Assembly: GCF_000378965.1 (NCBI RefSeq)
Contig: NZ_KB900536.1
Location: 569,583 to 633,582 of the forward strand
From: Thioalkalivibrio thiocyanodenitrificans ARhD 1
Lineage (GTDB): Bacteria > Pseudomonadota > Gammaproteobacteria > Ectothiorhodospirales > Ectothiorhodospiraceae
Reading direction: 5' to 3'
DNA: 64,000 nucleotides
This document shows positions 1 through 64,000 of this stretch, in pieces (positions within the stretch are counted from its first letter, which is position 1; every line of letters starts with the position of its first letter). Below the pieces are notes generated by a model. That model was not told the origin of the DNA, ran no database searches, and was given only the letters and a program-made list of their open reading frames with translations. A program made the translations under genes and the position numbers.

Positions 1-264
1 CTTGAGGCGTTCGGGAAAGGCGATGTCGGCGGAGAAGAAGATGTCGTAGGGAGCGCCGTGGATGATCTGGGTGGTCATCTTGCCGGAAGAACCGTAGATC
101 ACCTCCGGTTCATGTTCCGGGTGCTGCTGGCGATAGAGCCCGATGATGTCATCCAGGGCAAAACGCAGGTCCGAGGCCGCGGCGATGGTGAAGCGCTCCG
201 CATGGGCGCCAGCGGAGAGGGGCAGCAGGATCGCCGTCAGGAGGATCAGGATCGGGCGTTTCAC
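1..264 (-). CDS. modA: Molybdate ABC transporter substrate-binding protein ModA (partial, 3' end outside window)
   Basis: Only the first 88 codons are inside the window; the gene runs off the left edge. The GTG start at 264 is followed by a signal peptide (charged KR, hydrophobic ILILLTAILLPL, then AGAHA as the likely cleavage site). The mature start reads FTIAAASDLRFALDDI, and a YGSSGKMTTQI segment follows. Both are characteristic of ModA, which binds molybdate or tungstate in the periplasm. It lies 64 bp downstream of modE on the same strand, so it is probably cotranscribed with it and controlled by the ModE operator at 1148-1171. The family call is firm; the oxyanion specificity is inferred from the modE linkage. 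Confidence 0.85.
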   Translation of the reverse strand, partial: MKRPILILLTAILLPLSAGAHAERFTIAAASDLRFALDDIIGLYRQQHPEHEPEVIYGSSGKMTTQIIHGAPYDIFFSADIAFPERLK

Positions 265-328
265 TTGCACGCTTCCGGATTGGCAGGTCGATATGGGTGC
301 ATGGTCAGAATCATCGGGAGGCCGGTTT

Positions 329-1126
329 TCACTCGCCCACGGCGAGCATCACATGGGGTGCCTTGATGAGAGCGCAGACCCGGCTGCCCGTCGCCAGCCA
401 GGGGGCGGCCAGGGATTCGCTGGTGACGATGGCGGTGAGTACCCGGCCTTCCGCGAGGCTCAGCTTAACTTCCCCGTTGACCGCACCGTCCCGGGTCTCG
501 ATCACGGTGCCGCAGAGGCGGTTGCGGGCGCTGCATCTGAGCGAGGGGTTGTCCTCGGCCAGGATCACGCTGGAGGCATCGAAAAGGACCTGCACGTCGG
601 CGCCCTCGGCCAGCCCCAGGTCGTTCACCGCCTCCCGGGTGACGATGGCCACCACGGCGTGGCCACCACCGATGTCCACCGACACCTGATCGTTGACGGC
701 GCCGGTACGGATGGCGCTGATCCGGCCCTGGAAGTGATTCGCTGCGGTGGTGCGCATGGACATCTTCCTCATGAATCCGACCACGTCCCCCAGGTCGGAG
801 AGACGGTGTTCCAGTTGACCCATGAAGCCGCGATAGGCGGCGTCTGCGGCCCGGTAATGCCGGATGACCTGTTGACCGAACCCGGTAAGGCTGGTGCCGC
901 CGCCCCGCTGCCCTCCGGCCCGCCTGATCACCAGGGGCTGTTCGGCCAGGTTGTTCATGGCCTCGACGGCGTCCCATGCGGCCTTGTAGCTCATACCCAT
1001 GGACCGGGCGGCGGCGGAGATGGACCCCGTCTCACCGATGCGCTCCAGCAGCTCGATACGCCCGGCGCCCAGGAAGCCCCGGTCGCTCACGTTCAGCCAG
1101 AAACGTCCGTCCACATGGGCCTTCAT
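329..1126 (-). CDS. modE: Molybdenum-responsive transcriptional regulator ModE
   Basis: 265 aa, the usual full-length ModE size. The N-terminal LysR-like winged helix (about 18-90) has the family signature around GSISAAARSMGMSYKAAWDAV. The C-terminal half carries two tandem Mop/TOBE molybdate-binding domains: about 125-190, beginning after MRTTAANHFQGRI, and about 198-262, beginning SARNRLCGTV. ModE dimers bind molybdate and repress the molybdate transporter genes. A perfect ModE palindrome lies 22 bp upstream of the start, which points to autoregulation of a modE-modA operon. No missing residues are visible. Confidence 0.95.
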   Translation of the reverse strand: MKAHVDGRFWLNVSDRGFLGAGRIELLERIGETGSISAAARSMGMSYKAAWDAVEAMNNLAEQPLVIRRAGGQRGGGTSLTGFGQQVIRHYRAADAAYRGFMGQLEHRLSDLGDVVGFMRKMSMRTTAANHFQGRISAIRTGAVNDQVSVDIGGGHAVVAIVTREAVNDLGLAEGADVQVLFDASSVILAEDNPSLRCSARNRLCGTVIETRDGAVNGEVKLSLAEGRVLTAIVTSESLAAPWLATGSRVCALIKAPHVMLAVGE

Positions 1127-1147
1127 GCACGACCTCCAGGCAGTAAC

Positions 1148-1171
1148 CGTTATATATCGTTATATATAACG
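1148..1171. promoter_or_regulatory. ModE operator
   Basis: A perfect inverted repeat CGTTATATA-N6-TATATAACG, closely matching the known ModE box. It is the most AT-rich stretch in the neighbourhood and sits 22-45 bp upstream of the modE ATG, where bound ModE would block transcription of modE-modA. Confidence 0.85.
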
Positions 1172-1251
1172 CATCTGTCAAGCCGCCCACGGATCACGGC
1201 TTTCCGGTAGATGCCTGGAGGATGCGGCTTATTCCTGATTCAGATGGGATT

Positions 1252-1360
1252 GTTTAGCCACAGAGGTCACAGAGGTCACAGAGGGAAGAAGAACACAACA
1301 GATCTGCGAGCGACGTCCGATGGCTTTTCTCTGTGGCCTCTGTGACCTCTGTGGCTAAAC
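1252..1360. repeat. CACAGAGG-type dispersed palindromic repeat, copy 1
   Basis: The left arm starts GTTTAGCCACAGAGG and continues with two more CACAGAGG-like units; the right arm (1328-1360) is its near-perfect reverse complement ending CTCTGTGGCTAAAC. A loop of about 43 bp lies between. The same arms recur at 2917-3030, 46768-46853 and 47011-47078. With the ModE operator it fills the 348-bp modE-dacB gap. No gene is credible here. Confidence 0.85.
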
Positions 1361-1474
1361 AAAAACCGTCCTGGTCCCGGCAATCTTCTGCGGTAATATG
1401 TGATGATAAATCCGCGCTTCGGACCCTTCAGTATCGGCCCGGGGTCGGGCCTCCCATATGACCACTTCGGCACC

Positions 1475-2884
1475 ATGCATCGGCCAATCTCCGGTTTGCT
1501 CCTTTTCGTCCTGATCGTCTGGCCGGCGGCCGTGATGGCGGGGCCCGACGTGCCCGGATCCGTTCAGCGCGTCATCGAAGCCCACGGCATGGATCGGGCA
1601 CGTATCGGCATCTGGGTGCAGCCGGTGGGCGGTGCCGACCCGTGGATCGTCCACAATGCCGATACCGCGCTCAATCCCGCCTCGGTGATCAAGTTGGCCA
1701 CGAGCCTCGCGGCCCTGGAGGTGCTCGGCCCCGCCTACACGTGGACGACCCGCGTGTACCTTGACGGTCCTGTGGAGGCGGGGATCCTCAAGGGCGACCT
1801 GTGGATCAGGGGCGGCGGCGATCCGTTCCTGGTGACCGAAGAGTTCTGGAAGCTGCTGGGAGCGCTGCGCCGCAGTGGCATCCGGCGGATCGAGGGGGAT
1901 CTGGTGTTCGATCTGGGTCAGTTCGAACCCTCGACCGAGGCGCCTTCCGCTTTCGACGGGCAACCGCATCGGGTCTATAACCAGCCGCCCCATCCGCTGC
2001 TGGTCAACTTCAATGCCCTGCATGTGGAGGTGGCCCCGGGGCCCGATGGCGAATCGGTACGGGCGTCCGTCGATCCGCCCCTGGCCGGTCTGCGGGTGGA
2101 CAACCGGCTGCGTCAGCGTCGCGGCTCCTGCGGCGGATACCGGCTGGGGATCACCTATCGTGTGCTTGAGTCGGAACCCGGCATCGCGCTGGCGGGCGAG
2201 TATCCGGCCGCCTGCGGGAACCACCGCTTTGCCCGCACGGCACTCAAGCCGGAGGCCTACGTGCACAGCCTGTTCCGGGCCCTGTGGGCCCAGTGGGGCG
2301 GAGAATTCGAGGGCGGCTGGCGGATCGCCACCTGGCCGGATCCCGAACAGGAACCCGATCTGATGCACGAATCCCGGCCGTTGGGCGATCTGGTGCGCCT
2401 GTCCAACAAGCACAGCAACAACGTGATGACCCGCCACTTCAAGCTGACGCTGGGGGCGGAAGTCCTCGGCGTCCCCGCCACACGGGAGAAGGGCGTCAAT
2501 GCGATACTCGATTTTCTCTCCGCCCGGGATATCGACGCCCGGGGGCTGGTGCTGGACAACGCGGCGGGCCTGTCCCGTGACAACCGGGTCACCGCCCGGC
2601 AACTGGCCGGCGTCCTGCGCGCCGGCCGCGAGAGCCGGTTCATGCCGGAATTCGTCTCTTCCCTGGCACTGGCCGGCATGGACGGCACCCTGCGCACCCG
2701 CTTCGAGGACGACCCGGCCGCTGGCCGCATGCATCTCAAGACGGGCTTTCTTGAGGGGGTCTCCGCCGTCGCGGGCTACGTGAAGGCCGCCTCGGGCGAG
2801 GATGTGATGGTGGTGGTCATGGCCAACGGCCCGGGCGTGCAGTGGGGTACCGGCATTGAACTGCAGGACGCGGTGCTGCGTTGA
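1475..2884 (+). CDS. dacB: D-alanyl-D-alanine carboxypeptidase/endopeptidase (PBP4, DacB family, S13)
   Basis: 469 aa from the ATG at 1475. This start is preferred over an upstream ATG at 1400 because it places a signal peptide (MHRPISGLLLFVLIVWPAAVMAG) at the N-terminus. The penicillin-binding motifs are in order: SVIK at 70-73 (nucleophilic Ser and Lys), SNN at 314-316 and KTG at 422-424. The long insertion between the first two motifs is typical of the S13/PBP4 family. The enzyme acts in the periplasm on peptidoglycan peptides, trimming D-Ala or cleaving crosslinks. It is flanked by dispersed repeats on both sides and looks monocistronic. Confidence 0.93.
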   Translation: MHRPISGLLLFVLIVWPAAVMAGPDVPGSVQRVIEAHGMDRARIGIWVQPVGGADPWIVHNADTALNPASVIKLATSLAALEVLGPAYTWTTRVYLDGPVEAGILKGDLWIRGGGDPFLVTEEFWKLLGALRRSGIRRIEGDLVFDLGQFEPSTEAPSAFDGQPHRVYNQPPHPLLVNFNALHVEVAPGPDGESVRASVDPPLAGLRVDNRLRQRRGSCGGYRLGITYRVLESEPGIALAGEYPAACGNHRFARTALKPEAYVHSLFRALWAQWGGEFEGGWRIATWPDPEQEPDLMHESRPLGDLVRLSNKHSNNVMTRHFKLTLGAEVLGVPATREKGVNAILDFLSARDIDARGLVLDNAAGLSRDNRVTARQLAGVLRAGRESRFMPEFVSSLALAGMDGTLRTRFEDDPAAGRMHLKTGFLEGVSAVAGYVKAASGEDVMVVVMANGPGVQWGTGIELQDAVLR

Positions 2885-2916
2885 GTGTTCGAGCGATGAT
2901 GCGGGTGGTCAAAGGC

Positions 2917-3030
2917 GTTTGGCCACAGAGGGCACAGAGGTCACAGAGAAAAGACGGCCCGAAGAAATGCCCCGGTCTTGATGAGCTTGGGTTTTAACTC
3001 TGTGACCTCCGTGCCCTCTGCGGCTAAACG
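2917..3030. repeat. CACAGAGG-type dispersed palindromic repeat, copy 2
   Basis: Left arm CGTTTGGCCACAGAGGGCAC plus one more unit; right arm about 80 bp later ends in GCGGCTAAACG. Same family as copy 1, with a few substitutions. It lies between the convergent dacB and btuD ends and could fold into a long hairpin in either transcript. Confidence 0.85.
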
Positions 3031-3034
3031 GTAT

Positions 3035-3826
3035 TCAAGACCCATCCACCGTCCCGCCAGCCGCCATGAACACCGGCGCACCGTCCACTTCACCTGTCAC
3101 CAGCTTCTGCCCGTACAGCCGTTCCAGCACCGGTAACAGCAGCATTTCCTTTGTCGGCCCCCAGCAGGCATTGCCGTCGGGATAAAGCAGCAAGAGGTGA
3201 TCGCAATGGCGGGCGGCCAGGTTGACGTCGTGCAGACTCATCATGGCGGCGCATCCGCTGTTCACCCGCTCCTTGACGATGTCGAGCACCGCCACCTGGT
3301 GATGCAGGTCCAGGTGACTGAGCGGCTCGTCCAGCAGCAACAGGCGAGGGTCCTGACTCAGTGCGGTTGCGATGGCCAGCCGCTGGCGTTCGCCCCCTGA
3401 AAGCGTGTCCACGAGCTGCGCCTCCAGCCCCGCGAGATCCACCTGCTCCAGGGCGGCCCGCGCAGCAGCCACGTCTTCGGCCGATTCCATGTCCCAGGGA
3501 TGCAGGTAGGGGTGGCGGCCGATAAGGGCCGTCTCCAGCACCGTGGCGGGAAAGCCGTCGTGGTGGTCCTGAAACACCAGTGCCAGCTGCCGGGCGACCT
3601 GACGCCTGGACAGTGTGCGCATGTTCGTGCCGTTCAGGCGGACCATGCCGGAGTGCGCCGGCCGCAGACCCGCCAGGGTGTGCAGCAGGGTGGTCTTGCC
3701 GGCGCCGTTGGGGCCCAGGATCGCCCAGCATTCCCCGGGCCGCACCGTGACGCCCAGCGGCGATCCCGGGGGGCGGCCCGGAATACGGATCACCAGATCG
3801 CCGAGTTCCAGCAGCGGGCTTCCCAT
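3035..3826 (-). CDS. btuD: ABC transporter ATP-binding protein, cobalamin/iron-siderophore type (BtuD-like)
   Basis: 263 aa. Walker A GPNGAGKT at 38-45, signature LSGGE at 142-146, Walker B LLLLDEP at about 162-168 and the H-loop in MSLHDVN are all present. It is the ATPase partner of the FecCD-family permease just upstream: the permease stop and this start overlap in TGATG at 3824-3828. The closest general type is FecE/BtuD. Cobalamin is preferred over siderophore because the binding protein in this operon is BtuF-like and a cobalamin adenosyltransferase lies 4 kb away. Substrate is inference. Confidence 0.85.
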   Translation of the reverse strand: MGSPLLELGDLVIRIPGRPPGSPLGVTVRPGECWAILGPNGAGKTTLLHTLAGLRPAHSGMVRLNGTNMRTLSRRQVARQLALVFQDHHDGFPATVLETALIGRHPYLHPWDMESAEDVAAARAALEQVDLAGLEAQLVDTLSGGERQRLAIATALSQDPRLLLLDEPLSHLDLHHQVAVLDIVKERVNSGCAAMMSLHDVNLAARHCDHLLLLYPDGNACWGPTKEMLLLPVLERLYGQKLVTGEVDGAPVFMAAGGTVDGS

Positions 3827-4794
3827 CAGCGGCTCCGGTGCAGCAGGTACAGGAAGACGGGTACCCCCAGCATGGCCGTGATCACACCCACGGGCAGTTG
3901 CTGGGGCGCGATCAGGGTGCGCGCCAGGGTGTCCGCCAGCGTCAGGAGAATACCCCCCGCGAGCGCGGAGGCGGGCAGGATGATGCGCTGGTCATTGCCC
4001 AGCACCAGGCGCAGCATGTGCGGCACGATCAGTCCGACGAAGCCCACGGTGCCCGCCAGGGTCACCGCCGTGGCGGTCAGCAGTGCCGCCACCAGGTACA
4101 CGGTCCATTCCAGCGGGCGCACCGACACCCCCAGCGACGCCGCCTGCAACGCGCCCCGGGCGAGCACGTTCAGACTCCGGCCCAGGGGCCAGGCCAGCAC
4201 CACGGCGAGCAGCAGCACCAGCCAGGCGGGTCCCGGGTGGCGGGCATGGGAGAGATCCCCCATGAGCCAGTAGAGCATGCCCGGCAGTTCCGCCCCGGGA
4301 CTGACCGCCAGGATGAAGCTGATCAGTGCCCCCCAGCCGGCGGCCACCACCACGCCGGTGAGCAGCAACCGCACCGGGGTCCAGCTGCCCGTGCCGTGGG
4401 CAAGGCCGAACACCAGAAAGGTGGACAGCAGGGCGCCGGCAAAGGCCGCGCCCGAAACCAGGGCCACGCCGAGGCCGGCCAGCATGGCGAGCAGGGCGCC
4501 CACCGCCGCGCCCCCTGACAGGCCCAGCACGTAGGGGTCGGCGAGGGGATTGCGCAACAGCACCTGCATCAGCGCCCCCGCCACCGCCAGCAGCCCGCCG
4601 GTGGCGAAGGCAGCCAGCGTGCGGGGCAGACGCAGTTCCAGCACCAGGGTGCGCGACAGGGACTCGCCGCCACCGGTGACCACCGCCCAGACCTCCATGG
4701 GCGCAAGCGGCACGCTGCCCAGCGTCAGGGACAGTCCCATGGCGGCGAGGCCGGCGGCCGCAAGCAGGCCGAGCATCGGTACCAGCCGGTTCAT
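3826..4794 (-). CDS. btuC: FecCD-family ABC permease (BtuC-like)
   Basis: 322 aa from the ATG at 4794; the reading frame extends further upstream but only into low-complexity, arginine-rich sequence overlapping btuF. About ten hydrophobic helices are visible, with typical family motifs: LRLPRTLAAFATGGLLAVAG near the N-terminus, NPLADPYVLGLSGGA, and GFVGLIVPHMLRL for coupling to the ATPase. The start overlaps the btuF stop (ATGA) and the stop overlaps the btuD start, so the three genes form a tightly coupled btuF-btuC-btuD operon for import across the inner membrane. Confidence 0.88.
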   Translation of the reverse strand: MNRLVPMLGLLAAAGLAAMGLSLTLGSVPLAPMEVWAVVTGGGESLSRTLVLELRLPRTLAAFATGGLLAVAGALMQVLLRNPLADPYVLGLSGGAAVGALLAMLAGLGVALVSGAAFAGALLSTFLVFGLAHGTGSWTPVRLLLTGVVVAAGWGALISFILAVSPGAELPGMLYWLMGDLSHARHPGPAWLVLLLAVVLAWPLGRSLNVLARGALQAASLGVSVRPLEWTVYLVAALLTATAVTLAGTVGFVGLIVPHMLRLVLGNDQRIILPASALAGGILLTLADTLARTLIAPQQLPVGVITAMLGVPVFLYLLHRSR

Positions 4795-5729
4795 GGGCTG
4801 CCCGCCGGCCGCCGGGAGCGGGCCAGTTCGAGGAACTCGCACAGCAGGGCGGCACCCTCGAGGATGCGCGGTGTCTGGCGCTGGATCAGCGATGGCGGGA
4901 TGAAGAACAGGTTGTCTCTCCGAACTGCAGTGAGTCCGGCCCAGCGTCGCCATGCGTCGACCCAGGCCGAGTCCGCCTCGCCTGAACCGCCGCCTGCGAT
5001 CACCTCCGGGTCCGCGGCAAGCACCGCTTCCCGGTTCAGGCGCGGCACGAGGCTGTCGACATCCCCGAACACGTTGACGCCGCCGCACAGGCCGATGATC
5101 TCGCCGATCAGGTGCTCATCGTTGACGGTCATCAGCGGGCGGTCCCAGATCTGGTAAAACAGCGGCACCGGCGAACGCCCGGCGTACCGGACCTCAAGGG
5201 CCCGGGCCCCCTCGCGGAGCGCCTCCGCCCGGGCAGTCCCCACCGCTTGCGTGCCTGTCAGCCGGGACAGCCGCTCCAGGGTCCCGGCCAGGTCCGCCAG
5301 GCGGCGGGGTTCGTTCAGGTAGACGGTGATCCCCAGGCGTTGCAGGCGGTCCAGCTGTCGGGCGGGATTGCCGCTTTGCCAGGCGACCACCAGATCGGGC
5401 TCCAGTGCCACGATCCGCTCCAGGTCCAGTTGTCCTGCGCTGCCCACCACCGGCAGGCGGGCGGCCGCCGCCGGGTAGTCACTGAAGCTGACGGTGCCCA
5501 CCACCCGTTCGCCCGCATCCACATGGAACAGGATCTCGGTGAGGTGCGGCGAGAGGCTGACCACGCGCCGGGCCGGTTCCGTGAGTACGACCTCGCGGCC
5601 TGCGTCGTCGGCGACCCGGATCTCGCCGACACCCGCCCCGGGCAGGACCGCAGGCCACAGTCCCAGGCACACCAGGCACCAGAACCGAATTCTGACCGGG
5701 GGACGGCGTATGGATGCAGGGAATATCAT
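4791..5729 (-). CDS. btuF: Periplasmic cobalamin-type binding protein (BtuF-like)
   Basis: 312 aa from the ATG at 5729, chosen because it precedes a signal peptide (RFWCLVCLGLWPAVLPGAG). The mature part shows the class III binding-protein pattern: EPARRVVSLSPHLTEILF, then VVGTVSFSDYPAAA, then LDLERIVALEPDLVVAW, all usual in BtuF/FepB proteins. It would deliver the ligand to BtuCD. No cobalamin riboswitch is recognisable in the 148 bp upstream. A heme or siderophore ligand cannot be excluded from sequence alone. Confidence 0.82.
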   Translation of the reverse strand: MIFPASIRRPPVRIRFWCLVCLGLWPAVLPGAGVGEIRVADDAGREVVLTEPARRVVSLSPHLTEILFHVDAGERVVGTVSFSDYPAAAARLPVVGSAGQLDLERIVALEPDLVVAWQSGNPARQLDRLQRLGITVYLNEPRRLADLAGTLERLSRLTGTQAVGTARAEALREGARALEVRYAGRSPVPLFYQIWDRPLMTVNDEHLIGEIIGLCGGVNVFGDVDSLVPRLNREAVLAADPEVIAGGGSGEADSAWVDAWRRWAGLTAVRRDNLFFIPPSLIQRQTPRILEGAALLCEFLELARSRRPAGSP

Positions 5730-5877
5730 GTAGGCGGTGATTGCAGGACCGTAAGCGCCGGGGGACGGGCAATCATAACAGTTCGCCCCCCGGGGCCCGA
5801 TGAACTGCGCTGATGAACGGGCGGGGCCCGTTTGGTACCCTATCGCATCCTTCAATCCGCCCAACCCGAGCATTTTC

Positions 5878-7290
5878 ATGAAAGTTCGCACCCGCTTTGC
5901 CCCAAGCCCGACGGGCTATCTGCACATCGGCGGCGCCCGCACGGCGCTGTTCTCCTGGCTCTACGCCCGCAAGCACGGCGGTGACTTCGTGCTGCGCGTG
6001 GAGGACACCGATCTGGCCCGTTCCAATGCAGACTCGGTGAACGCGATCCTGGAGGGCATGAGCTGGCTGGGCCTCGAATACGACGAGGGCCCGTTCTATC
6101 AGACCCAGCGTTTCGACCGCTACAAGGAGGTCATCGCCCGGTTGCTGGACGAGGGCAAGGCCTACCACTGTTACTGCACCAGGGAAGAACTGGACGCCAT
6201 GCGCGCCGAGCAGATGGCCAACAAGGAGAAACCCCGTTACGACGGCCGCTGCCGCCACCGGACCGAACCCCGCGAAGGGGTGGAGCCGGTAGTGCGATTC
6301 CGCAATCCCGATGACGGTGTCACGGTGGTGGAGGACATGGTGCGCGGGCGCGTGGTGTTCCAGAACAGCGAACTGGACGATCTCATCATCGCCCGCTCCG
6401 ACGGCAGCCCCACCTACAATCTCACCGTGGTCGTGGATGACTGGGATATGGAGATCACACATGTGATCCGGGGTGACGACCATCTCAACAACACCCCGCG
6501 GCAGATCAATATCCTGAAGTCACTGGGCGTGGAACCGCCCCGGTACGCTCACCTGCCCATGATCCTGGGTCCCGACGGCGCCAAGCTCTCCAAGCGCCAT
6601 GGTGCCGTGAGCGTCATGCAGTACCGGGACGACGGATTCCTGCCGGAGGCCCTGATCAACTACCTGGTGCGCCTGGGGTGGTCCCATGGTGATCAGGAGG
6701 TGTTCACCCTGGAGGAACTCATCGAGCTGTTCGATATCCTCGACGTGAACCACTCCGCTTCTGCGATCAACCCCGACAAGCTCCTGTGGCTCAACCAGCA
6801 CTACATCAAGCACTCGGATCCGGATCACGTGGCACGTCATCTCTCGTGGCACATAGGCAACCGCGGCGTTGATCCGTCACTGCCGCCGCCGCTCCGGGAT
6901 GTGGTGGTGGCCCAGCGTGAACGGGCAAAAACCCTGGCGGAGATGGCCGCCAACAGCGTGTATTTCTACCGGGATTTCGAGGATTACGACGAAAAGGCTG
7001 CCCGCAAGAACCTGGGGGATGAGGCGAAGCCGGTACTCCAGGCTCTGCACGCCGCCCTGGAGGCGGTAGGGGAGTGGACGCCCGAGGCCATCCATGGCGC
7101 CGTGGAAGCGGTGGCGCAGCGCCACGACCTCAAGCTCGGCAAGGTGGCCCAGCCGCTTCGGGTAGCGGTGAGCGGCGGCGGCGTCTCACCCCCCATCGAC
7201 CAAACCCTGTCCCTGCTGGGTCGGGAGCGCACCCTGGCCCGCATCAAGCGGGCACTGGCCTATATCGAAGCCGGTGGCGATGATGCCTAG
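5878..7290 (+). CDS. gltX: Glutamate--tRNA ligase
   Basis: 470 aa from the ATG at 5878, which gives the canonical N-terminus [19 protein letters not shown]; the frame upstream of it is not conserved in type. The class I HIGH motif is HIGG at 16-19, and the KMSKS-equivalent KLSKR is near residue 240 in [11 protein letters not shown]. Length and order match bacterial GluRS. It charges tRNA-Glu for translation and for the C5 route to tetrapyrroles. A tRNA-Glu gene lies 380 bp downstream on the same strand. Confidence 0.97.
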
Positions 7291-7343
7291 ACCACTGCTT
7301 GACAAGGTAAAATCAGTCGCGTAAATTTCGCGACTTCCTTTAG

Positions 7344-7419
<76 letters not shown>

Positions 7420-7457
7420 GATTTCCGTCCCGGTGCCTGACCGAGGAGCGATCCGCC

Positions 7458-7649
7458 ATGTACCACTTCGGCCGCTACTCGATCATCGCCGGGATTGTTT
7501 TGACGGTGATCGCCATGGTGCTCGGCTTCGGGGCCATGTTCAGAGATGTGGAAGAATGGGCCAAGCTCTTCCTCTCGCTGATCCCCCTTGGATTTCTGAT
7601 TGTGTTTACCGGGCTCGTCACCGTACTGCTGGTGGGTCCGAGGAAGTAG
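7458..7649 (+). CDS. Small two-helix membrane protein of unknown function
   Basis: 63 aa from the ATG at 7458, with a GAGG ribosome-binding site at 7443-7446. Two hydrophobic helices (about 9-27, IIAGIVLTVIAMVLGFGAM, and 36-58, KLFLSLIPLGFLIVFTGLV) are separated by an acidic turn (RDVEEWA). The C-terminus LLVGPRK would be cytoplasmic. It sits between two tRNA genes and is probably cotranscribed with them. I do not recognise the family; the hydrophobic pattern and RBS support it being real. Confidence 0.7.
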   Translation: MYHFGRYSIIAGIVLTVIAMVLGFGAMFRDVEEWAKLFLSLIPLGFLIVFTGLVTVLLVGPRK

Positions 7650-7669
7650 CGGTCAGGACGTTGTACACC

Positions 7670-7745
7670 GTCCCCATCGTCTAGAGGCCTAGGACACCGC
7701 CCTTTCACGGCGGCGACCGGGGTTCGAATCCCCGTGGGGACGCCA
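7670..7745 (+). tRNA. tRNA-Glu (anticodon TTC)
   Basis: 76 nt with encoded CCA. Acceptor GTCCCCA pairs with TGGGGAC, the anticodon loop CTTTCAC contains TTC, and the T-arm CGGGGTTCGAATCCCCG is perfect. Its location behind gltX pairs the synthetase with its substrate tRNA. Confidence 0.97.
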
Positions 7746-7774
7746 TCTCCAGCATGCAGCCGGTGAAAGCGGTT

Positions 7775-7813
7775 GCCAGCAAAAAACCCGCCTCGTGCGG
7801 GTTTTTTGCTGGC
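7775..7813. terminator. Bidirectional rho-independent terminator
   Basis: GC core CCCGC-CTCGT-GCGGG is preceded by six A and followed by six T, with an additional outer GCCAGC/GCTGGC pairing. It sits between tRNA-Glu (+) and the convergent adenosyltransferase (-), so it can end transcription from both sides. Confidence 0.92.
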
Positions 7814-7859
7814 CGATGCGCATTGCATACCCCGACGGCGCGGCTGCCGTCCCTCGAGT

Positions 7860-8420
7860 TCAGCCTTCATCCTTCTTCCTTCCACCTTTCCACAACACCT
7901 CTCCTTCCCCCGTCTCCCGGGCCAGCACGCGGGCCATGACGAACAGCAGGTCGGAAAGGCGGTTCAGGTACCTGCGCGCACCCGGCGTGACCGGTTCCTC
8001 CCGCGCGAGGTGTACTAGGCGGCGCTCGGCGCGCCGGCAGATGGCCCGGGCCTGGTGGCACAGGGCGGCGGCCTCTCCGCCTCCGGGCAGGATGAATTCC
8101 TTGAGGGGCGGAAGCGTGTCGTTGAGTTCATCCAGGCATGCTTCCATCCACGCCACCCGCTCGGGATCGAGCAGCGATTCCCCGGGCATGGACAGTTCGC
8201 CGCCCAGATCGAACAGGTCGTGCTGGATGTGCAGCAGCGGTTTCCGGCAGGACGCGGGCACCGGCCGCGCCAGCAGTACGCCGATCACGCTGTTCAGCTC
8301 GTCCACGTCCCCCATGGCCTCCACCCGCGCTGAATCCTTGGCAACGCGGTTGCCGGTGGCGAGCCCGGTGGTGCCGTCATCGCCGGTGCGGGTATAGATA
8401 CGGGTCAGTCGATTGCCCAT
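7860..8420 (-). CDS. Cob(I)alamin adenosyltransferase, PduO/MMAB type
   Basis: 186 aa, a normal length. The N-terminal TRTGDDGTTGLATG (about 10-23) is the ATP-binding signature, and FILPGGGEAAALCHQARAICRRAER and LNRLSDLLFVMAR are the characteristic helices. The enzyme transfers adenosyl from ATP to cob(I)alamin, giving AdoCbl. The context is meaningful: a cobalamin-type importer lies 2-4 kb away and a candidate AdoCbl-using regulator is at 33-34 kb. No AdoCbl-dependent mutase is in the window. Confidence 0.93.
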   Translation of the reverse strand: MGNRLTRIYTRTGDDGTTGLATGNRVAKDSARVEAMGDVDELNSVIGVLLARPVPASCRKPLLHIQHDLFDLGGELSMPGESLLDPERVAWMEACLDELNDTLPPLKEFILPGGGEAAALCHQARAICRRAERRLVHLAREEPVTPGARRYLNRLSDLLFVMARVLARETGEGEVLWKGGRKKDEG

Positions 8421-8483
8421 GAGGGCCTCCTGTGGCGAAGCATCCGGTGATGGCGTGCGCCAGGATCTGAAAAACTCGATGCA

Positions 8484-9362
8484 TCAGTCTCCGCGCGCAC
8501 CCTGCCAGTCGAAACCGGAATGACGTGCCAGTTCCTCCGGCGTCAGGATCTCCTCGTAGCGGCGTCCCCGGATGATCCAGGTGGGGAAGTTGCTGATACC
8601 CGCCGTGACACACTCGCCCGCAGGGCGTCCGTGACGCCCGTCCGGGGAACATTCCACGTAGGGCAGGTGCTCGTATGCACCGCGGAACAACCGGTTCTGT
8701 TGCTGGCAGGCGGGACACCAGTAGGCGCCGTAGTAGCGCGCGCCCGTATCGTCCAGGTGCAGTGCGAGGCGTTCCAGGCGGGGATCCGCGGGTGGACTGA
8801 ACAGGTCGCTGTAGTAGGCATGCAGCGTACCCACGATCACGGCGGCCACCACGACGCTGCTCAGGGACCAGTTGAGCCAGGGCATGCCGGGCGCCGTTGC
8901 CGGGCGCCTGAACGTGAGCCAGACGAACAGGGCAGTGATGATGGCCAGGGACAACAGGCACCAGATGCAGACCGCATCCAGGGCGACGATGCCCATCACG
9001 GTCAGGTAAGCGCTGATGGACAGGCCGATGAATGCGATCATCCAGAGCCGGCGCCAGCGTTTCAGCCGGGGAGCGCCCGCATACGCGATCAGTGCCAGCA
9101 GCGCATACACGCCGAATCCCCAGAGCGCGACCGGCAGGCCCAGCACCCGGGACCAGCGGCTCTGCTGTACCACGTCGCAGCCCGAGCCCTCGGCGCAGAG
9201 CGCCGGACCCGCGCCGGTCCATGCCACCAGGGTCAGATACGCGGTAATAAGCATGCCCAGGGCAGCCAGGCCCACGACCGTCCATTCGGGGGCATGCGCC
9301 GCGGCGGCGGGAGCGGGTCGTGATTCGGCCTTGCGGGAGGGCTTGCGTCTGGTCTTTGCCAT
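8484..9362 (-). CDS. Vitamin K epoxide reductase (VKOR) family protein fused to a thioredoxin-like domain
   Basis: 292 aa from the ATG at 9362; the longer frame upstream is not VKOR-like. The membrane VKOR domain (about 27-185) has four or five helices and the four expected cysteines: C56 and C62 in the first loop and the active-site CIWC at 132-135. A thioredoxin-like C-terminal domain has CPAC at 216-219 and a cis-Pro-like NFPTW. Bacterial VKOR-Trx fusions oxidise quinone-linked disulfides for periplasmic protein folding, replacing DsbB. The head, KTRRKPSRKAE, is a positive cytoplasmic tail. It lies 63 bp upstream of the adenosyltransferase on the same strand, but no functional link is evident. 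Confidence 0.9.
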   Translation of the reverse strand: MAKTRRKPSRKAESRPAPAAAAHAPEWTVVGLAALGMLITAYLTLVAWTGAGPALCAEGSGCDVVQQSRWSRVLGLPVALWGFGVYALLALIAYAGAPRLKRWRRLWMIAFIGLSISAYLTVMGIVALDAVCIWCLLSLAIITALFVWLTFRRPATAPGMPWLNWSLSSVVVAAVIVGTLHAYYSDLFSPPADPRLERLALHLDDTGARYYGAYWCPACQQQNRLFRGAYEHLPYVECSPDGRHGRPAGECVTAGISNFPTWIIRGRRYEEILTPEELARHSGFDWQGARGD

Positions 9363-9535
9363 GGGGCTGTGTTCACCTGTCCCTGAGTACCGCCGGAAGG
9401 CTAGCACCGCGCGGGATGGCAGACAATCCGGGCATCCGTTCATGGCGGAATCGTTGAGACCGGATATGCTCGGGACAGCGGCCCACGGCGGCGGGCGTGC
9501 GCAGACACCCGAAATCGGACGGAGGATCTCCCTCG

Positions 9536-10588
9536 ATGGCACACGACACGCAGGATCCGGCACACCTGCCGGTCGGCAAACTGCCGCCGGCCCTGTTGGA
9601 GAAGCTCCTGCGCGCCGCGCCAACGGAGCACCCCGACCTGATCGTGGGTCCCGGTGTCGGACTGGACTGCGCGGTGCTCGACCTGGGCGACCGCCTGCTG
9701 GTCTGCAAGTCGGATCCCGTGACGTTCGTCACCGATGACCTGGGCCGGTACCTGGTGCGGGTGAATGCCAACGATGTGGCCACCACCGGCGCCGTGCCGC
9801 GTTGGCTGCTGGTGACCCTGATGCTGCCGGAAGAGAGTGCCGACGCGGCCATGGCAATCCGCATTATGGAACAGATCGGGGAGGTGTGCCGGGCGCTCGG
9901 TATCACGCTCATCGGCGGCCACACCGAGGTGACCCACGGCCTCACGCATCCGGTGGCCGCGGGCACCCTGCTGGGCGAAGTGGCGCGCGAACGGCTGGTG
10001 ACGCCCCGGGGCGCCCGCAGCGGCGACCGGCTGCTGCTGACCAAGGGTGTACCCATCGAGGGCACGGCGATCCTTGCTGCGGAATTCGCCGACCGCCTGC
10101 AATCCGCATTGACGCCCGGGGAACTGGAGACTGCCCGCCGGTTCTCCGATGACCCGGGGATCAGCGTGGTGGAAGATGCCCGCATCGCCCTGTCGGCGGG
10201 CCGGGTGACGGCCATGCACGATCCCACCGAGGGCGGCGTGGCCACGGCTCTGTGGGAACTGGCCAGGGCGAGCGGCAGGACCCTTCGCGTGACGCCGCAG
10301 GCGATTCCCGTACCACCCCTGGCGGCCCGCGTGTGCGCCACGCTCGGGCTGGACCCGCTGGCCACCATCGCCTCCGGCGCCCTGCTGCTGACGGTGCCGC
10401 CCGAGGATGCGGCCCGCGTGATCGAGGCCATGGAGGCCGCGTCGATACCCTGCGCCGACATCGGCGAGGTGGCGGGGGAGGGTGCCCGGGTCGAGGGACC
10501 CGATGGCCCCTGGCCGGAGCCGGCGCGCGATGCCCTGGCGGCGCTGTTCGACGGGCGGCCCGCGTCCTTGCACCGGCCTTCCGGTTAG
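9536..10588 (+). CDS. AIR synthase-related protein (HypE/ThiL-like fold), specific function unknown
   Basis: 350 aa from the ATG at 9536, with GGAGG 12 bp before it. The N-terminal half has the AIRS ATP-binding pattern (DLIVGPGVGLDCAVL, then VNANDVATTGAVPRWLLV). The second half has AMHDPTEGGVATALWELA, the shared PurM/HypE/SelD C-terminal signature. HypE dehydrates the carbamoyl group made by HypF during NiFe-hydrogenase assembly, but no other hyp genes are nearby, and the C-terminus ends in PASLHRPSG rather than the conserved Cys tail of true HypE. It therefore belongs to the orphan HypE-like group and may phosphorylate an unknown small molecule. Confidence 0.8.
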   Translation: MAHDTQDPAHLPVGKLPPALLEKLLRAAPTEHPDLIVGPGVGLDCAVLDLGDRLLVCKSDPVTFVTDDLGRYLVRVNANDVATTGAVPRWLLVTLMLPEESADAAMAIRIMEQIGEVCRALGITLIGGHTEVTHGLTHPVAAGTLLGEVARERLVTPRGARSGDRLLLTKGVPIEGTAILAAEFADRLQSALTPGELETARRFSDDPGISVVEDARIALSAGRVTAMHDPTEGGVATALWELARASGRTLRVTPQAIPVPPLAARVCATLGLDPLATIASGALLLTVPPEDAARVIEAMEAASIPCADIGEVAGEGARVEGPDGPWPEPARDALAALFDGRPASLHRPSG

Positions 10589-10633
10589 GCGTACGGTTTT
10601 CAGGCCAGCCACGGGATCATCGAGGAGACGGCC

Positions 10634-11113
10634 ATGGGGTTTGCACTGTCGGACATGCAGCTGACCGGCCCGGCGTTCGGTCAGGGGGACGCGATTCCGG
10701 TCAGACACACCGGCGAGGGCGACGATATCTCGCCGCAGCTGTCCTGGAGCGGGGCGCCCAGGGGGACGCGCGGTTTTGCCGTGATCTGCCATGATCCCGA
10801 TGCGCCGCTGCTGTCACCGGGCGGCACCTACGGATTCGTGCACTGGGTGCTGTACAACATTCCCGCATCGGCGGACGGACTGGTCGAGGGCACGGGCGAT
10901 TTCACCGCGGGGCGCAATGACTTCGGCAGGCCCGGCTACGGAGGACCCATGCCGCCTCCGGGACACGGGCAGCACAGGTACTATTTCTGGGTGCTGGCCC
11001 TGGACCGGGAGACGCAGTTAAAACCGGGCCTGACACTCTGGGAGCTGCTGGCGCAGGTCGAACCCATGGTCATCGGCATGAACCGGCTGGTGGGTACGTA
11101 TCAGCGCGGTTGA
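10634..11113 (+). CDS. YbhB/YbcL-family (PEBP, Raf-kinase-inhibitor-like) protein
   Basis: 159 aa. The family anion-pocket motifs are present: GEGDDISPQLSW (about 27-38), CHDPDAP (51-57) and GFVHWVLYNIP, followed by GPMPPPGHGQHRYYFWVLAL. No signal peptide is visible, so it should be cytoplasmic. GGAG lies just upstream of the ATG. The biological role of bacterial PEBPs is not established. It follows the AIR-synthase-like gene by 45 bp on the same strand and may be cotranscribed with it. Confidence 0.9.
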   Translation: MGFALSDMQLTGPAFGQGDAIPVRHTGEGDDISPQLSWSGAPRGTRGFAVICHDPDAPLLSPGGTYGFVHWVLYNIPASADGLVEGTGDFTAGRNDFGRPGYGGPMPPPGHGQHRYYFWVLALDRETQLKPGLTLWELLAQVEPMVIGMNRLVGTYQRG

Positions 11114-11160
11114 TGGCATATCCCTGCCGTCCGGCGCGGGCGGGGCAACGGTGACCACCC

Positions 11161-12429
11161 TCATGCAGGCGCCCGGATGGCGGCCGCCCTGGCCAGGATC
11201 CCCTTGTACTCTCTGCCCAGATGCGTCAGCGCCAGCATCCACACCAGACACACGCCCAGCACCAGCCAGCCCAGCTCGGCGGCGCTGATGGTCCAGGGTA
11301 ACCACTGGGTGAGCAGGAGGATGAGCAGCGAGCCCAGCACCTTGAACATGCGGTAGCCGAACATGTCGATCCAGGCCTTGGCGCGGAACATGAGCAGCGG
11401 TTCGATGGGCACGTAGAGCAGTTCCTTTGATGCGCGATTGATGGAATACGACAGGCCCCGGTCGGCGATCTTGAGAAATGCGCCGGCCTGAAGCGTGGCC
11501 TGGGACATGTACCACAGGCTGCCGATCATCACTGCCACGGGTTGTGCGAACAGCCCCGCCATGACGCCGAACCAGCGATGCACCAGCGGGGTGATCAGCA
11601 GGTTGATGCCGATGGCCACCGCGCTCATGACACTGAAGAAGGCGCCCAGGTAGGCGGTGCGCGCGTCCCGCCCGACGATGTTCTCCTCGATCACCTTCAT
11701 GAACTGGTATTCGATCAGCGGTTCGGCCACCTGCGCGAGCAGCAGGATGGCCGCGATGATCAGCAGGTAGCGGTGCTGCAGGATGGCACGCCAGTCGCGC
11801 GATGTGACTTCGCGATGATTTCGCACGCCGGGCCGCTCGTGGTACAGGCCGAGTCTGCCCATGAGCAGGGTCAGGCACACCAGCAGTCCGATGATGCCGG
11901 CCGCCACCAGCAGCAGGTCCATGGTTTCCAGCCCCGTCCGACTGATCAGCAGGCTCGAGGCACTGCCGCCAGCCACGCCACCGGCCAGCCCGCCGGTCGC
12001 GATCAGGCCGTACCAGCGCTTGCCCTCGCTGGTGCTGAAGGTGGTGTTCGTCAGGCTCCAGAACTGTTCGACCATGATCACGCTGAACATGTCCACGAAG
12101 ATGTAGAACGCGAAGGCCTGGACGAATCCGCTGTCGCTGACCAGCGGATAAAACAGGAACAGGACGGCGATGACGATGGCGCAACTGCCGAGCACCACGT
12201 GGAAGCGCGAGAAGCGCGCGATCAGGTGATGGTAGAGCCCGATTGTGATGGCGAGCGCCAGTGCGGTGGCGATCCACACATAGGGCAGATAATCGGCGCC
12301 CAGCGAAGAGATGAAGATGGAGCGGCTCGCCGGCTTGAGGTGATACAGCGCGGCAATGATCAGGAAGAAGTTTGTGAACAGCAGCACACCGCGCAGGAGG
12401 GATGCACTGCGATTATGAGGTTCGATCAT
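11161..12429 (-). CDS. NTP/NDP exchange transporter-like (ATP/ADP carrier family) membrane protein
   Basis: 422 aa from the ATG at 12429 (a TTG at 12483 directly abuts its Shine-Dalgarno and is less likely). About 11-12 hydrophobic helices fill the whole length. The N-terminal GVLLFTNFFLIIAALYHLKPASRS resembles the start of non-mitochondrial ATP/ADP translocases, and the EQFWSLTNTTFS and KELLYVPIEP segments fit the same family. Known members in plastids and intracellular bacteria exchange ATP for ADP or import nucleotides; free-living members are poorly characterised. It is divergent from a secreted hydrolase gene and close to an apparently exported ATP-using protein (14649-17618). An MFS carrier of other specificity is the main alternative. 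Confidence 0.7.
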   Translation of the reverse strand: MIEPHNRSASLLRGVLLFTNFFLIIAALYHLKPASRSIFISSLGADYLPYVWIATALALAITIGLYHHLIARFSRFHVVLGSCAIVIAVLFLFYPLVSDSGFVQAFAFYIFVDMFSVIMVEQFWSLTNTTFSTSEGKRWYGLIATGGLAGGVAGGSASSLLISRTGLETMDLLLVAAGIIGLLVCLTLLMGRLGLYHERPGVRNHREVTSRDWRAILQHRYLLIIAAILLLAQVAEPLIEYQFMKVIEENIVGRDARTAYLGAFFSVMSAVAIGINLLITPLVHRWFGVMAGLFAQPVAVMIGSLWYMSQATLQAGAFLKIADRGLSYSINRASKELLYVPIEPLLMFRAKAWIDMFGYRMFKVLGSLLILLLTQWLPWTISAAELGWLVLGVCLVWMLALTHLGREYKGILARAAAIRAPA

Positions 12430-12518
12430 TGCGTTGCGTTCGCGCTGTGTGGCATGATCGTTGCATTCCCACTTTGAATTCAACTCCTGACGACCGTTGA
12501 CCGGTTACGAGGCGCTTC

Positions 12519-13412
12519 ATGCTGTTCAGACTGCTGCTGGTGACAGGCGTTTCACTGGGACTGCTGATGGCAGTCCATGCCGCGCCTCCGCAACAGACGT
12601 CGCCCCTGCGTGATGCCGTGAACCCCGCCCTCCAGGCGAAACTGGAGGAACGACTCCAGCGCCTGAACCTGGAATCCGCGGTACGCAGCAGGCAACTGGC
12701 CGTGTCCCTGGTCGACATCACCGATCCCGCCAAGCCCCGCCTGGCCCATGTCAACGGACACGACATGATGTATGCGGCCAGCCTGCCGAAGATCGCCATC
12801 CTGCTGGCCGCCTTCGAACGCATCCATGAAGGGAAACTCCCGCTCGATACCGAGAACCGTCGGCTGATGACCGACATGATCCGCCGCTCGTCCAATACGG
12901 CCGCGACCGAGATGATACGGCGGGTCGGGCCGGAGTATATCAACGAGCTGCTCAGATCACCGAAATACCGTCTCTACGACGCGAACATGAACGGCGGACT
13001 CTGGGTCGGCAAGGAGTACGGCCGGGGCGCGGCCTACCAGCGTGATCCGCTGCACAATCTCTCCCATGGCGCCACCGCCTTCCAGGTGGCGCGTTTCTAC
13101 TACATGCTCGAGACCGGACGGCTGGTGTCGCCCGAGCTGTCCCGGGAAATGAAGGGCATGCTTGGCGATCCGGGTATCCGGCACAAGTTCGTTCAGGGCC
13201 TGCTGGCCGGCGCCCCCGAGGCGCGGGTCTACCGCAAGTCCGGCACCTGGCGCGAATGGCATGCCGACAGTGCCATCGTCGAGCACGCCGGGCGCACCTA
13301 CATCGCCGTGGCGCTGGCCCGGAACCCGAACGGCGGTGAATGGTTCACCAATCTCATCGTCGAACTGGACAGGATCATCATGGGGCAGCCGGTTCGGCAT
13401 GCCGGTCTCTGA
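12519..13412 (+). CDS. Exported serine hydrolase, class A beta-lactamase-like fold
   Basis: 297 aa with a signal peptide (FRLLLVTGVSLGLLMAVHA, cleavage near AAP). The three motifs of the penicilloyl-serine transferase fold are present: SLPK at 88-91, SSN at 124-126 (SDN equivalent) and KSG at 240-242 in RKSGTWREWHADS. The omega-loop Glu of true class A lactamases is not evident. It is more likely a periplasmic peptidase or esterase than a resistance enzyme. Its 3' end overlaps by 35 bp the convergent second hydrolase, so the two genes are physically interlocked. Confidence 0.8.
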   Translation: MLFRLLLVTGVSLGLLMAVHAAPPQQTSPLRDAVNPALQAKLEERLQRLNLESAVRSRQLAVSLVDITDPAKPRLAHVNGHDMMYAASLPKIAILLAAFERIHEGKLPLDTENRRLMTDMIRRSSNTAATEMIRRVGPEYINELLRSPKYRLYDANMNGGLWVGKEYGRGAAYQRDPLHNLSHGATAFQVARFYYMLETGRLVSPELSREMKGMLGDPGIRHKFVQGLLAGAPEARVYRKSGTWREWHADSAIVEHAGRTYIAVALARNPNGGEWFTNLIVELDRIIMGQPVRHAGL

Positions 13413-14652
13413 TCAGTGCATGCAGGCGGGTCGCAAAGGTCTGATGCTCGACGGCGGCATTGCGGTACAGCACGTTCGACGTGAGTGCGACCAGGTAGAA
13501 CAGCCGGGGCTCACCCGCCGGTGACTCGATGATGGCCACTGAGTGCATCAGGTTCATCACGTTGCCCTGGTATCTCCTGCACGTGTAACCCTCTTCGGGC
13601 TCGCACCGGTAGAATGACCCGGACTTGAAATAGACCGCGGCGTCATTGAGCGCGGGCGAAGAAGCGTAACGGATACGCCGCTCCGTCATGTACAGCAGCC
13701 GCTTCAGCTCCAGGCTCGACCACTCGTCCACCAGCAGTCCCTGTTCCATGCGTACCAGCATGCGCATCAGCTCGCGCACCGTGCTGACGCTGCCGGAGCC
13801 CGGCACCAGACGCCTGCCCTCGCTGGTAAAGAACGATCCCTGGCGCAGTCGCTCCGTATCCAGCCCGTTGCGTGCCAGCGGCGACACCAGGCTGTCGCGC
13901 AGCAGCTCGCCGCGTTCTCCGACCGGGGTGTCGCGAAACAGGGCCGCTTCGTCATCGGCGGAGACCGGATAGTCCCGGCCGAAACGGCGCAGCAGCATCA
14001 GTTGCCTGATGACCGTGCTGGCGGCCGCATTGGAACTCGCCGACATCATCCAGTCCAGGTAACTCCACAGGTTCGCGGTATCCCCCTCGCGCAGCGGCCG
14101 GCGCGTCATGCGCTGCTGTTCGGGTTCCCAGAGGGGTACCGTGTGGGAATCGTGGCGGATGAAGCGATCGGCCGTGACCTGGGTCTCCCTGAGCAGCCGC
14201 TTGCGGGCGGCTATGTCGTCGGGATGCAGATCAGCCAGGGCCTGCAGCATCGCCACGCCCACCATGACCTTGCCGACGCTGCCGGGAATCAACGCCGCCT
14301 GCCCCCTGTGTTCCGCATACAGCGGCACATCGGGATCGCTGAGGTCGAGCACGCTGACGCTGGTATCGGGTGCCGCATCGCCCAGCAGGCGGGCGATATC
14401 CCTCGCGAGTGCCGAATCGGGTTCGGGGATCTCGAAATCCGGCCGATCACGCAGGCGCAAACGGATCTGACTGCTGCCGAGCAGGGCGCCGGGCAGCAGG
14501 CGGTTACCTGGTATCTGCCCCTGATTGGCGAGCCGGTAGCCTTCCAGCCGGGCGATACCGGTCTCCTCGAAGGCATCGATGGGATAGCCGCCGGCGCCAT
14601 TGAGTGACAGCGCCAGCGCGCCTCCGAGCAGCATGAGGAGCGGGCGTTTCAC
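13378..14652 (-). CDS. Exported serine hydrolase, beta-lactamase-like (second, divergent type)
   Basis: 424 aa with a signal peptide (KRPLLMLLGGALALSLNGAGG). Motifs: SVGK at 125-128, SSN at 206-208 in MSASSNAA, and KSG in YFKSGSFY about 70 residues before the C-terminus. A region of about 100 aa before SxxK (SVLDLSDPDVPLYAEHRG) and the long spacing between motifs separate it from class A enzymes. It starts inside the stop of the upstream dikinase-like gene (ATGA overlap at 14649-14652), so the two are translationally coupled. It is clearly related in fold, not in close sequence, to the neighbouring hydrolase at 12519. The substrate is unknown; cell-wall or D-amino-acid ester substrates are plausible. 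Confidence 0.78.
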   Translation of the reverse strand: MKRPLLMLLGGALALSLNGAGGYPIDAFEETGIARLEGYRLANQGQIPGNRLLPGALLGSSQIRLRLRDRPDFEIPEPDSALARDIARLLGDAAPDTSVSVLDLSDPDVPLYAEHRGQAALIPGSVGKVMVGVAMLQALADLHPDDIAARKRLLRETQVTADRFIRHDSHTVPLWEPEQQRMTRRPLREGDTANLWSYLDWMMSASSNAAASTVIRQLMLLRRFGRDYPVSADDEAALFRDTPVGERGELLRDSLVSPLARNGLDTERLRQGSFFTSEGRRLVPGSGSVSTVRELMRMLVRMEQGLLVDEWSSLELKRLLYMTERRIRYASSPALNDAAVYFKSGSFYRCEPEEGYTCRRYQGNVMNLMHSVAIIESPAGEPRLFYLVALTSNVLYRNAAVEHQTFATRLHALIRDRHAEPAAP

Positions 14653-17618
14653 GGGAGGGCTCGCTCCACGACGATGGACGGTGGCGGTTCACGCAGGTCA
14701 ACCGGTATTCGTTGACGGGCGGTCTCGGGCAGATCCATCCCGATCAGATACTGACTCTGGCGCGCGCGCCGGCTTTCCACGAAGGGCCTGATCTGGAACA
14801 GGGAGAGTCGCCCGTCGCTGAATCCGAACTCGATGTCCGCTGCCACGGGTGTGCCGTCAGGACCGGACGGCATCTCCATGCGCGAAGCCAGGTCGTCGAC
14901 CAGCGCGCGCAGCTGATCGATCTCGTCCGGCGTGAGCACGGTTTCGTGCCCGCTGGCCGGGACCATGCGCATACCGCCGCCCGCCACAGGTTCGGCGCGC
15001 AGCGGCGCACTGGCCTGGGACAGCAGTCGGACTTCGCCGGTGGCGCGATGCACGCGCAGTTCCTCGGCAGCCTGTCCGTCCACGGCGCCGCCAACACCTT
15101 CGCTGGTGGCGATGGACAGCCAGTCCCGGTCTCCCGTGTCCACGTCCGCCGTCACCAGCACCCCGGACTTCTGCGAGGGAAAGGTTTCCAGGAGCAGTAC
15201 CGACGGATAGACATGCTCGGGCTGCGGCATGTGCGCCTGGCGCCAGGCATAGGCGCGGTCACTGAAAGGCGAGGCCCACACCGTGCGAATGGCCCGCACG
15301 ATGGACTCGAAGCCCACGACATTGGGTACGGTGAGGTTCAGGCCGGCGCCGGTGAAGCCGGGCAGATCCTCCACGTTGGTGTCGCTGCGCACGAACACGC
15401 CGGGCGTATCGGCGCTGCCGAAGGTCTCTTCCAGCGCCTCCCGCAGCCGGGCACGGAATGCCTCGCCGGGGTCGGTCGTGACGATCCAATCGCGCAGCAT
15501 TTCAAGCATGACTCGGGTCTCCGCCTCCCGCCGTGCGGGGTCACTGATGGCGTGCAGCCGCGCGTATTCGTCCCGCAGCCAGTCGTAGGCGGCCGGTCCG
15601 TCCGGGACGATGGGCTGATCGAGCATGGCCCGAAACACGCCGAAGGGGATCACAACGCCGGGGTTCACGTGCTGCGGGTAATGGTGCAGGAGTTCTCCCA
15701 GGTTGGCGGCCTTGGGGCCGACACTGCGTCCCGCATCCTCCGCCCGGAGCGCGCCCAGGGGCAGAAGACGGGTGGTGCGCAGGTCGAGCTTGCCGAGATT
15801 CGGGGCAATGACCACCTCCGGGGCGAGCGCCTCCGCGCCGAGGACCTCGTCCCAGTGTGTGCCGTCGGATGCAATGCGCACACCACCGCGCGGGCTGACC
15901 GCCACCACCACCCGGGCACCCAGATGGGCGTCGAGCAACGGGATCAACGCATCGTCGATGACCACGTTGGGAATGCCGAGATTGCGCGCCAGCAGCTGCA
16001 CATGGGACAGGGAACTGCCTTCACCGCGGGTCAGGATGCCGGAGACCGGCGGCAGCTCCGACGTGGTGGAGGGGAGCAGGTAGATGCCGTCCCTGCGAAA
16101 TGCCGCCGGGTCCTCCGGCGCCTCCAGCAGCACGCCCCGGGCCAGCCCCGGGTTGAGCGGCCGCAGACCGCCGGCTACCTCCTGTCCAAACAGTTCCTGC
16201 CGCACCCCGGCAAGCACATGGGCGTCCTGCAGGAGGACGTCGAGCGTACGCGTATAAGGCAGCAACGGGCCGCCGCGCAGGGTGTCCGGGACATAATGGA
16301 CCCCCAGCGGCGTGATGTCGGACCACAGTCTCACGGTGGGCTCGAAGTGAAACTCCAGTGCCCGCTGTGCCCACTGTGACACCCGCGACAGGTAGCGCAT
16401 CCAGGTGAAATAGGCCTCGGCATCCAGGGCGTCGTCCTGCACCAGGCGGTCAATGTGCGCGTCCAGGGCCTGCCATTGCCGCTCCGACAGCAATCCCGCC
16501 GCGAACAGCGACATCCCGAAGCTGCGCAACCAGTTCAGACGGGTCAGGCGATCGGCCCCGGCGGATGCCTCCATGAGCCAGTTGCCCACCGCATAGACCT
16601 CGTGTTCCATGGCCAGGCCGGCCTGAAGGAGCCGCAACCGGTCCGCCGGCGCGAGGGCCGCGTCTTCCTGAAACAGGCCGCGCCACTGCCGCGCGAAACC
16701 GGCCGCCAGGTGGAGCCGTGCCTCCAGATCCGCGGCGTCGTTCAACTCCCCGACAGCATCGGCGATGGCGGCCCGCAGGCGCGACCCGCCGCTCTCCGCC
16801 ATCAGCCGCTCCAGCCGGTCGACGGCGGTCTGCGGCCCGTACAGCGCATCCAGAGCCGCCGCCAGGCTGCGGTAATCATCCACCAGTTCCGGCAGTCCCT
16901 GACGGGCCGCGTGGTTACGTACCCGTTGGGCGTCACCGGCATCCGGCATGCCGTGAAGCTTGATGCGCAGATCCTGAAAGCCGGGATCTTGTGCAGCGAT
17001 CTCCGTGGACAGCCGGCGTACGGTTACCGTGGCCGGTTGCTCGGCGTCGATGGGCAACAGGCGGGCCGCCTCGCGCAGCAAAAGGTAGCGGGCCGGATCG
17101 CGCCAGCCGGGATCGTCCACCATGGCCAGCAGCAGCCTGCGCGCGGAAGCGTACTCGTCCTCCACCTGGATGGCACCGCGATAGTAACGGGCCTGGCGGA
17201 AGACCCAGCCGTCGTCGTTGCGGATCAGGAAGCGTTCCAGCAGGATCTGGCGCAACGCGTCCAGGCGCGCATCGGGGCCGGTAAAGTCCCCGGGTTCCAG
17301 GTCCGCCAGCAGCGTGGCGATCAGATAGCCCTGGTCGCGAATCGCCCGGGTGCGTTCACCCCATTCCCCGTGCTGGACTCCGCCGCCGTGGGGTCGGCAG
17401 GCATAGGGCTCCGGCGGAAGGATGGTGCCATCGGCACAGAACCAGCGGATGCGCCAGAAGGGTCCGCGCGGCGCGGTCTTCATCTCGTCGATCCATTGAC
17501 GCATCTGGGCCGGCTCGGGCGCCGGCGGCACCCCGGTGTCGGCACGCAGGCCGCCGGCCAAAACAAGCAGGCATGCCAGGGCGGGAAACAACAGCAGACT
17601 TGGGCGGGAGACAGGCAT
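14649..17618 (-). CDS. Apparently exported phosphohistidine/ATP-binding (PEP-synthase-like, glucan-water-dikinase order) protein
   Basis: 989 aa from the ATG at 17618, chosen because the residues after it form a signal peptide (SRPSLLLFPALACLLVLAGGLRA). Residues 30-480 are an alpha-helical region I do not recognise. A PEP-utilizer mobile domain follows (about 485-590), with the swivelling histidine H539 in SSLSHVQLLARN. The C-terminal PPDK-type ATP-binding domain (about 630-955) has GPKAANLGELL (K636), VRSDTNVEDLPGFTGAG (R744, E750) and QIRPF near the end. The order His-domain then ATP-domain is that of plant glucan water dikinases and the reverse of PEP synthase. There is no PEP/pyruvate TIM barrel, so pyruvate is not the expected acceptor. 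It is coupled to the hydrolase gene downstream. An ATP-using enzyme behind a signal peptide is unexpected; an N-terminal anchor or a wrong start are alternatives. Confidence 0.75.
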   Translation of the reverse strand: MPVSRPSLLLFPALACLLVLAGGLRADTGVPPAPEPAQMRQWIDEMKTAPRGPFWRIRWFCADGTILPPEPYACRPHGGGVQHGEWGERTRAIRDQGYLIATLLADLEPGDFTGPDARLDALRQILLERFLIRNDDGWVFRQARYYRGAIQVEDEYASARRLLLAMVDDPGWRDPARYLLLREAARLLPIDAEQPATVTVRRLSTEIAAQDPGFQDLRIKLHGMPDAGDAQRVRNHAARQGLPELVDDYRSLAAALDALYGPQTAVDRLERLMAESGGSRLRAAIADAVGELNDAADLEARLHLAAGFARQWRGLFQEDAALAPADRLRLLQAGLAMEHEVYAVGNWLMEASAGADRLTRLNWLRSFGMSLFAAGLLSERQWQALDAHIDRLVQDDALDAEAYFTWMRYLSRVSQWAQRALEFHFEPTVRLWSDITPLGVHYVPDTLRGGPLLPYTRTLDVLLQDAHVLAGVRQELFGQEVAGGLRPLNPGLARGVLLEAPEDPAAFRRDGIYLLPSTTSELPPVSGILTRGEGSSLSHVQLLARNLGIPNVVIDDALIPLLDAHLGARVVVAVSPRGGVRIASDGTHWDEVLGAEALAPEVVIAPNLGKLDLRTTRLLPLGALRAEDAGRSVGPKAANLGELLHHYPQHVNPGVVIPFGVFRAMLDQPIVPDGPAAYDWLRDEYARLHAISDPARREAETRVMLEMLRDWIVTTDPGEAFRARLREALEETFGSADTPGVFVRSDTNVEDLPGFTGAGLNLTVPNVVGFESIVRAIRTVWASPFSDRAYAWRQAHMPQPEHVYPSVLLLETFPSQKSGVLVTADVDTGDRDWLSIATSEGVGGAVDGQAAEELRVHRATGEVRLLSQASAPLRAEPVAGGGMRMVPASGHETVLTPDEIDQLRALVDDLASRMEMPSGPDGTPVAADIEFGFSDGRLSLFQIRPFVESRRARQSQYLIGMDLPETARQRIPVDLREPPPSIVVERALP

Positions 17619-17838
17619 GGGAGTGCGCGTTTCCGGTGAACGCCGACGGTGCCGGACGCCCCCGGCAGATCTGTCCGTATGAGCCGCGGATCCGGCAGGC
17701 ATGGGACCTACTGTATCCACCTTAATGGCAGCGGACGGGTCTGGCAAACGCAGCGACGCGTCCGGACCGCTGGATCCATAACGCAACGAACCCAACGGAA
17801 GGCGGAAACGGAGTGTCGTCCGCCATGGGAGGACGGCC

Positions 17839-18921
17839 TCAGGGCAGATGCGGCTCCGCAAGATACCCCCGCGACTGCATTTCGTGCAACCGGCTCAGGG
17901 TGCGCTGAAACTCGAAGGACAGCCACTTGCCCTGATAAAGGTCTTCAGGGGTGACGGCCGCGGAAAGGATGAGCTTGACGTTGCGATCGTAGAACTCGTC
18001 CACCATGGCCATGAAGCGCCGGGCCGGGTTCTCCATGGACTCGTCCATCATGGGCACATCGGACACCAGCACCGTGTGGAACATGCGGGCGATCTCCACA
18101 TAATCCAGCTGACTGCGGGGACCGTCGCAGATGTCACTGAACCGGAACCAGACAACTCCGTCGGCCACGCGCTCCACCGGAATGCGCCGGCTGACAATCT
18201 CCACGTGCCCGCCCGCATGGCCCGGTTCCGGGGCGATGGCGTCAAAGGCCTCGGTCAGACGCCTGTCGGCATCCTCGTCCAGGGGTGCATGGTAGAGCTC
18301 GGCCTTCTCCAGGGAGCGCAGGCGGTAATCGGTATCCCCGTCCAGGTGGAGAACTTCCAGATGCTGCCTGATCAGGTCGATGGCGGGGAGAAACAGGTGC
18401 CGGTGGAGACCGTTTCTGTAGAGATCGTCGGGGGGGATGTTGGAGGTGGTGATGAGGGTGACCTTGTGCTCGAACATGCCTGCCAGGAGCTTGTGCAGTA
18501 GCATCGCGTCGGTGATGTCGGAGACGTAAAACTCGTCCAGACAGACGACACGTGCCTCGGCCAGCCGCCGGGCGACGATATCCACGGGGTCGGGCTGCTT
18601 GCGAAGCGTCTTCAACTCCTCGTGCACCCGTTGCATGAAACGATGGAAATGCAGCCTGAGCTTGTTGTCGACGGGCAGTTGCTCGAAGAACGAATCCACC
18701 AGATAGGTCTTGCCCCGGCCCACGCCGCCCCACAGGTAGAGCCCCTGGACAGAAGGCCTCGGCGGTTCGCGGCCCAGAAGGCGGGCCACGAGGCCCGCAC
18801 GCGGGGCAGGGCGGTGCATGGCATCATGGATTCGCTGCAGGCTGACCACGGCCCGTTCCTGGGCAGGGTCATAGTCCAGGTGATCCTGCTGCACGGCTTG
18901 CAGGTAGGTTTGAAGAGGCAT
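17839..18921 (-). CDS. zapE: Cell division ATPase ZapE (AFG1 family)
   Basis: 360 aa from the ATG at 18921, matching the usual ZapE N-terminus (MPLQTYLQAV). Walker A GGVGRGKT at 65-72, Walker B VVCLDEFYVSD at about 124-134, the family block TLITTSNIPPDDLYRNGLHR, and WFRFSDICDGPRSQLDY are all present. ZapE acts at the Z-ring during late constriction in gammaproteobacteria. It is monocistronic here, head-to-head with the PhnD-like operon. Confidence 0.95.
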   Translation of the reverse strand: MPLQTYLQAVQQDHLDYDPAQERAVVSLQRIHDAMHRPAPRAGLVARLLGREPPRPSVQGLYLWGGVGRGKTYLVDSFFEQLPVDNKLRLHFHRFMQRVHEELKTLRKQPDPVDIVARRLAEARVVCLDEFYVSDITDAMLLHKLLAGMFEHKVTLITTSNIPPDDLYRNGLHRHLFLPAIDLIRQHLEVLHLDGDTDYRLRSLEKAELYHAPLDEDADRRLTEAFDAIAPEPGHAGGHVEIVSRRIPVERVADGVVWFRFSDICDGPRSQLDYVEIARMFHTVLVSDVPMMDESMENPARRFMAMVDEFYDRNVKLILSAAVTPEDLYQGKWLSFEFQRTLSRLHEMQSRGYLAEPHLP

Positions 18922-19079
18922 GCTGCTCGAGGTTCGAATCCGTCCGGGATGCTGCGTCGCAGCATAACATGCCTCCGCACCCGCTCCTACCCGCACGGCA
19001 GGGGATGCCGCCATTGCCCGGGATGGCTGATACACTCGACGCGATCACAGTCATGGCAGGTCGGTCCAGGAGAATGATG

Positions 19080-19955
19080 ATGCATGTCGCTTTTCGTCCG
19101 GACGGTCTTTCGGATGCGCTTGTACGTACCTGGATCGGGTTCATCCTGTTTGCGTGCCTGGGTGCGGCGCCCCTTGGCGCGGCGGCAGGTGACCCGCGTC
19201 AGGCCCTGGAAGTCCCGGAGCACTATCGCCTTGGCGTAATCCCCTGGCAGAGCCCTTCGAAGCTGGCCGGCATGTTCCTGCCATTGGCGGACGTGCTGGA
19301 ACGGGGCCTGGCCCATCCGGTGCAGTTCGTCACCGCACCGGGATACCGGCAGTTCGTGGAACGCGTGAAGGCCCGGGACTATCACCTGGTCTACCTGAAC
19401 CCCCTGCTGTACCCCCAGGCCCGAGAGGCCGGCTACCGGGTCGTGGCCCGGCTGGCGGGGGACGGGATGAACGGCATCCTGGTCGCCCGCCAGGATCGCG
19501 CCATGCCCTCCTTTGACCAGTCCGTGCGCGAGCGCCGCCTGCGCCTCGCGCTGCCGTCCGAAGAGGCCTATTCGGCGCGGGTGCTGCGCGAGCACCTTGG
19601 CACCATGGGGCTTTCCCTGGACGACTTCGATGTGGAGTACTTCGGTTCCCAGGATTCGGCACTGCTCGCCGTGCACAGCGGCCGGGCGGACATCAGCGGC
19701 ACCTGCCTGCCTTCACTGCGATCCATGCCCGAGGCGGTGCGCAGCGACTTGCAGATCGTAGAGCAGACGCCGCCCCAGGCGGCCATGCTGCTGGCAGTGC
19801 GTGACGATGTGCCCGAGGCCGTGTCCGCCGCACTGGTGGAGATACTGGTGGAACTCCACAATCATGGCGCGGGACAACAGGTGCTCAATGCACTGGGCTT
19901 TTACGAAGGTTTCGCGGTGGCCAGCGAAGCCGATATCGCGCAACGCTCTCGGTAA
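19080..19955 (+). CDS. PhnD-like periplasmic binding protein (phosphate/phosphonate type), probable sensor partner
   Basis: 291 aa from the third of three consecutive ATGs (19074, 19077, 19080); AGGAG at 19068-19072 gives 7 nt spacing to 19080. A signal or anchor segment (WIGFILFACLGAAPLGAAAG) precedes the PhnD-type fold: YRLGVIPWQSPSKLAGMFLPLADVLE, then YLNPLLYPQA and PSEEAYSARVLREHL. No ABC permease or ATPase follows. The stop overlaps the kinase start (TAATG at 19953-19957), so it is most likely the ligand-sensing input for the two-component system rather than a transporter part. The ligand is unknown. Confidence 0.8.
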   Translation: MHVAFRPDGLSDALVRTWIGFILFACLGAAPLGAAAGDPRQALEVPEHYRLGVIPWQSPSKLAGMFLPLADVLERGLAHPVQFVTAPGYRQFVERVKARDYHLVYLNPLLYPQAREAGYRVVARLAGDGMNGILVARQDRAMPSFDQSVRERRLRLALPSEEAYSARVLREHLGTMGLSLDDFDVEYFGSQDSALLAVHSGRADISGTCLPSLRSMPEAVRSDLQIVEQTPPQAAMLLAVRDDVPEAVSAALVEILVELHNHGAGQQVLNALGFYEGFAVASEADIAQRSR

Positions 19956-21394
19956 TGTCTGCAGACAGCGGGACACACCCCGCCGGGAGCGGGGATACCG
20001 ATCCGCGTGTGCCCTTGACGCGCACCCTGCGTTTCCGCCTGATCATGTCGGTGGCGCTGGTGCATGCGCTGCTGATGGGTGTGTTCGTCTGGCATGCCTT
20101 GACCACCGAATCGGAGCGTCTGCGCACGGACACTCAGAATCGCGCCGAGGCCCTGTCGGTGCTGCTGTCGGTGGCCACCACCAACGCGGTGCTCACAGAG
20201 GATCTGGGCTCGCTGGCGGAGGTGATCGACCGGGTCGGCCGGCACCCGGACGTGACCCATGCGCAGATCATCGACCGCCGTGGTTTCGTGCTCGCCGGCA
20301 CCGAGGCGGAGGCGGTGGGCCGGCCCGTGGTCGAAGCCGCGGCGGACGAATTGTCGCGCGAGGACCTCCTGCTGCGGCTGCACCGGGACATCGAGGTCTC
20401 GGGCAATGTGGTGGGCGAGGTATATCTGGAGATGTCCATGGCCCAGATGCACGGGCTCCTGGCGGCACGCAGAAACCAGGCACTGATCTTCATTCTGTTC
20501 GCCATGGGTATCGGCGGCGTGGTGGCCTGGCTGATCTCCCTGCACATCACCCGGGATCTCCATGCCATGAGCGCGGCGGCCAGCCGCGTGGGGCAGGGGG
20601 ACCTGAGCGTGCGGGTGGGTGTCAACGCCCGCGACGAGATCGGTCACCTCGCCGCGGGTTTCAACAGCATGGTCGAATCCCTGGAGGCCCTCTCCGCCGA
20701 GGCCCGTGACGAACACGCCAAACGCATCGAGGCCGAGCGCCTCTCCTACGCAGGCCAACTGGCCGCCCACATGGCCCACGAGATCCGCAATCCCCTGTCC
20801 GCGGTGATCAATTCGGTGAAGCTCCTGGAGCGCGCGGAACTGGCCTCCCGGGACCGCTCGCAGCTGGTGGACATCATCAACGGAGAGACCCAGCGCCTTC
20901 AGCGGATCCTTCAGGGTTTTCTGGACTCGGCCAGGACCCAGGAACTGCGGCTGGAGACGGCGGATGCCTCGAGTCTGGTCGAACAGGTGGTGCACCTGGC
21001 GTGCCGGGATTCGGAGGCGGGCGAGCGGATCCGGGTGCATCTGGATTTTCACCAGCGCCCCTGCCCGGTGGTGCATGATGCCGACCAGTTGCGCCAGGTG
21101 ATCTGGAACCTGGTGCTCAATGCCATCCAGGCCATGCCTGAAGGGGGCCGGCTCACGATCAGCACCGATCCCCGTGGCGAGCGCGTACGGTTCACGGTGC
21201 AGGATACGGGCGAGGGCTTTCCGTGCCACCTGCTTTCGTTCGCCACGGAGCCCTTCTATACCGGGCGCAGGAACGGCATCGGGCTGGGGCTGGTGATCGT
21301 GCAGCGCATCCTCTCGCAGCACGGCACGCGGCTGGAGATCGACAGCCGCGAGGGGCAGGGTACACGCATGAGTTTCGAGCTGGACATGGGATAG
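19955..21394 (+). CDS. Membrane sensor histidine kinase
   Basis: 479 aa. Two transmembrane helices (about 28-48 and 176-197) bracket a periplasmic sensor region. A HAMP domain (about 198-250), HisKA with phospho-acceptor H275 in AAHMAHEIRNPLSAV, and a HATPase domain with NLVLNAIQAMP (N-box), DTGEGF and GIGLGLVIVQ follow. The HisKA type and the partner regulator place it in the NtrB-like group. Translation is coupled to the PhnD-like gene upstream, and the response regulator begins 3 bp after this stop, so the three form one operon. Confidence 0.93.
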   Translation: MSADSGTHPAGSGDTDPRVPLTRTLRFRLIMSVALVHALLMGVFVWHALTTESERLRTDTQNRAEALSVLLSVATTNAVLTEDLGSLAEVIDRVGRHPDVTHAQIIDRRGFVLAGTEAEAVGRPVVEAAADELSREDLLLRLHRDIEVSGNVVGEVYLEMSMAQMHGLLAARRNQALIFILFAMGIGGVVAWLISLHITRDLHAMSAAASRVGQGDLSVRVGVNARDEIGHLAAGFNSMVESLEALSAEARDEHAKRIEAERLSYAGQLAAHMAHEIRNPLSAVINSVKLLERAELASRDRSQLVDIINGETQRLQRILQGFLDSARTQELRLETADASSLVEQVVHLACRDSEAGERIRVHLDFHQRPCPVVHDADQLRQVIWNLVLNAIQAMPEGGRLTISTDPRGERVRFTVQDTGEGFPCHLLSFATEPFYTGRRNGIGLGLVIVQRILSQHGTRLEIDSREGQGTRMSFELDMG

Positions 21395-21397
21395 ACG

Positions 21398-22732
21398 ATG
21401 GCGACGATTATGATCGTGGATGACGAGTTCTCGGTACGGCGCACCCTGGGCATGTACCTGGACCTGGAGGGGTTCCGGATTCTGGAGGCGGCCGATGTGC
21501 CGCAGGCCCGGGAACTGCTTGCCGCCAACCGGGTGGATGTCCTGGTCACCGATATGCGACTGGGTAATGATGCCGGCACCAGCCTGCTGACATTCCTGCG
21601 CGAGCAGGGCAGCGACACGGGCAGCATCGTCATGACCGGCTACGGCTCCATCGAGAGCGCCGTGGAGGCCATGCGTCTCGGGGCCTTCGACTACCTCACC
21701 AAGCCCGTGAATCCGGACGAGCTGGTGCTTCGGGTGCGCAAGCTTCTGGAGCAGCGTTCACTCCGCGAGGAGGTCATGCGGCTGCGTGATCAGCTGGCCG
21801 GCCAGTCGAAACTCGCGCACGTGGTGGCCAGGAGCCAGGCCATGCAAGACATCCTGGGGGTGATCGAGCGCATCCGGCAGCGTGACATTCCCGTGCTCAT
21901 CACCGGCGAAACGGGCACCGGCAAGGAGGTGCTGGCCACCGCACTGCATCAGACCAGCAGCCGTGCCGACAAGGCGTACATCACCGTCAACTGCGCCACG
22001 CTGCCCGAGGATCTGCTGGATTCGGAGCTGTTCGGCCACATGAAGGGCGCATTCACCGGGGCCGTGAGCAACGCCCGTGGCCTGTTTCAGCAGGCCGACG
22101 GCGGCACACTGTTCCTGGACGAGATCGGCGATGTGAGTCCCCGGCTCCAGGCCAAGCTCCTGCGCGTCCTGCAGGAGGGGGAGGTACGCCCCCTGGGCGG
22201 CGAGAGGACCCTCACGGTGGACGTGCGCGTGATCGCCGCGACCAATCGGGACCTGGGTGCCATGGTCTGCGCGGGCGAGTTCAGGGAAGATCTCTTTTTT
22301 CGCCTCAATGTACTGCCGATCCATATTCCGCCCCTGCGCGAACGCCGTGAGGACATTCCCGCGCTGGCGGAAAGTTTCGTGGCACGTGTACGTGCGCAGT
22401 ATGAACGGCCGGAACTGGGCCTCAGCCAGGACGCCATCCGGAAGTTGGCGGCCCATGACTGGCCCGGCAACATCCGTCAGCTTCAGAACGTGATCGAACG
22501 CAGCTTCGCGCTCCATCCGGGGCCCGTGCTTCGCGCGCAGGAGGTGCTCATCACCACCGGGTCCGGCGCGGGCCCGGCGGATGAGCCCGAACACCTGCTG
22601 CCGCTGGCCCAGGTGGAGCGGCGCCACATCCGCCGCGTCCTGGCCGCGCACAACGGCAACCAGGTGGCGTCGGCCCGCGTTCTGGGCATCGGACGCTCCA
22701 CGTTGCGGCGCAAGCTGGAAGAGGATGGGTGA
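21398..22732 (+). CDS. NtrC-family sigma-54-dependent response regulator
   Basis: 444 aa. Receiver domain with phospho-acceptor D52 (VTDMRLG) and KP at 102-103. AAA+ domain with Walker A GETGTGKE at 170-177, the sigma-54 contact loop GAFTGA at 217-222, and Walker [11 protein letters not shown]. The C-terminal Fis-type HTH (about 405-443) ends [20 protein letters not shown]. It would activate sigma-54 promoters when phosphorylated by the kinase encoded immediately upstream. No clear -24/-12 element was found within the window to name a target. Confidence 0.95.
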
Positions 22733-22903
22733 TTCAATCTGATACATGGCAGTCCCGTTTTGAGACATTCCGCTCCAGGGTCACGCACTCAAGTCACTGA
22801 ATCCACGGGCAGACTCCGGATGGCATCAACATTGCTCCTTCGCCGGTGCGGGCCGCAAGAGGCTTGCGTGGAAACAGCCATCAATGACCGGAGGAATACC
22901 CGA

Positions 22904-23425
22904 ATGTCCCTGACAAAGTCACTCATGCTCGCCTGCCTGCTGATCCTGCCCGTGTCCGCCTTTGCGGATCAGGCACCCTCGCCGTACGGCAAGGCCAAGA
23001 CCAACATGCACGAGTACGCGAAGATCGATACGGTGTTCGACGTGAACTACGAGGATCCGAACCAGCTAAACACCCTGTACTTCTTCGTGCGCAACACCTC
23101 GCGGGCACTGGGCGGCAAGGTCGTGGTGGTGACGCACGGACCGGAACTGCGCGCCTTCGCCCGTGAGAACTATGACAGGTACCAGGGTGTCATGGATCGC
23201 ATGGCAGAGCTGGCCAAGGAAGGCGTGGAATTCCGCATGTGCAACAATGCCATGAAGGCGGCCGGATTCGAGGCCGAGGACATGCACGGGTTCGTCACCA
23301 TCGTGCCCGCCGGATTCCCGGAGGTCGCGGCCCTTCAGGCCCAGGGCTACCAGTATGTCAACCCGCTGCCGCTGCCGGTACGCGACGTACGCTACCTGGA
23401 GCGTCCGGAACTGAAGAAGCAGTAA
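22904..23425 (+). CDS. Periplasmic DsrE/DsrF-like protein (paralog 1)
   Basis: 173 aa from the ATG at 22904 with GAGG 11 bp before it. Signal peptide SLMLACLLILPVSAFA, cleaved before DQ. The DsrE-like core includes NTLYFFVRNTSRALGGKVVVVTHGPELRAFAREN and RMCNNAMKAAGF, with a single conserved-looking Cys113 in the position where DsrE/TusD proteins carry the sulfur-binding Cys. Export is unlike cytoplasmic DsrE but known in this family. A strong terminator follows. The persulfide-handling role is inferred from the family. Confidence 0.85.
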   Translation: MSLTKSLMLACLLILPVSAFADQAPSPYGKAKTNMHEYAKIDTVFDVNYEDPNQLNTLYFFVRNTSRALGGKVVVVTHGPELRAFARENYDRYQGVMDRMAELAKEGVEFRMCNNAMKAAGFEAEDMHGFVTIVPAGFPEVAALQAQGYQYVNPLPLPVRDVRYLERPELKKQ

Positions 23426-23466
23426 TCGTCAGGCCCGGGGCACAGGCGCCCGGCCGAGCGGCAACG

Positions 23467-23491
23467 CGGCCCCGGTTCCCGGGGCCGTTTT
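23467..23491 (+). terminator. Rho-independent terminator
   Basis: A perfect 9-bp stem CGGCCCCGG / CCGGGGCCG with a 3-nt loop, followed by TTTT. It lies 42 bp after the first DsrE-like gene. Confidence 0.88.
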
Positions 23492-23581
23492 CATTGCACC
23501 GATCGGACGCCGCGATCGGCGGCGCGCTAATCTCGTCCGGTCCGGATTTACATCGGTCCTGTCAAAAACGGAGGATATGTC

Positions 23582-24058
23582 ATGTACAGCAAACTGAACC
23601 GGATACTCATCGTGCTGACTGCCATGCTGCTCCCGGTCCAGATCCATGCCGGCGAGGCCCCCTGGGGCCGCGCAGCGGAGATGGCGTCCGAGTATGCCGA
23701 ACAGAAGGTCGTCTATGACCTGTTCGGCGCCGCGGAGGCGGTGGAGAGCGCGCTGGACCGGGCCAGCTTCCTGAGCATGCTCAATGACGCCGATCCCTTC
23801 GATCACAAGATCGTGGTGGTCATACACGGCGATGCCATACCGCATTTCGCCGTGGCGCATTACCCTGACAACAGGGAGCTCATGATCCGGGCACAGAGCC
23901 TGTCCGTGGGGGACATCGTGGAATACCGGTTGTGCGGGGCCGCTGCCCGGATGCGCGGGTTCGAGGCGTCGGATTTTCACGGGTTCGTGAAGGTGGTGCC
24001 CATGGCGGACGCCGAGATCGTGAAGTTGCAGCAGCAGGGATTTGCGTACATGCAGTGA
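23582..24058 (+). CDS. Periplasmic DsrE/DsrF-like protein (paralog 2)
   Basis: 158 aa with a signal peptide (RILIVLTAMLLPVQIHA). The core is FDHKIVVVIHGDAIPHFAVAHY followed by YRLCGAAARMRGFEASDFHGFVKVVP, with Cys118 equivalent to Cys113 of paralog 1. GGAGG precedes the ATG. It has its own upstream region after the terminator. A truncated near-identical copy of its last 369 bp sits at 28737-29105. Probable role: sulfur-carrier-like protein of the periplasm; partner unknown. Confidence 0.85.
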   Translation: MYSKLNRILIVLTAMLLPVQIHAGEAPWGRAAEMASEYAEQKVVYDLFGAAEAVESALDRASFLSMLNDADPFDHKIVVVIHGDAIPHFAVAHYPDNRELMIRAQSLSVGDIVEYRLCGAAARMRGFEASDFHGFVKVVPMADAEIVKLQQQGFAYMQ

Positions 24059-24146
24059 CGGGCCCGGCCTACATCAGTGTGATCCGCTGGGGAGCAGCCG
24101 GACCTGCGCATCAACTCCATTGCCGTGGCCACGGCCATCATCCGCA

Positions 24147-26709
<2,563 letters not shown>

Positions 26710-26739
26710 GGGGCCAGAGCATCAAGAGGAGACACCACC

Positions 26740-27174
26740 ATGATGACAAACCACGGAAATCGCGTTACCCAGGGACAGTTTTCCTTTCTGCCCGATCTGA
26801 CGGACGAGCAGATCACCGCTCAGATCAAGTACGCCCTCAACAACGGCTGGGCGGTAAGCGTGGAGTACACGGACGATCCGCATCCGCGCAATACCTACTG
26901 GGAGATGTTCGGCATGCCCATGTTCGATCTGAAGGATCCGGCCGGTATCCTCATGGAGATCAATAACTGCCGCAAGACCTTTCCCAATCACTATGTTCGG
27001 GTCACGGCATTCGATTCCTCGAGGGGCTGGGAGACGCCGCGCATGTCCTTCATCGTGAATCGACCCAGGGACGAACCCGGATTCGGCGTGGTCCGTCAGG
27101 AAGGGCCGGGGCGCACCATTCGCTACACGGTCCACTCCTACGCCACCGACAAGTCCGAGGGCGGGCGCTACTAA
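26740..27174 (+). CDS. cbbS: RuBisCO small subunit, red-type
   Basis: 144 aa, starting 30 bp after cbbL with AGGAG before the ATG (a second ATG follows immediately). [16 protein letters not shown] at the N-terminus and [18 protein letters not shown] are typical. The C-terminal extension ([22 protein letters not shown]) is the extra beta-hairpin found in red-type small subunits. It forms the L8S8 holoenzyme with CbbL. A perfect 12-bp hairpin lies 8 bp after the stop. Confidence 0.98.
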
Positions 27175-27182
27175 GCAGGTGC

Positions 27183-27216
27183 CGGCGGGCCGGGTACCCT
27201 GATCCCCGGCCCGCCG
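27183..27216 (+). other. Strong stem-loop between cbbS and cbbX
   Basis: A perfect 12-bp GC stem (CGGCGGGCCGGG / CCCGGCCCGCCG) with a 10-nt loop. No T-run follows, so it is probably an mRNA-stabilising or partial-termination element that lowers cbbX expression relative to cbbLS rather than a full terminator. Confidence 0.75.
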
Positions 27217-27280
27217 ACCTTCCCGCTGATCCGTACCAAGACACGAACCGCTGTCGCACAAAAAACAGGCACACCGAACC

Positions 27281-28183
27281 ATGAGCGAACCCAACGAGAC
27301 GCCACCACCGCCCGATGATACGCGCGTCGACCTGAAGGCGGAGTATGACGCCTCGCACATACACGAGGTGCTGGAGAAGCTGGACCGTGAGCTGATCGGA
27401 CTCAAGCCGGTCAAGACCCGCATTCGAGAGATCGCCGCATTGCTGCTGGTCGAGCGCATGCGCAAGAAGATGGCTCTGACAGCCGATACGCCCACGCTGC
27501 ACATGTGCTTCACCGGGAACCCCGGCACGGGGAAGACCACCGTGGCCCTGCGCATGGCCGATATCCTGCACAAGCTGGAGTATGTTCGGGAGGGCCACAT
27601 GGTGCCGGTTACCCGCGACGACCTCGTGGGCCAGTACATCGGGCACACGGCACCCAAGACGAAGGAGATCATCAAGAAGGCCATGGGCGGCGTGCTGTTC
27701 ATCGACGAGGCGTACTACCTCTACAAGCCCGAAAACGAGCGCGACTACGGACAGGAGTCCATCGAGATCCTGCTTCAGGTGATGGAGAACAACCGGGATG
27801 ACCTGGTGGTGATCCTGGCGGGCTACAAGGACAAGATGGATCGCTTTTTTCATAGCAATCCGGGCATGCGTTCGCGCATCGCCCACCACGTGGATTTTCC
27901 CGACTACCAGCCGGACGAGCTGCTGGCCATCGCCAAACTGATGCTCGCCCAGCAGAACTACCGACTCAGCCCGGACGCGGAGAAGGCCTTCGCGGAGTAC
28001 ATCGTCCGGCGCATGGAGCAGCCCCAGTTTGCCAATGCCCGGTCGATCCGCAACGCACTGGATCGCTGCCGCCTGCGTCAGGCGAACCGGTTGTTTGCCC
28101 GCAGCGGCGGATTGCGCAAGGTGGACCTGATGACCATTGAGGCAGAGGACATTCTCGCGAGCCGGGTGTTCTCGGAAACCTGA
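27281..28183 (+). CDS. cbbX: Red-type RuBisCO activase CbbX
   Basis: 300 aa. AAA+ ATPase with Walker A GNPGTGKT at 79-86, Walker [13 protein letters not shown] at 136-147, pore-loop region [12 protein letters not shown], and sensor and arginine-finger stretch [18 protein letters not shown]. CbbX remodels inhibited red-type RuBisCO by pulling on the large-subunit C-terminus in an ATP- and RuBP-dependent way. Order and spacing fit a cbbLSX operon. Confidence 0.98.
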
Positions 28184-28209
28184 CGGACCGGGCGCGGGGG
28201 AGGGCGGTC

Positions 28210-28632
28210 ATGGCAACAGACGGCGAGCACTACACGCCCCTTCGCGTCATGCGCAAATCCATCGCGGCGGAGGACTACAATCGCATTCGCCTCGGTCTGC
28301 TCCGTGAACGCCTGCCCTGGGAGATCCGCCTGGAGCGGTTCCACTGCCTGGTCTGCGTCCTCGACGACGGCCAGTGGCTGTGCCTGGATGAGTGCAACAA
28401 CGGCCTGCCGGTGCTGGCATGGCGCAACTTCAGTACCCGCCGGAGTGCGTCGCTCGACGCCCCGGTGGAATGCGACCTCTACCTCTACCACATCCAGGCG
28501 GGTCTGCTGATGGGTAACGTGCTGGAGGCACTGGCACAGGCCGTGGACCGGCATCGAAGGGCAAGGGAACCCCGCAGCGCACCCGTCTCCGCCATCCGCA
28601 GCCCCGACGACGCGGACGAGGCACCGCAGTGA
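28210..28632 (+). CDS. Conserved-looking hypothetical protein downstream of cbbX
   Basis: 140 aa, starting 27 bp after cbbX. It has no signal peptide or membrane helix. The sequence is charged at the start (HYTPLRVMRKSIAAEDYNRIRL), with a central FHCLVCVLDDGQWLCLDECNNG segment containing three Cys, and a DLYLYHIQAGLLMGNVLEALAQAVDRHR helix before a disordered Pro/Asp tail. I do not recognise the family. Its position suggests a cotranscribed accessory of the cbb operon. The next sequence is the broken DsrE mosaic, so this is the last intact gene on this side of the rearranged block. Confidence 0.65.
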   Translation: MATDGEHYTPLRVMRKSIAAEDYNRIRLGLLRERLPWEIRLERFHCLVCVLDDGQWLCLDECNNGLPVLAWRNFSTRRSASLDAPVECDLYLYHIQAGLLMGNVLEALAQAVDRHRRAREPRSAPVSAIRSPDDADEAPQ

Positions 28633-28680
28633 GCGCTTGCCCCCGGTAACGCCGGGTGATCTCGTCGCCGTGCCGTATCC

Positions 28681-29105
28681 GTGCGCAATGCCTCGCGGGC
28701 ACTGGGCGGCCAGGTCGTGGTGGTGACACAACTGCGGAGTACGCCGAACAGAAGGTCGTACTTGCCCTTTTCGGCGGCGCGGAGGCGGTGGAGAGCGCGC
28801 TGGACCGGACCAGATTCCTGAGCATGCCCAATGACGCCGATCCCTTCGATCACAAGATCGAGGTGGTCATACACGGCGATGCCATACCGCATTTCGCCGT
28901 GGTGCATTACACTGAGAACAGGGAGCTCATGATCCGGGCACATAGCCTGTCCGTGGGGGACATCGTGGAATACCGGTTGTGCGGGGCTGCGGCCCGGATG
29001 CGCGGGTTCGAGGCGTCGGATTTTCACGGGTTCGTGAACGTGGTGCCCATGGCGGACGCCGAGATCGTAGAATTGCAGAAACAGGGGTTTGCGTACATGC
29101 AGTGA
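28681..29105 (+). pseudogene. Mosaic DsrE-like pseudogene joined from pieces of both DsrE paralogs
   Basis: Bases 28681-28729 match 23087-23135 of paralog 1 with few changes (the VRNTSRALGGKVVVVT region). Bases 28737-29105 match 23690-24058 of paralog 2 without gaps, through to the stop. The two parts are in different frames and there is no signal peptide. The second part retains an open frame with FDHKIEVVIHGDAIPHFAV and YRLCGAAARMRGFEASDFHGF, including the Cys, but lacks a credible start. The junction is at about 28730-28736. Confidence 0.85.
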
Positions 29106-29179
29106 TGGACCCGGACCGCCGGGCTCGCTGATGACCCGCGCCCCAATTGCAGGCCCGACGGCCAGGAACCCGGATACGC

Positions 29180-30082
29180 ATGGCGCCAGCCCACCAGAGA
29201 CAAAAACACCTATCTCTTGCACTGGGCAGCGGCGGCGCGCGCGGGCTGGCACAGATCGGGGTACTCCACTGGCTGGAGGAAAACCGGGATCTCCGGATCA
29301 AGTCCATAGCGGGCTCTTCCATGGGCGCCCTGGTGGGCGGTATCTACGCGGCGGGCAAACTGGATATCTACGAGGAATGGGTCACTGCCCTGACCAAGCG
29401 GGATGTATTCCGCCTGCTGGATTTCGCCTACAGCCGGTCCGGCTTGTTCAGTGGGGACCGGCTCATGCAGAAGTTGCGTGACATGCTGGGCGATATCGAT
29501 ATCGAGGATCTGCCCGTTTCCTTCACCGCAGTGGCCACCGATCTGGAACGGGGCAGGGAGGTTTGGCTTAACCAGGGATCGCTTTTCGACGCAATCCGCG
29601 CCTCCATCGCCATTCCCACGATATTCACCCCGGTCAATAACGACGGCCGCGTGCTGGTCGACGGTGGCGTGATCAACCCGATCCCCGTGGCCCCGACATT
29701 GCGCGACGGTACGGATATCTGCATTGCGGTGACATCGAGCGGGCGCGAGGAGGAAGGGGTCGGACAGTCTGCCGACAGACTGACTGGTGAGGCAACGCCC
29801 CCAGAGAGCTATCAGAAAGCGATCGCTGATTTCATCGACGGCGTGCAGGAAAAGCTCGGTATGAAGGAGGGCCCGGAGCCCTCGGTAGACATGTTTGATG
29901 TGGTATCCCGCTCCATCGAGGCCATGCAGAACAGCATTGCACGCTTCCGTATGGCCGCCTACAACCCGGAATATCTGATAGAGATCCCGATGAATGCCTG
30001 CGGCCTGTTCGATTTCCATCGCGCCCGGGAAATGATCGAACTGGGTTACGAACGGGCGGAGCGTGTGTTGCGGGATAGCTGA
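29180..30082 (+). CDS. Patatin-like phospholipase family protein
   Basis: 300 aa from the ATG at 29180. The oxyanion-hole motif GSGGARG lies near the start, the nucleophile elbow is GSSMG, and the catalytic Asp is in VDGGVINPIPV. This is the RssA-like subgroup of bacterial patatins, cytoplasmic serine lipid acyl hydrolases. It lies 75 bp after the DsrE mosaic and is the first intact gene of a block bracketed by gene fragments. Substrate unknown. Confidence 0.9.
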   Translation: MAPAHQRQKHLSLALGSGGARGLAQIGVLHWLEENRDLRIKSIAGSSMGALVGGIYAAGKLDIYEEWVTALTKRDVFRLLDFAYSRSGLFSGDRLMQKLRDMLGDIDIEDLPVSFTAVATDLERGREVWLNQGSLFDAIRASIAIPTIFTPVNNDGRVLVDGGVINPIPVAPTLRDGTDICIAVTSSGREEEGVGQSADRLTGEATPPESYQKAIADFIDGVQEKLGMKEGPEPSVDMFDVVSRSIEAMQNSIARFRMAAYNPEYLIEIPMNACGLFDFHRAREMIELGYERAERVLRDS

Positions 30083-30243
30083 CGCGTGCGACGGACAGGA
30101 ATGAACGAGATTTCTCTGAATGAACGGGATCAGGGCGGGGCCGTCGGGCCCATGGACCGACACCGCCTGTCCCGCGAGCCGCCTGCAGGCGGCCCGTGCG
30201 TCTGGACCGCCGCCCCGCCCCCCCTGTCCGACCTGTCCCAGCC

Positions 30244-31341
30244 ATGCTGACCACCTCCCACAAGGATCGGGCGAAACGGCTCCTGGCCGACTCGGTCTTT
30301 CATTACCGATGCGTCAGATCAAGACAGCGGGCCCACCGGATACGGAAGCAGATCGTCGCGCAACGGGGTTTCTCGCGGGTGGATGCGGGCGTAATGAGAA
30401 GTATACGGAACTACTGCCGGTCGGCCTTTGGCAGTGCATCGTTCTGGCCATGGTTGGCCGTGTACACGGAAGTGCGGGGGGAGTTCGTCCGGGGCTGGAT
30501 TCCCATCGAACTGCTGGTGCACCGGCTGTTCCCACGCGCAAACCCGGTCGACATTGCCCATGTAAGCCTCTACAAGACTTTGGACTACCGCCTGCTCGGA
30601 GACCTGTGCGTTCGGCCGGTCCTGATCTTCGTCGGTCAGTGTGTGTACGATGCGGACTACAGGCGCATCGGCATCGAGCAGGCCCGGGAAATCCTCAAGG
30701 CCCAGGAGGGAGAGGTCGTAATCAAGCGCGACGGAGGGTCCGGTGGCGATGACATCGATTTCGTGCATGCTCGGGAACTGGTTCCCGAGCGCTATCTGGG
30801 CAGGGGCAACTGGGTAGTCCAGCCGGTGGTGCAACAACATGACAACCTTGCAGCGATCTACCCGGACTCGGTCAATACCCTTAGAATCCTGACCGCCATC
30901 GATGGCCGCTCGGAAGTCAGGGTCCTGTTCCAGTTCATGCGGTTCGGGATCAACGGGTCGCGGGTGGACAACACCGCGAAAGGAGGGCGCTTCCTGTACC
31001 TGGACGCCGAGGGCCGTGCGGTGACCGGCGCGGTCAGTGATCTGGGCATCGAGTTCGAGCATCATCACCCGAACACGGGATATCCTTATCGCAGCATCGT
31101 GGTGCCGCAAGTGGCGCAGGCACGGAAGATGTGCGTAGCTGCGCATCATCGTTTTCCCTACGCGGGAATCGTGGGGTGGGATGTATTCATTGGGCCCGAC
31201 GGCAGTCCCCGCTTGCTGGAGTGGAACGCGAGGCTACCCTACTACTGGATGAACGAGCCCTACATGGGGCCCTTGTGGGATGTAGACGATCCACGATTGC
31301 AGGCGCCATCATCTGGGGATCTGCGTGGCATTTTTGGCTGA
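30244..31341 (+). CDS. Sugar-transfer-associated ATP-grasp protein (paralog 1)
   Basis: 365 aa from the ATG at 30244. ATP-grasp features in order: VVIKRDGGSGGDDIDFV (ATP-binding Lys and glycine loop), SVNTLRILTAIDG, NTAKGGRFLYLDAEGRAVTGAVSDLG, HHPNTGYPYRSIVVPQVAQA, and GIVGWDVFIGPDGSPRLLEWNAR (metal-binding Glu/Asn). These are typical of the family often found in capsule or exopolysaccharide loci, where the reaction is not well defined. The N-terminal 70 residues are Arg-rich. It forms a pair with a related ATP-grasp gene 105 bp downstream; no glycosyltransferases are adjacent. Confidence 0.8.
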   Translation: MLTTSHKDRAKRLLADSVFHYRCVRSRQRAHRIRKQIVAQRGFSRVDAGVMRSIRNYCRSAFGSASFWPWLAVYTEVRGEFVRGWIPIELLVHRLFPRANPVDIAHVSLYKTLDYRLLGDLCVRPVLIFVGQCVYDADYRRIGIEQAREILKAQEGEVVIKRDGGSGGDDIDFVHARELVPERYLGRGNWVVQPVVQQHDNLAAIYPDSVNTLRILTAIDGRSEVRVLFQFMRFGINGSRVDNTAKGGRFLYLDAEGRAVTGAVSDLGIEFEHHHPNTGYPYRSIVVPQVAQARKMCVAAHHRFPYAGIVGWDVFIGPDGSPRLLEWNARLPYYWMNEPYMGPLWDVDDPRLQAPSSGDLRGIFG

Positions 31342-31446
31342 CAGGGCTTTGCCGAAAGGTGGGCCCGGTGACAGAGACCTGCGCCGGTTCTCGGCGTCCA
31401 TTAAGCCCGGGGTTCGAATCCGTGCCCGGCTCCTGTCGGAGGTGCA

Positions 31447-32589
31447 ATGAGCCGTATAACGGCGCAAGCAGTTCACTGGCTGTTCCGGCTGCGTGAGATC
31501 CGCATGCGCCGGGCCTTCAACCGGAGGGGTCATCGTCTCGCCCGCCGTCTGGGACTCCAGGCTCACGCACCAGACCGCAGCGGCATGGCCGAGCACGAGG
31601 CTGTCTGGTCCCCGGTGGCAAGGCGCGTTGACCCCGTTTGGTATCGCATTTACGGCCATGTGTTCGGCCGGGGCGACATACGTTTCATTCCGCTGGACGT
31701 CTACTACGTGCTTGTGGAGCCGGTCCTGAACAATGCGCGATTCTCGCTCGCATTCGGCGACAAGAATGGGTACGACCTCTGTCACGGAGATCTCCGCAAG
31801 CCCCGGGATTTCATTCGCCATATCGAGGGGAGCTACTACGATCGCTCCTACCGGAGGATTCCGGAGGATGCGTTGCAGGCGTCTTTTCTGCCCGAGGGGC
31901 TGATCGATGCCGACACGGGCACGGTGCTGGTGAAACCTGCGATCGACACCCGGCAGGGACAGTGGATCCGCAAGCTGTGGTTCCGGGATGGGATGCTGCA
32001 TGACGCTACGGGCTGCGTGGTGACATTGGCGACCCTCGCGCGCGATTACCGGCGGGATTTTCTCGTGCAGGAATGTATCCGGCAACACGCCTGTACGGCC
32101 CGCTTCAATGACTCGTCGGTCAACAGCCTGCGCGTGTATACATATCGGTCGGTCGATGATGACACGGTCATTCCCCTGCATGTACTCCAGAAGGTCGGCG
32201 TGGCGGGCCACCTGGTCGACCAGGGGCTGCGGATCGGCGTCCGACCGTCGGGGCACTACAACCCCTTTTGCACCGATGAGAACGGGACCCGCTACGATGC
32301 GGTGAACGGCATGGCCCTTGGAGCGATCGAACCCTTTCCGTTTATGGATGAACTGAGAAAACAGGCGGTTGAAGTAGCAGAACGTTTTATCCACCAGCGG
32401 GTTCTTGGTCTGGACTTCGCGGTGCGTGAGGATGGGGAGATCCTCCTGCTCGAGGCCAATACGCGCTTCATCGGTCTCGATAATCTGCAGTTTCACCACG
32501 GACCGCTGTTCGGGGAGTTTACGCAGGAGGTGATCGATTTCTGCCGCAGCGCTCCCAGGACTGAGCTGTTAAGCACCATTCTTCGTTGA
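31447..32589 (+). CDS. Sugar-transfer-associated ATP-grasp-like protein (paralog 2)
   Basis: 380 aa. Same architecture as the previous gene but strongly diverged: GTVLVKPAIDTRQGQWIRKLWF, then FLVQECIRQH, FNDSSVNSLRVYTYRSVDD, LHVLQKVGVAGHLVDQGLRIGV, and VLGLDFAVREDGEILLLEANTRFIGLDNLQF as the C-terminal Glu/Asn metal site. The aspartate/tyrosine-rich N-terminal 150 aa (VWYRIYGHVFGRGDIRFIP) has no recognised domain. Probably cotranscribed with paralog 1. It ends 45 bp before the duplicated MFS fragment. A peptide- or sugar-ligase role is only a family-level guess. Confidence 0.72.
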   Translation: MSRITAQAVHWLFRLREIRMRRAFNRRGHRLARRLGLQAHAPDRSGMAEHEAVWSPVARRVDPVWYRIYGHVFGRGDIRFIPLDVYYVLVEPVLNNARFSLAFGDKNGYDLCHGDLRKPRDFIRHIEGSYYDRSYRRIPEDALQASFLPEGLIDADTGTVLVKPAIDTRQGQWIRKLWFRDGMLHDATGCVVTLATLARDYRRDFLVQECIRQHACTARFNDSSVNSLRVYTYRSVDDDTVIPLHVLQKVGVAGHLVDQGLRIGVRPSGHYNPFCTDENGTRYDAVNGMALGAIEPFPFMDELRKQAVEVAERFIHQRVLGLDFAVREDGEILLLEANTRFIGLDNLQFHHGPLFGEFTQEVIDFCRSAPRTELLSTILR

Positions 32590-32634
32590 TCCCGATTCCT
32601 TCGAGGCATCCGGGACAGATTCGAGATGAAGGAA

Positions 32635-32892
32635 CGGAAAGGTACTGTGCTCCCGGCTCGGACAGGCCCATCGTTTCCGGCAATGATCTCAGGTGGTCAT
32701 CCGGACCTGTACGAAGCCGCGTTTGGGCAACCGCGCGCACACGGCCGCTGCGACGATCAGAATGACGCCGGACGAGCCGAAGGCGACCCAGTGGGTACCG
32801 AAGGTCTCATAGCCCCAACCCCCCAGCCAGGAACTGATCATGGCGCCGATCTGGTGCCCCAGGAATGTCCAGCCGTAGAGCAGGCCGACAAT
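32635..32892 (-). pseudogene. Truncated duplicate of the 3' end of the MFS transporter gene
   Basis: Gap-free match to 36051-36308, constant offset 3416 bp, covering the last 68 codons and about 54 bp beyond the stop of the intact MFS gene (36105-37370). The segment GYETFGTHWVAFGSSGVILIV is recognisable on the minus strand. There is no start or N-terminal part. Between it and 33081 I see no gene. Confidence 0.88.
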
Positions 32893-33080
32893 ATGTGACG
32901 ATGCGGGACGTTGTCGATATCGGTGATGGATCCGGGGAAGAGAAAACCCTGCCCGCGATCAGCGATCCGGCCTCCTGCCCGGTCTGATGCGCATCATCCG
33001 CTCCCGCCTGGTGGCGGGACAAAGCCGCGATGGTCATTCCTGCCCATACGCAATTCCTGCGTCCTTTCCTGCACTGATCG

Positions 33081-34004
33081 TCATCCTTGCTTCGCGTCAC
33101 CGGCCGCATGCTCGCTCCGCCACCCGGCCAGGCAGTCGTAGAGATCCCTGAATTCCGGCAACAGGCACACCCCCTTGATTGGCTTGCGGATCGGCTTGAT
33201 GCCGTGACCGCCGGCCCACAGCGCCTGTTGTACGGGCAGGGCCCGACGCAGGTCGCGCATACCCTGTGCGGCGAGTGCCGGTGCGTACGCGGTGCTGAAT
33301 GACAGGCACACGGCATCGATCTGCTTGGCTCGCGCGGCACGCACGATCTCGTCGATCGGTGTCTGCGGGCCGAGCAGGACCGGGTAGGCGTTCTCCATCG
33401 TCAGCAGCGCCTCGACCATGAGCAAGCCCAGCGTGTGTTCCTCGCCCGACAGCGTGGTGAGCAGGACCCGCGGACTGCCCCTGTGCGGTCCCATTCTGGC
33501 AAGGGTGGCACGGAACAGCTGTTCAAGTTGTTGGGAGAACAGGTGCTCCTCGAATACGCCGATCTCGTTGCGTGACCATGCGTCACCCACACGCGTGATG
33601 AGCGGTGCCACGATGTCCTGGACAAACGGTGCGAGCCCGCGCCTCGCCATCTCCCGGTGAAACTGCCCCTGCAGGACCTCGCTGTCATGGTCCTTGATCA
33701 GTTGCAGCCAGCTGTCGATTTGCGCCGTTTCTGGCGTGGCAAGGGGGGCCGCGCCCGTACCGTCGAGGGCGAGCAACGCTGTTTCGTCGAGGGCGAGCAG
33801 CTTGCCGGGACGGTGGCCGCGGTCCATCAGACGCTTGATCTGCACCAGGCGCCGGACCTGTGCCGGGGAATAGAGGCGCTCGCCCCGGGCGTCGCGCTCT
33901 GGTGTCGGGAATCCGTAACGGCGTTCCCACACCCGAAGTGTGTCCTTGGAGAGGCCGGTTTCACGCTCGACCGAAGCGATGGGCAGGTTGGGTGTGTTTT
34001 GCAT
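33081..34004 (-). CDS. MerR-family regulator with B12-binding domain (CarH/LitR-like)
   Basis: 307 aa from the ATG at 34004 (AGGA 5 bp upstream; an in-frame ATG at 34028 is less well placed). MerR winged helix (about 8-75) with DTLRVWERRYGFPTPERDARGERLYS. The B12 helical cap has the CarH-type W-x9-EH signature: W143, E153, H154 in AWSRNEIGVFEEHLFSQ. The cobalamin domain has the Co-ligand motif EEHTLG (H190). CarH proteins are AdoCbl-dependent photoreceptors: tetrameric repressors in the dark, released by light. It is divergent from a DUF4397 lipoprotein across 90 bp containing two short palindromes. Confidence 0.85.
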   Translation of the reverse strand: MQNTPNLPIASVERETGLSKDTLRVWERRYGFPTPERDARGERLYSPAQVRRLVQIKRLMDRGHRPGKLLALDETALLALDGTGAAPLATPETAQIDSWLQLIKDHDSEVLQGQFHREMARRGLAPFVQDIVAPLITRVGDAWSRNEIGVFEEHLFSQQLEQLFRATLARMGPHRGSPRVLLTTLSGEEHTLGLLMVEALLTMENAYPVLLGPQTPIDEIVRAARAKQIDAVCLSFSTAYAPALAAQGMRDLRRALPVQQALWAGGHGIKPIRKPIKGVCLLPEFRDLYDCLAGWRSEHAAGDAKQG

Positions 34005-34080
34005 TTGTCCTAGACAACCACTTGACATGATGGAGCGGATACCCTAGTTTAGCACTATGTCCATGTGTTGCCCAAGACAA
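34005..34080. promoter_or_regulatory. Two candidate CarH/LitR-type operators
   Basis: TTGTC-N3-GACAA at 34005-34017 immediately upstream of the regulator start, and a second, imperfect TTGCC-N3-GACAA at 34068-34080. They flank the promoter at 34022-34050. The half-site resembles the TTGTA-type half-sites of LitR/CarH operators, but the exact motif is not one I can match to a known site. Confidence 0.5.
34022..34050 (+). promoter_or_regulatory. Sigma-70-like promoter facing the DUF4397 gene
   Basis: -35 TTGACA (34022-34027), 17-bp spacer, -10 TAGTTT (34045-34050). It lies between the two palindromes, so a regulator bound there could repress it. Confidence 0.5.
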
Positions 34081-34095
34081 ACTCCTATTCTGTCT

Positions 34096-34395
34096 ATGAG
34101 CATGCTGGTCATGGCCGGGCTGTTGTTCGCAGTCCCGGCGAAGGCACCAGCGGTGACGCCTGCCTTGAACCGGGCAGAAAACGCCGGCATCCCCGAGGGG
34201 ATACCGGCCGAGTATCTGTTTTACCACAGGGCGTTCGTTCCGCAGGTGCTGATGTTTGAGAGGCCGCCGGAAGGCCGTTGCGGTATTACGCCGCGCGGTG
34301 GCCCGGATTCCGGTCTCACCGTGTCCCGTCCCCCACCCGCCCGGACCGCCCCGGCGGCCCCGGGCCCTGAATCCGACTCAGGAGTATCCCGATGA
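34096..34395 (+). CDS. Possible small exported protein, unknown
   Basis: 99 aa from the ATG at 34096 (an earlier in-frame ATG at 34057 would leave almost no leader after the promoter). Hydrophobic N-terminus MLVMAGLLFAVPAKAPA looks like a signal peptide. The middle contains NRAENAGIPEGIPAEYLFYHRAF, and the tail is Pro-rich and low complexity. Its stop overlaps the next start (ATGA at 34392-34395). I do not recognise it. The lack of an obvious ribosome-binding site makes it uncertain; the stretch may simply be a long leader. Confidence 0.35.
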   Translation: MSMLVMAGLLFAVPAKAPAVTPALNRAENAGIPEGIPAEYLFYHRAFVPQVLMFERPPEGRCGITPRGGPDSGLTVSRPPPARTAPAAPGPESDSGVSR

Positions 34396-35750
34396 ACAAG
34401 CCTTTGTGGATTGCCGGCGCCGTACTCGCGTCCGTCTGGCTGGCCGGCTGCAACAGCAGTTCGTCCAGTGATCGTGCCGATGCTTCTCCCCCGCAGCTGC
34501 GGGTACTGCACGCCTCGCCGGACGCCCCCAATGTCAATGTGCGCGTCAACGGCAGCACCGTGCTCGAAGATGTGCCGTACAAGACGGGCTCCGGCTACCT
34601 GGCACTCGAAACCGCAGCCATTGAAGTCGCGGTGGATGCACGCCTGCCGGGCGGCACCACCGCGACCGTCATCGGTCCGGTGCAGCTGGATGTGAGCGCG
34701 GACGCGCCAGCCACGGTGGTCGCATTCGGGCCGGTGGCGGATCTGGGGCCGCTGGTGGTGACCGCTTCCGGTGACCCGGTGGAACCCGGCCAGGCCAGGG
34801 TCCAGGTGCTCCATGCCGCGGCCGACGCGCCGGACGTGGATGTTTACGTGGTGGAACCCGGCACCGGCGATCCGCTCGGACTGGCGCCGCTCGGCGGTTT
34901 TGCCGCGGGTGAGATCCTCGGTCCGGTCAGTGTTCCGGCCGGGGAGTACCGCATTCTGGTGACGCCGGCAGGCAGTGCGGCTCCCGTGGTCTTCGACTCG
35001 GGGCCGATCAGTCTGGCGGACGGCGCGGACCTGCTGCTCGCGGCCGTATCCAATACCGGGCCGGGTGCCGCCCCGATCAGCCTGGTCGGACTGGATGGTA
35101 CCGGGTCGTTCGAGATCCTCGACACCGGCACCCCTGCCAGCCTGCGCGTGGTGCATGCCTCGCCGGATGCACCCGCGGTGGATGTGGTGGTCAACAACCA
35201 GTTCGCCAGTCCGTTGGTTGCCGGTCTCGCTTTCCCCGGTGCCACCGGTTATCTCGATCCGGCGCCGGGCGACTACAACGTGAAAGTGGGTCCCACCGGC
35301 CAGGTCGCCGCTGTCACCGTGATCGACGCCGATCTGTCACTGGCCGCCGGACAGAGCTATACCGTGATCGCCGCCGGTCCGCTCGCTGCCATTGAACCGC
35401 TGGTGCTCACCGATGACCGCCGCGCCATTGCCACGGAAGCCCGTGTCCGCCTGGTGCACGGCTCGCCCTCGGCCGGCCCCGTCGACATCTACGTCACCGC
35501 CCCGGGGACCGATCTGGCCGGCGCTGATCCCGCCTTCGCGGATGTGCCGTTCAAGGCCGAGACCGGCTACGTGGCGCTGACCGCGGGCGACTACGAGATC
35601 TCGGTCACCCCGGCAGGCGACAAGACGGTCGCGATCGGCCCGGTCACGGTTTCGCTTGAGGCCGGACACATCTACGGTGCGATCGCCCGTGACGCCGCCG
35701 GTGGCGGGGGGCCGCTGGGCCTGATCCTGCTCGACGGTTTCGCGCCGTAA
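34392..35750 (+). CDS. DUF4397 repeat lipoprotein
   Basis: 452 aa. Lipoprotein signal with lipobox LAGC (Cys at about 21), followed by a Ser-rich linker. Four DUF4397-like repeats follow, each opening with a version of (L/V)RVLHASPDAPxVDVxV (near residues 36, 135, 250 and 345), each about 100 aa. Such beta-rich repeats are extracellular or periplasmic and often cell-surface associated; function is not established. AGGAG lies 8 bp before the ATG. It is transcribed away from the CarH-like regulator and may be its target. Confidence 0.88.
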   Translation: MNKPLWIAGAVLASVWLAGCNSSSSSDRADASPPQLRVLHASPDAPNVNVRVNGSTVLEDVPYKTGSGYLALETAAIEVAVDARLPGGTTATVIGPVQLDVSADAPATVVAFGPVADLGPLVVTASGDPVEPGQARVQVLHAAADAPDVDVYVVEPGTGDPLGLAPLGGFAAGEILGPVSVPAGEYRILVTPAGSAAPVVFDSGPISLADGADLLLAAVSNTGPGAAPISLVGLDGTGSFEILDTGTPASLRVVHASPDAPAVDVVVNNQFASPLVAGLAFPGATGYLDPAPGDYNVKVGPTGQVAAVTVIDADLSLAAGQSYTVIAAGPLAAIEPLVLTDDRRAIATEARVRLVHGSPSAGPVDIYVTAPGTDLAGADPAFADVPFKAETGYVALTAGDYEISVTPAGDKTVAIGPVTVSLEAGHIYGAIARDAAGGGGPLGLILLDGFAP

Positions 35751-35792
35751 CCCCCCGGTCATCCTCGCGGCGGTGCACCGCCCACCGATTCT

Positions 35793-35821
35793 GTCGAGCC
35801 CGGCCTTGTGTCGGGCTCGAC
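35793..35821 (+). terminator. Stem-loop after the DUF4397 gene, probable terminator
   Basis: A perfect 10-bp stem GTCGAGCCCG / CGGGCTCGAC around a 9-nt loop, 42 bp after the stop. No clear T-run follows. The rest of the 353-bp gap to the MFS gene shows no gene. Confidence 0.6.
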
Positions 35822-36104
35822 GGTTCCGGCTGATCCAGCGCGGCTTCGGTTCACGATATGGTGTCGGTCGGTGGATCCGGGGCTTCGACGGGGCCAAGGC
35901 CGAATTCTTGCGAGGGCGCCGCGATGACTGTCGCTTGTGGTGGCCGGGTTGGCGGGTGTTGTTCCGTTGGTGAAGGGGAAAGGGCTGGTGTCCGGAGCAT
36001 GATTCGGTGGGCAGGGGCTGCTCATTGCCCCGTTCTCTACTGTTCCGGTCCGGAAAGGATCTGTGCATACGCTCCGGACACGCCCATCGTTTCCGTCAGT
36101 GATT

Positions 36105-37370
36105 TCAGGTGGCCATCCGGACCTGGACGAAGCCGCGTTTGGGCAACCGCGCGCACACGGCCGCTGCGACGATCAGAATGACGCCGGACGAACCGAAGGC
36201 GACCCAGTGGGTGCCAAAGGTTTCGTAGCCCCAGCCCCCCAGCCAGGAACTGATCATGGCGCCGATCTGGTGCCCCAGGAATGTCCAGCCGTAGAGCAGG
36301 CCGACGATGCGGACCCCGTACACGTCGGCCAGGATGGCCGAGGACAGCGCGATGCTGCCCGCCCAGACGATCCCGCCGATGGCCGCCACCAGGTATAACT
36401 CCCACACCGCCGCCACCAGCAGAAGGCCAAAGAAACCCAGCCCGCGGATGAGATAGATCATGGCGAGCAGGTCTTTTCGCTGGAGGATATCCGAGAGACG
36501 GCCAAGCACCAGGGTGCTGGGGATGGCCACCAGTCCGATCAGGCCGATGCCGTAGGCGGCGGTCATCGGATCGAAGCCGTGGTCCACCAGCATGGGCACA
36601 CCGTGGGCGCCGAGCAGGTTCATGCTGTAACCGCAGGCGAACAGACCGATGGCCACCTGCCAGAAGGGTCGCGTGCGCACCGCTTCACGCCATGTGAGGT
36701 CGTAGACCTCGATCGGCGGCGGGACCGGTCTTGCCGGCCGGCCCTCGCCGTGCGCCTGTTCCGGTAACAGGTCCGTATGCTCGGGCGCCTGATCACGGAT
36801 GACCAGAAAGGTGATGGGCACGACCAGTACCACGAACAGCACGGAGAAACCGAGCAGGGTGTTCTGCCAGCCCACGTGCTGAATGAACCAGGACAGCGCC
36901 GGGGTGAGGATGGCGATGCCGACCATGGCACCGGTGGACAGAAAGAAAAGTGCCATGCCGCGTCTGCGGGTGAACCACCGGCTGATGACCGGCGTGAGTG
37001 CAACCGGACTGGTGAAGGAGAATCCCAGCGACATCAGCACGCCATAGGCCAGAAAGAAGGTGAAGGGATGCCGGGCGGTGACGGTCCAGATGATGGACGC
37101 AACCACGATCACCGTGCCCAGCAACAGCACGAACCGGGTGCCCCGGGTACCCGCCAGATGACCCGCAATGGGCATGCCCAGCCCATAGCAGAGCATGCCG
37201 ATGGCCACGATCCCGGCCAGCATGCTGCGGCTCATCTGCAGATCCTCGGCCATGGGGATGAAGAACGGGCCGATGCCCATGCGCATCCCTACGGTCAGCA
37301 GGGTGATGAGGGTGGCGGCTGCAACGATGTTCCAGCCGAAATACCAGTTCCCGGGGATGGTTCCTTGCAT
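36105..37370 (-). CDS. MFS transporter (oxalate/formate-antiporter/monocarboxylate type)
   Basis: 421 aa from the ATG at 37370. Twelve predicted helices with a hydrophilic central loop (VIRDQAPEHTDLLPEQ to PPIEVYDLTW). The MFS loop motif between helices 2 and 3 is GLGMPIAGHLAGTRGTRFVLL; RWFTRRRGMAL follows helix 4. This pattern fits the monocarboxylate/OFA-like MFS group; the substrate is not predictable. Its last 68 codons and about 54 bp downstream are duplicated as a fragment at 32635-32892. Confidence 0.85.
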   Translation of the reverse strand: MQGTIPGNWYFGWNIVAAATLITLLTVGMRMGIGPFFIPMAEDLQMSRSMLAGIVAIGMLCYGLGMPIAGHLAGTRGTRFVLLLGTVIVVASIIWTVTARHPFTFFLAYGVLMSLGFSFTSPVALTPVISRWFTRRRGMALFFLSTGAMVGIAILTPALSWFIQHVGWQNTLLGFSVLFVVLVVPITFLVIRDQAPEHTDLLPEQAHGEGRPARPVPPPIEVYDLTWREAVRTRPFWQVAIGLFACGYSMNLLGAHGVPMLVDHGFDPMTAAYGIGLIGLVAIPSTLVLGRLSDILQRKDLLAMIYLIRGLGFFGLLLVAAVWELYLVAAIGGIVWAGSIALSSAILADVYGVRIVGLLYGWTFLGHQIGAMISSWLGGWGYETFGTHWVAFGSSGVILIVAAAVCARLPKRGFVQVRMAT

Positions 37371-37662
37371 GTCCTGGCTCTCGGTCAACAAACAGCGGGA
37401 TCGGGTCCCGCGCCTGAACCCCGGATTTGCGGAGGAGCGGCACAACGCAGGACCCGATTCCGGGCACAGCGGGGGATTATGCCAAGTTCAAGGGGAAATG
37501 AGGACCGTCCGTGGGGCGCAAGGAGACCTTGGCGTCAGGCCCCGTCCGAAGCGCGTTCAGACAATGCCGTGCCGTCGAAGTGCACGGCATGAAGCCACAC
37601 ACGGGAGGGGGGTTCCCGCCACGACACCCGTTGCGTCCGGATCCTGTCCACCGGCCCCGGGT

Positions 37663-38439
37663 TCACTGCAGATATCGTTGAACGATCGCATCCACCGTGC
37701 CGTCGGCCAGCAGCGCGTCCAGCGCGTCCTGCAGCCGGGCAATCAGCGCGGGATCCGTGTCCCTGTGACAGGCATAGCCCATGTGACCTTCCCGCAGGGT
37801 GAGCACGGGTTCATAGAGGCTGGCGTCGATGCCTTCCTGTGCCATAACCCAACTGGCGGTGACGTGGTTGTAGGAGATGGCGTCGAAGCGCGCCCCCTGG
37901 AGCATGCGCATGAGAATGCGGGCCGAATCGGTGCGCACGACGGTTCCCTCGAAGCCTTTCTCCATGAGGGACTGTTCACCGATGTCGTCGCGCACCACGC
38001 CGATCCGGTAAGGGGTGAGCCCCTCCATGCCGTCCACATTCAGGCCCTGGCCCCTGGCCGCGATAATGCTCACGTTCGAGTCGATCAGCGGTTCGACGAA
38101 CACGAACAGATCCCGGCGCGCGTCGGTCACGGTGGCAGCGAACAGGCAGGTACCGGGCTGTTCCTGGGCAATGCGATAACCCCGCGCCCAGGGCAGGACC
38201 TGGATGTCGGCGGGTGTACGGGCGACCCCCAAGCGTTCCCAGACCTTCACCAGGACGTCCACGGCGATGCCGGTGGCGACGCCATCCTCGGAGTAGTTGT
38301 AGGGCGCGAATTCCTCGGTGATCCAGTGCAGCCCGTTCAGGGCCTGGGTCTGGCCCGCGGCGAATCCGGTTGTCATCAGCACGAGACCCGCCAGCCAGCG
38401 GTTGATCAGGCGCGGCGCGGCGCGGTGTGCTGTGTGCAT
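37663..38439 (-). CDS. Periplasmic solute-binding protein, SBP_bac_3 type (paralog 1)
   Basis: 258 aa from the ATG at 38439, giving a signal peptide (NRWLAGLVLMTTGFAAGQTQA). The mature start LHWITEEFAPYNYSEDGVATGIAVDVLVKVWERLG is the family-3 binding protein pattern, with the ligand-loop region RTDSARILMRMLQGARFDAISYN. No ABC permease or ATPase is nearby. It is a tandem paralog of the next gene (218 bp apart) and ends with the shared GTVDAIVQRYLQ. It is the last of a co-directional set with the signalling genes at 39487-42856. Ligand unknown. Confidence 0.85.
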   Translation of the reverse strand: MHTAHRAAPRLINRWLAGLVLMTTGFAAGQTQALNGLHWITEEFAPYNYSEDGVATGIAVDVLVKVWERLGVARTPADIQVLPWARGYRIAQEQPGTCLFAATVTDARRDLFVFVEPLIDSNVSIIAARGQGLNVDGMEGLTPYRIGVVRDDIGEQSLMEKGFEGTVVRTDSARILMRMLQGARFDAISYNHVTASWVMAQEGIDASLYEPVLTLREGHMGYACHRDTDPALIARLQDALDALLADGTVDAIVQRYLQ

Positions 38440-38657
38440 GGTGTTTCCCCCGAAAGTGACGGTGAACGGGTTTCTGGTCCGCCATGACAAATCCTTGCGG
38501 ACGTCATGGGGTCTCCCGGAAAGATTATGCCAAGGAGACGCAGGCAAGGGGACTGTTTTCGCGGCGAGGGGCAGGTGCAGGCAATGGGCATCGATGCCAC
38601 GCGGACCCGGGAGAGCGGCCCGGCGCATGCGTTCCCGGCTCCCCGGTCAGCGCCGGA

Positions 38658-39452
38658 TCACTGCAGATAGCCCTGGATAATGGCATCCACCGTGCCGTCC
38701 TCGATCAACGCGTCCAGTGCTGCCTGGAGTTGCGCAATCAACGCGGCATCGATGTCCCTGTGACAGGCGTAGCCCATGTGGCCTTCCTGCAGGGTGAGTA
38801 CAGGCTCGTAGAGTTCCGGATCAATGCCCTCCTGAAGCATCGTCCAGTCCGCCACCCGGATGTTGTACGCGGCACCGTCAAAGCGCTGGCCCTGGAGCAT
38901 CCGCATGAGGATACGGGCCGAATCCGTGCGCACGTAAATGCCGGAGAACCCGCCTTCCTGAAGCAACTGGTCGCCGATATCTTCACGCACCACACCGATG
39001 CTGTAGGGTTCGAGATCCCGCACGCTGTCTGCCTTGAGGTTGTGTGAGCGGGCGGCGATCACACTGACGTTGGCGTCGAGGATCGGCTCGATGAACTGAA
39101 ACTGCTCCCGGCGCGTGTCGGTCACGGTGGTGGAGAAGAGGCAGGTGTCCGGCTGATCCAGCGCCATCCGGTAGCCCCGTGCCCAGGGCAGGCTCTGTAT
39201 GTCCGCCGCGGTCTTGTCCACGCCCAGACGCTCCCACATCCTGACAAGGATATCCACGGCGAGCCCGGTGACGACACCATCCTGCGTGAAGTTGTAGGGA
39301 GCGTATTCTTCCGTGATCCAGCGCAGCTCGTTGAGGTCACGGGGTGCGGACTGGGCCTGGGCATGCGCGGCCACGAGACCGGCGACAAGCAGGGCAAGAC
39401 CCGCCATGCATCGGCTGAACAGGTATGAGTTGCGGGCACTGCCTGGGCGCAT
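38658..39452 (-). CDS. Periplasmic solute-binding protein, SBP_bac_3 type (paralog 2)
   Basis: 264 aa from the ATG at 39452 with GGGGAGAG 8 bp upstream; a TTG further upstream is less likely. Signal peptide SRCMAGLALLVAGLVAAHAQA. It is close to paralog 1 over the whole length (WITEEYAPYNFTQDGVVTGLAVDILV, RTDSARILMRMLQGQRFDGAAYN, EGHMGYACHRDID). It begins only 34 bp after the phosphatase stop on the same strand, so it should share that transcript. Possibly a periplasmic sensor subunit rather than a transport component. Confidence 0.86.
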   Translation of the reverse strand: MRPGSARNSYLFSRCMAGLALLVAGLVAAHAQAQSAPRDLNELRWITEEYAPYNFTQDGVVTGLAVDILVRMWERLGVDKTAADIQSLPWARGYRMALDQPDTCLFSTTVTDTRREQFQFIEPILDANVSVIAARSHNLKADSVRDLEPYSIGVVREDIGDQLLQEGGFSGIYVRTDSARILMRMLQGQRFDGAAYNIRVADWTMLQEGIDPELYEPVLTLQEGHMGYACHRDIDAALIAQLQAALDALIEDGTVDAIIQGYLQ

Positions 39453-39486
39453 GATCGTTCTCTCCCCGGGTGTCAACGGTCAAGAC

Positions 39487-41040
39487 TCATTTCTGCTTGA
39501 GAATGACCAGTGTCAGGTCGTCGTACAGGGTTTGGGTGCCGATGTGGCGTTTCACATCGTTGATGATGGAATCCTTGATGGCCTCGGCCGATTCATCGCG
39601 ATGGGTCGCGATGATTTCCCTGAAGCGTTCGTCGCCGTAGAGACGATGGTCCTCGTCCGCGGCCTCGGTGATGCCGTCGGTGTACAGCACCACCACATCG
39701 CCCGGATGCAGGTCCACGTCGATCTGCGCAACGAAATGCGCCATTTCCTCCACCAGGCCGATGGGGAAACCGAGGTCGTCGGTGTCCACCACCTCCATGC
39801 GTCCGTCCCGGCGCGCGATGATCACGGATTCGTGCTGGCCGCTGATGCGCAGGTGGCCCGTTGTGCCGGGACGATCCGGATCGCTCACATGCCGGTAATC
39901 CAGCAGGGCGAGGGTCAGGTTCTTGCCGCAGCCCATGCGCTGCACGTTGTTGTAGATGGTGGTGTTGAGCACGTCCATGACCCGCACCATGTCCTGCTCA
40001 CGGCTGGTGAGCAGGGTGCGCACTGCGCTCTGGGTCATGAGCATGACCACGCCGCTCTCCAGGCCGTGACCGGTGACGTCGCCGATGCCGATGCGCACGC
40101 CTCCGTCATGACTCAGGATGTCGTAGTAATCCCCCCCCACTTCGTGGGCAGCCTCCATGTGCGTGGCGATATCCAGGCTCTCGATGGCGTCCAGTTCGGC
40201 GCGCGAAGGAAGCAGGATCTGCTGGATGCGTCGGGAGACGTCCAGTTCCGCGCCCAGGCGGGTGTTTTCGTCTCGGGCGCGGTCGCGCTGCTCCAGTCCC
40301 TGCTGGAAGGCTTGCATGAGATTGTCGAGACTCTGCACGATCTGGCCCAGTTCATCGCGCTCATGGCGCGGGAAACGCGGCCGCGGCCAATCCCCGGGCC
40401 GGGCCGGATCGATGCGGGTGATGGCGGTGTGAAGTCCAAGCAGGGGACGCGTGATCATGAAGTAGAAGATCAGTACCACCAGCGCCGAGATCACCAGCGC
40501 CTTGACCAGTCCCACCGAAAAGATCACCAGCCCGCGTTCAGTGAAGCGCGCCGCGATCTCGCCGGCAGCCAGCCGAACCTCCAGCGCCCCCACGTGCTGG
40601 GCCGCTGCCTCCACCGGACCATGGTGCAGCTCGGTGGTGTATTCGGTGATATCTCCGAACAGCGTCCCGACCAGGGCGCTGGCGGGCGCGACGTCCTCCC
40701 GGTCCCGGCGCACGATGGTCCCGCCGAAGTTGTCGCGGATCACCACCGACTCCATCTCCCGGTGGGCGAACAGGCCGTCGACAACCTGTGTCGCGAGATC
40801 GTCATTGAACTGGAAGGCGGCCTCGGCGGCGGAGCCGCGCACCAGTTCCAGGCTCCGCCAGGTATGCTCCTGGATCTCCCCGCGCATGGAACGCCAGTCG
40901 GCGCCGAGCTCCACGGCACCGCCCAGCAGCCCGAGGAATGCAACAATGAGCAAAGTGACGGCAGCCTGACGGAAGGTCAGGCTGGCTGTGAACGGAATGG
41001 ATCTGTCGCCCTTTTCGGTGCCCGTCCGCGGTTGAGTCAC
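39487..41040 (-). CDS. Membrane PP2C-type serine phosphatase (RsbU/SiaA-like)
   Basis: 517 aa. Transmembrane helices at about 24-44 and 172-196 enclose a periplasmic sensor domain. A HAMP-like linker (about 197-255) and coiled coil lead into the SpoIIE/PP2C domain (about 270-515), with EVGGDYYDILSHDGGVRIGIGDVTGHG (metal Asps), DVVVLYTDGITEA and YDDLTLVILK. Such enzymes dephosphorylate STAS-domain partner-switch proteins; the STAS gene is 19 bp upstream on the same strand. It resembles SiaA of Pseudomonas in architecture and neighbours. Confidence 0.92.
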   Translation of the reverse strand: MTQPRTGTEKGDRSIPFTASLTFRQAAVTLLIVAFLGLLGGAVELGADWRSMRGEIQEHTWRSLELVRGSAAEAAFQFNDDLATQVVDGLFAHREMESVVIRDNFGGTIVRRDREDVAPASALVGTLFGDITEYTTELHHGPVEAAAQHVGALEVRLAAGEIAARFTERGLVIFSVGLVKALVISALVVLIFYFMITRPLLGLHTAITRIDPARPGDWPRPRFPRHERDELGQIVQSLDNLMQAFQQGLEQRDRARDENTRLGAELDVSRRIQQILLPSRAELDAIESLDIATHMEAAHEVGGDYYDILSHDGGVRIGIGDVTGHGLESGVVMLMTQSAVRTLLTSREQDMVRVMDVLNTTIYNNVQRMGCGKNLTLALLDYRHVSDPDRPGTTGHLRISGQHESVIIARRDGRMEVVDTDDLGFPIGLVEEMAHFVAQIDVDLHPGDVVVLYTDGITEAADEDHRLYGDERFREIIATHRDESAEAIKDSIINDVKRHIGTQTLYDDLTLVILKQK

Positions 41041-41059
41041 AAGGAATCCTTGATCGCTG

Positions 41060-41422
41060 TCACTCGAAAGTCAGTTCAAGCGCCGGCATGAGCCGTTTCA
41101 GGTTCTTGAGCGACTTGCCTTGCCATGCGATGGCCTCGGAGCCGCGAATGGCCAGCGCGCAATGCTGGCGATTGCGGGCGCTGATCACGAACTTGGACAG
41201 GGTCGCGATACCGGAACTGTTGAGGAATTCCAGTTCGGTAAGGTCGATGGTCAGTTCCGTACGGTCATCCAGTGCGTCTTCCAGCAGTTGGGAGAGCGGG
41301 GCGTACTCGGCCAGTCCTCCCAGGCGCAAGGCGCCGATCAACCGAACACTGTCGGTCTCGGCATCCAGTTCGACTTTGTAACCCTCTCCGGAAAGAGACT
41401 GCATCAGATCTTGCTCCGTCAA
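41060..41422 (-). CDS. STAS-like anti-anti-sigma-type protein
   Basis: 120 aa. A single STAS-like fold with the phosphorylation region LEFLNSSGIATLSKFV; Ser70, just before Gly, is the expected phospho-site by comparison with SpoIIAA. It is probably the substrate switched by the adjacent phosphatase and the kinase-like protein upstream. Its start overlaps the stop of the HATPase-like gene (ATGA at 41419-41422), so the two are translationally coupled. Confidence 0.85.
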   Translation of the reverse strand: MTEQDLMQSLSGEGYKVELDAETDSVRLIGALRLGGLAEYAPLSQLLEDALDDRTELTIDLTELEFLNSSGIATLSKFVISARNRQHCALAIRGSEAIAWQGKSLKNLKRLMPALELTFE

Positions 41423-41991
41423 ATTTCCAGGATCACCTGGGTGGTGACCCGAAAGCCGTTATCGGCGATAGGCTCGAAGCGCCAGGCCAGCTCCGCCCCG
41501 TAATCATTGATCATGGTCAGATACCCCAGCCCCGCGCTGCCTTCGGAGGCCGCACCCTGTTCAAGCTGCTGCACAAACAACTCGCCCGGGTCCGAGGAGC
41601 CGAGCCGCTCGACGAACGCGCGAAATGCCTCCGTGGCCTCACGGCCGGTGCAATTGACCTGCTGGAATATGATCTCCTTCTGTTGGAGACACAGCCGCAT
41701 GGTGATCGGCTCGGGCAGGGAATCGTCGTGAAACTTCATCGCGTTCTCCAGGAGTTCGTTGGCGATAAAGCTCACGGCACCCCGGATCTCGCTCTGACGC
41801 TTTCGGGTAGCGGGATCATTCTCATCCAGAGGGAAAAAGGTGGTGACGTAGTCACCCAGAAAGTCGGCGGAAAGTCCGTTGTTGCGCCATCGCTGCTTGA
41901 GCGGCACCGATCCGGGCCAGAATGACAGGTCAAGTGACTCGGTGTTCCGATCGAACCGGATCTCCCTGATCTCCCCCTGATTCCCGTTCAT
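41419..41991 (-). CDS. HATPase-like regulator (SiaB/Slr1658-like)
   Basis: 190 aa from the ATG at 41991. The central VSFIANELLENAMKFHDDS matches the N-box of GHKL ATPases (E-x3-N). AGLGYLTMINDYGAELAWRF replaces the usual G-box, as in the Slr1658/SiaB-type group that acts as a partner-switch kinase. It is the probable antagonist of the phosphatase acting on the STAS protein. The start lies 62 bp inside the 3' end of the diguanylate cyclase gene, an unusually long overlap that implies tight coupling. Confidence 0.75.
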   Translation of the reverse strand: MNGNQGEIREIRFDRNTESLDLSFWPGSVPLKQRWRNNGLSADFLGDYVTTFFPLDENDPATRKRQSEIRGAVSFIANELLENAMKFHDDSLPEPITMRLCLQQKEIIFQQVNCTGREATEAFRAFVERLGSSDPGELFVQQLEQGAASEGSAGLGYLTMINDYGAELAWRFEPIADNGFRVTTQVILEI

Positions 41992-42856
41992 GAAGATTCT
42001 CCGACTCTGGATGATGTGTGCTGTTGACGATGCAATTTCGACCCTTCTGCTTGGCCAGATACAGGCGCCGGTCCACCTCGGCGAACAGCGTGCCTTCGTC
42101 GTCATTTTCCGGGATTATGGCCGCCACCCCCATACTCAGCGTAATCCGGCCCAGGGGGGAATCCTCATGCCGATGATTCAACTCGGCGAGCCTCCTCTGG
42201 ATACTGAATGCGACCTGCAGGGCGCCGCCTTCGTCAGTGTTCGGTAGAAGCAGGATGAACTCCTCTCCACCGTAGCGGGCGACCAGATCGCCTTCACGAT
42301 GCAGCAGGTCCTTGAGCAACTCCGATAGCTGTTTCAGGCATTCATCGCCCGCCTGGTGGCCATAGCGGTCATTGTAGGGCTTGAAGTTGTCCACGTCGCA
42401 CAGCAACATCGCGAGCCACTGACTCTGGCGCCGGGCCCGCGCCCATTCACGTTCCATCGCCTCGTCCAGCATGCGCCGATTGGCCAGCCCGGTCAGCGGA
42501 TCATGCCTGGCGGCGCTCTCCGATTCGATATAGCGCTGTAACCAGTGCAGGTCGATCTGGTCCGCGTGTTCGGTGATGGTCTGCAGAACCAGTTCCAGAT
42601 CGCGGCTCTTCTGGGTAATGGTGGTCACCAGATCGCGCAGTTGTTTCTCAATCAGCCGCCGCTCCCGCACTTCCCCCTGGAGCTGCCGGTTGGCCGTTTC
42701 GAGTTGGGATTCAATGGCATCGCCGTGTTCAACGGCGGTGGTCAGCGCAATCTCCAGGTCGTCCCGTTCCTGGCGCAAACGATCCACCGTCTCGCTCAGA
42801 TCGGCCAACGTCTGCTCGATATCAAGCACCTGGATGTAGGGCGTCTTGCCTGGCAT
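41930..42856 (-). CDS. Diguanylate cyclase (SiaD-like GGDEF protein)
   Basis: 308 aa, soluble. A long N-terminal coiled coil (about 10-100) leads into a GGDEF domain (about 115-280) with HDPLTGLANRR, DVDNFKPYND and the active site GGEEF at 196-200. The inhibitory I-site RxxD (R187, D190) lies exactly five residues before GGEEF, so it should be active and product-inhibited. The 3' end overlaps the HATPase-like gene by 62 bp. Together with the three genes downstream it makes a SiaABCD-like c-di-GMP module. Confidence 0.93.
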   Translation of the reverse strand: MPGKTPYIQVLDIEQTLADLSETVDRLRQERDDLEIALTTAVEHGDAIESQLETANRQLQGEVRERRLIEKQLRDLVTTITQKSRDLELVLQTITEHADQIDLHWLQRYIESESAARHDPLTGLANRRMLDEAMEREWARARRQSQWLAMLLCDVDNFKPYNDRYGHQAGDECLKQLSELLKDLLHREGDLVARYGGEEFILLLPNTDEGGALQVAFSIQRRLAELNHRHEDSPLGRITLSMGVAAIIPENDDEGTLFAEVDRRLYLAKQKGRNCIVNSTHHPESENLHERESGGDQGDPVRSEHRVT

Positions 42857-43088
42857 GAGTTCGCCGATGCTCCGTCAACCACCGCCCGCAGCGGTAAGCC
42901 ATTGAATCCAAGAGGTGATTGCTCCCACCCCGTCCGGAGAGGGTATCCCCAGTACGCTTGGATTGTCCACAAGAGGTCATCGCCACGCAAGCCGGACCCG
43001 GACGAACGGTGGTGATCCAGGCCATGGGGCCCGTGGCAACCGCCGGGGATCGATGCCCACGGCCGCAAAGCGGCCGGGCCGTATGGGA

Positions 43089-43469
43089 TCAAGGGGGGAA
43101 AGGCAGTACCAGCTTGGTACGTGCCACCGCGAGCATATAGAGGAATACACCGATGGCGGTGAACCAGACAATGGCCCTGGTCCCCGGGGACCGGGCAAGG
43201 CGGAATGCCGCCATACCCAGCAGAATGTAACAGACCAGCGCGATGAGCTTGGCAACGAGCCAGGGTTGCAGGTACTCGTGCATTCGCCAGAACCAGGCAA
43301 GCCAAAATCCCGTCAACAGCAGCACAGTGTCCACCACATGCGGAGCAATTCGGACGAACGGTCGTCTCACCAGCGGAGAATGACGCAGATGGAGAAGGCC
43401 CCGCAGCACGAAGCCGGCCAGGGACAGAAACGCCAGCGACATGTGAAGATGTTTGATGGTCAGGTACAT
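43089..43469 (-). CDS. SirB2-family membrane protein
   Basis: 126 aa with four hydrophobic helices. The N-terminus MYLTIKHLHMSLAFLSLAGFVLRG and PHVVDTVLLLTGFWLAW are the SirB family hallmarks; conserved His residues in both could bind heme or metal. The molecular role of the family is unclear. It appears monocistronic; the 232 bp toward the diguanylate cyclase gene show nothing recognisable. Confidence 0.9.
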   Translation of the reverse strand: MYLTIKHLHMSLAFLSLAGFVLRGLLHLRHSPLVRRPFVRIAPHVVDTVLLLTGFWLAWFWRMHEYLQPWLVAKLIALVCYILLGMAAFRLARSPGTRAIVWFTAIGVFLYMLAVARTKLVLPFPP

Positions 43470-43557
43470 GAGCGGTCGCGACCCGTCTCGATGCCGCGGC
43501 GGGCGAACGATAGTCGGGGTGCCGCGTCAGGGGAGGTGAGGCCCGTGGAACTTCGCC

Positions 43558-44562
43558 TCAAACCGAATCCCTCCACAACAGCCGTTCCACGGCACTTTCA
43601 ACCGCAAGGGTGATGCGCCGGCTCAGCGGCTGACGCTTGCGGTAGCGGATCTCGTACAGGTCAAACTCGCGGGAAAGGTCCATGAGCAGGTCGTCGCTGG
43701 TGCGCAGTTCGTCCACCAGGCCCAGGGGCAGGGCCTGCTCGCCGTACCAGTGCTCCCCGGTGGCCAGCCTGTCCAGATCCAGGGCCGGCCGGTAGCGCTT
43801 CAGGTATACCTTGAACAGCCGGTGGGTCTCTTCCAGCTCCTGGCGGAACTTCTCCCGGCCCTCGGGGGTGTTCTCGCCCAGGACCGTCAGGGTCCGCTTG
43901 TACTCTCCCGCCGTGTGCAGTTCGATGTCCACGTCGTGCCGCCTGAGCATGCGGTTGATGTTGGGGATCTGGGCAACGACGCCGATGGATCCGACCACGG
44001 CAAAAGGGGCCGCCACGATCCGGTTGGCGACCGCGGCCATCAGATAACCGCCGCTGGCCGCGATCCGGTCCACGGCGATCGTCAGGTCCACGCCCTTGTC
44101 CCGCAGGCGCGCCAGCTGCGCGGCCGCGAGGCCATAGGAAGCCACCAAGCCGCCGCCGCTGTCCAGGCACACCACGGCCCGGTCCGTTTCCGGGCGCACC
44201 TGGGTCAGGACGGCGGTGATCTCCTGGCGCAGATTCTCCACGTGGCTGGCGCGTATGTCACCATGGAAACGCAGCACGAAGACCCGGGCCCGGTTTTCGT
44301 CGCGTTCCTTGTCGGCCTGCTTGTTCTCCCGCTTGAACTGACGGATCAGCCGGCGTCCGCCCCGCCGGCCCAGAATGCCCTGCCGGAGCGTGTGCTCCAT
44401 ATCCCGGTAACGGTCGTTGAGCCGTTTGACGGTCAGGTCCTCTCGTTCCCTGTCACGCCCCCGGCTCATCAGGGCGGCGAACACGCCCAACAGCAGCAGC
44501 GCCACCAGCAGGAGGGTCAGCGTCTTGGCGAGAAAGAGTCCGTAGTCCTGGATGAATTCCAT
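43558..44562 (-). CDS. sohB: Inner-membrane protease SohB
   Basis: 334 aa from the ATG at 44562 (MEFIQDYGLFLAKTLTLLLVAL), which gives the usual SohB N-terminal anchor. A charged linker precedes the S49 peptidase domain: VVCLDSGGGLV, then IAVDRIAASGGYLMA with the general-base Lys position further on, and VVGSIGVVAQIPN with the nucleophilic Ser. It degrades membrane or signal peptide fragments facing the periplasm. The family assignment is clear. Confidence 0.93.
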   Translation of the reverse strand: MEFIQDYGLFLAKTLTLLLVALLLLGVFAALMSRGRDREREDLTVKRLNDRYRDMEHTLRQGILGRRGGRRLIRQFKRENKQADKERDENRARVFVLRFHGDIRASHVENLRQEITAVLTQVRPETDRAVVCLDSGGGLVASYGLAAAQLARLRDKGVDLTIAVDRIAASGGYLMAAVANRIVAAPFAVVGSIGVVAQIPNINRMLRRHDVDIELHTAGEYKRTLTVLGENTPEGREKFRQELEETHRLFKVYLKRYRPALDLDRLATGEHWYGEQALPLGLVDELRTSDDLLMDLSREFDLYEIRYRKRQPLSRRITLAVESAVERLLWRDSV

Positions 44563-44807
44563 GGGATACCGGGTCATGTGGATTCGAGTGGGGAGTATCC
44601 CGGTTTCCGACCATGCCTGTCCACGCGCAAGGCATCGTGTAAAGCTTGACGCAGCGCATTGGCGACCGGGGCGTAGCATGATCCAATCAGCCATGGTTCG
44701 GGCGGTTCCTGTCATCGCGCTGTCGACGGGTGCGTGTGCCGACCGGGCTGTTTTCCCTGATTCAATGCCCCGGGGTCCGACAACCGGGCCGCGACAAGGA
44801 GTTCCCG

Positions 44808-45500
44808 ATGGGTCTGGTCGTAGCCACAGGTCTGGAGAAACGCTACCGCGCGGGAGACGTGGAAGTACCCGCGATCAGGAGGGTGGACTTCTGCATCGAA
44901 CCCGGCGGTTTTGTCTGCTTTGTGGGACCCTCGGGCAGCGGCAAGAGCACGCTGCTCAACATGATCGGCTGCCTGGACCGGCCGAGCGCCGGTAGTCTTT
45001 CGGTGCTGGACACGGATGTGGCCCGTCTTGGGCGACGGGCGGCAGCCGACTTCCGTGGCGCGAACCTGGGTTTCGTGTTCCAGGACTTCAACCTGGTGCC
45101 GGTGCTGAGCGCCGCTGAGAACGTGGAGTACCCGCTGCGCATGGTGCAGAATTGGCCCGCGGCAAAGCGCCGCGCCCGGGTGGGTGAACTGCTCGAAGCG
45201 GTGGGCATCGCGGACCGGGCGGACAAGCGCCCGGATCAGCTCTCCGGCGGACAGAAGCAGCGTGTGGCCGTGGCCCGGGCGCTGGCCACCCGGCCCAGGC
45301 TGGTGCTGGCCGACGAGCCCACCGCCAACCTGGACCATGACACGGCCCTGCGCATCATCGACCTGATGCGGGCCATGCGTGACGAGTTCGGCACCACCTT
45401 CGTCTTCTCCACCCACGATCCCAAAATCATGGACGCCGCCGAGGTGGTGCACACCCTGGAAGACGGGCGCCTGGTGGCTTCGGGGGAGGGCGGGTCATGA
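44808..45500 (+). CDS. ABC transporter ATPase, LolD/MacB type
   Basis: 230 aa from the ATG at 44808 with AAGGAG 7 bp before it. Walker A GPSGSGKS at 40-47, LSGGQKQRVAVARAL (signature), LVLADEPTANLD (Walker B with the LolD-type TANLD) and FSTHD. The stop overlaps the permease start (ATGA at 45497-45500). LolD-type ATPases power mechanotransmission-type extraction or export rather than classical import. Confidence 0.93.
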   Translation: MGLVVATGLEKRYRAGDVEVPAIRRVDFCIEPGGFVCFVGPSGSGKSTLLNMIGCLDRPSAGSLSVLDTDVARLGRRAAADFRGANLGFVFQDFNLVPVLSAAENVEYPLRMVQNWPAAKRRARVGELLEAVGIADRADKRPDQLSGGQKQRVAVARALATRPRLVLADEPTANLDHDTALRIIDLMRAMRDEFGTTFVFSTHDPKIMDAAEVVHTLEDGRLVASGEGGS

Positions 45501-46741
45501 TCCGCGTCCTGGGGCTTTCGGCGCGCAATCTCGCCCGTTACTGGCGGCGCAGCCTGCTGACCGCTGGGCTGATCGTGCTGGGCATGGTGGCCGTGCTGGG
45601 GTTCATGGCCGTGTCGGGCTCCTTCCGGGACATCATGGTGGGCCAGATCACCGACTCCATGCTGGGCCACGTGCAGGTGCACCACCGCGGTTACGTGGCC
45701 TCCCTGGAGAACCTGCCCCTGAATCTCAACATGACCCCGGAGATGGTGGTGGAGGTGGAACGGTCGCTGGATGAGCTGGACGTGGTCGAGGCGATCACCC
45801 CGCGTCTGAAATTCGGCGCCATGTTCAGCAACTTCGAGGAGACCACCTCCATCCGCCTGAACGGCGTGATCCCGGAACGAGAGGCAGCCGCCATGCCCTT
45901 GCTTGGCGGACGACTGGTGGGGGGCAGCGTGGAGGACGGCCTGGTGGTCCCGGGGAGGCTGCTGATCCCGGAACTGCTGGCCCGGGGCATGGGCGTCCAG
46001 GTGGGTGATACCGTGGTGCTGGTGGCCACCAACCTGGACGGCTCGGTAAACGGCCGCACCTTCATCGTGCAGGGCATCCTGGAAGCGGTCACGGGCCCCG
46101 GCGGGCGGGACGGCTACCTGCACATGGACGATGCCCGCGAGCTGCTGCGCCTGGACAGGCCCGAAATCAACGAGCTGGCCATCCGGCTCCAGGACCTGCG
46201 CCACATGGAGCGGGTGATGGCGCACCTGGACCGTGCGCTGGCGACCGTGACGACACCGCGCGGCCAGCCGGCACTGGAGGTGCACGGCTGGGACCAGCTT
46301 TCGCCGTTCGCCAACATCGCCCGCATGATCGATCTGCTGGATCTCTTCATCCGCGTCATGCTGGTGGGCATTGTGCTGATCGCCGTGATGAACGTGATGA
46401 TCATGGCGGTCTACGAACGTATCCGCGAGATCGGCACTCTCTCGGCCATCGGTACGCCGCCGGGGCGGATCATGGGACTGTTCGTGGGCGAGGGCGTCCT
46501 GCTCGGGCTGGCGGGCACGCTGGTGGGCGCACTGGTGAGCCTGCTCCTGGTGCAGGTGCTTAATTTCTGGCCGGTGAGCTTCGCCTTCGGACGCCAGCAC
46601 ATCCTGCTCGCCCCGCAGCTGGGTCCGGCGGACATCCTGGCGGTGAGCGGCATCGTGATCCTGGTGGCGGCCGTGGCGAGCCTGCAACCAGCCTTCAAGG
46701 CGGCACGCATGGATCCCATCGTGGCATTGCGTCACGTCTAG
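45497..46741 (+). CDS. ABC transporter permease, FtsX/LolE/MacB family
   Basis: 414 aa. N-terminal helix (about 20-42), a large periplasmic MacB-PCD-like domain (about 45-275), then three C-terminal helices with MNVMIMAVYERIREIGTLSAIGTPPGRIMGLFVGEGVLLG, the FtsX-family coupling segment. It is a homodimer candidate because only one permease gene is present. With the ATPase upstream and the LolA-like and barrel genes downstream, it may move a lipid or lipoprotein to the outer membrane. Confidence 0.92.
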   Translation: MIRVLGLSARNLARYWRRSLLTAGLIVLGMVAVLGFMAVSGSFRDIMVGQITDSMLGHVQVHHRGYVASLENLPLNLNMTPEMVVEVERSLDELDVVEAITPRLKFGAMFSNFEETTSIRLNGVIPEREAAAMPLLGGRLVGGSVEDGLVVPGRLLIPELLARGMGVQVGDTVVLVATNLDGSVNGRTFIVQGILEAVTGPGGRDGYLHMDDARELLRLDRPEINELAIRLQDLRHMERVMAHLDRALATVTTPRGQPALEVHGWDQLSPFANIARMIDLLDLFIRVMLVGIVLIAVMNVMIMAVYERIREIGTLSAIGTPPGRIMGLFVGEGVLLGLAGTLVGALVSLLLVQVLNFWPVSFAFGRQHILLAPQLGPADILAVSGIVILVAAVASLQPAFKAARMDPIVALRHV

Positions 46742-46767
46742 TGGGTGCCGCGACGTGCTTCCTGAGT

Positions 46768-46853
46768 ATTTGCCACAGAGGGCACAGAGGGCACAGAGAA
46801 AGAACACGAGCCTTTTTTATCTCTGTGCTCTCTGTGTTCTCTGTGGCCAAACG
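46768..46853. repeat. CACAGAGG-type dispersed palindromic repeat, copy 3
   Basis: Left arm TTTGCCACAGAGGGCACAGA, right arm ending CTCTGTGGCCAAACG, with a short loop containing a T-rich stretch. It shares not only the arms but also an upstream flank (CG-CGTGCTTC-TGAG) with copy 4 about 240 bp away, so these two are a local duplication. Confidence 0.85.
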
Positions 46854-46897
46854 CATTTGCCTTGCCGGCGGCGGGTCGATTCGCTAGTTGCAGAACC

Positions 46898-46973
46898 CAT
46901 AGGCCGGATAAGGCGCAGCCGCATCCGGCACATCATCGGCCGGGGGGCGGCTGCCCCTCGCTTATCCGCCCTA
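46898..46973. repeat. REP/BIME-like palindrome pair
   Basis: GGCCGGATAAGGCGCAGCC with its downstream inverted partner ending GCTTATCCGCCCTAC (GTAG on the other strand). The GTAG head and the GGATAAGG core recall the REP elements mobilised by TnpA-REP (RAYT) proteins. It lies between CACAGAGG copies 3 and 4. Confidence 0.75.
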
Positions 46974-47010
46974 CGAGGCGAAGGGGGCGCGGCGTGCTTC
47001 TTGAGGATCA

Positions 47011-47078
47011 GCCACAGAGGTCACAGAGAAAGAACAAGCGCCTTTTCTCTCTGTGACCTCTGTGACCTCTGTGGCCAA
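47011..47078. repeat. CACAGAGG-type dispersed palindromic repeat, copy 4
   Basis: Left arm GCCACAGAGGTCACAGAG, right arm CTCTGTGACCTCTGTGACC and on to GTGGCC. It sits about 40 bp before the LolA-like gene. The three repeats at 46768-47078 fill the 378-bp gap between permease and LolA-like gene; no gene is seen in it. Confidence 0.85.
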
Positions 47079-47119
47079 CGGCATTATTTCCCTACGGCCA
47101 GGACCAGTTCGGAGGGATC

Positions 47120-47866
47120 ATGAAATCGATGTTCAGTGTTGCGTGGTTTCTTGTGCTGTGGATGCTCAGCGCCACAGTGGCTGCGCACGAGACGGAAGGG
47201 GACCAACTGCTGCGGGAGGTGGATCGGCGCATGCAGCCAGGTTCCTACGAGATGTATCGCAAGATCATCAATATCGAACCCGATGGGCGCCAGCGGGAGT
47301 TCGTGCTCTACAGCGTGCGCAAGGGGGAGGACAAGCTCGCGGCCGTCTTCCTGGACCCGCCGAGCGAGCGGGGCCGAAGCACCCTGCGCCTGGGCGAGAA
47401 CATGTGGCTGTATATACCGGAGGTGGGGCGGCCCATTCGCATCACCAGCCTGCAGTCGGTGACCGGAGGCGTGTTCAGCAACGCCGACATCCTGCGCCTG
47501 GATTTCAGCACCGAGTACACGGCCACGCTGGAGGAGGAGGACGAGGAAGGCTACGTGCTGGACCTGAAAGCCCGCGGCCCGGCAGTGGCCTACGACCGGC
47601 TGCGCATGGAGGTGGACAGGGCCACACTCACGCCGGTGACCATCGAGGCCTACGCGGTGGGCGGGATGCTCATCAAGACCCTGCGCTACAGCGACATCAC
47701 CGATTTCGGTCACGGCATCGTACGCCCGTCGGTGCTGGAGACCGATAGCCCGCTGTATCGGGGCTACCGCTCTGTGATGCTGTTCTCGGGCATCACCCCG
47801 CAGGAGTTGCCGGACGAGGTGTTCACCCTGAGCTACATGCCCCGGATCGGGGAGCTGCGCCGGTGA
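47120..47866 (+). CDS. LolA-like outer-membrane lipoprotein-sorting-type protein
   Basis: 248 aa with a signal peptide (FSVAWFLVLWMLSATVAA). The LolA-like half-barrel pattern includes REFVLYSVRKGEDKLAAVFLDPPSERGRSTLRLGENMWLYIP and VTGGVFSNADILRLDFSTEYTAT, characteristic of the LolA/LolB-related family encoded next to exporters. GGAGG lies 9 bp before the ATG. It follows the LolD-like ATPase and permease and is coupled to the outer-membrane gene by a GTGA overlap. Probable periplasmic lipid chaperone. Confidence 0.82.
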   Translation: MKSMFSVAWFLVLWMLSATVAAHETEGDQLLREVDRRMQPGSYEMYRKIINIEPDGRQREFVLYSVRKGEDKLAAVFLDPPSERGRSTLRLGENMWLYIPEVGRPIRITSLQSVTGGVFSNADILRLDFSTEYTATLEEEDEEGYVLDLKARGPAVAYDRLRMEVDRATLTPVTIEAYAVGGMLIKTLRYSDITDFGHGIVRPSVLETDSPLYRGYRSVMLFSGITPQELPDEVFTLSYMPRIGELRR

Positions 47867-49134
47867 TCCAGTGGATCCTCCGGGTGCTGCTGCTCGCGGC
47901 ACCCGCTGCGGCAGCGGAGGAGTTCACCTTCGACTTCGACATCGCCCGCTACGAACGCCCGACCTACGAGTTCAGCGGATACCTTCAGGGCACGGCGGAG
48001 CACCTGCGCCTGGACAGGGATTCCGCCCTCTACGCCCTGAACTTTCCCGACCTTGATCCGGGCAGCTTCGAACGCTATCGGGCCCTGGGCGAACTCTCGG
48101 CGGTGTACCGCCACGAGGAGAGCGCTCTGCGGGCACGCATCCAGGCCGAGGTGGTGGATGACATCTTCGGCAGCAGCAGCGACCTGAACGTCCACGAACT
48201 CTACGTGTCCACCCCGGCCGGGGAGCACACCAGTCTTGAGATAGGCAAGCGCAGCCTGCGCTGGGGCACCGGCTACGCGTGGAGCCCCATCGGCTTCCTG
48301 GAACGCCCCAGGGATCCCAACGATCCGGAGCTGAGCCGCGAAGGCTTCATTCTCGGCTCGGTGGAACATGTGCGCAGCTTCCCGGAGGGGCGGCTGCGCA
48401 CGGTCTCGTTCACGCCGGTCATCCTCCCGGTGACCGCGGACGTGAACGGCGATTTCGGCGAGCGCGAGACCATCAACGTCGCCGCCCGACTGTACCTGCT
48501 CTACCGGGACACGGACATCCACGTTACTGCCCGGAGCGACGGCAGCCGACCGGGTGCGCTGGGCATCGGGTTCTCGCGTAACCCGGTGCCCCACATGGAG
48601 ATCCACGGCGAACTCGCCTGGTACGACGGACGCACGCGCGCGCTGATCAGCCATGGGGATCTTGAAACAAACGACACCCGCCCCGTGGACCTGCTGCTCG
48701 GCATGCGCTACCTGACCCGCGGCGAGACCACCTGGATCGTGGAGTACTACCGCAACGGCGCCGGTTACAGTCGGGACGAGATGAAGCGCTTTCTCGATCT
48801 CGCCCGTGCCTCGCGTGAAGACCCGGCCCTGCGGCCCCGGGCCATGTCCGCCCGCCGCGAAGGCTACGGCGCGCCCCAGGCGATGCGCGACTACCTCTTC
48901 CTGCGGGTGCGCAAGAATGAGCCCTGGGATGCCCTCTACTGGAGCCTGGGGGTCAACGCCATCGTCAACCTGCACGACGGCAGCGCCTCGACCATCCCCG
49001 AGGTGATGTACACGGGCTTTCGCAACACCGAACTGAGGGGCCGGCTGGCCGTGCTTTCCGGAGGGCGCGATACCGAGTTCGGTGAGCGCCTCAACGACTG
49101 GCGGCTGGAGTTGCGCGCCCGGTATTTCTTCTGA
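47863..49134 (+). CDS. Outer-membrane beta-barrel protein, unknown family
   Basis: 423 aa from the GTG at 47863 overlapping the previous stop. Signal peptide IQWILRVLLLAAPAAAAEE, then a long series of alternating amphipathic strands (SLEIGKRSLRWGTGYAWSPIGFL; LYRDTDIHVTARSD; TWIVEYYRNGAGYS) and a C-terminal aromatic (RYFF), the usual assembly signal of outer-membrane barrels. Last gene of the ABC/LolA-like operon; likely the outer-membrane acceptor or channel. I do not recognise a named family. Confidence 0.72.
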   Translation: MIQWILRVLLLAAPAAAAEEFTFDFDIARYERPTYEFSGYLQGTAEHLRLDRDSALYALNFPDLDPGSFERYRALGELSAVYRHEESALRARIQAEVVDDIFGSSSDLNVHELYVSTPAGEHTSLEIGKRSLRWGTGYAWSPIGFLERPRDPNDPELSREGFILGSVEHVRSFPEGRLRTVSFTPVILPVTADVNGDFGERETINVAARLYLLYRDTDIHVTARSDGSRPGALGIGFSRNPVPHMEIHGELAWYDGRTRALISHGDLETNDTRPVDLLLGMRYLTRGETTWIVEYYRNGAGYSRDEMKRFLDLARASREDPALRPRAMSARREGYGAPQAMRDYLFLRVRKNEPWDALYWSLGVNAIVNLHDGSASTIPEVMYTGFRNTELRGRLAVLSGGRDTEFGERLNDWRLELRARYFF

Positions 49135-49248
49135 CGACCCAATGGGTCGGTGAGGAGTAAGGAATGAGGGGTGAGGAGTGGCGGGGGATGATCTCCTCTC
49201 CTGCCTTGTCAGGTCCGCGGCCCGCCCTTGGCTTTCCCTGCCAGCCCG

Positions 49249-49335
49249 GTAGGTTGGGGTGAGCGCAGCGAACCCCAACATCCGAGGCTTCGATAGGCAC
49301 GTCCGTTGGGGTTCGCTGTGCTCACCCCAACCTAC
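49249..49335. repeat. GTAG-headed REP-like palindrome pair
   Basis: A 31-bp element (49249-49279) beginning GTAGGTTGGGGTGAGC and folding back with its own end (AACCCCAAC), followed 25 bp later by its inverted copy (49305-49335) ending CCCAACCTAC. A GTAG head plus imperfect palindrome in head-to-head pairs is the hallmark of RAYT-mobilised REP elements. No gene is seen in the rest of the 337-bp gap. Confidence 0.82.
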
Positions 49336-49471
49336 GGTCCGGGAATCCCGATCATCGCCGGATGCGCTTCGTCTGTCCGGCCCGGATCGCCGTCAAGTCA
49401 CGGAAACGAGACAGGACGGGGCGCTTTGGGTATCTTGTATGCGCCCTCAACTGCACCGGGGAAGAACAACA

Positions 49472-50056
49472 ATGGAATGGGTCCTCCTGATTCTGGTCAT
49501 TCTGCTGGTGGTGTTCGCGGTGGTGATCTACAACCGCCTGGTCACCGCGCGCAACCGCTACAAGAACGCCTTCGCCCAGATCGACGTGCAGCTCACGCGC
49601 CGTTACGACCTGATCCCCAACCTGGTGGAGGTGGCCCAGCGCTACATGAGCCACGAGAAGGACACGCTCGAGGCGGTGATCAAGGCCCGCAATCAGGCCC
49701 TGGGGAGTCTCAAGGAGGTGGCCGCCGACCCCGGCAACGCGGAGGCCATCCAGCGCCTGGGCGCCTCCGAGCAGGGGCTTTCCGGGGTATTGGGACGCTT
49801 GTTTGCCCTGTCCGAGAACTATCCGGACCTGAAGGCGAACCAGAACATGATGCAGCTCTCCGAGGAGCTGACCAGCACCGAAAACCGCGTCGCCTTCGCA
49901 CGCCAGGCCTTCAACGACGCGGTGATGCACTACAACACCACCCGGGAGGTATTCCCCAACAACCTGATCGCCAACAACTTCGGCTTCCGCCCGGCGGCGC
50001 TGCTGGAGATCGACGCGCCGGAGAAGCGCGAGGCGGTGCGGGTCAGCTTCCAGTAA
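49472..50056 (+). CDS. lemA: LemA family protein
   Basis: 194 aa from the ATG at 49472. N-terminal membrane anchor (WVLLILVILLVVFAVVIYN), then NAFAQIDVQLTRRYDLIPNLVEVAQRYMSHEKDTLEAVIKARN, the LemA signature, and a C-terminal FNDAVMHYNTTREVFPNNLIANNFGF. LemA proteins are four-helix proteins of unknown role that are often encoded beside a membrane-bound M48 peptidase, as here. Confidence 0.95.
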   Translation: MEWVLLILVILLVVFAVVIYNRLVTARNRYKNAFAQIDVQLTRRYDLIPNLVEVAQRYMSHEKDTLEAVIKARNQALGSLKEVAADPGNAEAIQRLGASEQGLSGVLGRLFALSENYPDLKANQNMMQLSEELTSTENRVAFARQAFNDAVMHYNTTREVFPNNLIANNFGFRPAALLEIDAPEKREAVRVSFQ

Positions 50057-50095
50057 GGTGAGTGCCTCGATACGGGCTGCGGGGCGCGCGGATTC

Positions 50096-52054
50096 ATGAA
50101 CTTCTTTCAACACCAGGACAGGGCCCGGAATCGGACCCGCTGGCTGCTGGTGCTCTTCGCCCTGGCGGTGCTGGCCATCCTGACCGTCGTGAACCTCGTG
50201 GTCCTGCTGGTGCTCGGGGGCATGGAGCCGGCGGAACATCCCGTGTCCATGGGCGAATTCCTGGCCCGCCATGGCGGCGTCATTCTCTTGACCAGCCTGC
50301 TCACCGGGTCGGTGATCGGGATCGGCAGCCTCTACCGGACGCTGAGCCTGCGCGGCGGCGGGGCGGTGGTGGCCTGGCAACTGGGCGGCAGCGTGGTGGA
50401 CCCGGACACCAACGACCCGCTGCGCCGGCGGCTTCGCAACGTGGTGGAGGAGATGGCCATCGCCTCGGGCGTGCCGGTGCCGGATATCTTCGTGCTGGAA
50501 CACGAGGACGGCATCAACGCCTTCGCCGCCGGGTACTCCACGGCGGACGCCGCCGTGGCCGTCACCCGGGGGGCACTGGAGACCCTGGACCGTCGTGAAC
50601 TGCAGGGCGTCGTGGCCCACGAGTTCAGCCATATCCTCAACGGCGACATGCGCCTCAACATCCGCCTCATGGGCATCCTGTTCGGCATCCTGGTCATGGC
50701 CGTGCTCGGCCGGCAGTTCATGTATTACACGCACCACGTCTCGGTGCGCCGCACCCGCGGCAACCAGGGGGCCATGGCGGTCCTGGCCATCGGCGTGACG
50801 CTGATGCTGGTGGGTTACATCGGCCTGTTCTTCGGGCGCTGGATCAAGGCGATGGTGTCGCGCCAGCGGGAATTCCTGGCCGATGCCTCGGCCGTGCAGT
50901 TCACCCGGGAGCCCGAGGGCATTGCCGGTGCCCTGAAGAAGATCTCCGTTGCAGGTGGGTCGGTGCTGCGTGCCAGCCCGGAGGAGGTGGGCCACATGCT
51001 GTTTGCCGATGGCGCCCTGGGCCGGATGTTCGCCACGCACCCGCCCTTGCTCGACCGCATCCGCGCCATCGAGCCCGGTTTCGACCCGGAGGAGTTCCAC
51101 GCCCTTCGGGAACGGGTGCGGCGCCACAGGGAGGCACTGCGCGCGGCAGCGGAAGAGGCGACCCGCCGGGAGACCGAGAGGACGGCCCCGTCACCGGGCG
51201 GCCTCGCCCTGGATGCGGACTCGCTTCTCGAGCAGATGGGCCGGCCCGGGGTGGGCCAGATCCTGGCCGCCGCGCTGCTGGTGGCCTCGGTCCCACGCCC
51301 CCTTGAGCGGGCCGCCCATTCGCCCGAATGGGCCCCCGAACTGGTGTGCTACCTGCTGCTCGACCCCGAGGCGGAGATTCGCGACCGCCAGCTTCTCATG
51401 GTGGCCGAGGCCCTGGGCGGCGAGAGCGAGGGCCAGGTGCGTCAGTTGCTGGAGATGGAGCCCTGGCCCGCGCCGGAACTGCGCATCCCACTGCTGGAGA
51501 TGGCCTTCCCGGGCCTGAAGCGGCGTCCGGAGAGGGAGATGGAGACCCTGCTCGCCCTGGTGGAGCGATTGATTCATGCGGACGGCCGGGTGGATGTGTT
51601 CGAGTACGCCCTGGCGAGGATGCTGGAACAGCACGTCACCGACGCCCGCAACCCCTCAGACTCCGCGCCTGCCGGTCGGCGCCGGCTGGGCGATGTGCGG
51701 GTCCAGGCGCTCGATCTGTTGGGGATTCTGGCCCACCACGGTCATCCGGAGGATCCCGACGCCGCGCTCGCGGCCATGAATGCCGGCCTGTCCGCGTTGG
51801 ACATGGCAGCGGCAGGCAGGATGCCCGTGCCGGACGGATGGCCTGACCGACTGGATGCCTCTCTTGAACGCCTGGATGCCCTGAAGCAGATGGAGAAACA
51901 GCAACTGCTTCGGGCCCTCGTGGTCACCATCACCCATGGCGGCAAGACGGTGCCCGCCGAGGCCGAACTGCTGCGGGCGGTGTGTGCGGTGCTGCATATG
52001 CCCCTTCCCCTGTTGGATGCTGCTCAGGAAGAGCCGGCGGCGGAGGGGAGCTGA
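50096..52054 (+). CDS. Membrane M48 family metallopeptidase with C-terminal TerB-like extension
   Basis: 652 aa. Two N-terminal helices (about 17-41 and 60-82), the zinc motif HEFSH at 175-179 with the second Glu in REFLADASAV, and further helices at about 190-240. This is the HtpX-like M48 core. The C-terminal 300 aa (from about 370) are soluble; METLLALVERLIHADGRVDVFEYALARML resembles TerB-type domains. It lies 39 bp downstream of lemA. It probably degrades damaged membrane proteins; the extension makes it about twice as long as HtpX. Confidence 0.87.
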   Translation: MNFFQHQDRARNRTRWLLVLFALAVLAILTVVNLVVLLVLGGMEPAEHPVSMGEFLARHGGVILLTSLLTGSVIGIGSLYRTLSLRGGGAVVAWQLGGSVVDPDTNDPLRRRLRNVVEEMAIASGVPVPDIFVLEHEDGINAFAAGYSTADAAVAVTRGALETLDRRELQGVVAHEFSHILNGDMRLNIRLMGILFGILVMAVLGRQFMYYTHHVSVRRTRGNQGAMAVLAIGVTLMLVGYIGLFFGRWIKAMVSRQREFLADASAVQFTREPEGIAGALKKISVAGGSVLRASPEEVGHMLFADGALGRMFATHPPLLDRIRAIEPGFDPEEFHALRERVRRHREALRAAAEEATRRETERTAPSPGGLALDADSLLEQMGRPGVGQILAAALLVASVPRPLERAAHSPEWAPELVCYLLLDPEAEIRDRQLLMVAEALGGESEGQVRQLLEMEPWPAPELRIPLLEMAFPGLKRRPEREMETLLALVERLIHADGRVDVFEYALARMLEQHVTDARNPSDSAPAGRRRLGDVRVQALDLLGILAHHGHPEDPDAALAAMNAGLSALDMAAAGRMPVPDGWPDRLDASLERLDALKQMEKQQLLRALVVTITHGGKTVPAEAELLRAVCAVLHMPLPLLDAAQEEPAAEGS

Positions 52055-52127
52055 TCGTTCCGGTTTCTGTTGGGGTGATGGAACAGTGGCAAGTCTCAAG
52101 TGGCAGGGAAAACCACCCTCACCCCGG

Positions 52128-52205
52128 CCCTCTCCCTCAGGGAGAGGGGGCACAGAACCGATGGGCCTGATTATTTGCTCCCTCCCCGGCAATGCGGGGG
52201 AGGGG
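52128..52205. repeat. Two GC-rich hairpins between convergent genes
   Basis: CCCTCTCCCT-GA-GGGAGAGGG type stem at 52128-52148 and a second stem CCCTCCCC ... GGGGGAGGG at about 52178-52205. They belong to a common dispersed intergenic element type and could terminate transcription from both sides between the M48 protease and phaC. Confidence 0.7.
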
Positions 52206-52242
52206 GCCTTCCCACGTCGCGACCCGCAACTTCCCGCTTCGT

Positions 52243-53310
52243 TCAGGTCCGTTCGCCGATCCACTCGCCGATGGCGGGGGGCACCTGCTTCTGGGCCTTG
52301 CCGCTGACGTAGATGCCGATGTGGCCGCCGGGGAATGAGAGTTCCGTGTAGTCCTTCGTGCCGGCCACCTTCTTCAGGGCCTTGGAGGCGGCCGGCGGGA
52401 CCAGGTGATCCTGTTCGGCAAAGACATTGAGCACGGGCATGCTGAGATTGGCAAGATCCGCCCGCGTCTTTCCGATCATCACACCGCCGTTCATCAATCC
52501 GTTCTTCTGGTAGAAATCCTTGATGAACTGACGGTAGGCCTCACCGGCCTGGTCGGGACTGTCGAAGATCCATTTCTCCATGCGCAGGAAGTTGTTGACC
52601 TTCGTGCTGTCATCCAGCAGGTCCACCATGTCCAGGTACTTCTGGCCGATGAGCTGGTAGGGCCTGAGCATCAGGAAGGTGGCATTGAGCAGTTCGCCCG
52701 GAATGTTGCCCATGGTGTCCACCAGCAGGTCCACATCCACGTGCCGGACCCACCGGCTGAGCACATTGTCCGGCGTGTGGAAGTCCACCGGCGTCACCAT
52801 GGTGACCAGGTTTTTGACCTTCTCCTGATGCAGGGCGCTGTAGCACAGGCTGAAGGTGCCGCCCTGACAGATACCCAGCAGATTGACGGCATCCACGTTG
52901 TGGCGCTTGCGGATGACGTCCACGCAACGGTCGATGTAGCCGTTGATGTAATCGTCCAGGGTCAGGAACCGGTCGGCCCGGTCGGGATAGCCCCAGTCGA
53001 TGAGATAGACATCCAGCCCCGCATCCAGCAGGCCGCGCACGGTGGAGCGGTTCTCCTGCAGGTCGGTCATGTACGGGCGGTTCACCAGCGCGTAGACGAT
53101 GAGCACCGGTACCGGGTTCTGTACTTTTGCGGCCGGCGGCTGGAAGCGATAGAGGGTGAGCTTGTCCTCCTCGTAGATGGCCTCCTTGGGGGTGACGCCG
53201 GTGGGGATCTCGCCCGCCTCCATGAGGTTCTGAAGGCCGTGCCCCAGCTTGGTCTGAAACTCGGACAGCTCGGCCAGGATCTGATCGGGTCGCATCTGTA
53301 CGGGGATCAT
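52243..53310 (-). CDS. phaC: Class III poly(3-hydroxyalkanoate) synthase, PhaC subunit
   Basis: 355 aa, the short class III length. Lipase-box-like GICQGG at 146-151 with nucleophile C148, catalytic D301 in VFAEQDHLVPP and H330 in GGHIG. These positions are one residue from the Cys149/Asp302/His331 of Allochromatium vinosum PhaC. With PhaE it polymerises 3-hydroxybutyryl-CoA into PHB at the granule. phaE lies just upstream (4 bp gap), the standard class III order. Confidence 0.97.
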   Translation of the reverse strand: MIPVQMRPDQILAELSEFQTKLGHGLQNLMEAGEIPTGVTPKEAIYEEDKLTLYRFQPPAAKVQNPVPVLIVYALVNRPYMTDLQENRSTVRGLLDAGLDVYLIDWGYPDRADRFLTLDDYINGYIDRCVDVIRKRHNVDAVNLLGICQGGTFSLCYSALHQEKVKNLVTMVTPVDFHTPDNVLSRWVRHVDVDLLVDTMGNIPGELLNATFLMLRPYQLIGQKYLDMVDLLDDSTKVNNFLRMEKWIFDSPDQAGEAYRQFIKDFYQKNGLMNGGVMIGKTRADLANLSMPVLNVFAEQDHLVPPAASKALKKVAGTKDYTELSFPGGHIGIYVSGKAQKQVPPAIGEWIGERT

Positions 53311-53314
53311 TGCC

Positions 53315-54442
53315 TCATTTCCTCCTGGTCGCCGGCTTTCCGGCCGTGGTGCTCTTGCCGGTGGATTTCTTTGTCTTTGGTGCGGCCCGCTTGCGCTTGG
53401 GGGCGGCCTTGCGGGCAGACGTCGAAGCCGGTTCGGATTGCCTGTCAGCGCCGTTGCCTGCCGCTTTCAGTTCCTCGATCTCCCGGCGCAGGTTCCGGAT
53501 CTCCCGCCGGCTTTCCTGAAAACGCTCGTGCAGGGTGCTGATCTCGCGCCGCGTGGGCATGTTGAGACCTTCCAGCGTCTCGTCCACCAGCCGCGAACCC
53601 TCCTGTTTCACCGCCATGAGGGCGTTGACCATATCGCCGTAGGTGCGGGCATAGTTGTCGGACATGGCGTACTCGCCGTAGACCTCCTCGCACACGTCCA
53701 CCCATTCGTTGAACAGTTCGCGCATGGAGGTGATGGGCTGTTCCCGGCGCGCGGCGTCGTCCAGACGGGCACGGAACCGATCCACCGATTCCAGTGCCAC
53801 ACGGGCGAGACCCGTCTCGTAGGCCTGCCAGGCCCGCTGGTATTCGAGGATGCGGCGCGAGAGGGACTGGTACTGCTCCTGCGACTCCCGCGTGTAACCG
53901 ACACCGGGCAGGGACAGGAAGCGCTCCAGATGCTCGCCGGGCCCGAAGGCGGCGGCGCCCTCGGGGCGCAGAGCCTTCAGCATGTCGCCCGGCAGGGGCG
54001 TGAACGAGGAGGCCACCCGCTGCCAGGTATCCATGGGGAGCTGCCAGAAGGCCATGAAATCCCGGGTGGAGTCGTCCTTCGCCCCGGCACCCGTGCCGAC
54101 CTTGCGGAGCGCGTCGGCGCACTGATCGAGCCAGGACCTGAGGGCCTCGGTGCCCGCCTCGCCGCCGTCCTGGCGCATGAGCCCTTCGGCCATGCCGAAG
54201 TAGCCCCGGCCCAGATCCATCATGCGGCCGTAGAAATCGCGGGCATCCGGGGTGACGGCGGGGGCCACTGACTTCCACCACTGATCCAGGGCGCCGGACC
54301 ATGGGTTGGCGGATCCGTGTGCCTGGCCGCCGGAAGACGGCGCGGCGTCCATGGAGGCACGGGACAGATCGAGCCAGGCGTCCCAGTACTTGCGTTGCGC
54401 CTCCATCCAGGCATCCGGATTGAAGGGGTTGGAATCGCTCAT
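53315..54442 (-). CDS. phaE: Class III PHA synthase, PhaE subunit
   Basis: 375 aa from the ATG at 54442 (AGGAG 9 bp upstream). The N-terminus SNPFNPDAWMEAQRKYWDAWLDLSR and the central FNEWVDVCEEVYGEYAMSDNYARTYGDMVNALM are typical PhaE. A coiled coil (ISTLHERFQESRREIRNLRREIEELK) leads into a Lys/Ala-rich tail (KRKRAAPKTKKS), which might bind DNA or the granule surface and is longer than a minimal PhaE end. It activates PhaC. Confidence 0.94.
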   Translation of the reverse strand: MSDSNPFNPDAWMEAQRKYWDAWLDLSRASMDAAPSSGGQAHGSANPWSGALDQWWKSVAPAVTPDARDFYGRMMDLGRGYFGMAEGLMRQDGGEAGTEALRSWLDQCADALRKVGTGAGAKDDSTRDFMAFWQLPMDTWQRVASSFTPLPGDMLKALRPEGAAAFGPGEHLERFLSLPGVGYTRESQEQYQSLSRRILEYQRAWQAYETGLARVALESVDRFRARLDDAARREQPITSMRELFNEWVDVCEEVYGEYAMSDNYARTYGDMVNALMAVKQEGSRLVDETLEGLNMPTRREISTLHERFQESRREIRNLRREIEELKAAGNGADRQSEPASTSARKAAPKRKRAAPKTKKSTGKSTTAGKPATRRK

Positions 54443-54525
54443 GCTTGGGTGCTCCTGCAAAGAACCTCCGCGCGGGAGGCCGAGTCTTGCGTGGGTGACG
54501 TAATGTGGTTAGCCTAACACAAAAT

Positions 54526-54540
54526 TTGTGCACTGCAACA
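54526..54540. promoter_or_regulatory. Candidate PhaR operator between phaE and phaA
   Basis: TTGTGCACTGCAACA, identical over 15 bp to the site at 57657-57671 in the phasin promoter. PhaR boxes in other bacteria are TGC/GCA-rich repeats, which this fits. Just upstream lies a separate imperfect palindrome (TGTGGTTAGCCTAACACA, 54504-54521). It could control both divergent operons. Confidence 0.72.
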
Positions 54541-54659
54541 ATTCAGGGGCCGTGACCGGGGCCGGCAGAACTTCGGCCTTTCTGTTATAGACAAACACAG
54601 GGTCCGTGGTCCCGTGACCCCGTCAACCCATCATCTGCGTCAAGCGAGGAGCGTCCCAA

Positions 54660-55844
54660 ATGAGAGATTCCACCGTCATCGTGGAAGCGGCCAGAACACC
54701 CATCGGTTCATTCAACGGGGCCCTGTCCGGCATCCCCGCCAGTGAACTGGGTGCCCGGGTGATCCGGGCGTTGATGGAACGCTCCGGGCTCGACCCGGAC
54801 CTGGTGGGTGAGGTGATCCTCGGCCAGGTCCTGCAGGCGGGCATCGGGCAGAACGGCGCCCGCCAGGCCGCCATGGGGGCGGGCCTTCCGGTGTCCGTTC
54901 CGGCCATGACCATCAACAAGGTCTGCGGCAGCGGCCTCAAGGCCGTGCAGCTGGCCTGGCAGGCCGTGGTTTGCGGTGATGCCGCGGCAGTGATCGCGGG
55001 CGGGCAGGAGAACATGAGCCTCGCTCCCCATGTACTGCCATCCTCACGAACGGGCAGGAAGATGGGGCCCTGGGAACTGGTGGATTCCATGATCGTGGAC
55101 GGCCTGTGGTGCGCCTTCAACCAGTACCACATGGGCAACACGGCCGAGAACGTGGCGGGGGAGTTCAAGATCAGCCGCGAGGATCAGGATGCCTTCGCCG
55201 CCGAATCCCAGCAGCGCGCCGAGCGGGCGCAGAAGGCCGGCGTATTCGCCGACGAGATCGTGCCCATCGAGATCCCGCAGAGAAAGGGCGACCCCATCGT
55301 CTTCGACTCGGACGAATTCCCCCGCCACGGCACCACCGCCGAGGGACTGGCCAAGCTGCGGCCCGCCTTCAGCAAGGACGGCACGGTCACCGCGGGCAAT
55401 GCCTCGGGTATCAACGACGGCGCCGCCGCGGTGATCGTCATGAGCGAAGCCCGGGCACGGGACCTGGGTCTGAAGCCGCTGGCGCGGATCGTGTCCTTCT
55501 CGGCCAGCGGCGTGGATCCTGCAGTGATGGGCACGGGCCCCATCCCCGCGGCCACCCGATGCCTGGAAAAGGCCGGCTGGAAACCCGCCGACCTGGACCT
55601 GGTGGAGGCCAACGAGGCCTTCGCCGCCCAGGCCATCGCCGTGAACCGATCCATGGGCTGGGATCTGTCCAAAGTCAACGTGAGCGGGGGCGCCATCGCG
55701 CTGGGGCATCCCATCGGCGCCTCCGGCGCGCGGGTCCTGGTGACCCTGCTGCACGGTATGAAGCGCACCGGTGCCCGCAAGGGGCTGGCAACACTGTGCA
55801 TCGGCGGCGGGCAGGGGGTGGCCCTGGCCGTGGAGGGGGTGTGA
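54660..55844 (+). CDS. phaA: Acetyl-CoA acetyltransferase (beta-ketothiolase)
   Basis: 394 aa. The acyl-enzyme cysteine is C89 in [13 protein letters not shown]; the other catalytic residues are in [17 protein letters not shown] (His) and TLCIGGGQG (Cys). It condenses two acetyl-CoA to acetoacetyl-CoA, the first PHB step. phaB starts 1 bp after the stop codon. The phaA start is at the end of the divergent phaE-phaA region. Confidence 0.97.
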
Positions 55845-55845
55845 C

Positions 55846-56595
55846 ATGGGCGAGGAACTGAAAGGACGGGTGGCACTGGTCACCGGGGGTACCGGCGGCA
55901 TCGGCACGGCCATCTGCGCCCGGCTGGGCCGCATGGGCGCCCGGGTCGCCACCACCTACCGCAACCGCGAGAAGGCCGAGGCCTGGCAGAAGCAGATGAA
56001 GGCGCAGGGCCAGGACGTGGCCATCTACGCCTGTGACGTGGGCGATTACGATACCTGTGTGGCGCTGATCGGCCAGGTGGAGAAGGATCTGGGGCCGGTG
56101 GACATCCTTGTCAACAACGCGGGGATCACCCGGGATACGACACTCAAGAAGATGACACCGCAGCACTGGCGCGACGTGATCTGCGCCAACCTGGACAGTG
56201 TGTTCAACATGACCCAGCCGGTGCTCACAGGCATGGCCCAGCGGGGCTGGGGCCGGATCATCAACATCTCCTCCGTCAACGGGCAGAAGGGCCAGTTCGG
56301 ACAGGCCAACTACGCCTCCTCAAAGGCGGGCATACACGGCTTCACCATGTCGGCGGCGCAGGAGGTGGCCCGCAAGGGGGTGACCGTCAACACCGTCTCG
56401 CCCGGCTACATCGCCACGGAGATGGTGATGGCGGTGCCCGAGGAGGTGCGCGAGAAGATCATCGCCCAGATTCCCGTGGGGCGTCTTGGACGCCCCGAAG
56501 AGGTGGCGCATGTGGTAGCCTTTCTGGCCTCGGAGGACGCCGGTTTCATCACCGGCGCCAATCTGGCGGCCAACGGCGGTCAGCACATGCACTAG
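55846..56595 (+). CDS. phaB: Acetoacetyl-CoA reductase (first copy)
   Basis: 249 aa from the ATG at 55846. SDR family: GGTGGIGTAI Rossmann motif near the N-terminus, VNNAGITRDTTLKKM, catalytic Ser in INISSVNGQKGQFGQANYASSKAG with Tyr and Lys (YASSK), and PGYIATEMV. The GQKGQFGQ stretch is diagnostic for PhaB. NADPH-dependent reduction of acetoacetyl-CoA to (R)-3-hydroxybutyryl-CoA. Starts right after phaA. A second reductase of this type is at 58132. Confidence 0.96.
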   Translation: MGEELKGRVALVTGGTGGIGTAICARLGRMGARVATTYRNREKAEAWQKQMKAQGQDVAIYACDVGDYDTCVALIGQVEKDLGPVDILVNNAGITRDTTLKKMTPQHWRDVICANLDSVFNMTQPVLTGMAQRGWGRIINISSVNGQKGQFGQANYASSKAGIHGFTMSAAQEVARKGVTVNTVSPGYIATEMVMAVPEEVREKIIAQIPVGRLGRPEEVAHVVAFLASEDAGFITGANLAANGGQHMH

Positions 56596-56654
56596 CACTG
56601 CGGGCATCGTCCGAGGCGAATGATTCCGGCATGCAGTTCTGAGGGGCGATCAGG

Positions 56655-57167
56655 ATGAACGAACCGCGCATCATCAAGAAGTATCCCAACCGCCGGCTCT
56701 ACGATACGGAAGAAAGCCGTTACGTCACGATCAACGACGTGCAGCAGTTGGTTCGCGGGGGAACGGACATCCAGGTGCTGGACAGCCAGACGGGTGAGGA
56801 CATCACCCGCAGCATCCTGATCCAGATCATCACGGACCAGGAGACGGGCGGCGACCCCCTGTTCTCCACCGAGACGCTCACCCACTTCATCCGTTTCTAC
56901 GACGAGGCGGTGCATGACGCCTTCTCCGGTTACCTGGACCAGAGCATGCGCTTTTTCGCCGAGCAGCAGCAGCGCTTCACGCGGCAGATGCGCGACGTGG
57001 TGTCGGGCAAGGACGTCTGGGACGTGGCCGAGGTGACCCGCCGCAATCTCAAGTTCTGGCAGGACATGCAGGGTGAGTTTCTCAAGGCCGCGGGCTTTCC
57101 CGTGCCCGGCGACAAGTCCGATCCGCCGCGAAAGGATCCCAAGGACAAACCGCGCGACCCGGACTAG
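56655..57167 (+). CDS. phaR: PHA synthesis repressor PhaR
   Basis: 170 aa. The N-terminal PHB_acc_N DNA-binding domain reads RIIKKYPNRRLYDTEESRYVTINDVQQLV, then two PHB-accumulation regulatory segments (TETLTHFIRFYDEAVHDAFSGYLDQSM). The charged tail (KSDPPRKDPKDKPRDPD) is disordered. PhaR binds PHB granules and, when free, represses phasin and its own gene. Its candidate box occurs twice in this window (54526 and 57657). It follows phaB by 59 bp. Confidence 0.96.
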   Translation: MNEPRIIKKYPNRRLYDTEESRYVTINDVQQLVRGGTDIQVLDSQTGEDITRSILIQIITDQETGGDPLFSTETLTHFIRFYDEAVHDAFSGYLDQSMRFFAEQQQRFTRQMRDVVSGKDVWDVAEVTRRNLKFWQDMQGEFLKAAGFPVPGDKSDPPRKDPKDKPRDPD

Positions 57168-57630
57168 TGTCGTGTCCCGTGAATGACTTGCCAGTCAGCG
57201 CCCTGGGAGGCGCTGCGGCAAGCCCCGACGTCCACAGCCACCGGTTGCGCGCCAGGGTGCATTCCGGGGCCTCCATGGACCACGCAGGGTTGTGGCACCT
57301 CACTTCCCACTCCCCGAAGGTGCCCGATCCTCCTGGGTGATCCTGCCCAAACCCCTTTCGCCCGGAGGACCGGGCTCCTACGCTTGCCCGGATCCGCATC
57401 CCGTAGGAACTCGGTCCCCCGGGCGGATCGGTCGTTGCCGACAAAGGCTTTCCATTCGAGACGTCGAAGAACCCGTTTCCGACAGACGCGACTCCTGCCT
57501 GCCGCCTCGTCCGGCTGATGCGAGGCCCTGCCGTTAGATCCCGATGCTGGAGCGACTCAGCGTGTGCATCCCTCTGATGACGCTCTGTCGCGGCCTTTTC
57601 GAGCCCTGAAGAAATTCCGGATGAGGGCAC
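57168..57630. other. Non-coding stretch between phaR and the phasin promoter
   Basis: About 460 bp without a credible gene. Frames are short, lack ribosome-binding sites and show no recognisable protein. A palindromic-looking segment surrounds 57376-57407 (CCTACGC ... CGTAGG), but it matches no family defined elsewhere in the window. Confidence 0.6.
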
Positions 57631-57671
57631 TTGACATCCGGTGGGGATCATCTATATTGTGCACTGCAACA
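57631..57671 (+). promoter_or_regulatory. Phasin promoter overlapped by PhaR operator
   Basis: -35 TTGACA (57631-57636), 16-bp spacer, -10 TATATT (57653-57658). The 15-bp TTGTGCACTGCAACA box (57657-57671) overlaps the -10 and the expected transcription start, the right position for repression. A further TTGCATCGCAGCAATGCA region follows and may be a second PhaR contact. Confidence 0.8.
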
Positions 57672-57723
57672 TTGTTGCATCGCAGCAATGCATGAGATTC
57701 CGATGAACCTGGAGGGTAACCCC

Positions 57724-58098
57724 ATGAAAGAAATGTTTGAACTGATGAACCAGATGGGCGAAAGCGCCCTTGAAACCTCCCGTCGCCTGGCCGAAATCAA
57801 CCAGGCCACCATGGAGAAGCTGATGGCCCAGCAGATGGAACTGATGGACGCCTGGATGGACGCCGGCGTGAAGAACCTGGAGCTGATGGGCAAGGCCAAG
57901 GGCTACCAGGAAGTGGTGTCCGGTCAGGCCGATGTGGCCCGTGAGTACGGCCAGAAGGTCCTGGCAGGCTGCAAGAACGGTTCCGAGCTGCTGAGCGAGG
58001 CCCGCGATTCTTCTACCAAGATCGTGGACGAAGCCGTCAGGAGCACCGGCGAGAAGGTCAAGCAGGCCACCACTGCCGCCACCAAGCGTGCCGCCTGA
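57724..58098 (+). CDS. Phasin (PHB granule-associated protein)
   Basis: 124 aa from the ATG at 57724 (an in-frame ATG at 57703 is possible; GGAGG at 57710-57714 favours 57724). An amphipathic helical protein with phasin-family pattern: FELMNQMGESALETSRRLAEINQATMEKLMAQQMELMDAWMDAG, then a Lys/Ala-rich C-terminus (KVKQATTAATKRAA). Coats PHB granules and limits their size. Followed 33 bp later by the second phaB, with which it likely forms an operon. Confidence 0.9.
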   Translation: MKEMFELMNQMGESALETSRRLAEINQATMEKLMAQQMELMDAWMDAGVKNLELMGKAKGYQEVVSGQADVAREYGQKVLAGCKNGSELLSEARDSSTKIVDEAVRSTGEKVKQATTAATKRAA

Positions 58099-58131
58099 AA
58101 GGAAACCGAAAGCCCGAAAGGAGAGAAGTCC

Positions 58132-58875
58132 ATGGCAAGACGTGTAGCCCTGGTCACCGGGGGTACCGGCGGCATCGGGACGGCTATCTGCCGGGAACTG
58201 ACCCGGCAGGGCTGTCTGGTGATCGCCAACTACCTGCCGGAGCTGGAGCAGGAGGCCAGGGCCTGGCAGAAGCAGCAACTGGCCGAGGGTGTCGAGGTGG
58301 AGATCGAACCCGGGGACGTGTCTTCGTTCGAAGGTGCCCGGGGCATGGTCGAAGCCGTACAGACGCGCATCGGGCCGGTGGACATCCTGGTCAACTGCGC
58401 CGGTATCACGCAGGACAAGACCCTGCGCAAGATGACCGAACAGCAGTGGCGCGACGTTCTGTCCACCAACCTGGACAGCGTATTCAATGTCACCCGGCAC
58501 GTGATCGAGGGCATGATCGAGCGTGGCTTCGGCCGCGTGGTGAATATCTCCTCGGTGAACGGCCAGAAGGGCCAGTTCGGTCAGTGCAACTATGCCTCGG
58601 CCAAGGCGGGCATCCACGGGTTCAGCATGTCGCTGGCGCAGGAAGTCGCCACCAAGGGCGTGACGGTCAATTCCGTCTCACCCGGCTACGTGTCAACGGC
58701 CATGACCCTGGCCATGCCGGAAGAGGTGCGTGATGCCATCGTGGCCCAGGTCCCCATGGGCCGCATGGGTACACCGGAGGAAGTGGCCTACGTGGTCGGT
58801 TTCCTCTGTGACACACGTGCCGAGTACATCACTGGCGCCAACATCCCCGTCAACGGCGGCCTGTACATGTCCTGA
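58132..58875 (+). CDS. phaB: Acetoacetyl-CoA reductase (second copy)
   Basis: 247 aa, same family as 55846. GGTGGIGTAIC, VNCAGITQDKTLRKMTEQQWRDV, VNISSVNGQKGQFGQCNYASAKAG with the catalytic Tyr and Lys, and PGYVSTAMTLAM. Like the first copy it carries the GQKGQFGQ PhaB stretch, but the overall sequences have diverged considerably, so this is an old duplication. Cotranscribed with phasin under the PhaR-controlled promoter, giving PHB-linked expression. A T-tailed terminator follows. Confidence 0.94.
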   Translation: MARRVALVTGGTGGIGTAICRELTRQGCLVIANYLPELEQEARAWQKQQLAEGVEVEIEPGDVSSFEGARGMVEAVQTRIGPVDILVNCAGITQDKTLRKMTEQQWRDVLSTNLDSVFNVTRHVIEGMIERGFGRVVNISSVNGQKGQFGQCNYASAKAGIHGFSMSLAQEVATKGVTVNSVSPGYVSTAMTLAMPEEVRDAIVAQVPMGRMGTPEEVAYVVGFLCDTRAEYITGANIPVNGGLYMS

Positions 58876-58898
58876 TCTGAATTACCTCCCCCCCATTG

Positions 58899-58923
58899 AG
58901 GCCCCGCCCGGGGCCTTTTTTTT
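58899..58923 (+). terminator. Rho-independent terminator after the second phaB
   Basis: Stem AGGCCCC / GGGGCCT with a GCCC loop, directly followed by eight T. It ends the phasin-phaB transcript. Confidence 0.94.
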
Positions 58924-58997
58924 GTGGTCAATTATCAGTGGTCCGTTGTCCGTTGTGAAAGAAGCCTTTGACATGCGGGTGGGGCAGGTTAGGCTCC

Positions 58998-59039
58998 TGA
59001 CAACTGACAACTGACAACTGACAACTGACAACTGACAAC
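58998..59039. repeat. Perfect six-copy heptamer tandem repeat (TGACAAC)
   Basis: Six exact TGACAAC units in a row, ending 2 bp before the DUF2007 start codon. Upstream, 58930-58960 holds GGTCCGTTGTCCGTTGT, an inverted relative (ACAACGGACAACGG). A 7-bp unit is not frame-neutral, and slippage here would change the distance between the ribosome-binding region and the start codon. Confidence 0.9.
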
Positions 59040-59041
59040 CC

Positions 59042-59353
59042 ATGAAACGGGTCTATTCCGCAAGCGACATCGGTGCTGCCGGCTTCATCCAGGGCGTGCT
59101 GGAGAACGAGGGCATCCAGGCCCTGGTCAAGCACGGGCTGTTGTCGGGCGCGGCCGGCGAGCTGCCGCCCACCGAGTGCTGGCCGGAGGTATGGGTCATG
59201 GAAGACGAGGATGAAACCCGGGCCCGGGAGATCATCGGGGCGGTGACCGCGAGCGGCCCCGAGGACGTCACGGGCTGGACCTGCCCCGGTTGCGGGGAGT
59301 CCCTGGAGGCGGCGTTCACCCAGTGCTGGAACTGCGGGCGCGAGAGGAACTGA
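59042..59353 (+). CDS. DUF2007-family protein with C-terminal zinc ribbon
   Basis: 103 aa. N-terminal DUF2007-type domain (KRVYSASDIGAAGFIQGVLENEGIQALVKHG), a PEVWVMEDEDETRAREII segment, then a zinc ribbon C-x2-C ... C-x2-C in TCPGCGESLEAAFTQCWNCGRE. Possibly a PII-like signal transducer by fold; function unknown. There is no clear Shine-Dalgarno because the tandem heptamers reach almost to the ATG. Confidence 0.82.
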   Translation: MKRVYSASDIGAAGFIQGVLENEGIQALVKHGLLSGAAGELPPTECWPEVWVMEDEDETRAREIIGAVTASGPEDVTGWTCPGCGESLEAAFTQCWNCGRERN

Positions 59354-59420
59354 AGTTGAAACTCCGCGTGCCTTTTGTCCGCCTTGCAATCAAAAGGCCA
59401 TCCGGGAGAGCAGCGAGCGC

Positions 59421-59449
59421 AGGTTGGGGTGAGCATGGCGAACCCCAAC
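59421..59449. repeat. Single REP-like element of the GGTTGGGGTGAGC family
   Basis: AGGTTGGGGTGAGCATGGCG and then AACCCCAAC folds on itself like the elements at 49249-49335, but here it is a single unit with GCAG rather than GTAG in front. Confidence 0.72.
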
Positions 59450-59546
59450 GGGGGTCCGCAGACAGCCCGTAGGGGTTCCGGGGTTCCGGGCTTCGCTTCT
59501 CCCTGTCCGGTGCCTTACCCGGAACGGCCCGCACGCGCTTTCGCCG

Positions 59547-60308
59547 CTACGCCCTGACCTTGCCCTCGAGGCGCACAATCTCTCCGCTGGTGCGGCCGGC
59601 GTCGGGGCCCAGGAAATAGAGGTAGGGTGCGGTCACCTCTTCGGGGGCCGGGTTGTTGTGCGGGTTCTCGCCCGGATAGTGCTGGGTGCGCATGCGCGTG
59701 CGCAGCGGTCCCGTATCCACGGCGTTGACCCGCAGGAAACGCTCGCCGGAATACTCCGCGGACAGTATCTTCAGCATGGCCTCCTGTCCGGCCTTGGCCA
59801 CCCCGAATGCGCCCCAGTAGGCTCGCGAGCAGGCATGGGCCGAGAACACGACGGCCGGATCCGGTGCCGATTCCAGTAAGGGCAGCACCGCACGGGTCAG
59901 CAGGAACGGTGCGTGCAGGTTGACGGTGATCACCCGGGACCACAGCTCCACATCGTACAGCTTGAGCGGCGTCAGCCCGCCGATCCAGCCGGCGTTGTGA
60001 ACCAGCCCGTCCAGGTGCCCCATCTGCTCCTGCACGTTCCCCGCCAGGTCCTCGTAGTCCTTGGCGGTGGCCCCTTCCAGGTTCAGGGGATAGATGCCCG
60101 GCTGTCGGCCGCCTGCCTGTTCGATCTCGTCATACACCGATTCCAGGGCGCGGATCTCCTTGTCCAGGAGGATCACCGAGGCACCCAGCCGCGCGCAGGC
60201 GAGGGACAGGGCGCGGCCCAGCCCGGCGCCGGCGCCGGTGACGAGGATCACGCGTTCCGCGAGCAGGTCCGGGGGCGGCTCGTAGGTCAGCAATTGTTCG
60301 GGGGTCAT
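59547..60308 (-). CDS. YciK-like SDR oxidoreductase with Phe in place of the catalytic Tyr
   Basis: 253 aa. SDR fold with TGAGAGLGRALSLACARLGA (cofactor loop), VHNAGWIGGLTPL, FSAHACSRAYWGAFGVAKAGQEAMLK and VNAVDTGPLRTRMR. The usual YxxxK reads FGVAK (TTC instead of TAC or TAT), so the proton-donating Tyr is absent while the Lys remains. YciK members are predicted short-chain reductases without firm substrates; this copy may be inactive or binding-only. It lies 24 bp upstream of the stop of hpnE on the same strand, with no obvious role in squalene synthesis. Confidence 0.88.
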   Translation of the reverse strand: MTPEQLLTYEPPPDLLAERVILVTGAGAGLGRALSLACARLGASVILLDKEIRALESVYDEIEQAGGRQPGIYPLNLEGATAKDYEDLAGNVQEQMGHLDGLVHNAGWIGGLTPLKLYDVELWSRVITVNLHAPFLLTRAVLPLLESAPDPAVVFSAHACSRAYWGAFGVAKAGQEAMLKILSAEYSGERFLRVNAVDTGPLRTRMRTQHYPGENPHNNPAPEEVTAPYLYFLGPDAGRTSGEIVRLEGKVRA

Positions 60309-60332
60309 GGGTTCGGCGTGAGGTGTCAGGGA

Positions 60333-61643
60333 TCAGGCGTCAGTGTTTCGGGTAATGGCCCGGGCGCATTGTACGCCATTCATGACCGCGCCTTCGAGCG
60401 TGGCGGGCAGATCGTTGCGCACATGATCGCCCGCAAGCAGGAGTCCCGGCACGGGAGTGTGCATGGCGGGGCGGTGTTTCTCACAGCCGGCGGCGGCACG
60501 GAAGGTGGCACGTTTCTCACGCACGACCCAGTGATCCCCGGGTGGCGGCCAGTCAGGATAGAGCAGGCCCAGTTCCGCGGTGACCTGCCGGGCCAGCGCA
60601 TCGTTGTCCAGTTCTATGTGGGGGCCGGGGCCGGAGATCACCACCGCCATGATGCCCGGATGCCCCGAGTGCCGGCGATCGAAGATCCACTGGGTGGTCA
60701 GGTCCAGCACGCCCACCATGGGCACGGGCAGATGCACCTCCGGCGGGTACTGCAGATAGACCGTGCAAATGGGTTCCTGCCCCAGGTGTTCGAGTCCGCG
60801 CACCACTGGGCGCATGCCCGCCAGCGGCGTGCACAGCGCCGCACTCACGGCAGGCGGCGTCGCCAGCACGACATGACGGGCGTCCATGGTGAGATCGCGC
60901 GTCCGGACACGCAGGACGCCGTCCATCGGTTCGAGCCCGGTGACGCGCCGCCCGGTCAGCAGGCGTCCGCCGCGGGCTTCCAGATAGCGCCGCGCCGGCT
61001 CGGCCAGCACCCGGTCCATATCCACCCGGGGAATCAGCAGGTCCGAATTGCGCCGGTGGCCGGTGAATGCCTGGCCGAGTACCCGGCAGAAGAGCTGCGC
61101 AGAGGCCTCCTCCACGGGGGTATTGAGGGCCGCGAGGCACAGGGGGCGCCACAGGCCGCGCACGAGATGCTCCGGCTGACGGCAGCGTTGCAGCAGGGCG
61201 CCGACGGTGATGTCGTCGTCTTCGCTCCGGCGAAGCATGCGTCGGATGCCGGGTAGGGCACCCAGGGTTTCCAGCACGCCGGCACCCCGTGCCGTGAGCA
61301 GTCCCGCCAACAGGTGTACGGGTGCCGGCAGATACAGGGTCGACAGTGACAGGCCGCGCCGCTCGGGGGCACGCATGGTCAGGTCCAGGGGCAGGCGCAG
61401 CAGTACATCCGCCTCGGCCACCTCCAGTGTCCGCAGCAGCGAAAGCACATGCTCGTAGGCGCCCAGCAGGATGTGCTGCCCGTTGTCCAGCGTGCGTTCG
61501 CCCAGGGTCACGCTGCGCGCCCGCCCGCCGGCCTGGGGTGCGGACTCCAGCACGGTCACTTCCCGGCCCGACGCGGCGAGTTCCACCGCCGCCGCCAGCC
61601 CTGACCAGCCGGCGCCGATAACCACCGTGTCGACGGATCTCAT
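60333..61643 (-). CDS. hpnE: Hydroxysqualene dehydroxylase HpnE
   Basis: 436 aa. FAD-dependent amine-oxidase fold: VVIGAGWSGLAAAVELA (dinucleotide binding), GGRARSVTLGERTLDNGQHILLGAY, and the C-terminal PGLLLAGDHVRNDLPATLEGAVMNG. It reduces hydroxysqualene to squalene in the HpnCDE route. The start overlaps the hpnD stop (ATGA at 61640-61643). Third gene of hpnC-hpnD-hpnE. Confidence 0.94.
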   Translation of the reverse strand: MRSVDTVVIGAGWSGLAAAVELAASGREVTVLESAPQAGGRARSVTLGERTLDNGQHILLGAYEHVLSLLRTLEVAEADVLLRLPLDLTMRAPERRGLSLSTLYLPAPVHLLAGLLTARGAGVLETLGALPGIRRMLRRSEDDDITVGALLQRCRQPEHLVRGLWRPLCLAALNTPVEEASAQLFCRVLGQAFTGHRRNSDLLIPRVDMDRVLAEPARRYLEARGGRLLTGRRVTGLEPMDGVLRVRTRDLTMDARHVVLATPPAVSAALCTPLAGMRPVVRGLEHLGQEPICTVYLQYPPEVHLPVPMVGVLDLTTQWIFDRRHSGHPGIMAVVISGPGPHIELDNDALARQVTAELGLLYPDWPPPGDHWVVREKRATFRAAAGCEKHRPAMHTPVPGLLLAGDHVRNDLPATLEGAVMNGVQCARAITRNTDA

Positions 61644-62503
61644 GGATGCTCGAGGCGGCGGTGGCGCCGCTTCTCGTGCCGGGCCGTGCGCCAGGCGATC
61701 CAGAGTTTGCGGATGGGCGTGAGCCGGATGCGCCGTTCCAGCACCCGGTAGCCGTCCGCCTCGATCTCGTCCAGCAGCGTCCGGTAGATGGCGGCCATGA
61801 TGATGCCGCTTCTCTGGGCATGGCGGTCGACCTCAGGGAGCCGTTGGAACGCGCGGTCGTAGTATTCGTGCGCACGCCGTGCCTGAAAGTCGAACAGGGA
61901 CTTCAGCCGGTCGGAGGCCTGGGGGAGCGTGAGTTCCCCTGGTTCCACGCCGAAGCGGTTCAGTTCCTCCATGGGGATATAGACCCGCCCGCGCATGGCG
62001 TCCTCGCGCACGTCGCGCAGGATGTTGGTGAGTTGCAGGGCCATGCCCAGATCGTGGGCGTAGCGGGTCGTCCGGCGATCCTCGTAGCCGAAGATCTCCG
62101 CGGCCATCAGCCCGACCACCGAGGCGACCCGGTAGCAGTACAACGAGAGTTCCGTAAACGTGGGGTATGCGTCGTAGTCCAGATCCATCTGCATGCCATC
62201 GATGATCTCCCGGAAGTATTCCTGGGGGAGATTGTAGCGCTCGATGGCCGGAAGCAGCGCCCGGCCCACCGGGTGGGTCGGGGCGCCAGCGAACAGACGG
62301 TTGATCTCCTCGCGCCACCAGTCCAGTTTCCTGCGCGCCACGTCGGGTTCGCGCATCTCGTCCACCACGTCGTCCACCTCCCGGCAGAAGGCGTACAGGG
62401 CGGTGATGGCCTGCCGTTGTTCCCCGGGCAGGAACAGGAAGCTGTAATAGAAGCTGGAACCGCTGCGCGCGGCCTTCTCCTGGCAGTACTGTTCCGGGGT
62501 CAC
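61640..62503 (-). CDS. hpnD: Presqualene diphosphate synthase HpnD
   Basis: 287 aa from the GTG at 62503, overlapping the hpnC stop (GTGA). Squalene/phytoene-synthase fold with the first Asp-rich motif in CREVDDVVDEMRE and the second in LTNILRDVREDAMRGRVYIP. It condenses two farnesyl-PP to presqualene-PP. The longer frame upstream of the GTG runs out of frame into hpnC and is not real. Confidence 0.95.
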   Translation of the reverse strand: MTPEQYCQEKAARSGSSFYYSFLFLPGEQRQAITALYAFCREVDDVVDEMREPDVARRKLDWWREEINRLFAGAPTHPVGRALLPAIERYNLPQEYFREIIDGMQMDLDYDAYPTFTELSLYCYRVASVVGLMAAEIFGYEDRRTTRYAHDLGMALQLTNILRDVREDAMRGRVYIPMEELNRFGVEPGELTLPQASDRLKSLFDFQARRAHEYYDRAFQRLPEVDRHAQRSGIIMAAIYRTLLDEIEADGYRVLERRIRLTPIRKLWIAWRTARHEKRRHRRLEHP

Positions 62504-63399
62504 GGCGGTGTCTCGCTGGCCATGGCGGCTGTTCCTGCGGGAAACAGGGCGCCCCTGAGGATGGCGGCGTAATCGCGCAGACGCAACCGGGGCCGCGAGA
62601 ACACGTCCGCCTGCTGACATTTCAGGCGCCACAATACCCGCGCCCCGGCAACGGTGATCAGGCGGATCTCCAGCCCGAAACGTCCTCCCAGCGCCGAGCC
62701 CAGGGGCGCACCCGAGCGCAGCAGCCGGTCCGCCCGCGCGTACTGGAAGCGCATCAGCGCCTGCATGGGCGGATCGCTGATACCCTGTTGGATATGGGCC
62801 TCGGTGACACCGAAACGGGCCATCTCGTCCATGGGCAGGTAGATGCGTCCCATCTCGTGGAAATCCTGTGAGAGATCCTGGTAGAAATTGATCAACTGCA
62901 GGGCCGAGCAGATGGCATCTGACCACGCCAGCGAGCGCGCATCCGTATGACCGGCCACGTGGAGCAGCAACCGACCCACAGGGTTTGCCGAGCGACGGCA
63001 GTATTGCATCACGTCGCCGAAGTCCTGATAACGTGTCCGGGTTACATCCTGGCGAAACGCGTCCAGCAGGTCCAGAAACAGGGACACTGGCAGCCGGTGG
63101 ACCCGGATGGCATGGGCCAGTGCCACAAAGCCCGCGTCATCGCCGGGATCGCCGTCAGCGGCCGCATGCAGGCGGCGTTCAAGGGCATCCAGTTCGTTCA
63201 GGCGCTGCCCGGCGGCCAAGCGGCCCTCGTCGGCCAGATCATCGGCCCGGCGGGCGAACACGTAGATGGCTGCCACCGGGCCGCGCATGTGTGCCGGCAG
63301 AAGGCGGGATGCGACGGGGAAGTTCTCATAGTGGGCCCGGGCCTGGCGTGTACACTGGGCATAGGCCCGGCGGGTCTCCGGGTCAGGCCGGGTGGACAT
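62500..63399 (-). CDS. hpnC: Hydroxysqualene synthase HpnC
   Basis: 299 aa from the ATG at 63399 (an in-frame GTG at 63405 is an alternative). Same prenyltransferase fold as HpnD: AIYVFARRADDLADEG (first Asp motif) and LINFYQDLSQDFHEMGRIYLP (second). It converts presqualene-PP to hydroxysqualene. hpnC-hpnD-hpnE overlap by 4 bp each, a tight operon for squalene and thus hopanoid supply; the squalene-hopene cyclase is not in this window. Confidence 0.95.
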   Translation of the reverse strand: MSTRPDPETRRAYAQCTRQARAHYENFPVASRLLPAHMRGPVAAIYVFARRADDLADEGRLAAGQRLNELDALERRLHAAADGDPGDDAGFVALAHAIRVHRLPVSLFLDLLDAFRQDVTRTRYQDFGDVMQYCRRSANPVGRLLLHVAGHTDARSLAWSDAICSALQLINFYQDLSQDFHEMGRIYLPMDEMARFGVTEAHIQQGISDPPMQALMRFQYARADRLLRSGAPLGSALGGRFGLEIRLITVAGARVLWRLKCQQADVFSRPRLRLRDYAAILRGALFPAGTAAMASETPP

Positions 63400-63538
63400 G
63401 CGCACGCGGCTGCCCGCACCGGGGCGTGGAAGGAGGTGAACGATGAGACCGGGTTTGATCCGACATGGGTGGCGAGTCTATCACACGGATTCCACGGAGC
63501 CGGGGGCCACGGACCCCGGCTCCGCAGGGAGGTGACGC

Positions 63539-64000
63539 ATGGATGAACTGGAACTCTACCGCGACACGCTGATCTATCTGGTCCTGCTGCTGGTGGTCTT
63601 CCTGGCCACCGTGGTGCCCGCACTGATCTCCCTGCGGCGCATGCGTGCCCGCGGTCGGCAGATGCGCAAGGCGGGGGGACGCCATGGCTTCGAACCCTGG
63701 TCCGGCAAGGAGGCGGTGCTGATGCGCGAACTGGAACGCCTGGGGGTGGTGGAATCCTCGGGCACGGCGGGCATCTTTCATCCCCTCTACCGGGAGGAGA
63801 TGCGCCACCGTTCGTGGCTGTTCGACCTGTTGACGGGGCAGTCCGGGTGGCGGCGTTATCTGCTGCGTGACCGGGCGGCCGGCTCCACCCGGACCGTGGT
63901 GCTCATCCAGAGCGAGACGATGGATTGTCCCTACCTGATGGTCGAGCCGGAGAATCCCCGCACCCGGGCCCTGGGGCGCCTGGCCGACAGCATCGAGACC
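63539..64000 (+). CDS. Membrane-anchored protein of unknown function (partial, 3' end outside window)
   Basis: The first 154 codons from the ATG at 63539 (GGGAGG 6 bp upstream). One N-terminal helix (DTLIYLVLLLVVFLATVVPALISL), then a basic stretch (RRMRARGRQMRKAGGRHG) and a soluble part with YREEMRHRSWLFDLLTGQSGWRRYLLRD and VVLIQSETMDCPYLMVEPENPRTR. The beta-rich pattern is like that of hypothetical proteins of one-helix type; I do not recognise a family. Divergent from hpnC. Confidence 0.75.
   Translation, partial: MDELELYRDTLIYLVLLLVVFLATVVPALISLRRMRARGRQMRKAGGRHGFEPWSGKEAVLMRELERLGVVESSGTAGIFHPLYREEMRHRSWLFDLLTGQSGWRRYLLRDRAAGSTRTVVLIQSETMDCPYLMVEPENPRTRALGRLADSIET

Follow-up and report, generated by a model that had tools for sequence, protein, structure and literature searches.

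A conserved four-gene module encoding a putatively exported dikinase-like protein, two serine hydrolases and an NTT-type carrier

Genes and features of the locus

The window analysed here is a stretch of 64,000 nucleotides from Thioalkalivibrio thiocyanodenitrificans ARhD 1 (contig NZ_KB900536.1, positions 569,583 to 633,582). Four neighbouring genes had been singled out in the original prediction, and all four open reading frames were found where it had placed them. The genes, designated DIK, SH1, SH2 and CAR, and their features are as follows, with the basis of each assignment in brackets.

11161..12429, minus strand: CAR, putative membrane carrier of the NTT/TLC superfamily, divergent from SH2 (Pfam PF03219, PDB profile matches)
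12519..13412, plus strand: SH2, putatively exported serine hydrolase of the Beta-lactamase2 family (Pfam, motifs, signal-like N-terminus)
13378..14652, minus strand: SH1, putatively exported serine hydrolase of the Beta-lactamase2 family (Pfam, motifs, signal-like N-terminus)
14649..17618, minus strand: DIK, putatively exported dikinase-like protein of 989 aa (ORF, Pfam, structure model, homologue alignment)
14757..15725, minus strand: ATP-grasp (PPDK_N) domain of DIK, residues 632-954 (Pfam, structural match, conserved residues)
15813..16193, minus strand: phosphohistidine (swivel) domain of DIK with H539, residues ~476-602 (Pfam PF00391, Enzyme I structural match)
16209..17513, minus strand: N-terminal domain of DIK, predicted to be mostly helical, residues ~36-470, no Pfam match (model and alignment)
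17541..17618, minus strand: signal-like N-terminus of DIK, residues ~1-26 (heuristic rule, 40/43 homologues)

The gene overlaps that had been described were also present. The start codon of SH1 is a GTG within the stop codon of DIK, giving an overlap of 4 bases, and the same overlap was found in just under half of the DIK–SH1 pairs that were measured. SH2 is convergent with SH1 and overlaps it by 35 bp in the window. Inspection of the ORF list by eye showed, near DIK on the plus strand, genes for a histidine kinase and a response regulator of the sigma-54 type that come after one for a PhnD-like periplasmic binding protein (18969-22732), and two similar small exported neighbours that look like DsrE-type sulfur proteins (22760-24058, plus strand). 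A RuBisCO large-subunit gene at 25714-26637 on the plus strand (G000:C1:595296-596219) is one of two in the source genome.

Domains, active-site residues and predicted export of DIK

A Pfam search showed that DIK matches PEP-utilizers over residues 514-553 (24.4 bits; cut-off 23.1) and then PPDK_N over residues 632-954 (106.6 bits; cut-off 27), and PF00391 was found in all of the 12 aligned DIK members. Unlike PEP synthase/PPDK, DIK has no Pfam match to the C-terminal pyruvate/PEP barrel domain, and the protein ends after PPDK_N. These results confirm the predicted layout of a phosphohistidine domain placed before a C-terminal PPDK-type ATP domain, without a barrel. An AlphaFold model of DIK was obtained from 12 sequences (mean pLDDT 79); in it, a mostly helical N-terminal part, reaching to about residue 470, precedes a swivel domain and then an ATP-grasp domain. 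The proposed structural comparison with PEP synthase gave a match for the C-terminal domain: the modelled ATP-grasp domain superposes on rifampin phosphotransferase (RPH) and PEP synthase with a Z-score of about 31 and an rmsd of 2.5 Å over about 300 residues. For residues 476-602 of the model, a structural match was obtained with the Enzyme I N-terminal domain (1zym; Z 9.8). The best solved relatives by sequence are PEP synthases and RPH, over the ATP-grasp part.

In RPH, the first phosphoryl transfer requires K22, R117 and T136, and the phosphate is carried on H825 (PMC4844700). By alignment, the counterparts in DIK are R744 for R117 and T763 for T136; K636 is assigned to K22 by family motif, and H539 corresponds to H825. 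H539 is located in GEGSSLSHVQLLARN and is conserved in 57 of 58 DIK homologues; K636, R744, T763 and H539 are each kept in about 98% of 58-60 homologues, and the conserved residues of the ATP-grasp domain also include E930, Q942 and R944. Since the residues essential in RPH are conserved in DIK, its first half-reaction is predicted, very likely correctly, to be intact. At position 810, on an ATP-grasp strand, RPH has Gln whereas DIK has Leu (L810) and its family mostly Leu or Met, suggesting that the nucleotide may not be ATP.

The N-terminal helical domain of about 440 residues had no Pfam match in any of the 12 members. It contains the most striking conservation outside the catalytic domains, the motif WFC.DG..PP...C..GGG.QHG, in which C61 is invariant and C74 is present in 55 of 56 homologues. 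The acceptor site of DIK is presumably located in this domain.

The ATP-grasp and phosphohistidine domains of DIK are homologous to those of RPH and PEP synthase/PPDK, and a swivelling mechanism would be expected. However, RPH has its ATP domain first and its His domain at the C-terminus (PMC4844700), whereas the order in DIK is reversed and the rifampin domain was not detected. DIK further differs from RPH and PEP synthase/PPDK in its predicted export, in having its own N-terminal domain and in being encoded together with hydrolases and an NTT-type carrier. In the glucan water dikinases GWD and PWD, a phosphohistidine domain is followed by a C-terminal nucleotide domain, and the Pfam order in DIK agrees with the GWD-type order that had been claimed. 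Compared with GWD, DIK is bacterial and putatively exported and gives no sign of a starch-like acceptor; no Pfam carbohydrate-binding match, such as the starch-binding modules CBM45 or CBM20, was found in the 12 DIK members. On sequence grounds, DIK is classed by definition as a PPDK-superfamily phosphotransferase, yet not as a PEP synthase/PPDK, an RPH or a GWD. A second, shorter protein of the PPDK/PEP synthase/RPH family is encoded elsewhere in the source genome (33% identity over residues 706-952), so DIK is not the sole member in the cell.

A home-made rule recognized signal-like N-termini in 40 of 43 DIK, 35 of 37 SH1 and 25 of 29 SH2 sequences, but the rule is permissive: with free choice of the start codon, it accepts 69 of 163 other neighbours of soluble type as well. 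The argument for export therefore rests on the family-wide pattern and the conserved cysteines. DIK homologues of 39-68% identity have an N-terminal hydrophobic segment after basic residues, mostly followed by an A-x-A-like site, and this segment is kept though its own sequence varies. Cysteine pairs are invariant or nearly so in DIK (C61/C74) and SH1 (C350/C358); such conserved pairs are common in exported proteins. Taken together, these features strongly suggest that DIK, SH1 and SH2 are exported, in support of the exported dikinase envisaged by the original prediction.

The hydrolases, the carrier and conservation of the gene set

Both SH1 and SH2 match Beta-lactamase2 in Pfam. The motifs are S125xxK128, SSN206-208 and KSG343-345 in SH1, in which C350 and C358 are invariant, and S88xxK91, SSN124-126 and KSG240-242 in SH2. 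The SxxK, SxN and K[ST]G motifs are nearly invariant among 52 SH1 and 47 SH2 sequences, and SH1 and SH2 have SxxK, SxN and KSG in common with proteins of the class A beta-lactamase/DD-peptidase kind. However, both are far below the curated class A beta-lactamase cut-off (model NF033103, 200 bits), SH2 scoring 11.2 bits and SH1 giving no match. Sequence relatives of SH1 and SH2 were not found among solved structures.

CAR matches PF03219 (TLC) with 58.8 bits (cut-off 21), and the only PDB matches of its profile are plant NTT1 (best E 6e-10) and Npt1 (best E 3e-7), bearing out the assignment to the ATP/ADP-carrier (NTT/TLC) family. The match to the NTP/NDP exchanger model TIGR00769 is weak, at 35.4 bits a tenth of the cut-off of 387.2. 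The stretches EGKRWY and KELLYVP...AKAWID of CAR align with NTT motifs (KE..Y.P...AKAWID in NTT1 and Npt1), Glu and Lys of both transporters are matched in the alignment by E240 and K351, and many charged residues are invariant among CAR homologues. The predicted model of CAR was too poor to use (pLDDT 52). CAR is thus placed by profile and motif matches in the NTT/TLC superfamily, remote from all characterised members, and ATP transport by it is plausible. According to the survey by Major et al. (PMC5381601), NTT experiments extend to a small part of the family diversity, members differ in substrate (NAD included), and Simkania NTT4 failed in heterologous transport assays; for free-living bacteria, the function of NTTs and of NTT-HEAT(-cNBD) fusions is given as unknown. 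CAR and the larger carriers neighbouring DIK at some loci belong to the same superfamily as these transporters, and linkage to an exported dikinase is a context unmentioned in the parts of that survey covered here. Elsewhere in the source genome, beyond the window (G000:C1:291941-293134), lies the gene of a second TLC-family carrier, a remote one with 27% identity. Each of the four proteins represents a new subfamily within a known superfamily.

DIK was present in only two of the 47 genomes of the window's own order, both from its genus. Among 369 gammaproteobacterial genomes, DIK was found in 34 and SH2 in 36, with both in 33 (Fisher p 2e-42), and close CAR homologues occurred in 28 of the 34 DIK genomes and in one other genome (Fisher p 4e-35); with these values, the arrangement lies far beyond chance. 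In the remaining six DIK genomes the TLC-family protein is a remote one, and several of these lie next to SH2, so that a TLC-family match is present in 34/34 DIK genomes versus 58/335 others. SH2 occurred without detected DIK in three genomes (G308, G084 and G250). In G308 a DIK fragment at the contig end is followed by SH1 and SH2, and in G084 an SH1 fragment at the contig end is followed by CAR and SH2; as truncation at the contig edge explains both cases, only G250 remains, and its SH2 matches are weak. The partners co-occur even if unlinked: in G112, for example, all are retained, with DIK on one contig and SH2-CAR on another. The co-occurrence of the four families, which had been put forward as a check on the original prediction, is thus very strong.

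Gene order was read at the 55 DIK loci where 4.5 kb or more of downstream sequence was present. SH1 was present in 51, SH2 in 46 and an NTT-type carrier in 38, with all three in 36. When flanking genes were clustered, the four families alone exceeded five loci. Some loci carry a second, larger NTT-type carrier, and at some gammaproteobacterial loci, L112 among them, an NTT-HEAT protein adjoins CAR. The pairwise identities are correlated between the four families (Spearman 0.58-0.73), and relatedness of the species may by itself account for this. Named hosts of DIK include Thioalkalivibrio, Halothiobacillus, Guyparkeria and Mariprofundus.

Beyond Gammaproteobacteria, DIK was found in twenty genomes of one zetaproteobacterial genus fitting Mariprofundus. 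DIK-SH1-SH2 is constant in the eight loci of these genomes that were read, and SH2 is often duplicated; the duplicates surround the module at L100, L105, L106 and L107, and in two cases CAR is flanked on both sides. A close CAR homologue is present in five of nine zetaproteobacterial genomes, and in the other four all that was found is a distant TLC protein encoded at another place in the genome. The strict form of the original prediction has against it that several Zetaproteobacteria retain DIK-SH1-SH2 with neither a linked carrier nor a close CAR. In the phylum of a 'deltaproteobacterial' MAG, DIK matches were found in 13 of 189 genomes, and the carriers linked to DIK in this second phylum are often NTT-HEAT-cNBD fusions. 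Single-domain, HEAT and HEAT-cNBD forms are thus all linked to DIK across two phyla, and the replacement of one subtype by another at the same place implies that the carrier function is part of the module. These results show computationally that the four genes constitute a conserved module in bacteria of at least two phyla.

The DIK family is wider than the module, since a distant homologue in G633 (27% identity; L111 6950-9865) stands without SH1, SH2 or CAR, and the distant DIKs of G469 and G491 retain SH1. The G633 protein, which has no Pfam match, is possibly a degenerate or divergent branch. In G491 (L109 10775-14395), a Na+/phosphate cotransporter with a PhoU domain lies beside the NTT-type carrier that adjoins DIK. 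In G219, a second relative of DIK, longer at 1411 aa and with 34% identity (L066 4713-8948), is encoded near a TIR-domain gene.

Proposed mechanism and alternative readings

The conserved catalytic residues and family memberships of the module were established by computation on the encoded proteins. We propose, with about as much reason for as against, that the four proteins form one functional module, in which exported DIK phosphorylates an envelope acceptor via phospho-H539, with SH1 and SH2 as partners and an NTT-type carrier supplying the nucleotide. Through the ATP-grasp domain of DIK, H539 would receive a phosphoryl group from an NTP, most likely the beta-phosphate of ATP. The mobile domain would then deliver this group to an acceptor that the helical N-terminal domain binds. 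Such an acceptor would lie in the envelope and most likely be peptidoglycan or another glycan component, because SH1 and SH2 are putatively exported SxxK hydrolases of the DD-peptidase/beta-lactamase kind; these two may act on the substrate of DIK or on a neighbouring one. The NTT-type carrier would be the best candidate to bring ATP out and AMP/ADP back. What SH1 and SH2 do, which nucleotide is used, which way it is transported and what the acceptor is are all inferred, the last two being the weakest links. The fully specified version, in which ATP is exported for AMP/ADP and the exported dikinase phosphorylates a wall or glycan component handled by the two SxxK hydrolases, is offered only tentatively.

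The module reading is supported by the intact active-site residues, the domain order, the structure matches, the signal-like N-termini, the cysteine pairs and the co-occurrence, as well as by linkage conserved in a second phylum where the carrier is of another subtype and by NTT-HEAT-cNBD fusions adjoining DIK. Counting against it are the score of CAR far below the NTP/NDP exchanger threshold, the finding that not every tested NTT moves nucleotides (reported in PMC5381601), the four of nine Zetaproteobacteria without a close CAR, the Leu/Met at position 810 of DIK and the permissive signal rule.

Several of the same points bear on the alternatives. With the same exported dikinase and hydrolases, the NTT-type carrier could move a cargo other than ATP, such as a product (a phosphorylated sugar, a muropeptide or a nucleotide-like compound) or AMP for salvage, the donor of DIK being otherwise obtained or different. 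We consider this somewhat unlikely. The remoteness of CAR from characterised NTTs, the persistence of the core genes without a linked CAR in Zetaproteobacteria, the variation at L810 near the nucleotide and the range of NTT substrates, NAD included (PMC5381601), would all be consistent with it, but the linkage of several NTT subtypes to DIK in two phyla fits a nucleotide theme, and the charged residues and the KE..Y.P...AKAWID motif of CAR align with NTT1 and Npt1.

The chemistry of DIK could also be ligase-like, with a phosphorylated intermediate used to join or activate an acceptor, as in the prodigiosin ligase PigC/RedH, which has the same ATP and phosphohistidine domains. The NCBIfam PigC and RedH models do match DIK (E 4e-14 and 8e-18), and its N-terminal domain, having no Pfam match, leaves room for other chemistry. 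However, these matches are confined to the shared ATP-grasp domain and score below the best PEP synthase and RPH models, and export would separate DIK from cytoplasmic acceptors, making such a reaction improbable. It is even harder to credit that the genes form an antibiotic inactivation or resistance set, with DIK phosphorylating and the beta-lactamase-family proteins hydrolysing periplasmic antibiotics. Although RPH is, by structure, the closest solved relative of DIK and both hydrolases are Beta-lactamase2 members, a rifampin-binding domain was not detected in DIK, the domain order differs from that of RPH and SH2 is far below the class A cut-off. DIK and SH2 had no match on 72,556 plasmids, PADLOC gave no match, and a chromosomal module kept across two phyla is unlike a mobile resistance set. 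On the plasmid and PADLOC results, plasmid-borne spread and a defence role were also rejected.

The bacterial periplasm is generally taken as ATP-free, and the periplasmic phosphorylations known to date rely on lipid donors. A dikinase of the ATP-grasp type that is exported and conserved alongside NTT-type carriers would break this rule, and the four-gene set could mean ATP-driven envelope modification from outside the cytoplasm. If the ATP-supply reading is right, this would be a new kind of system and would provide a testable role for NTTs, NTT-HEAT(-cNBD) fusions included, in free-living bacteria; ATP export would be a role opposite to energy parasitism. A search of the open-licence literature found no description of an exported dikinase or of the four-gene combination.

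Two wider associations were rejected. Osmoregulated periplasmic glucans were discarded as the general acceptor, since MdoG/OpgG is about as frequent among DIK gammaproteobacteria (only 8 of 34) as among comparison genomes (9 of 36) and was found in none of 5 Zetaproteobacteria. A tie to autotrophy did not hold as a rule: strong RuBisCO matches showed a lean only, being found in about 24 of 34 DIK gammaproteobacteria, 5 of 5 Zetaproteobacteria and about 13 of 36 hand-picked comparison genomes.
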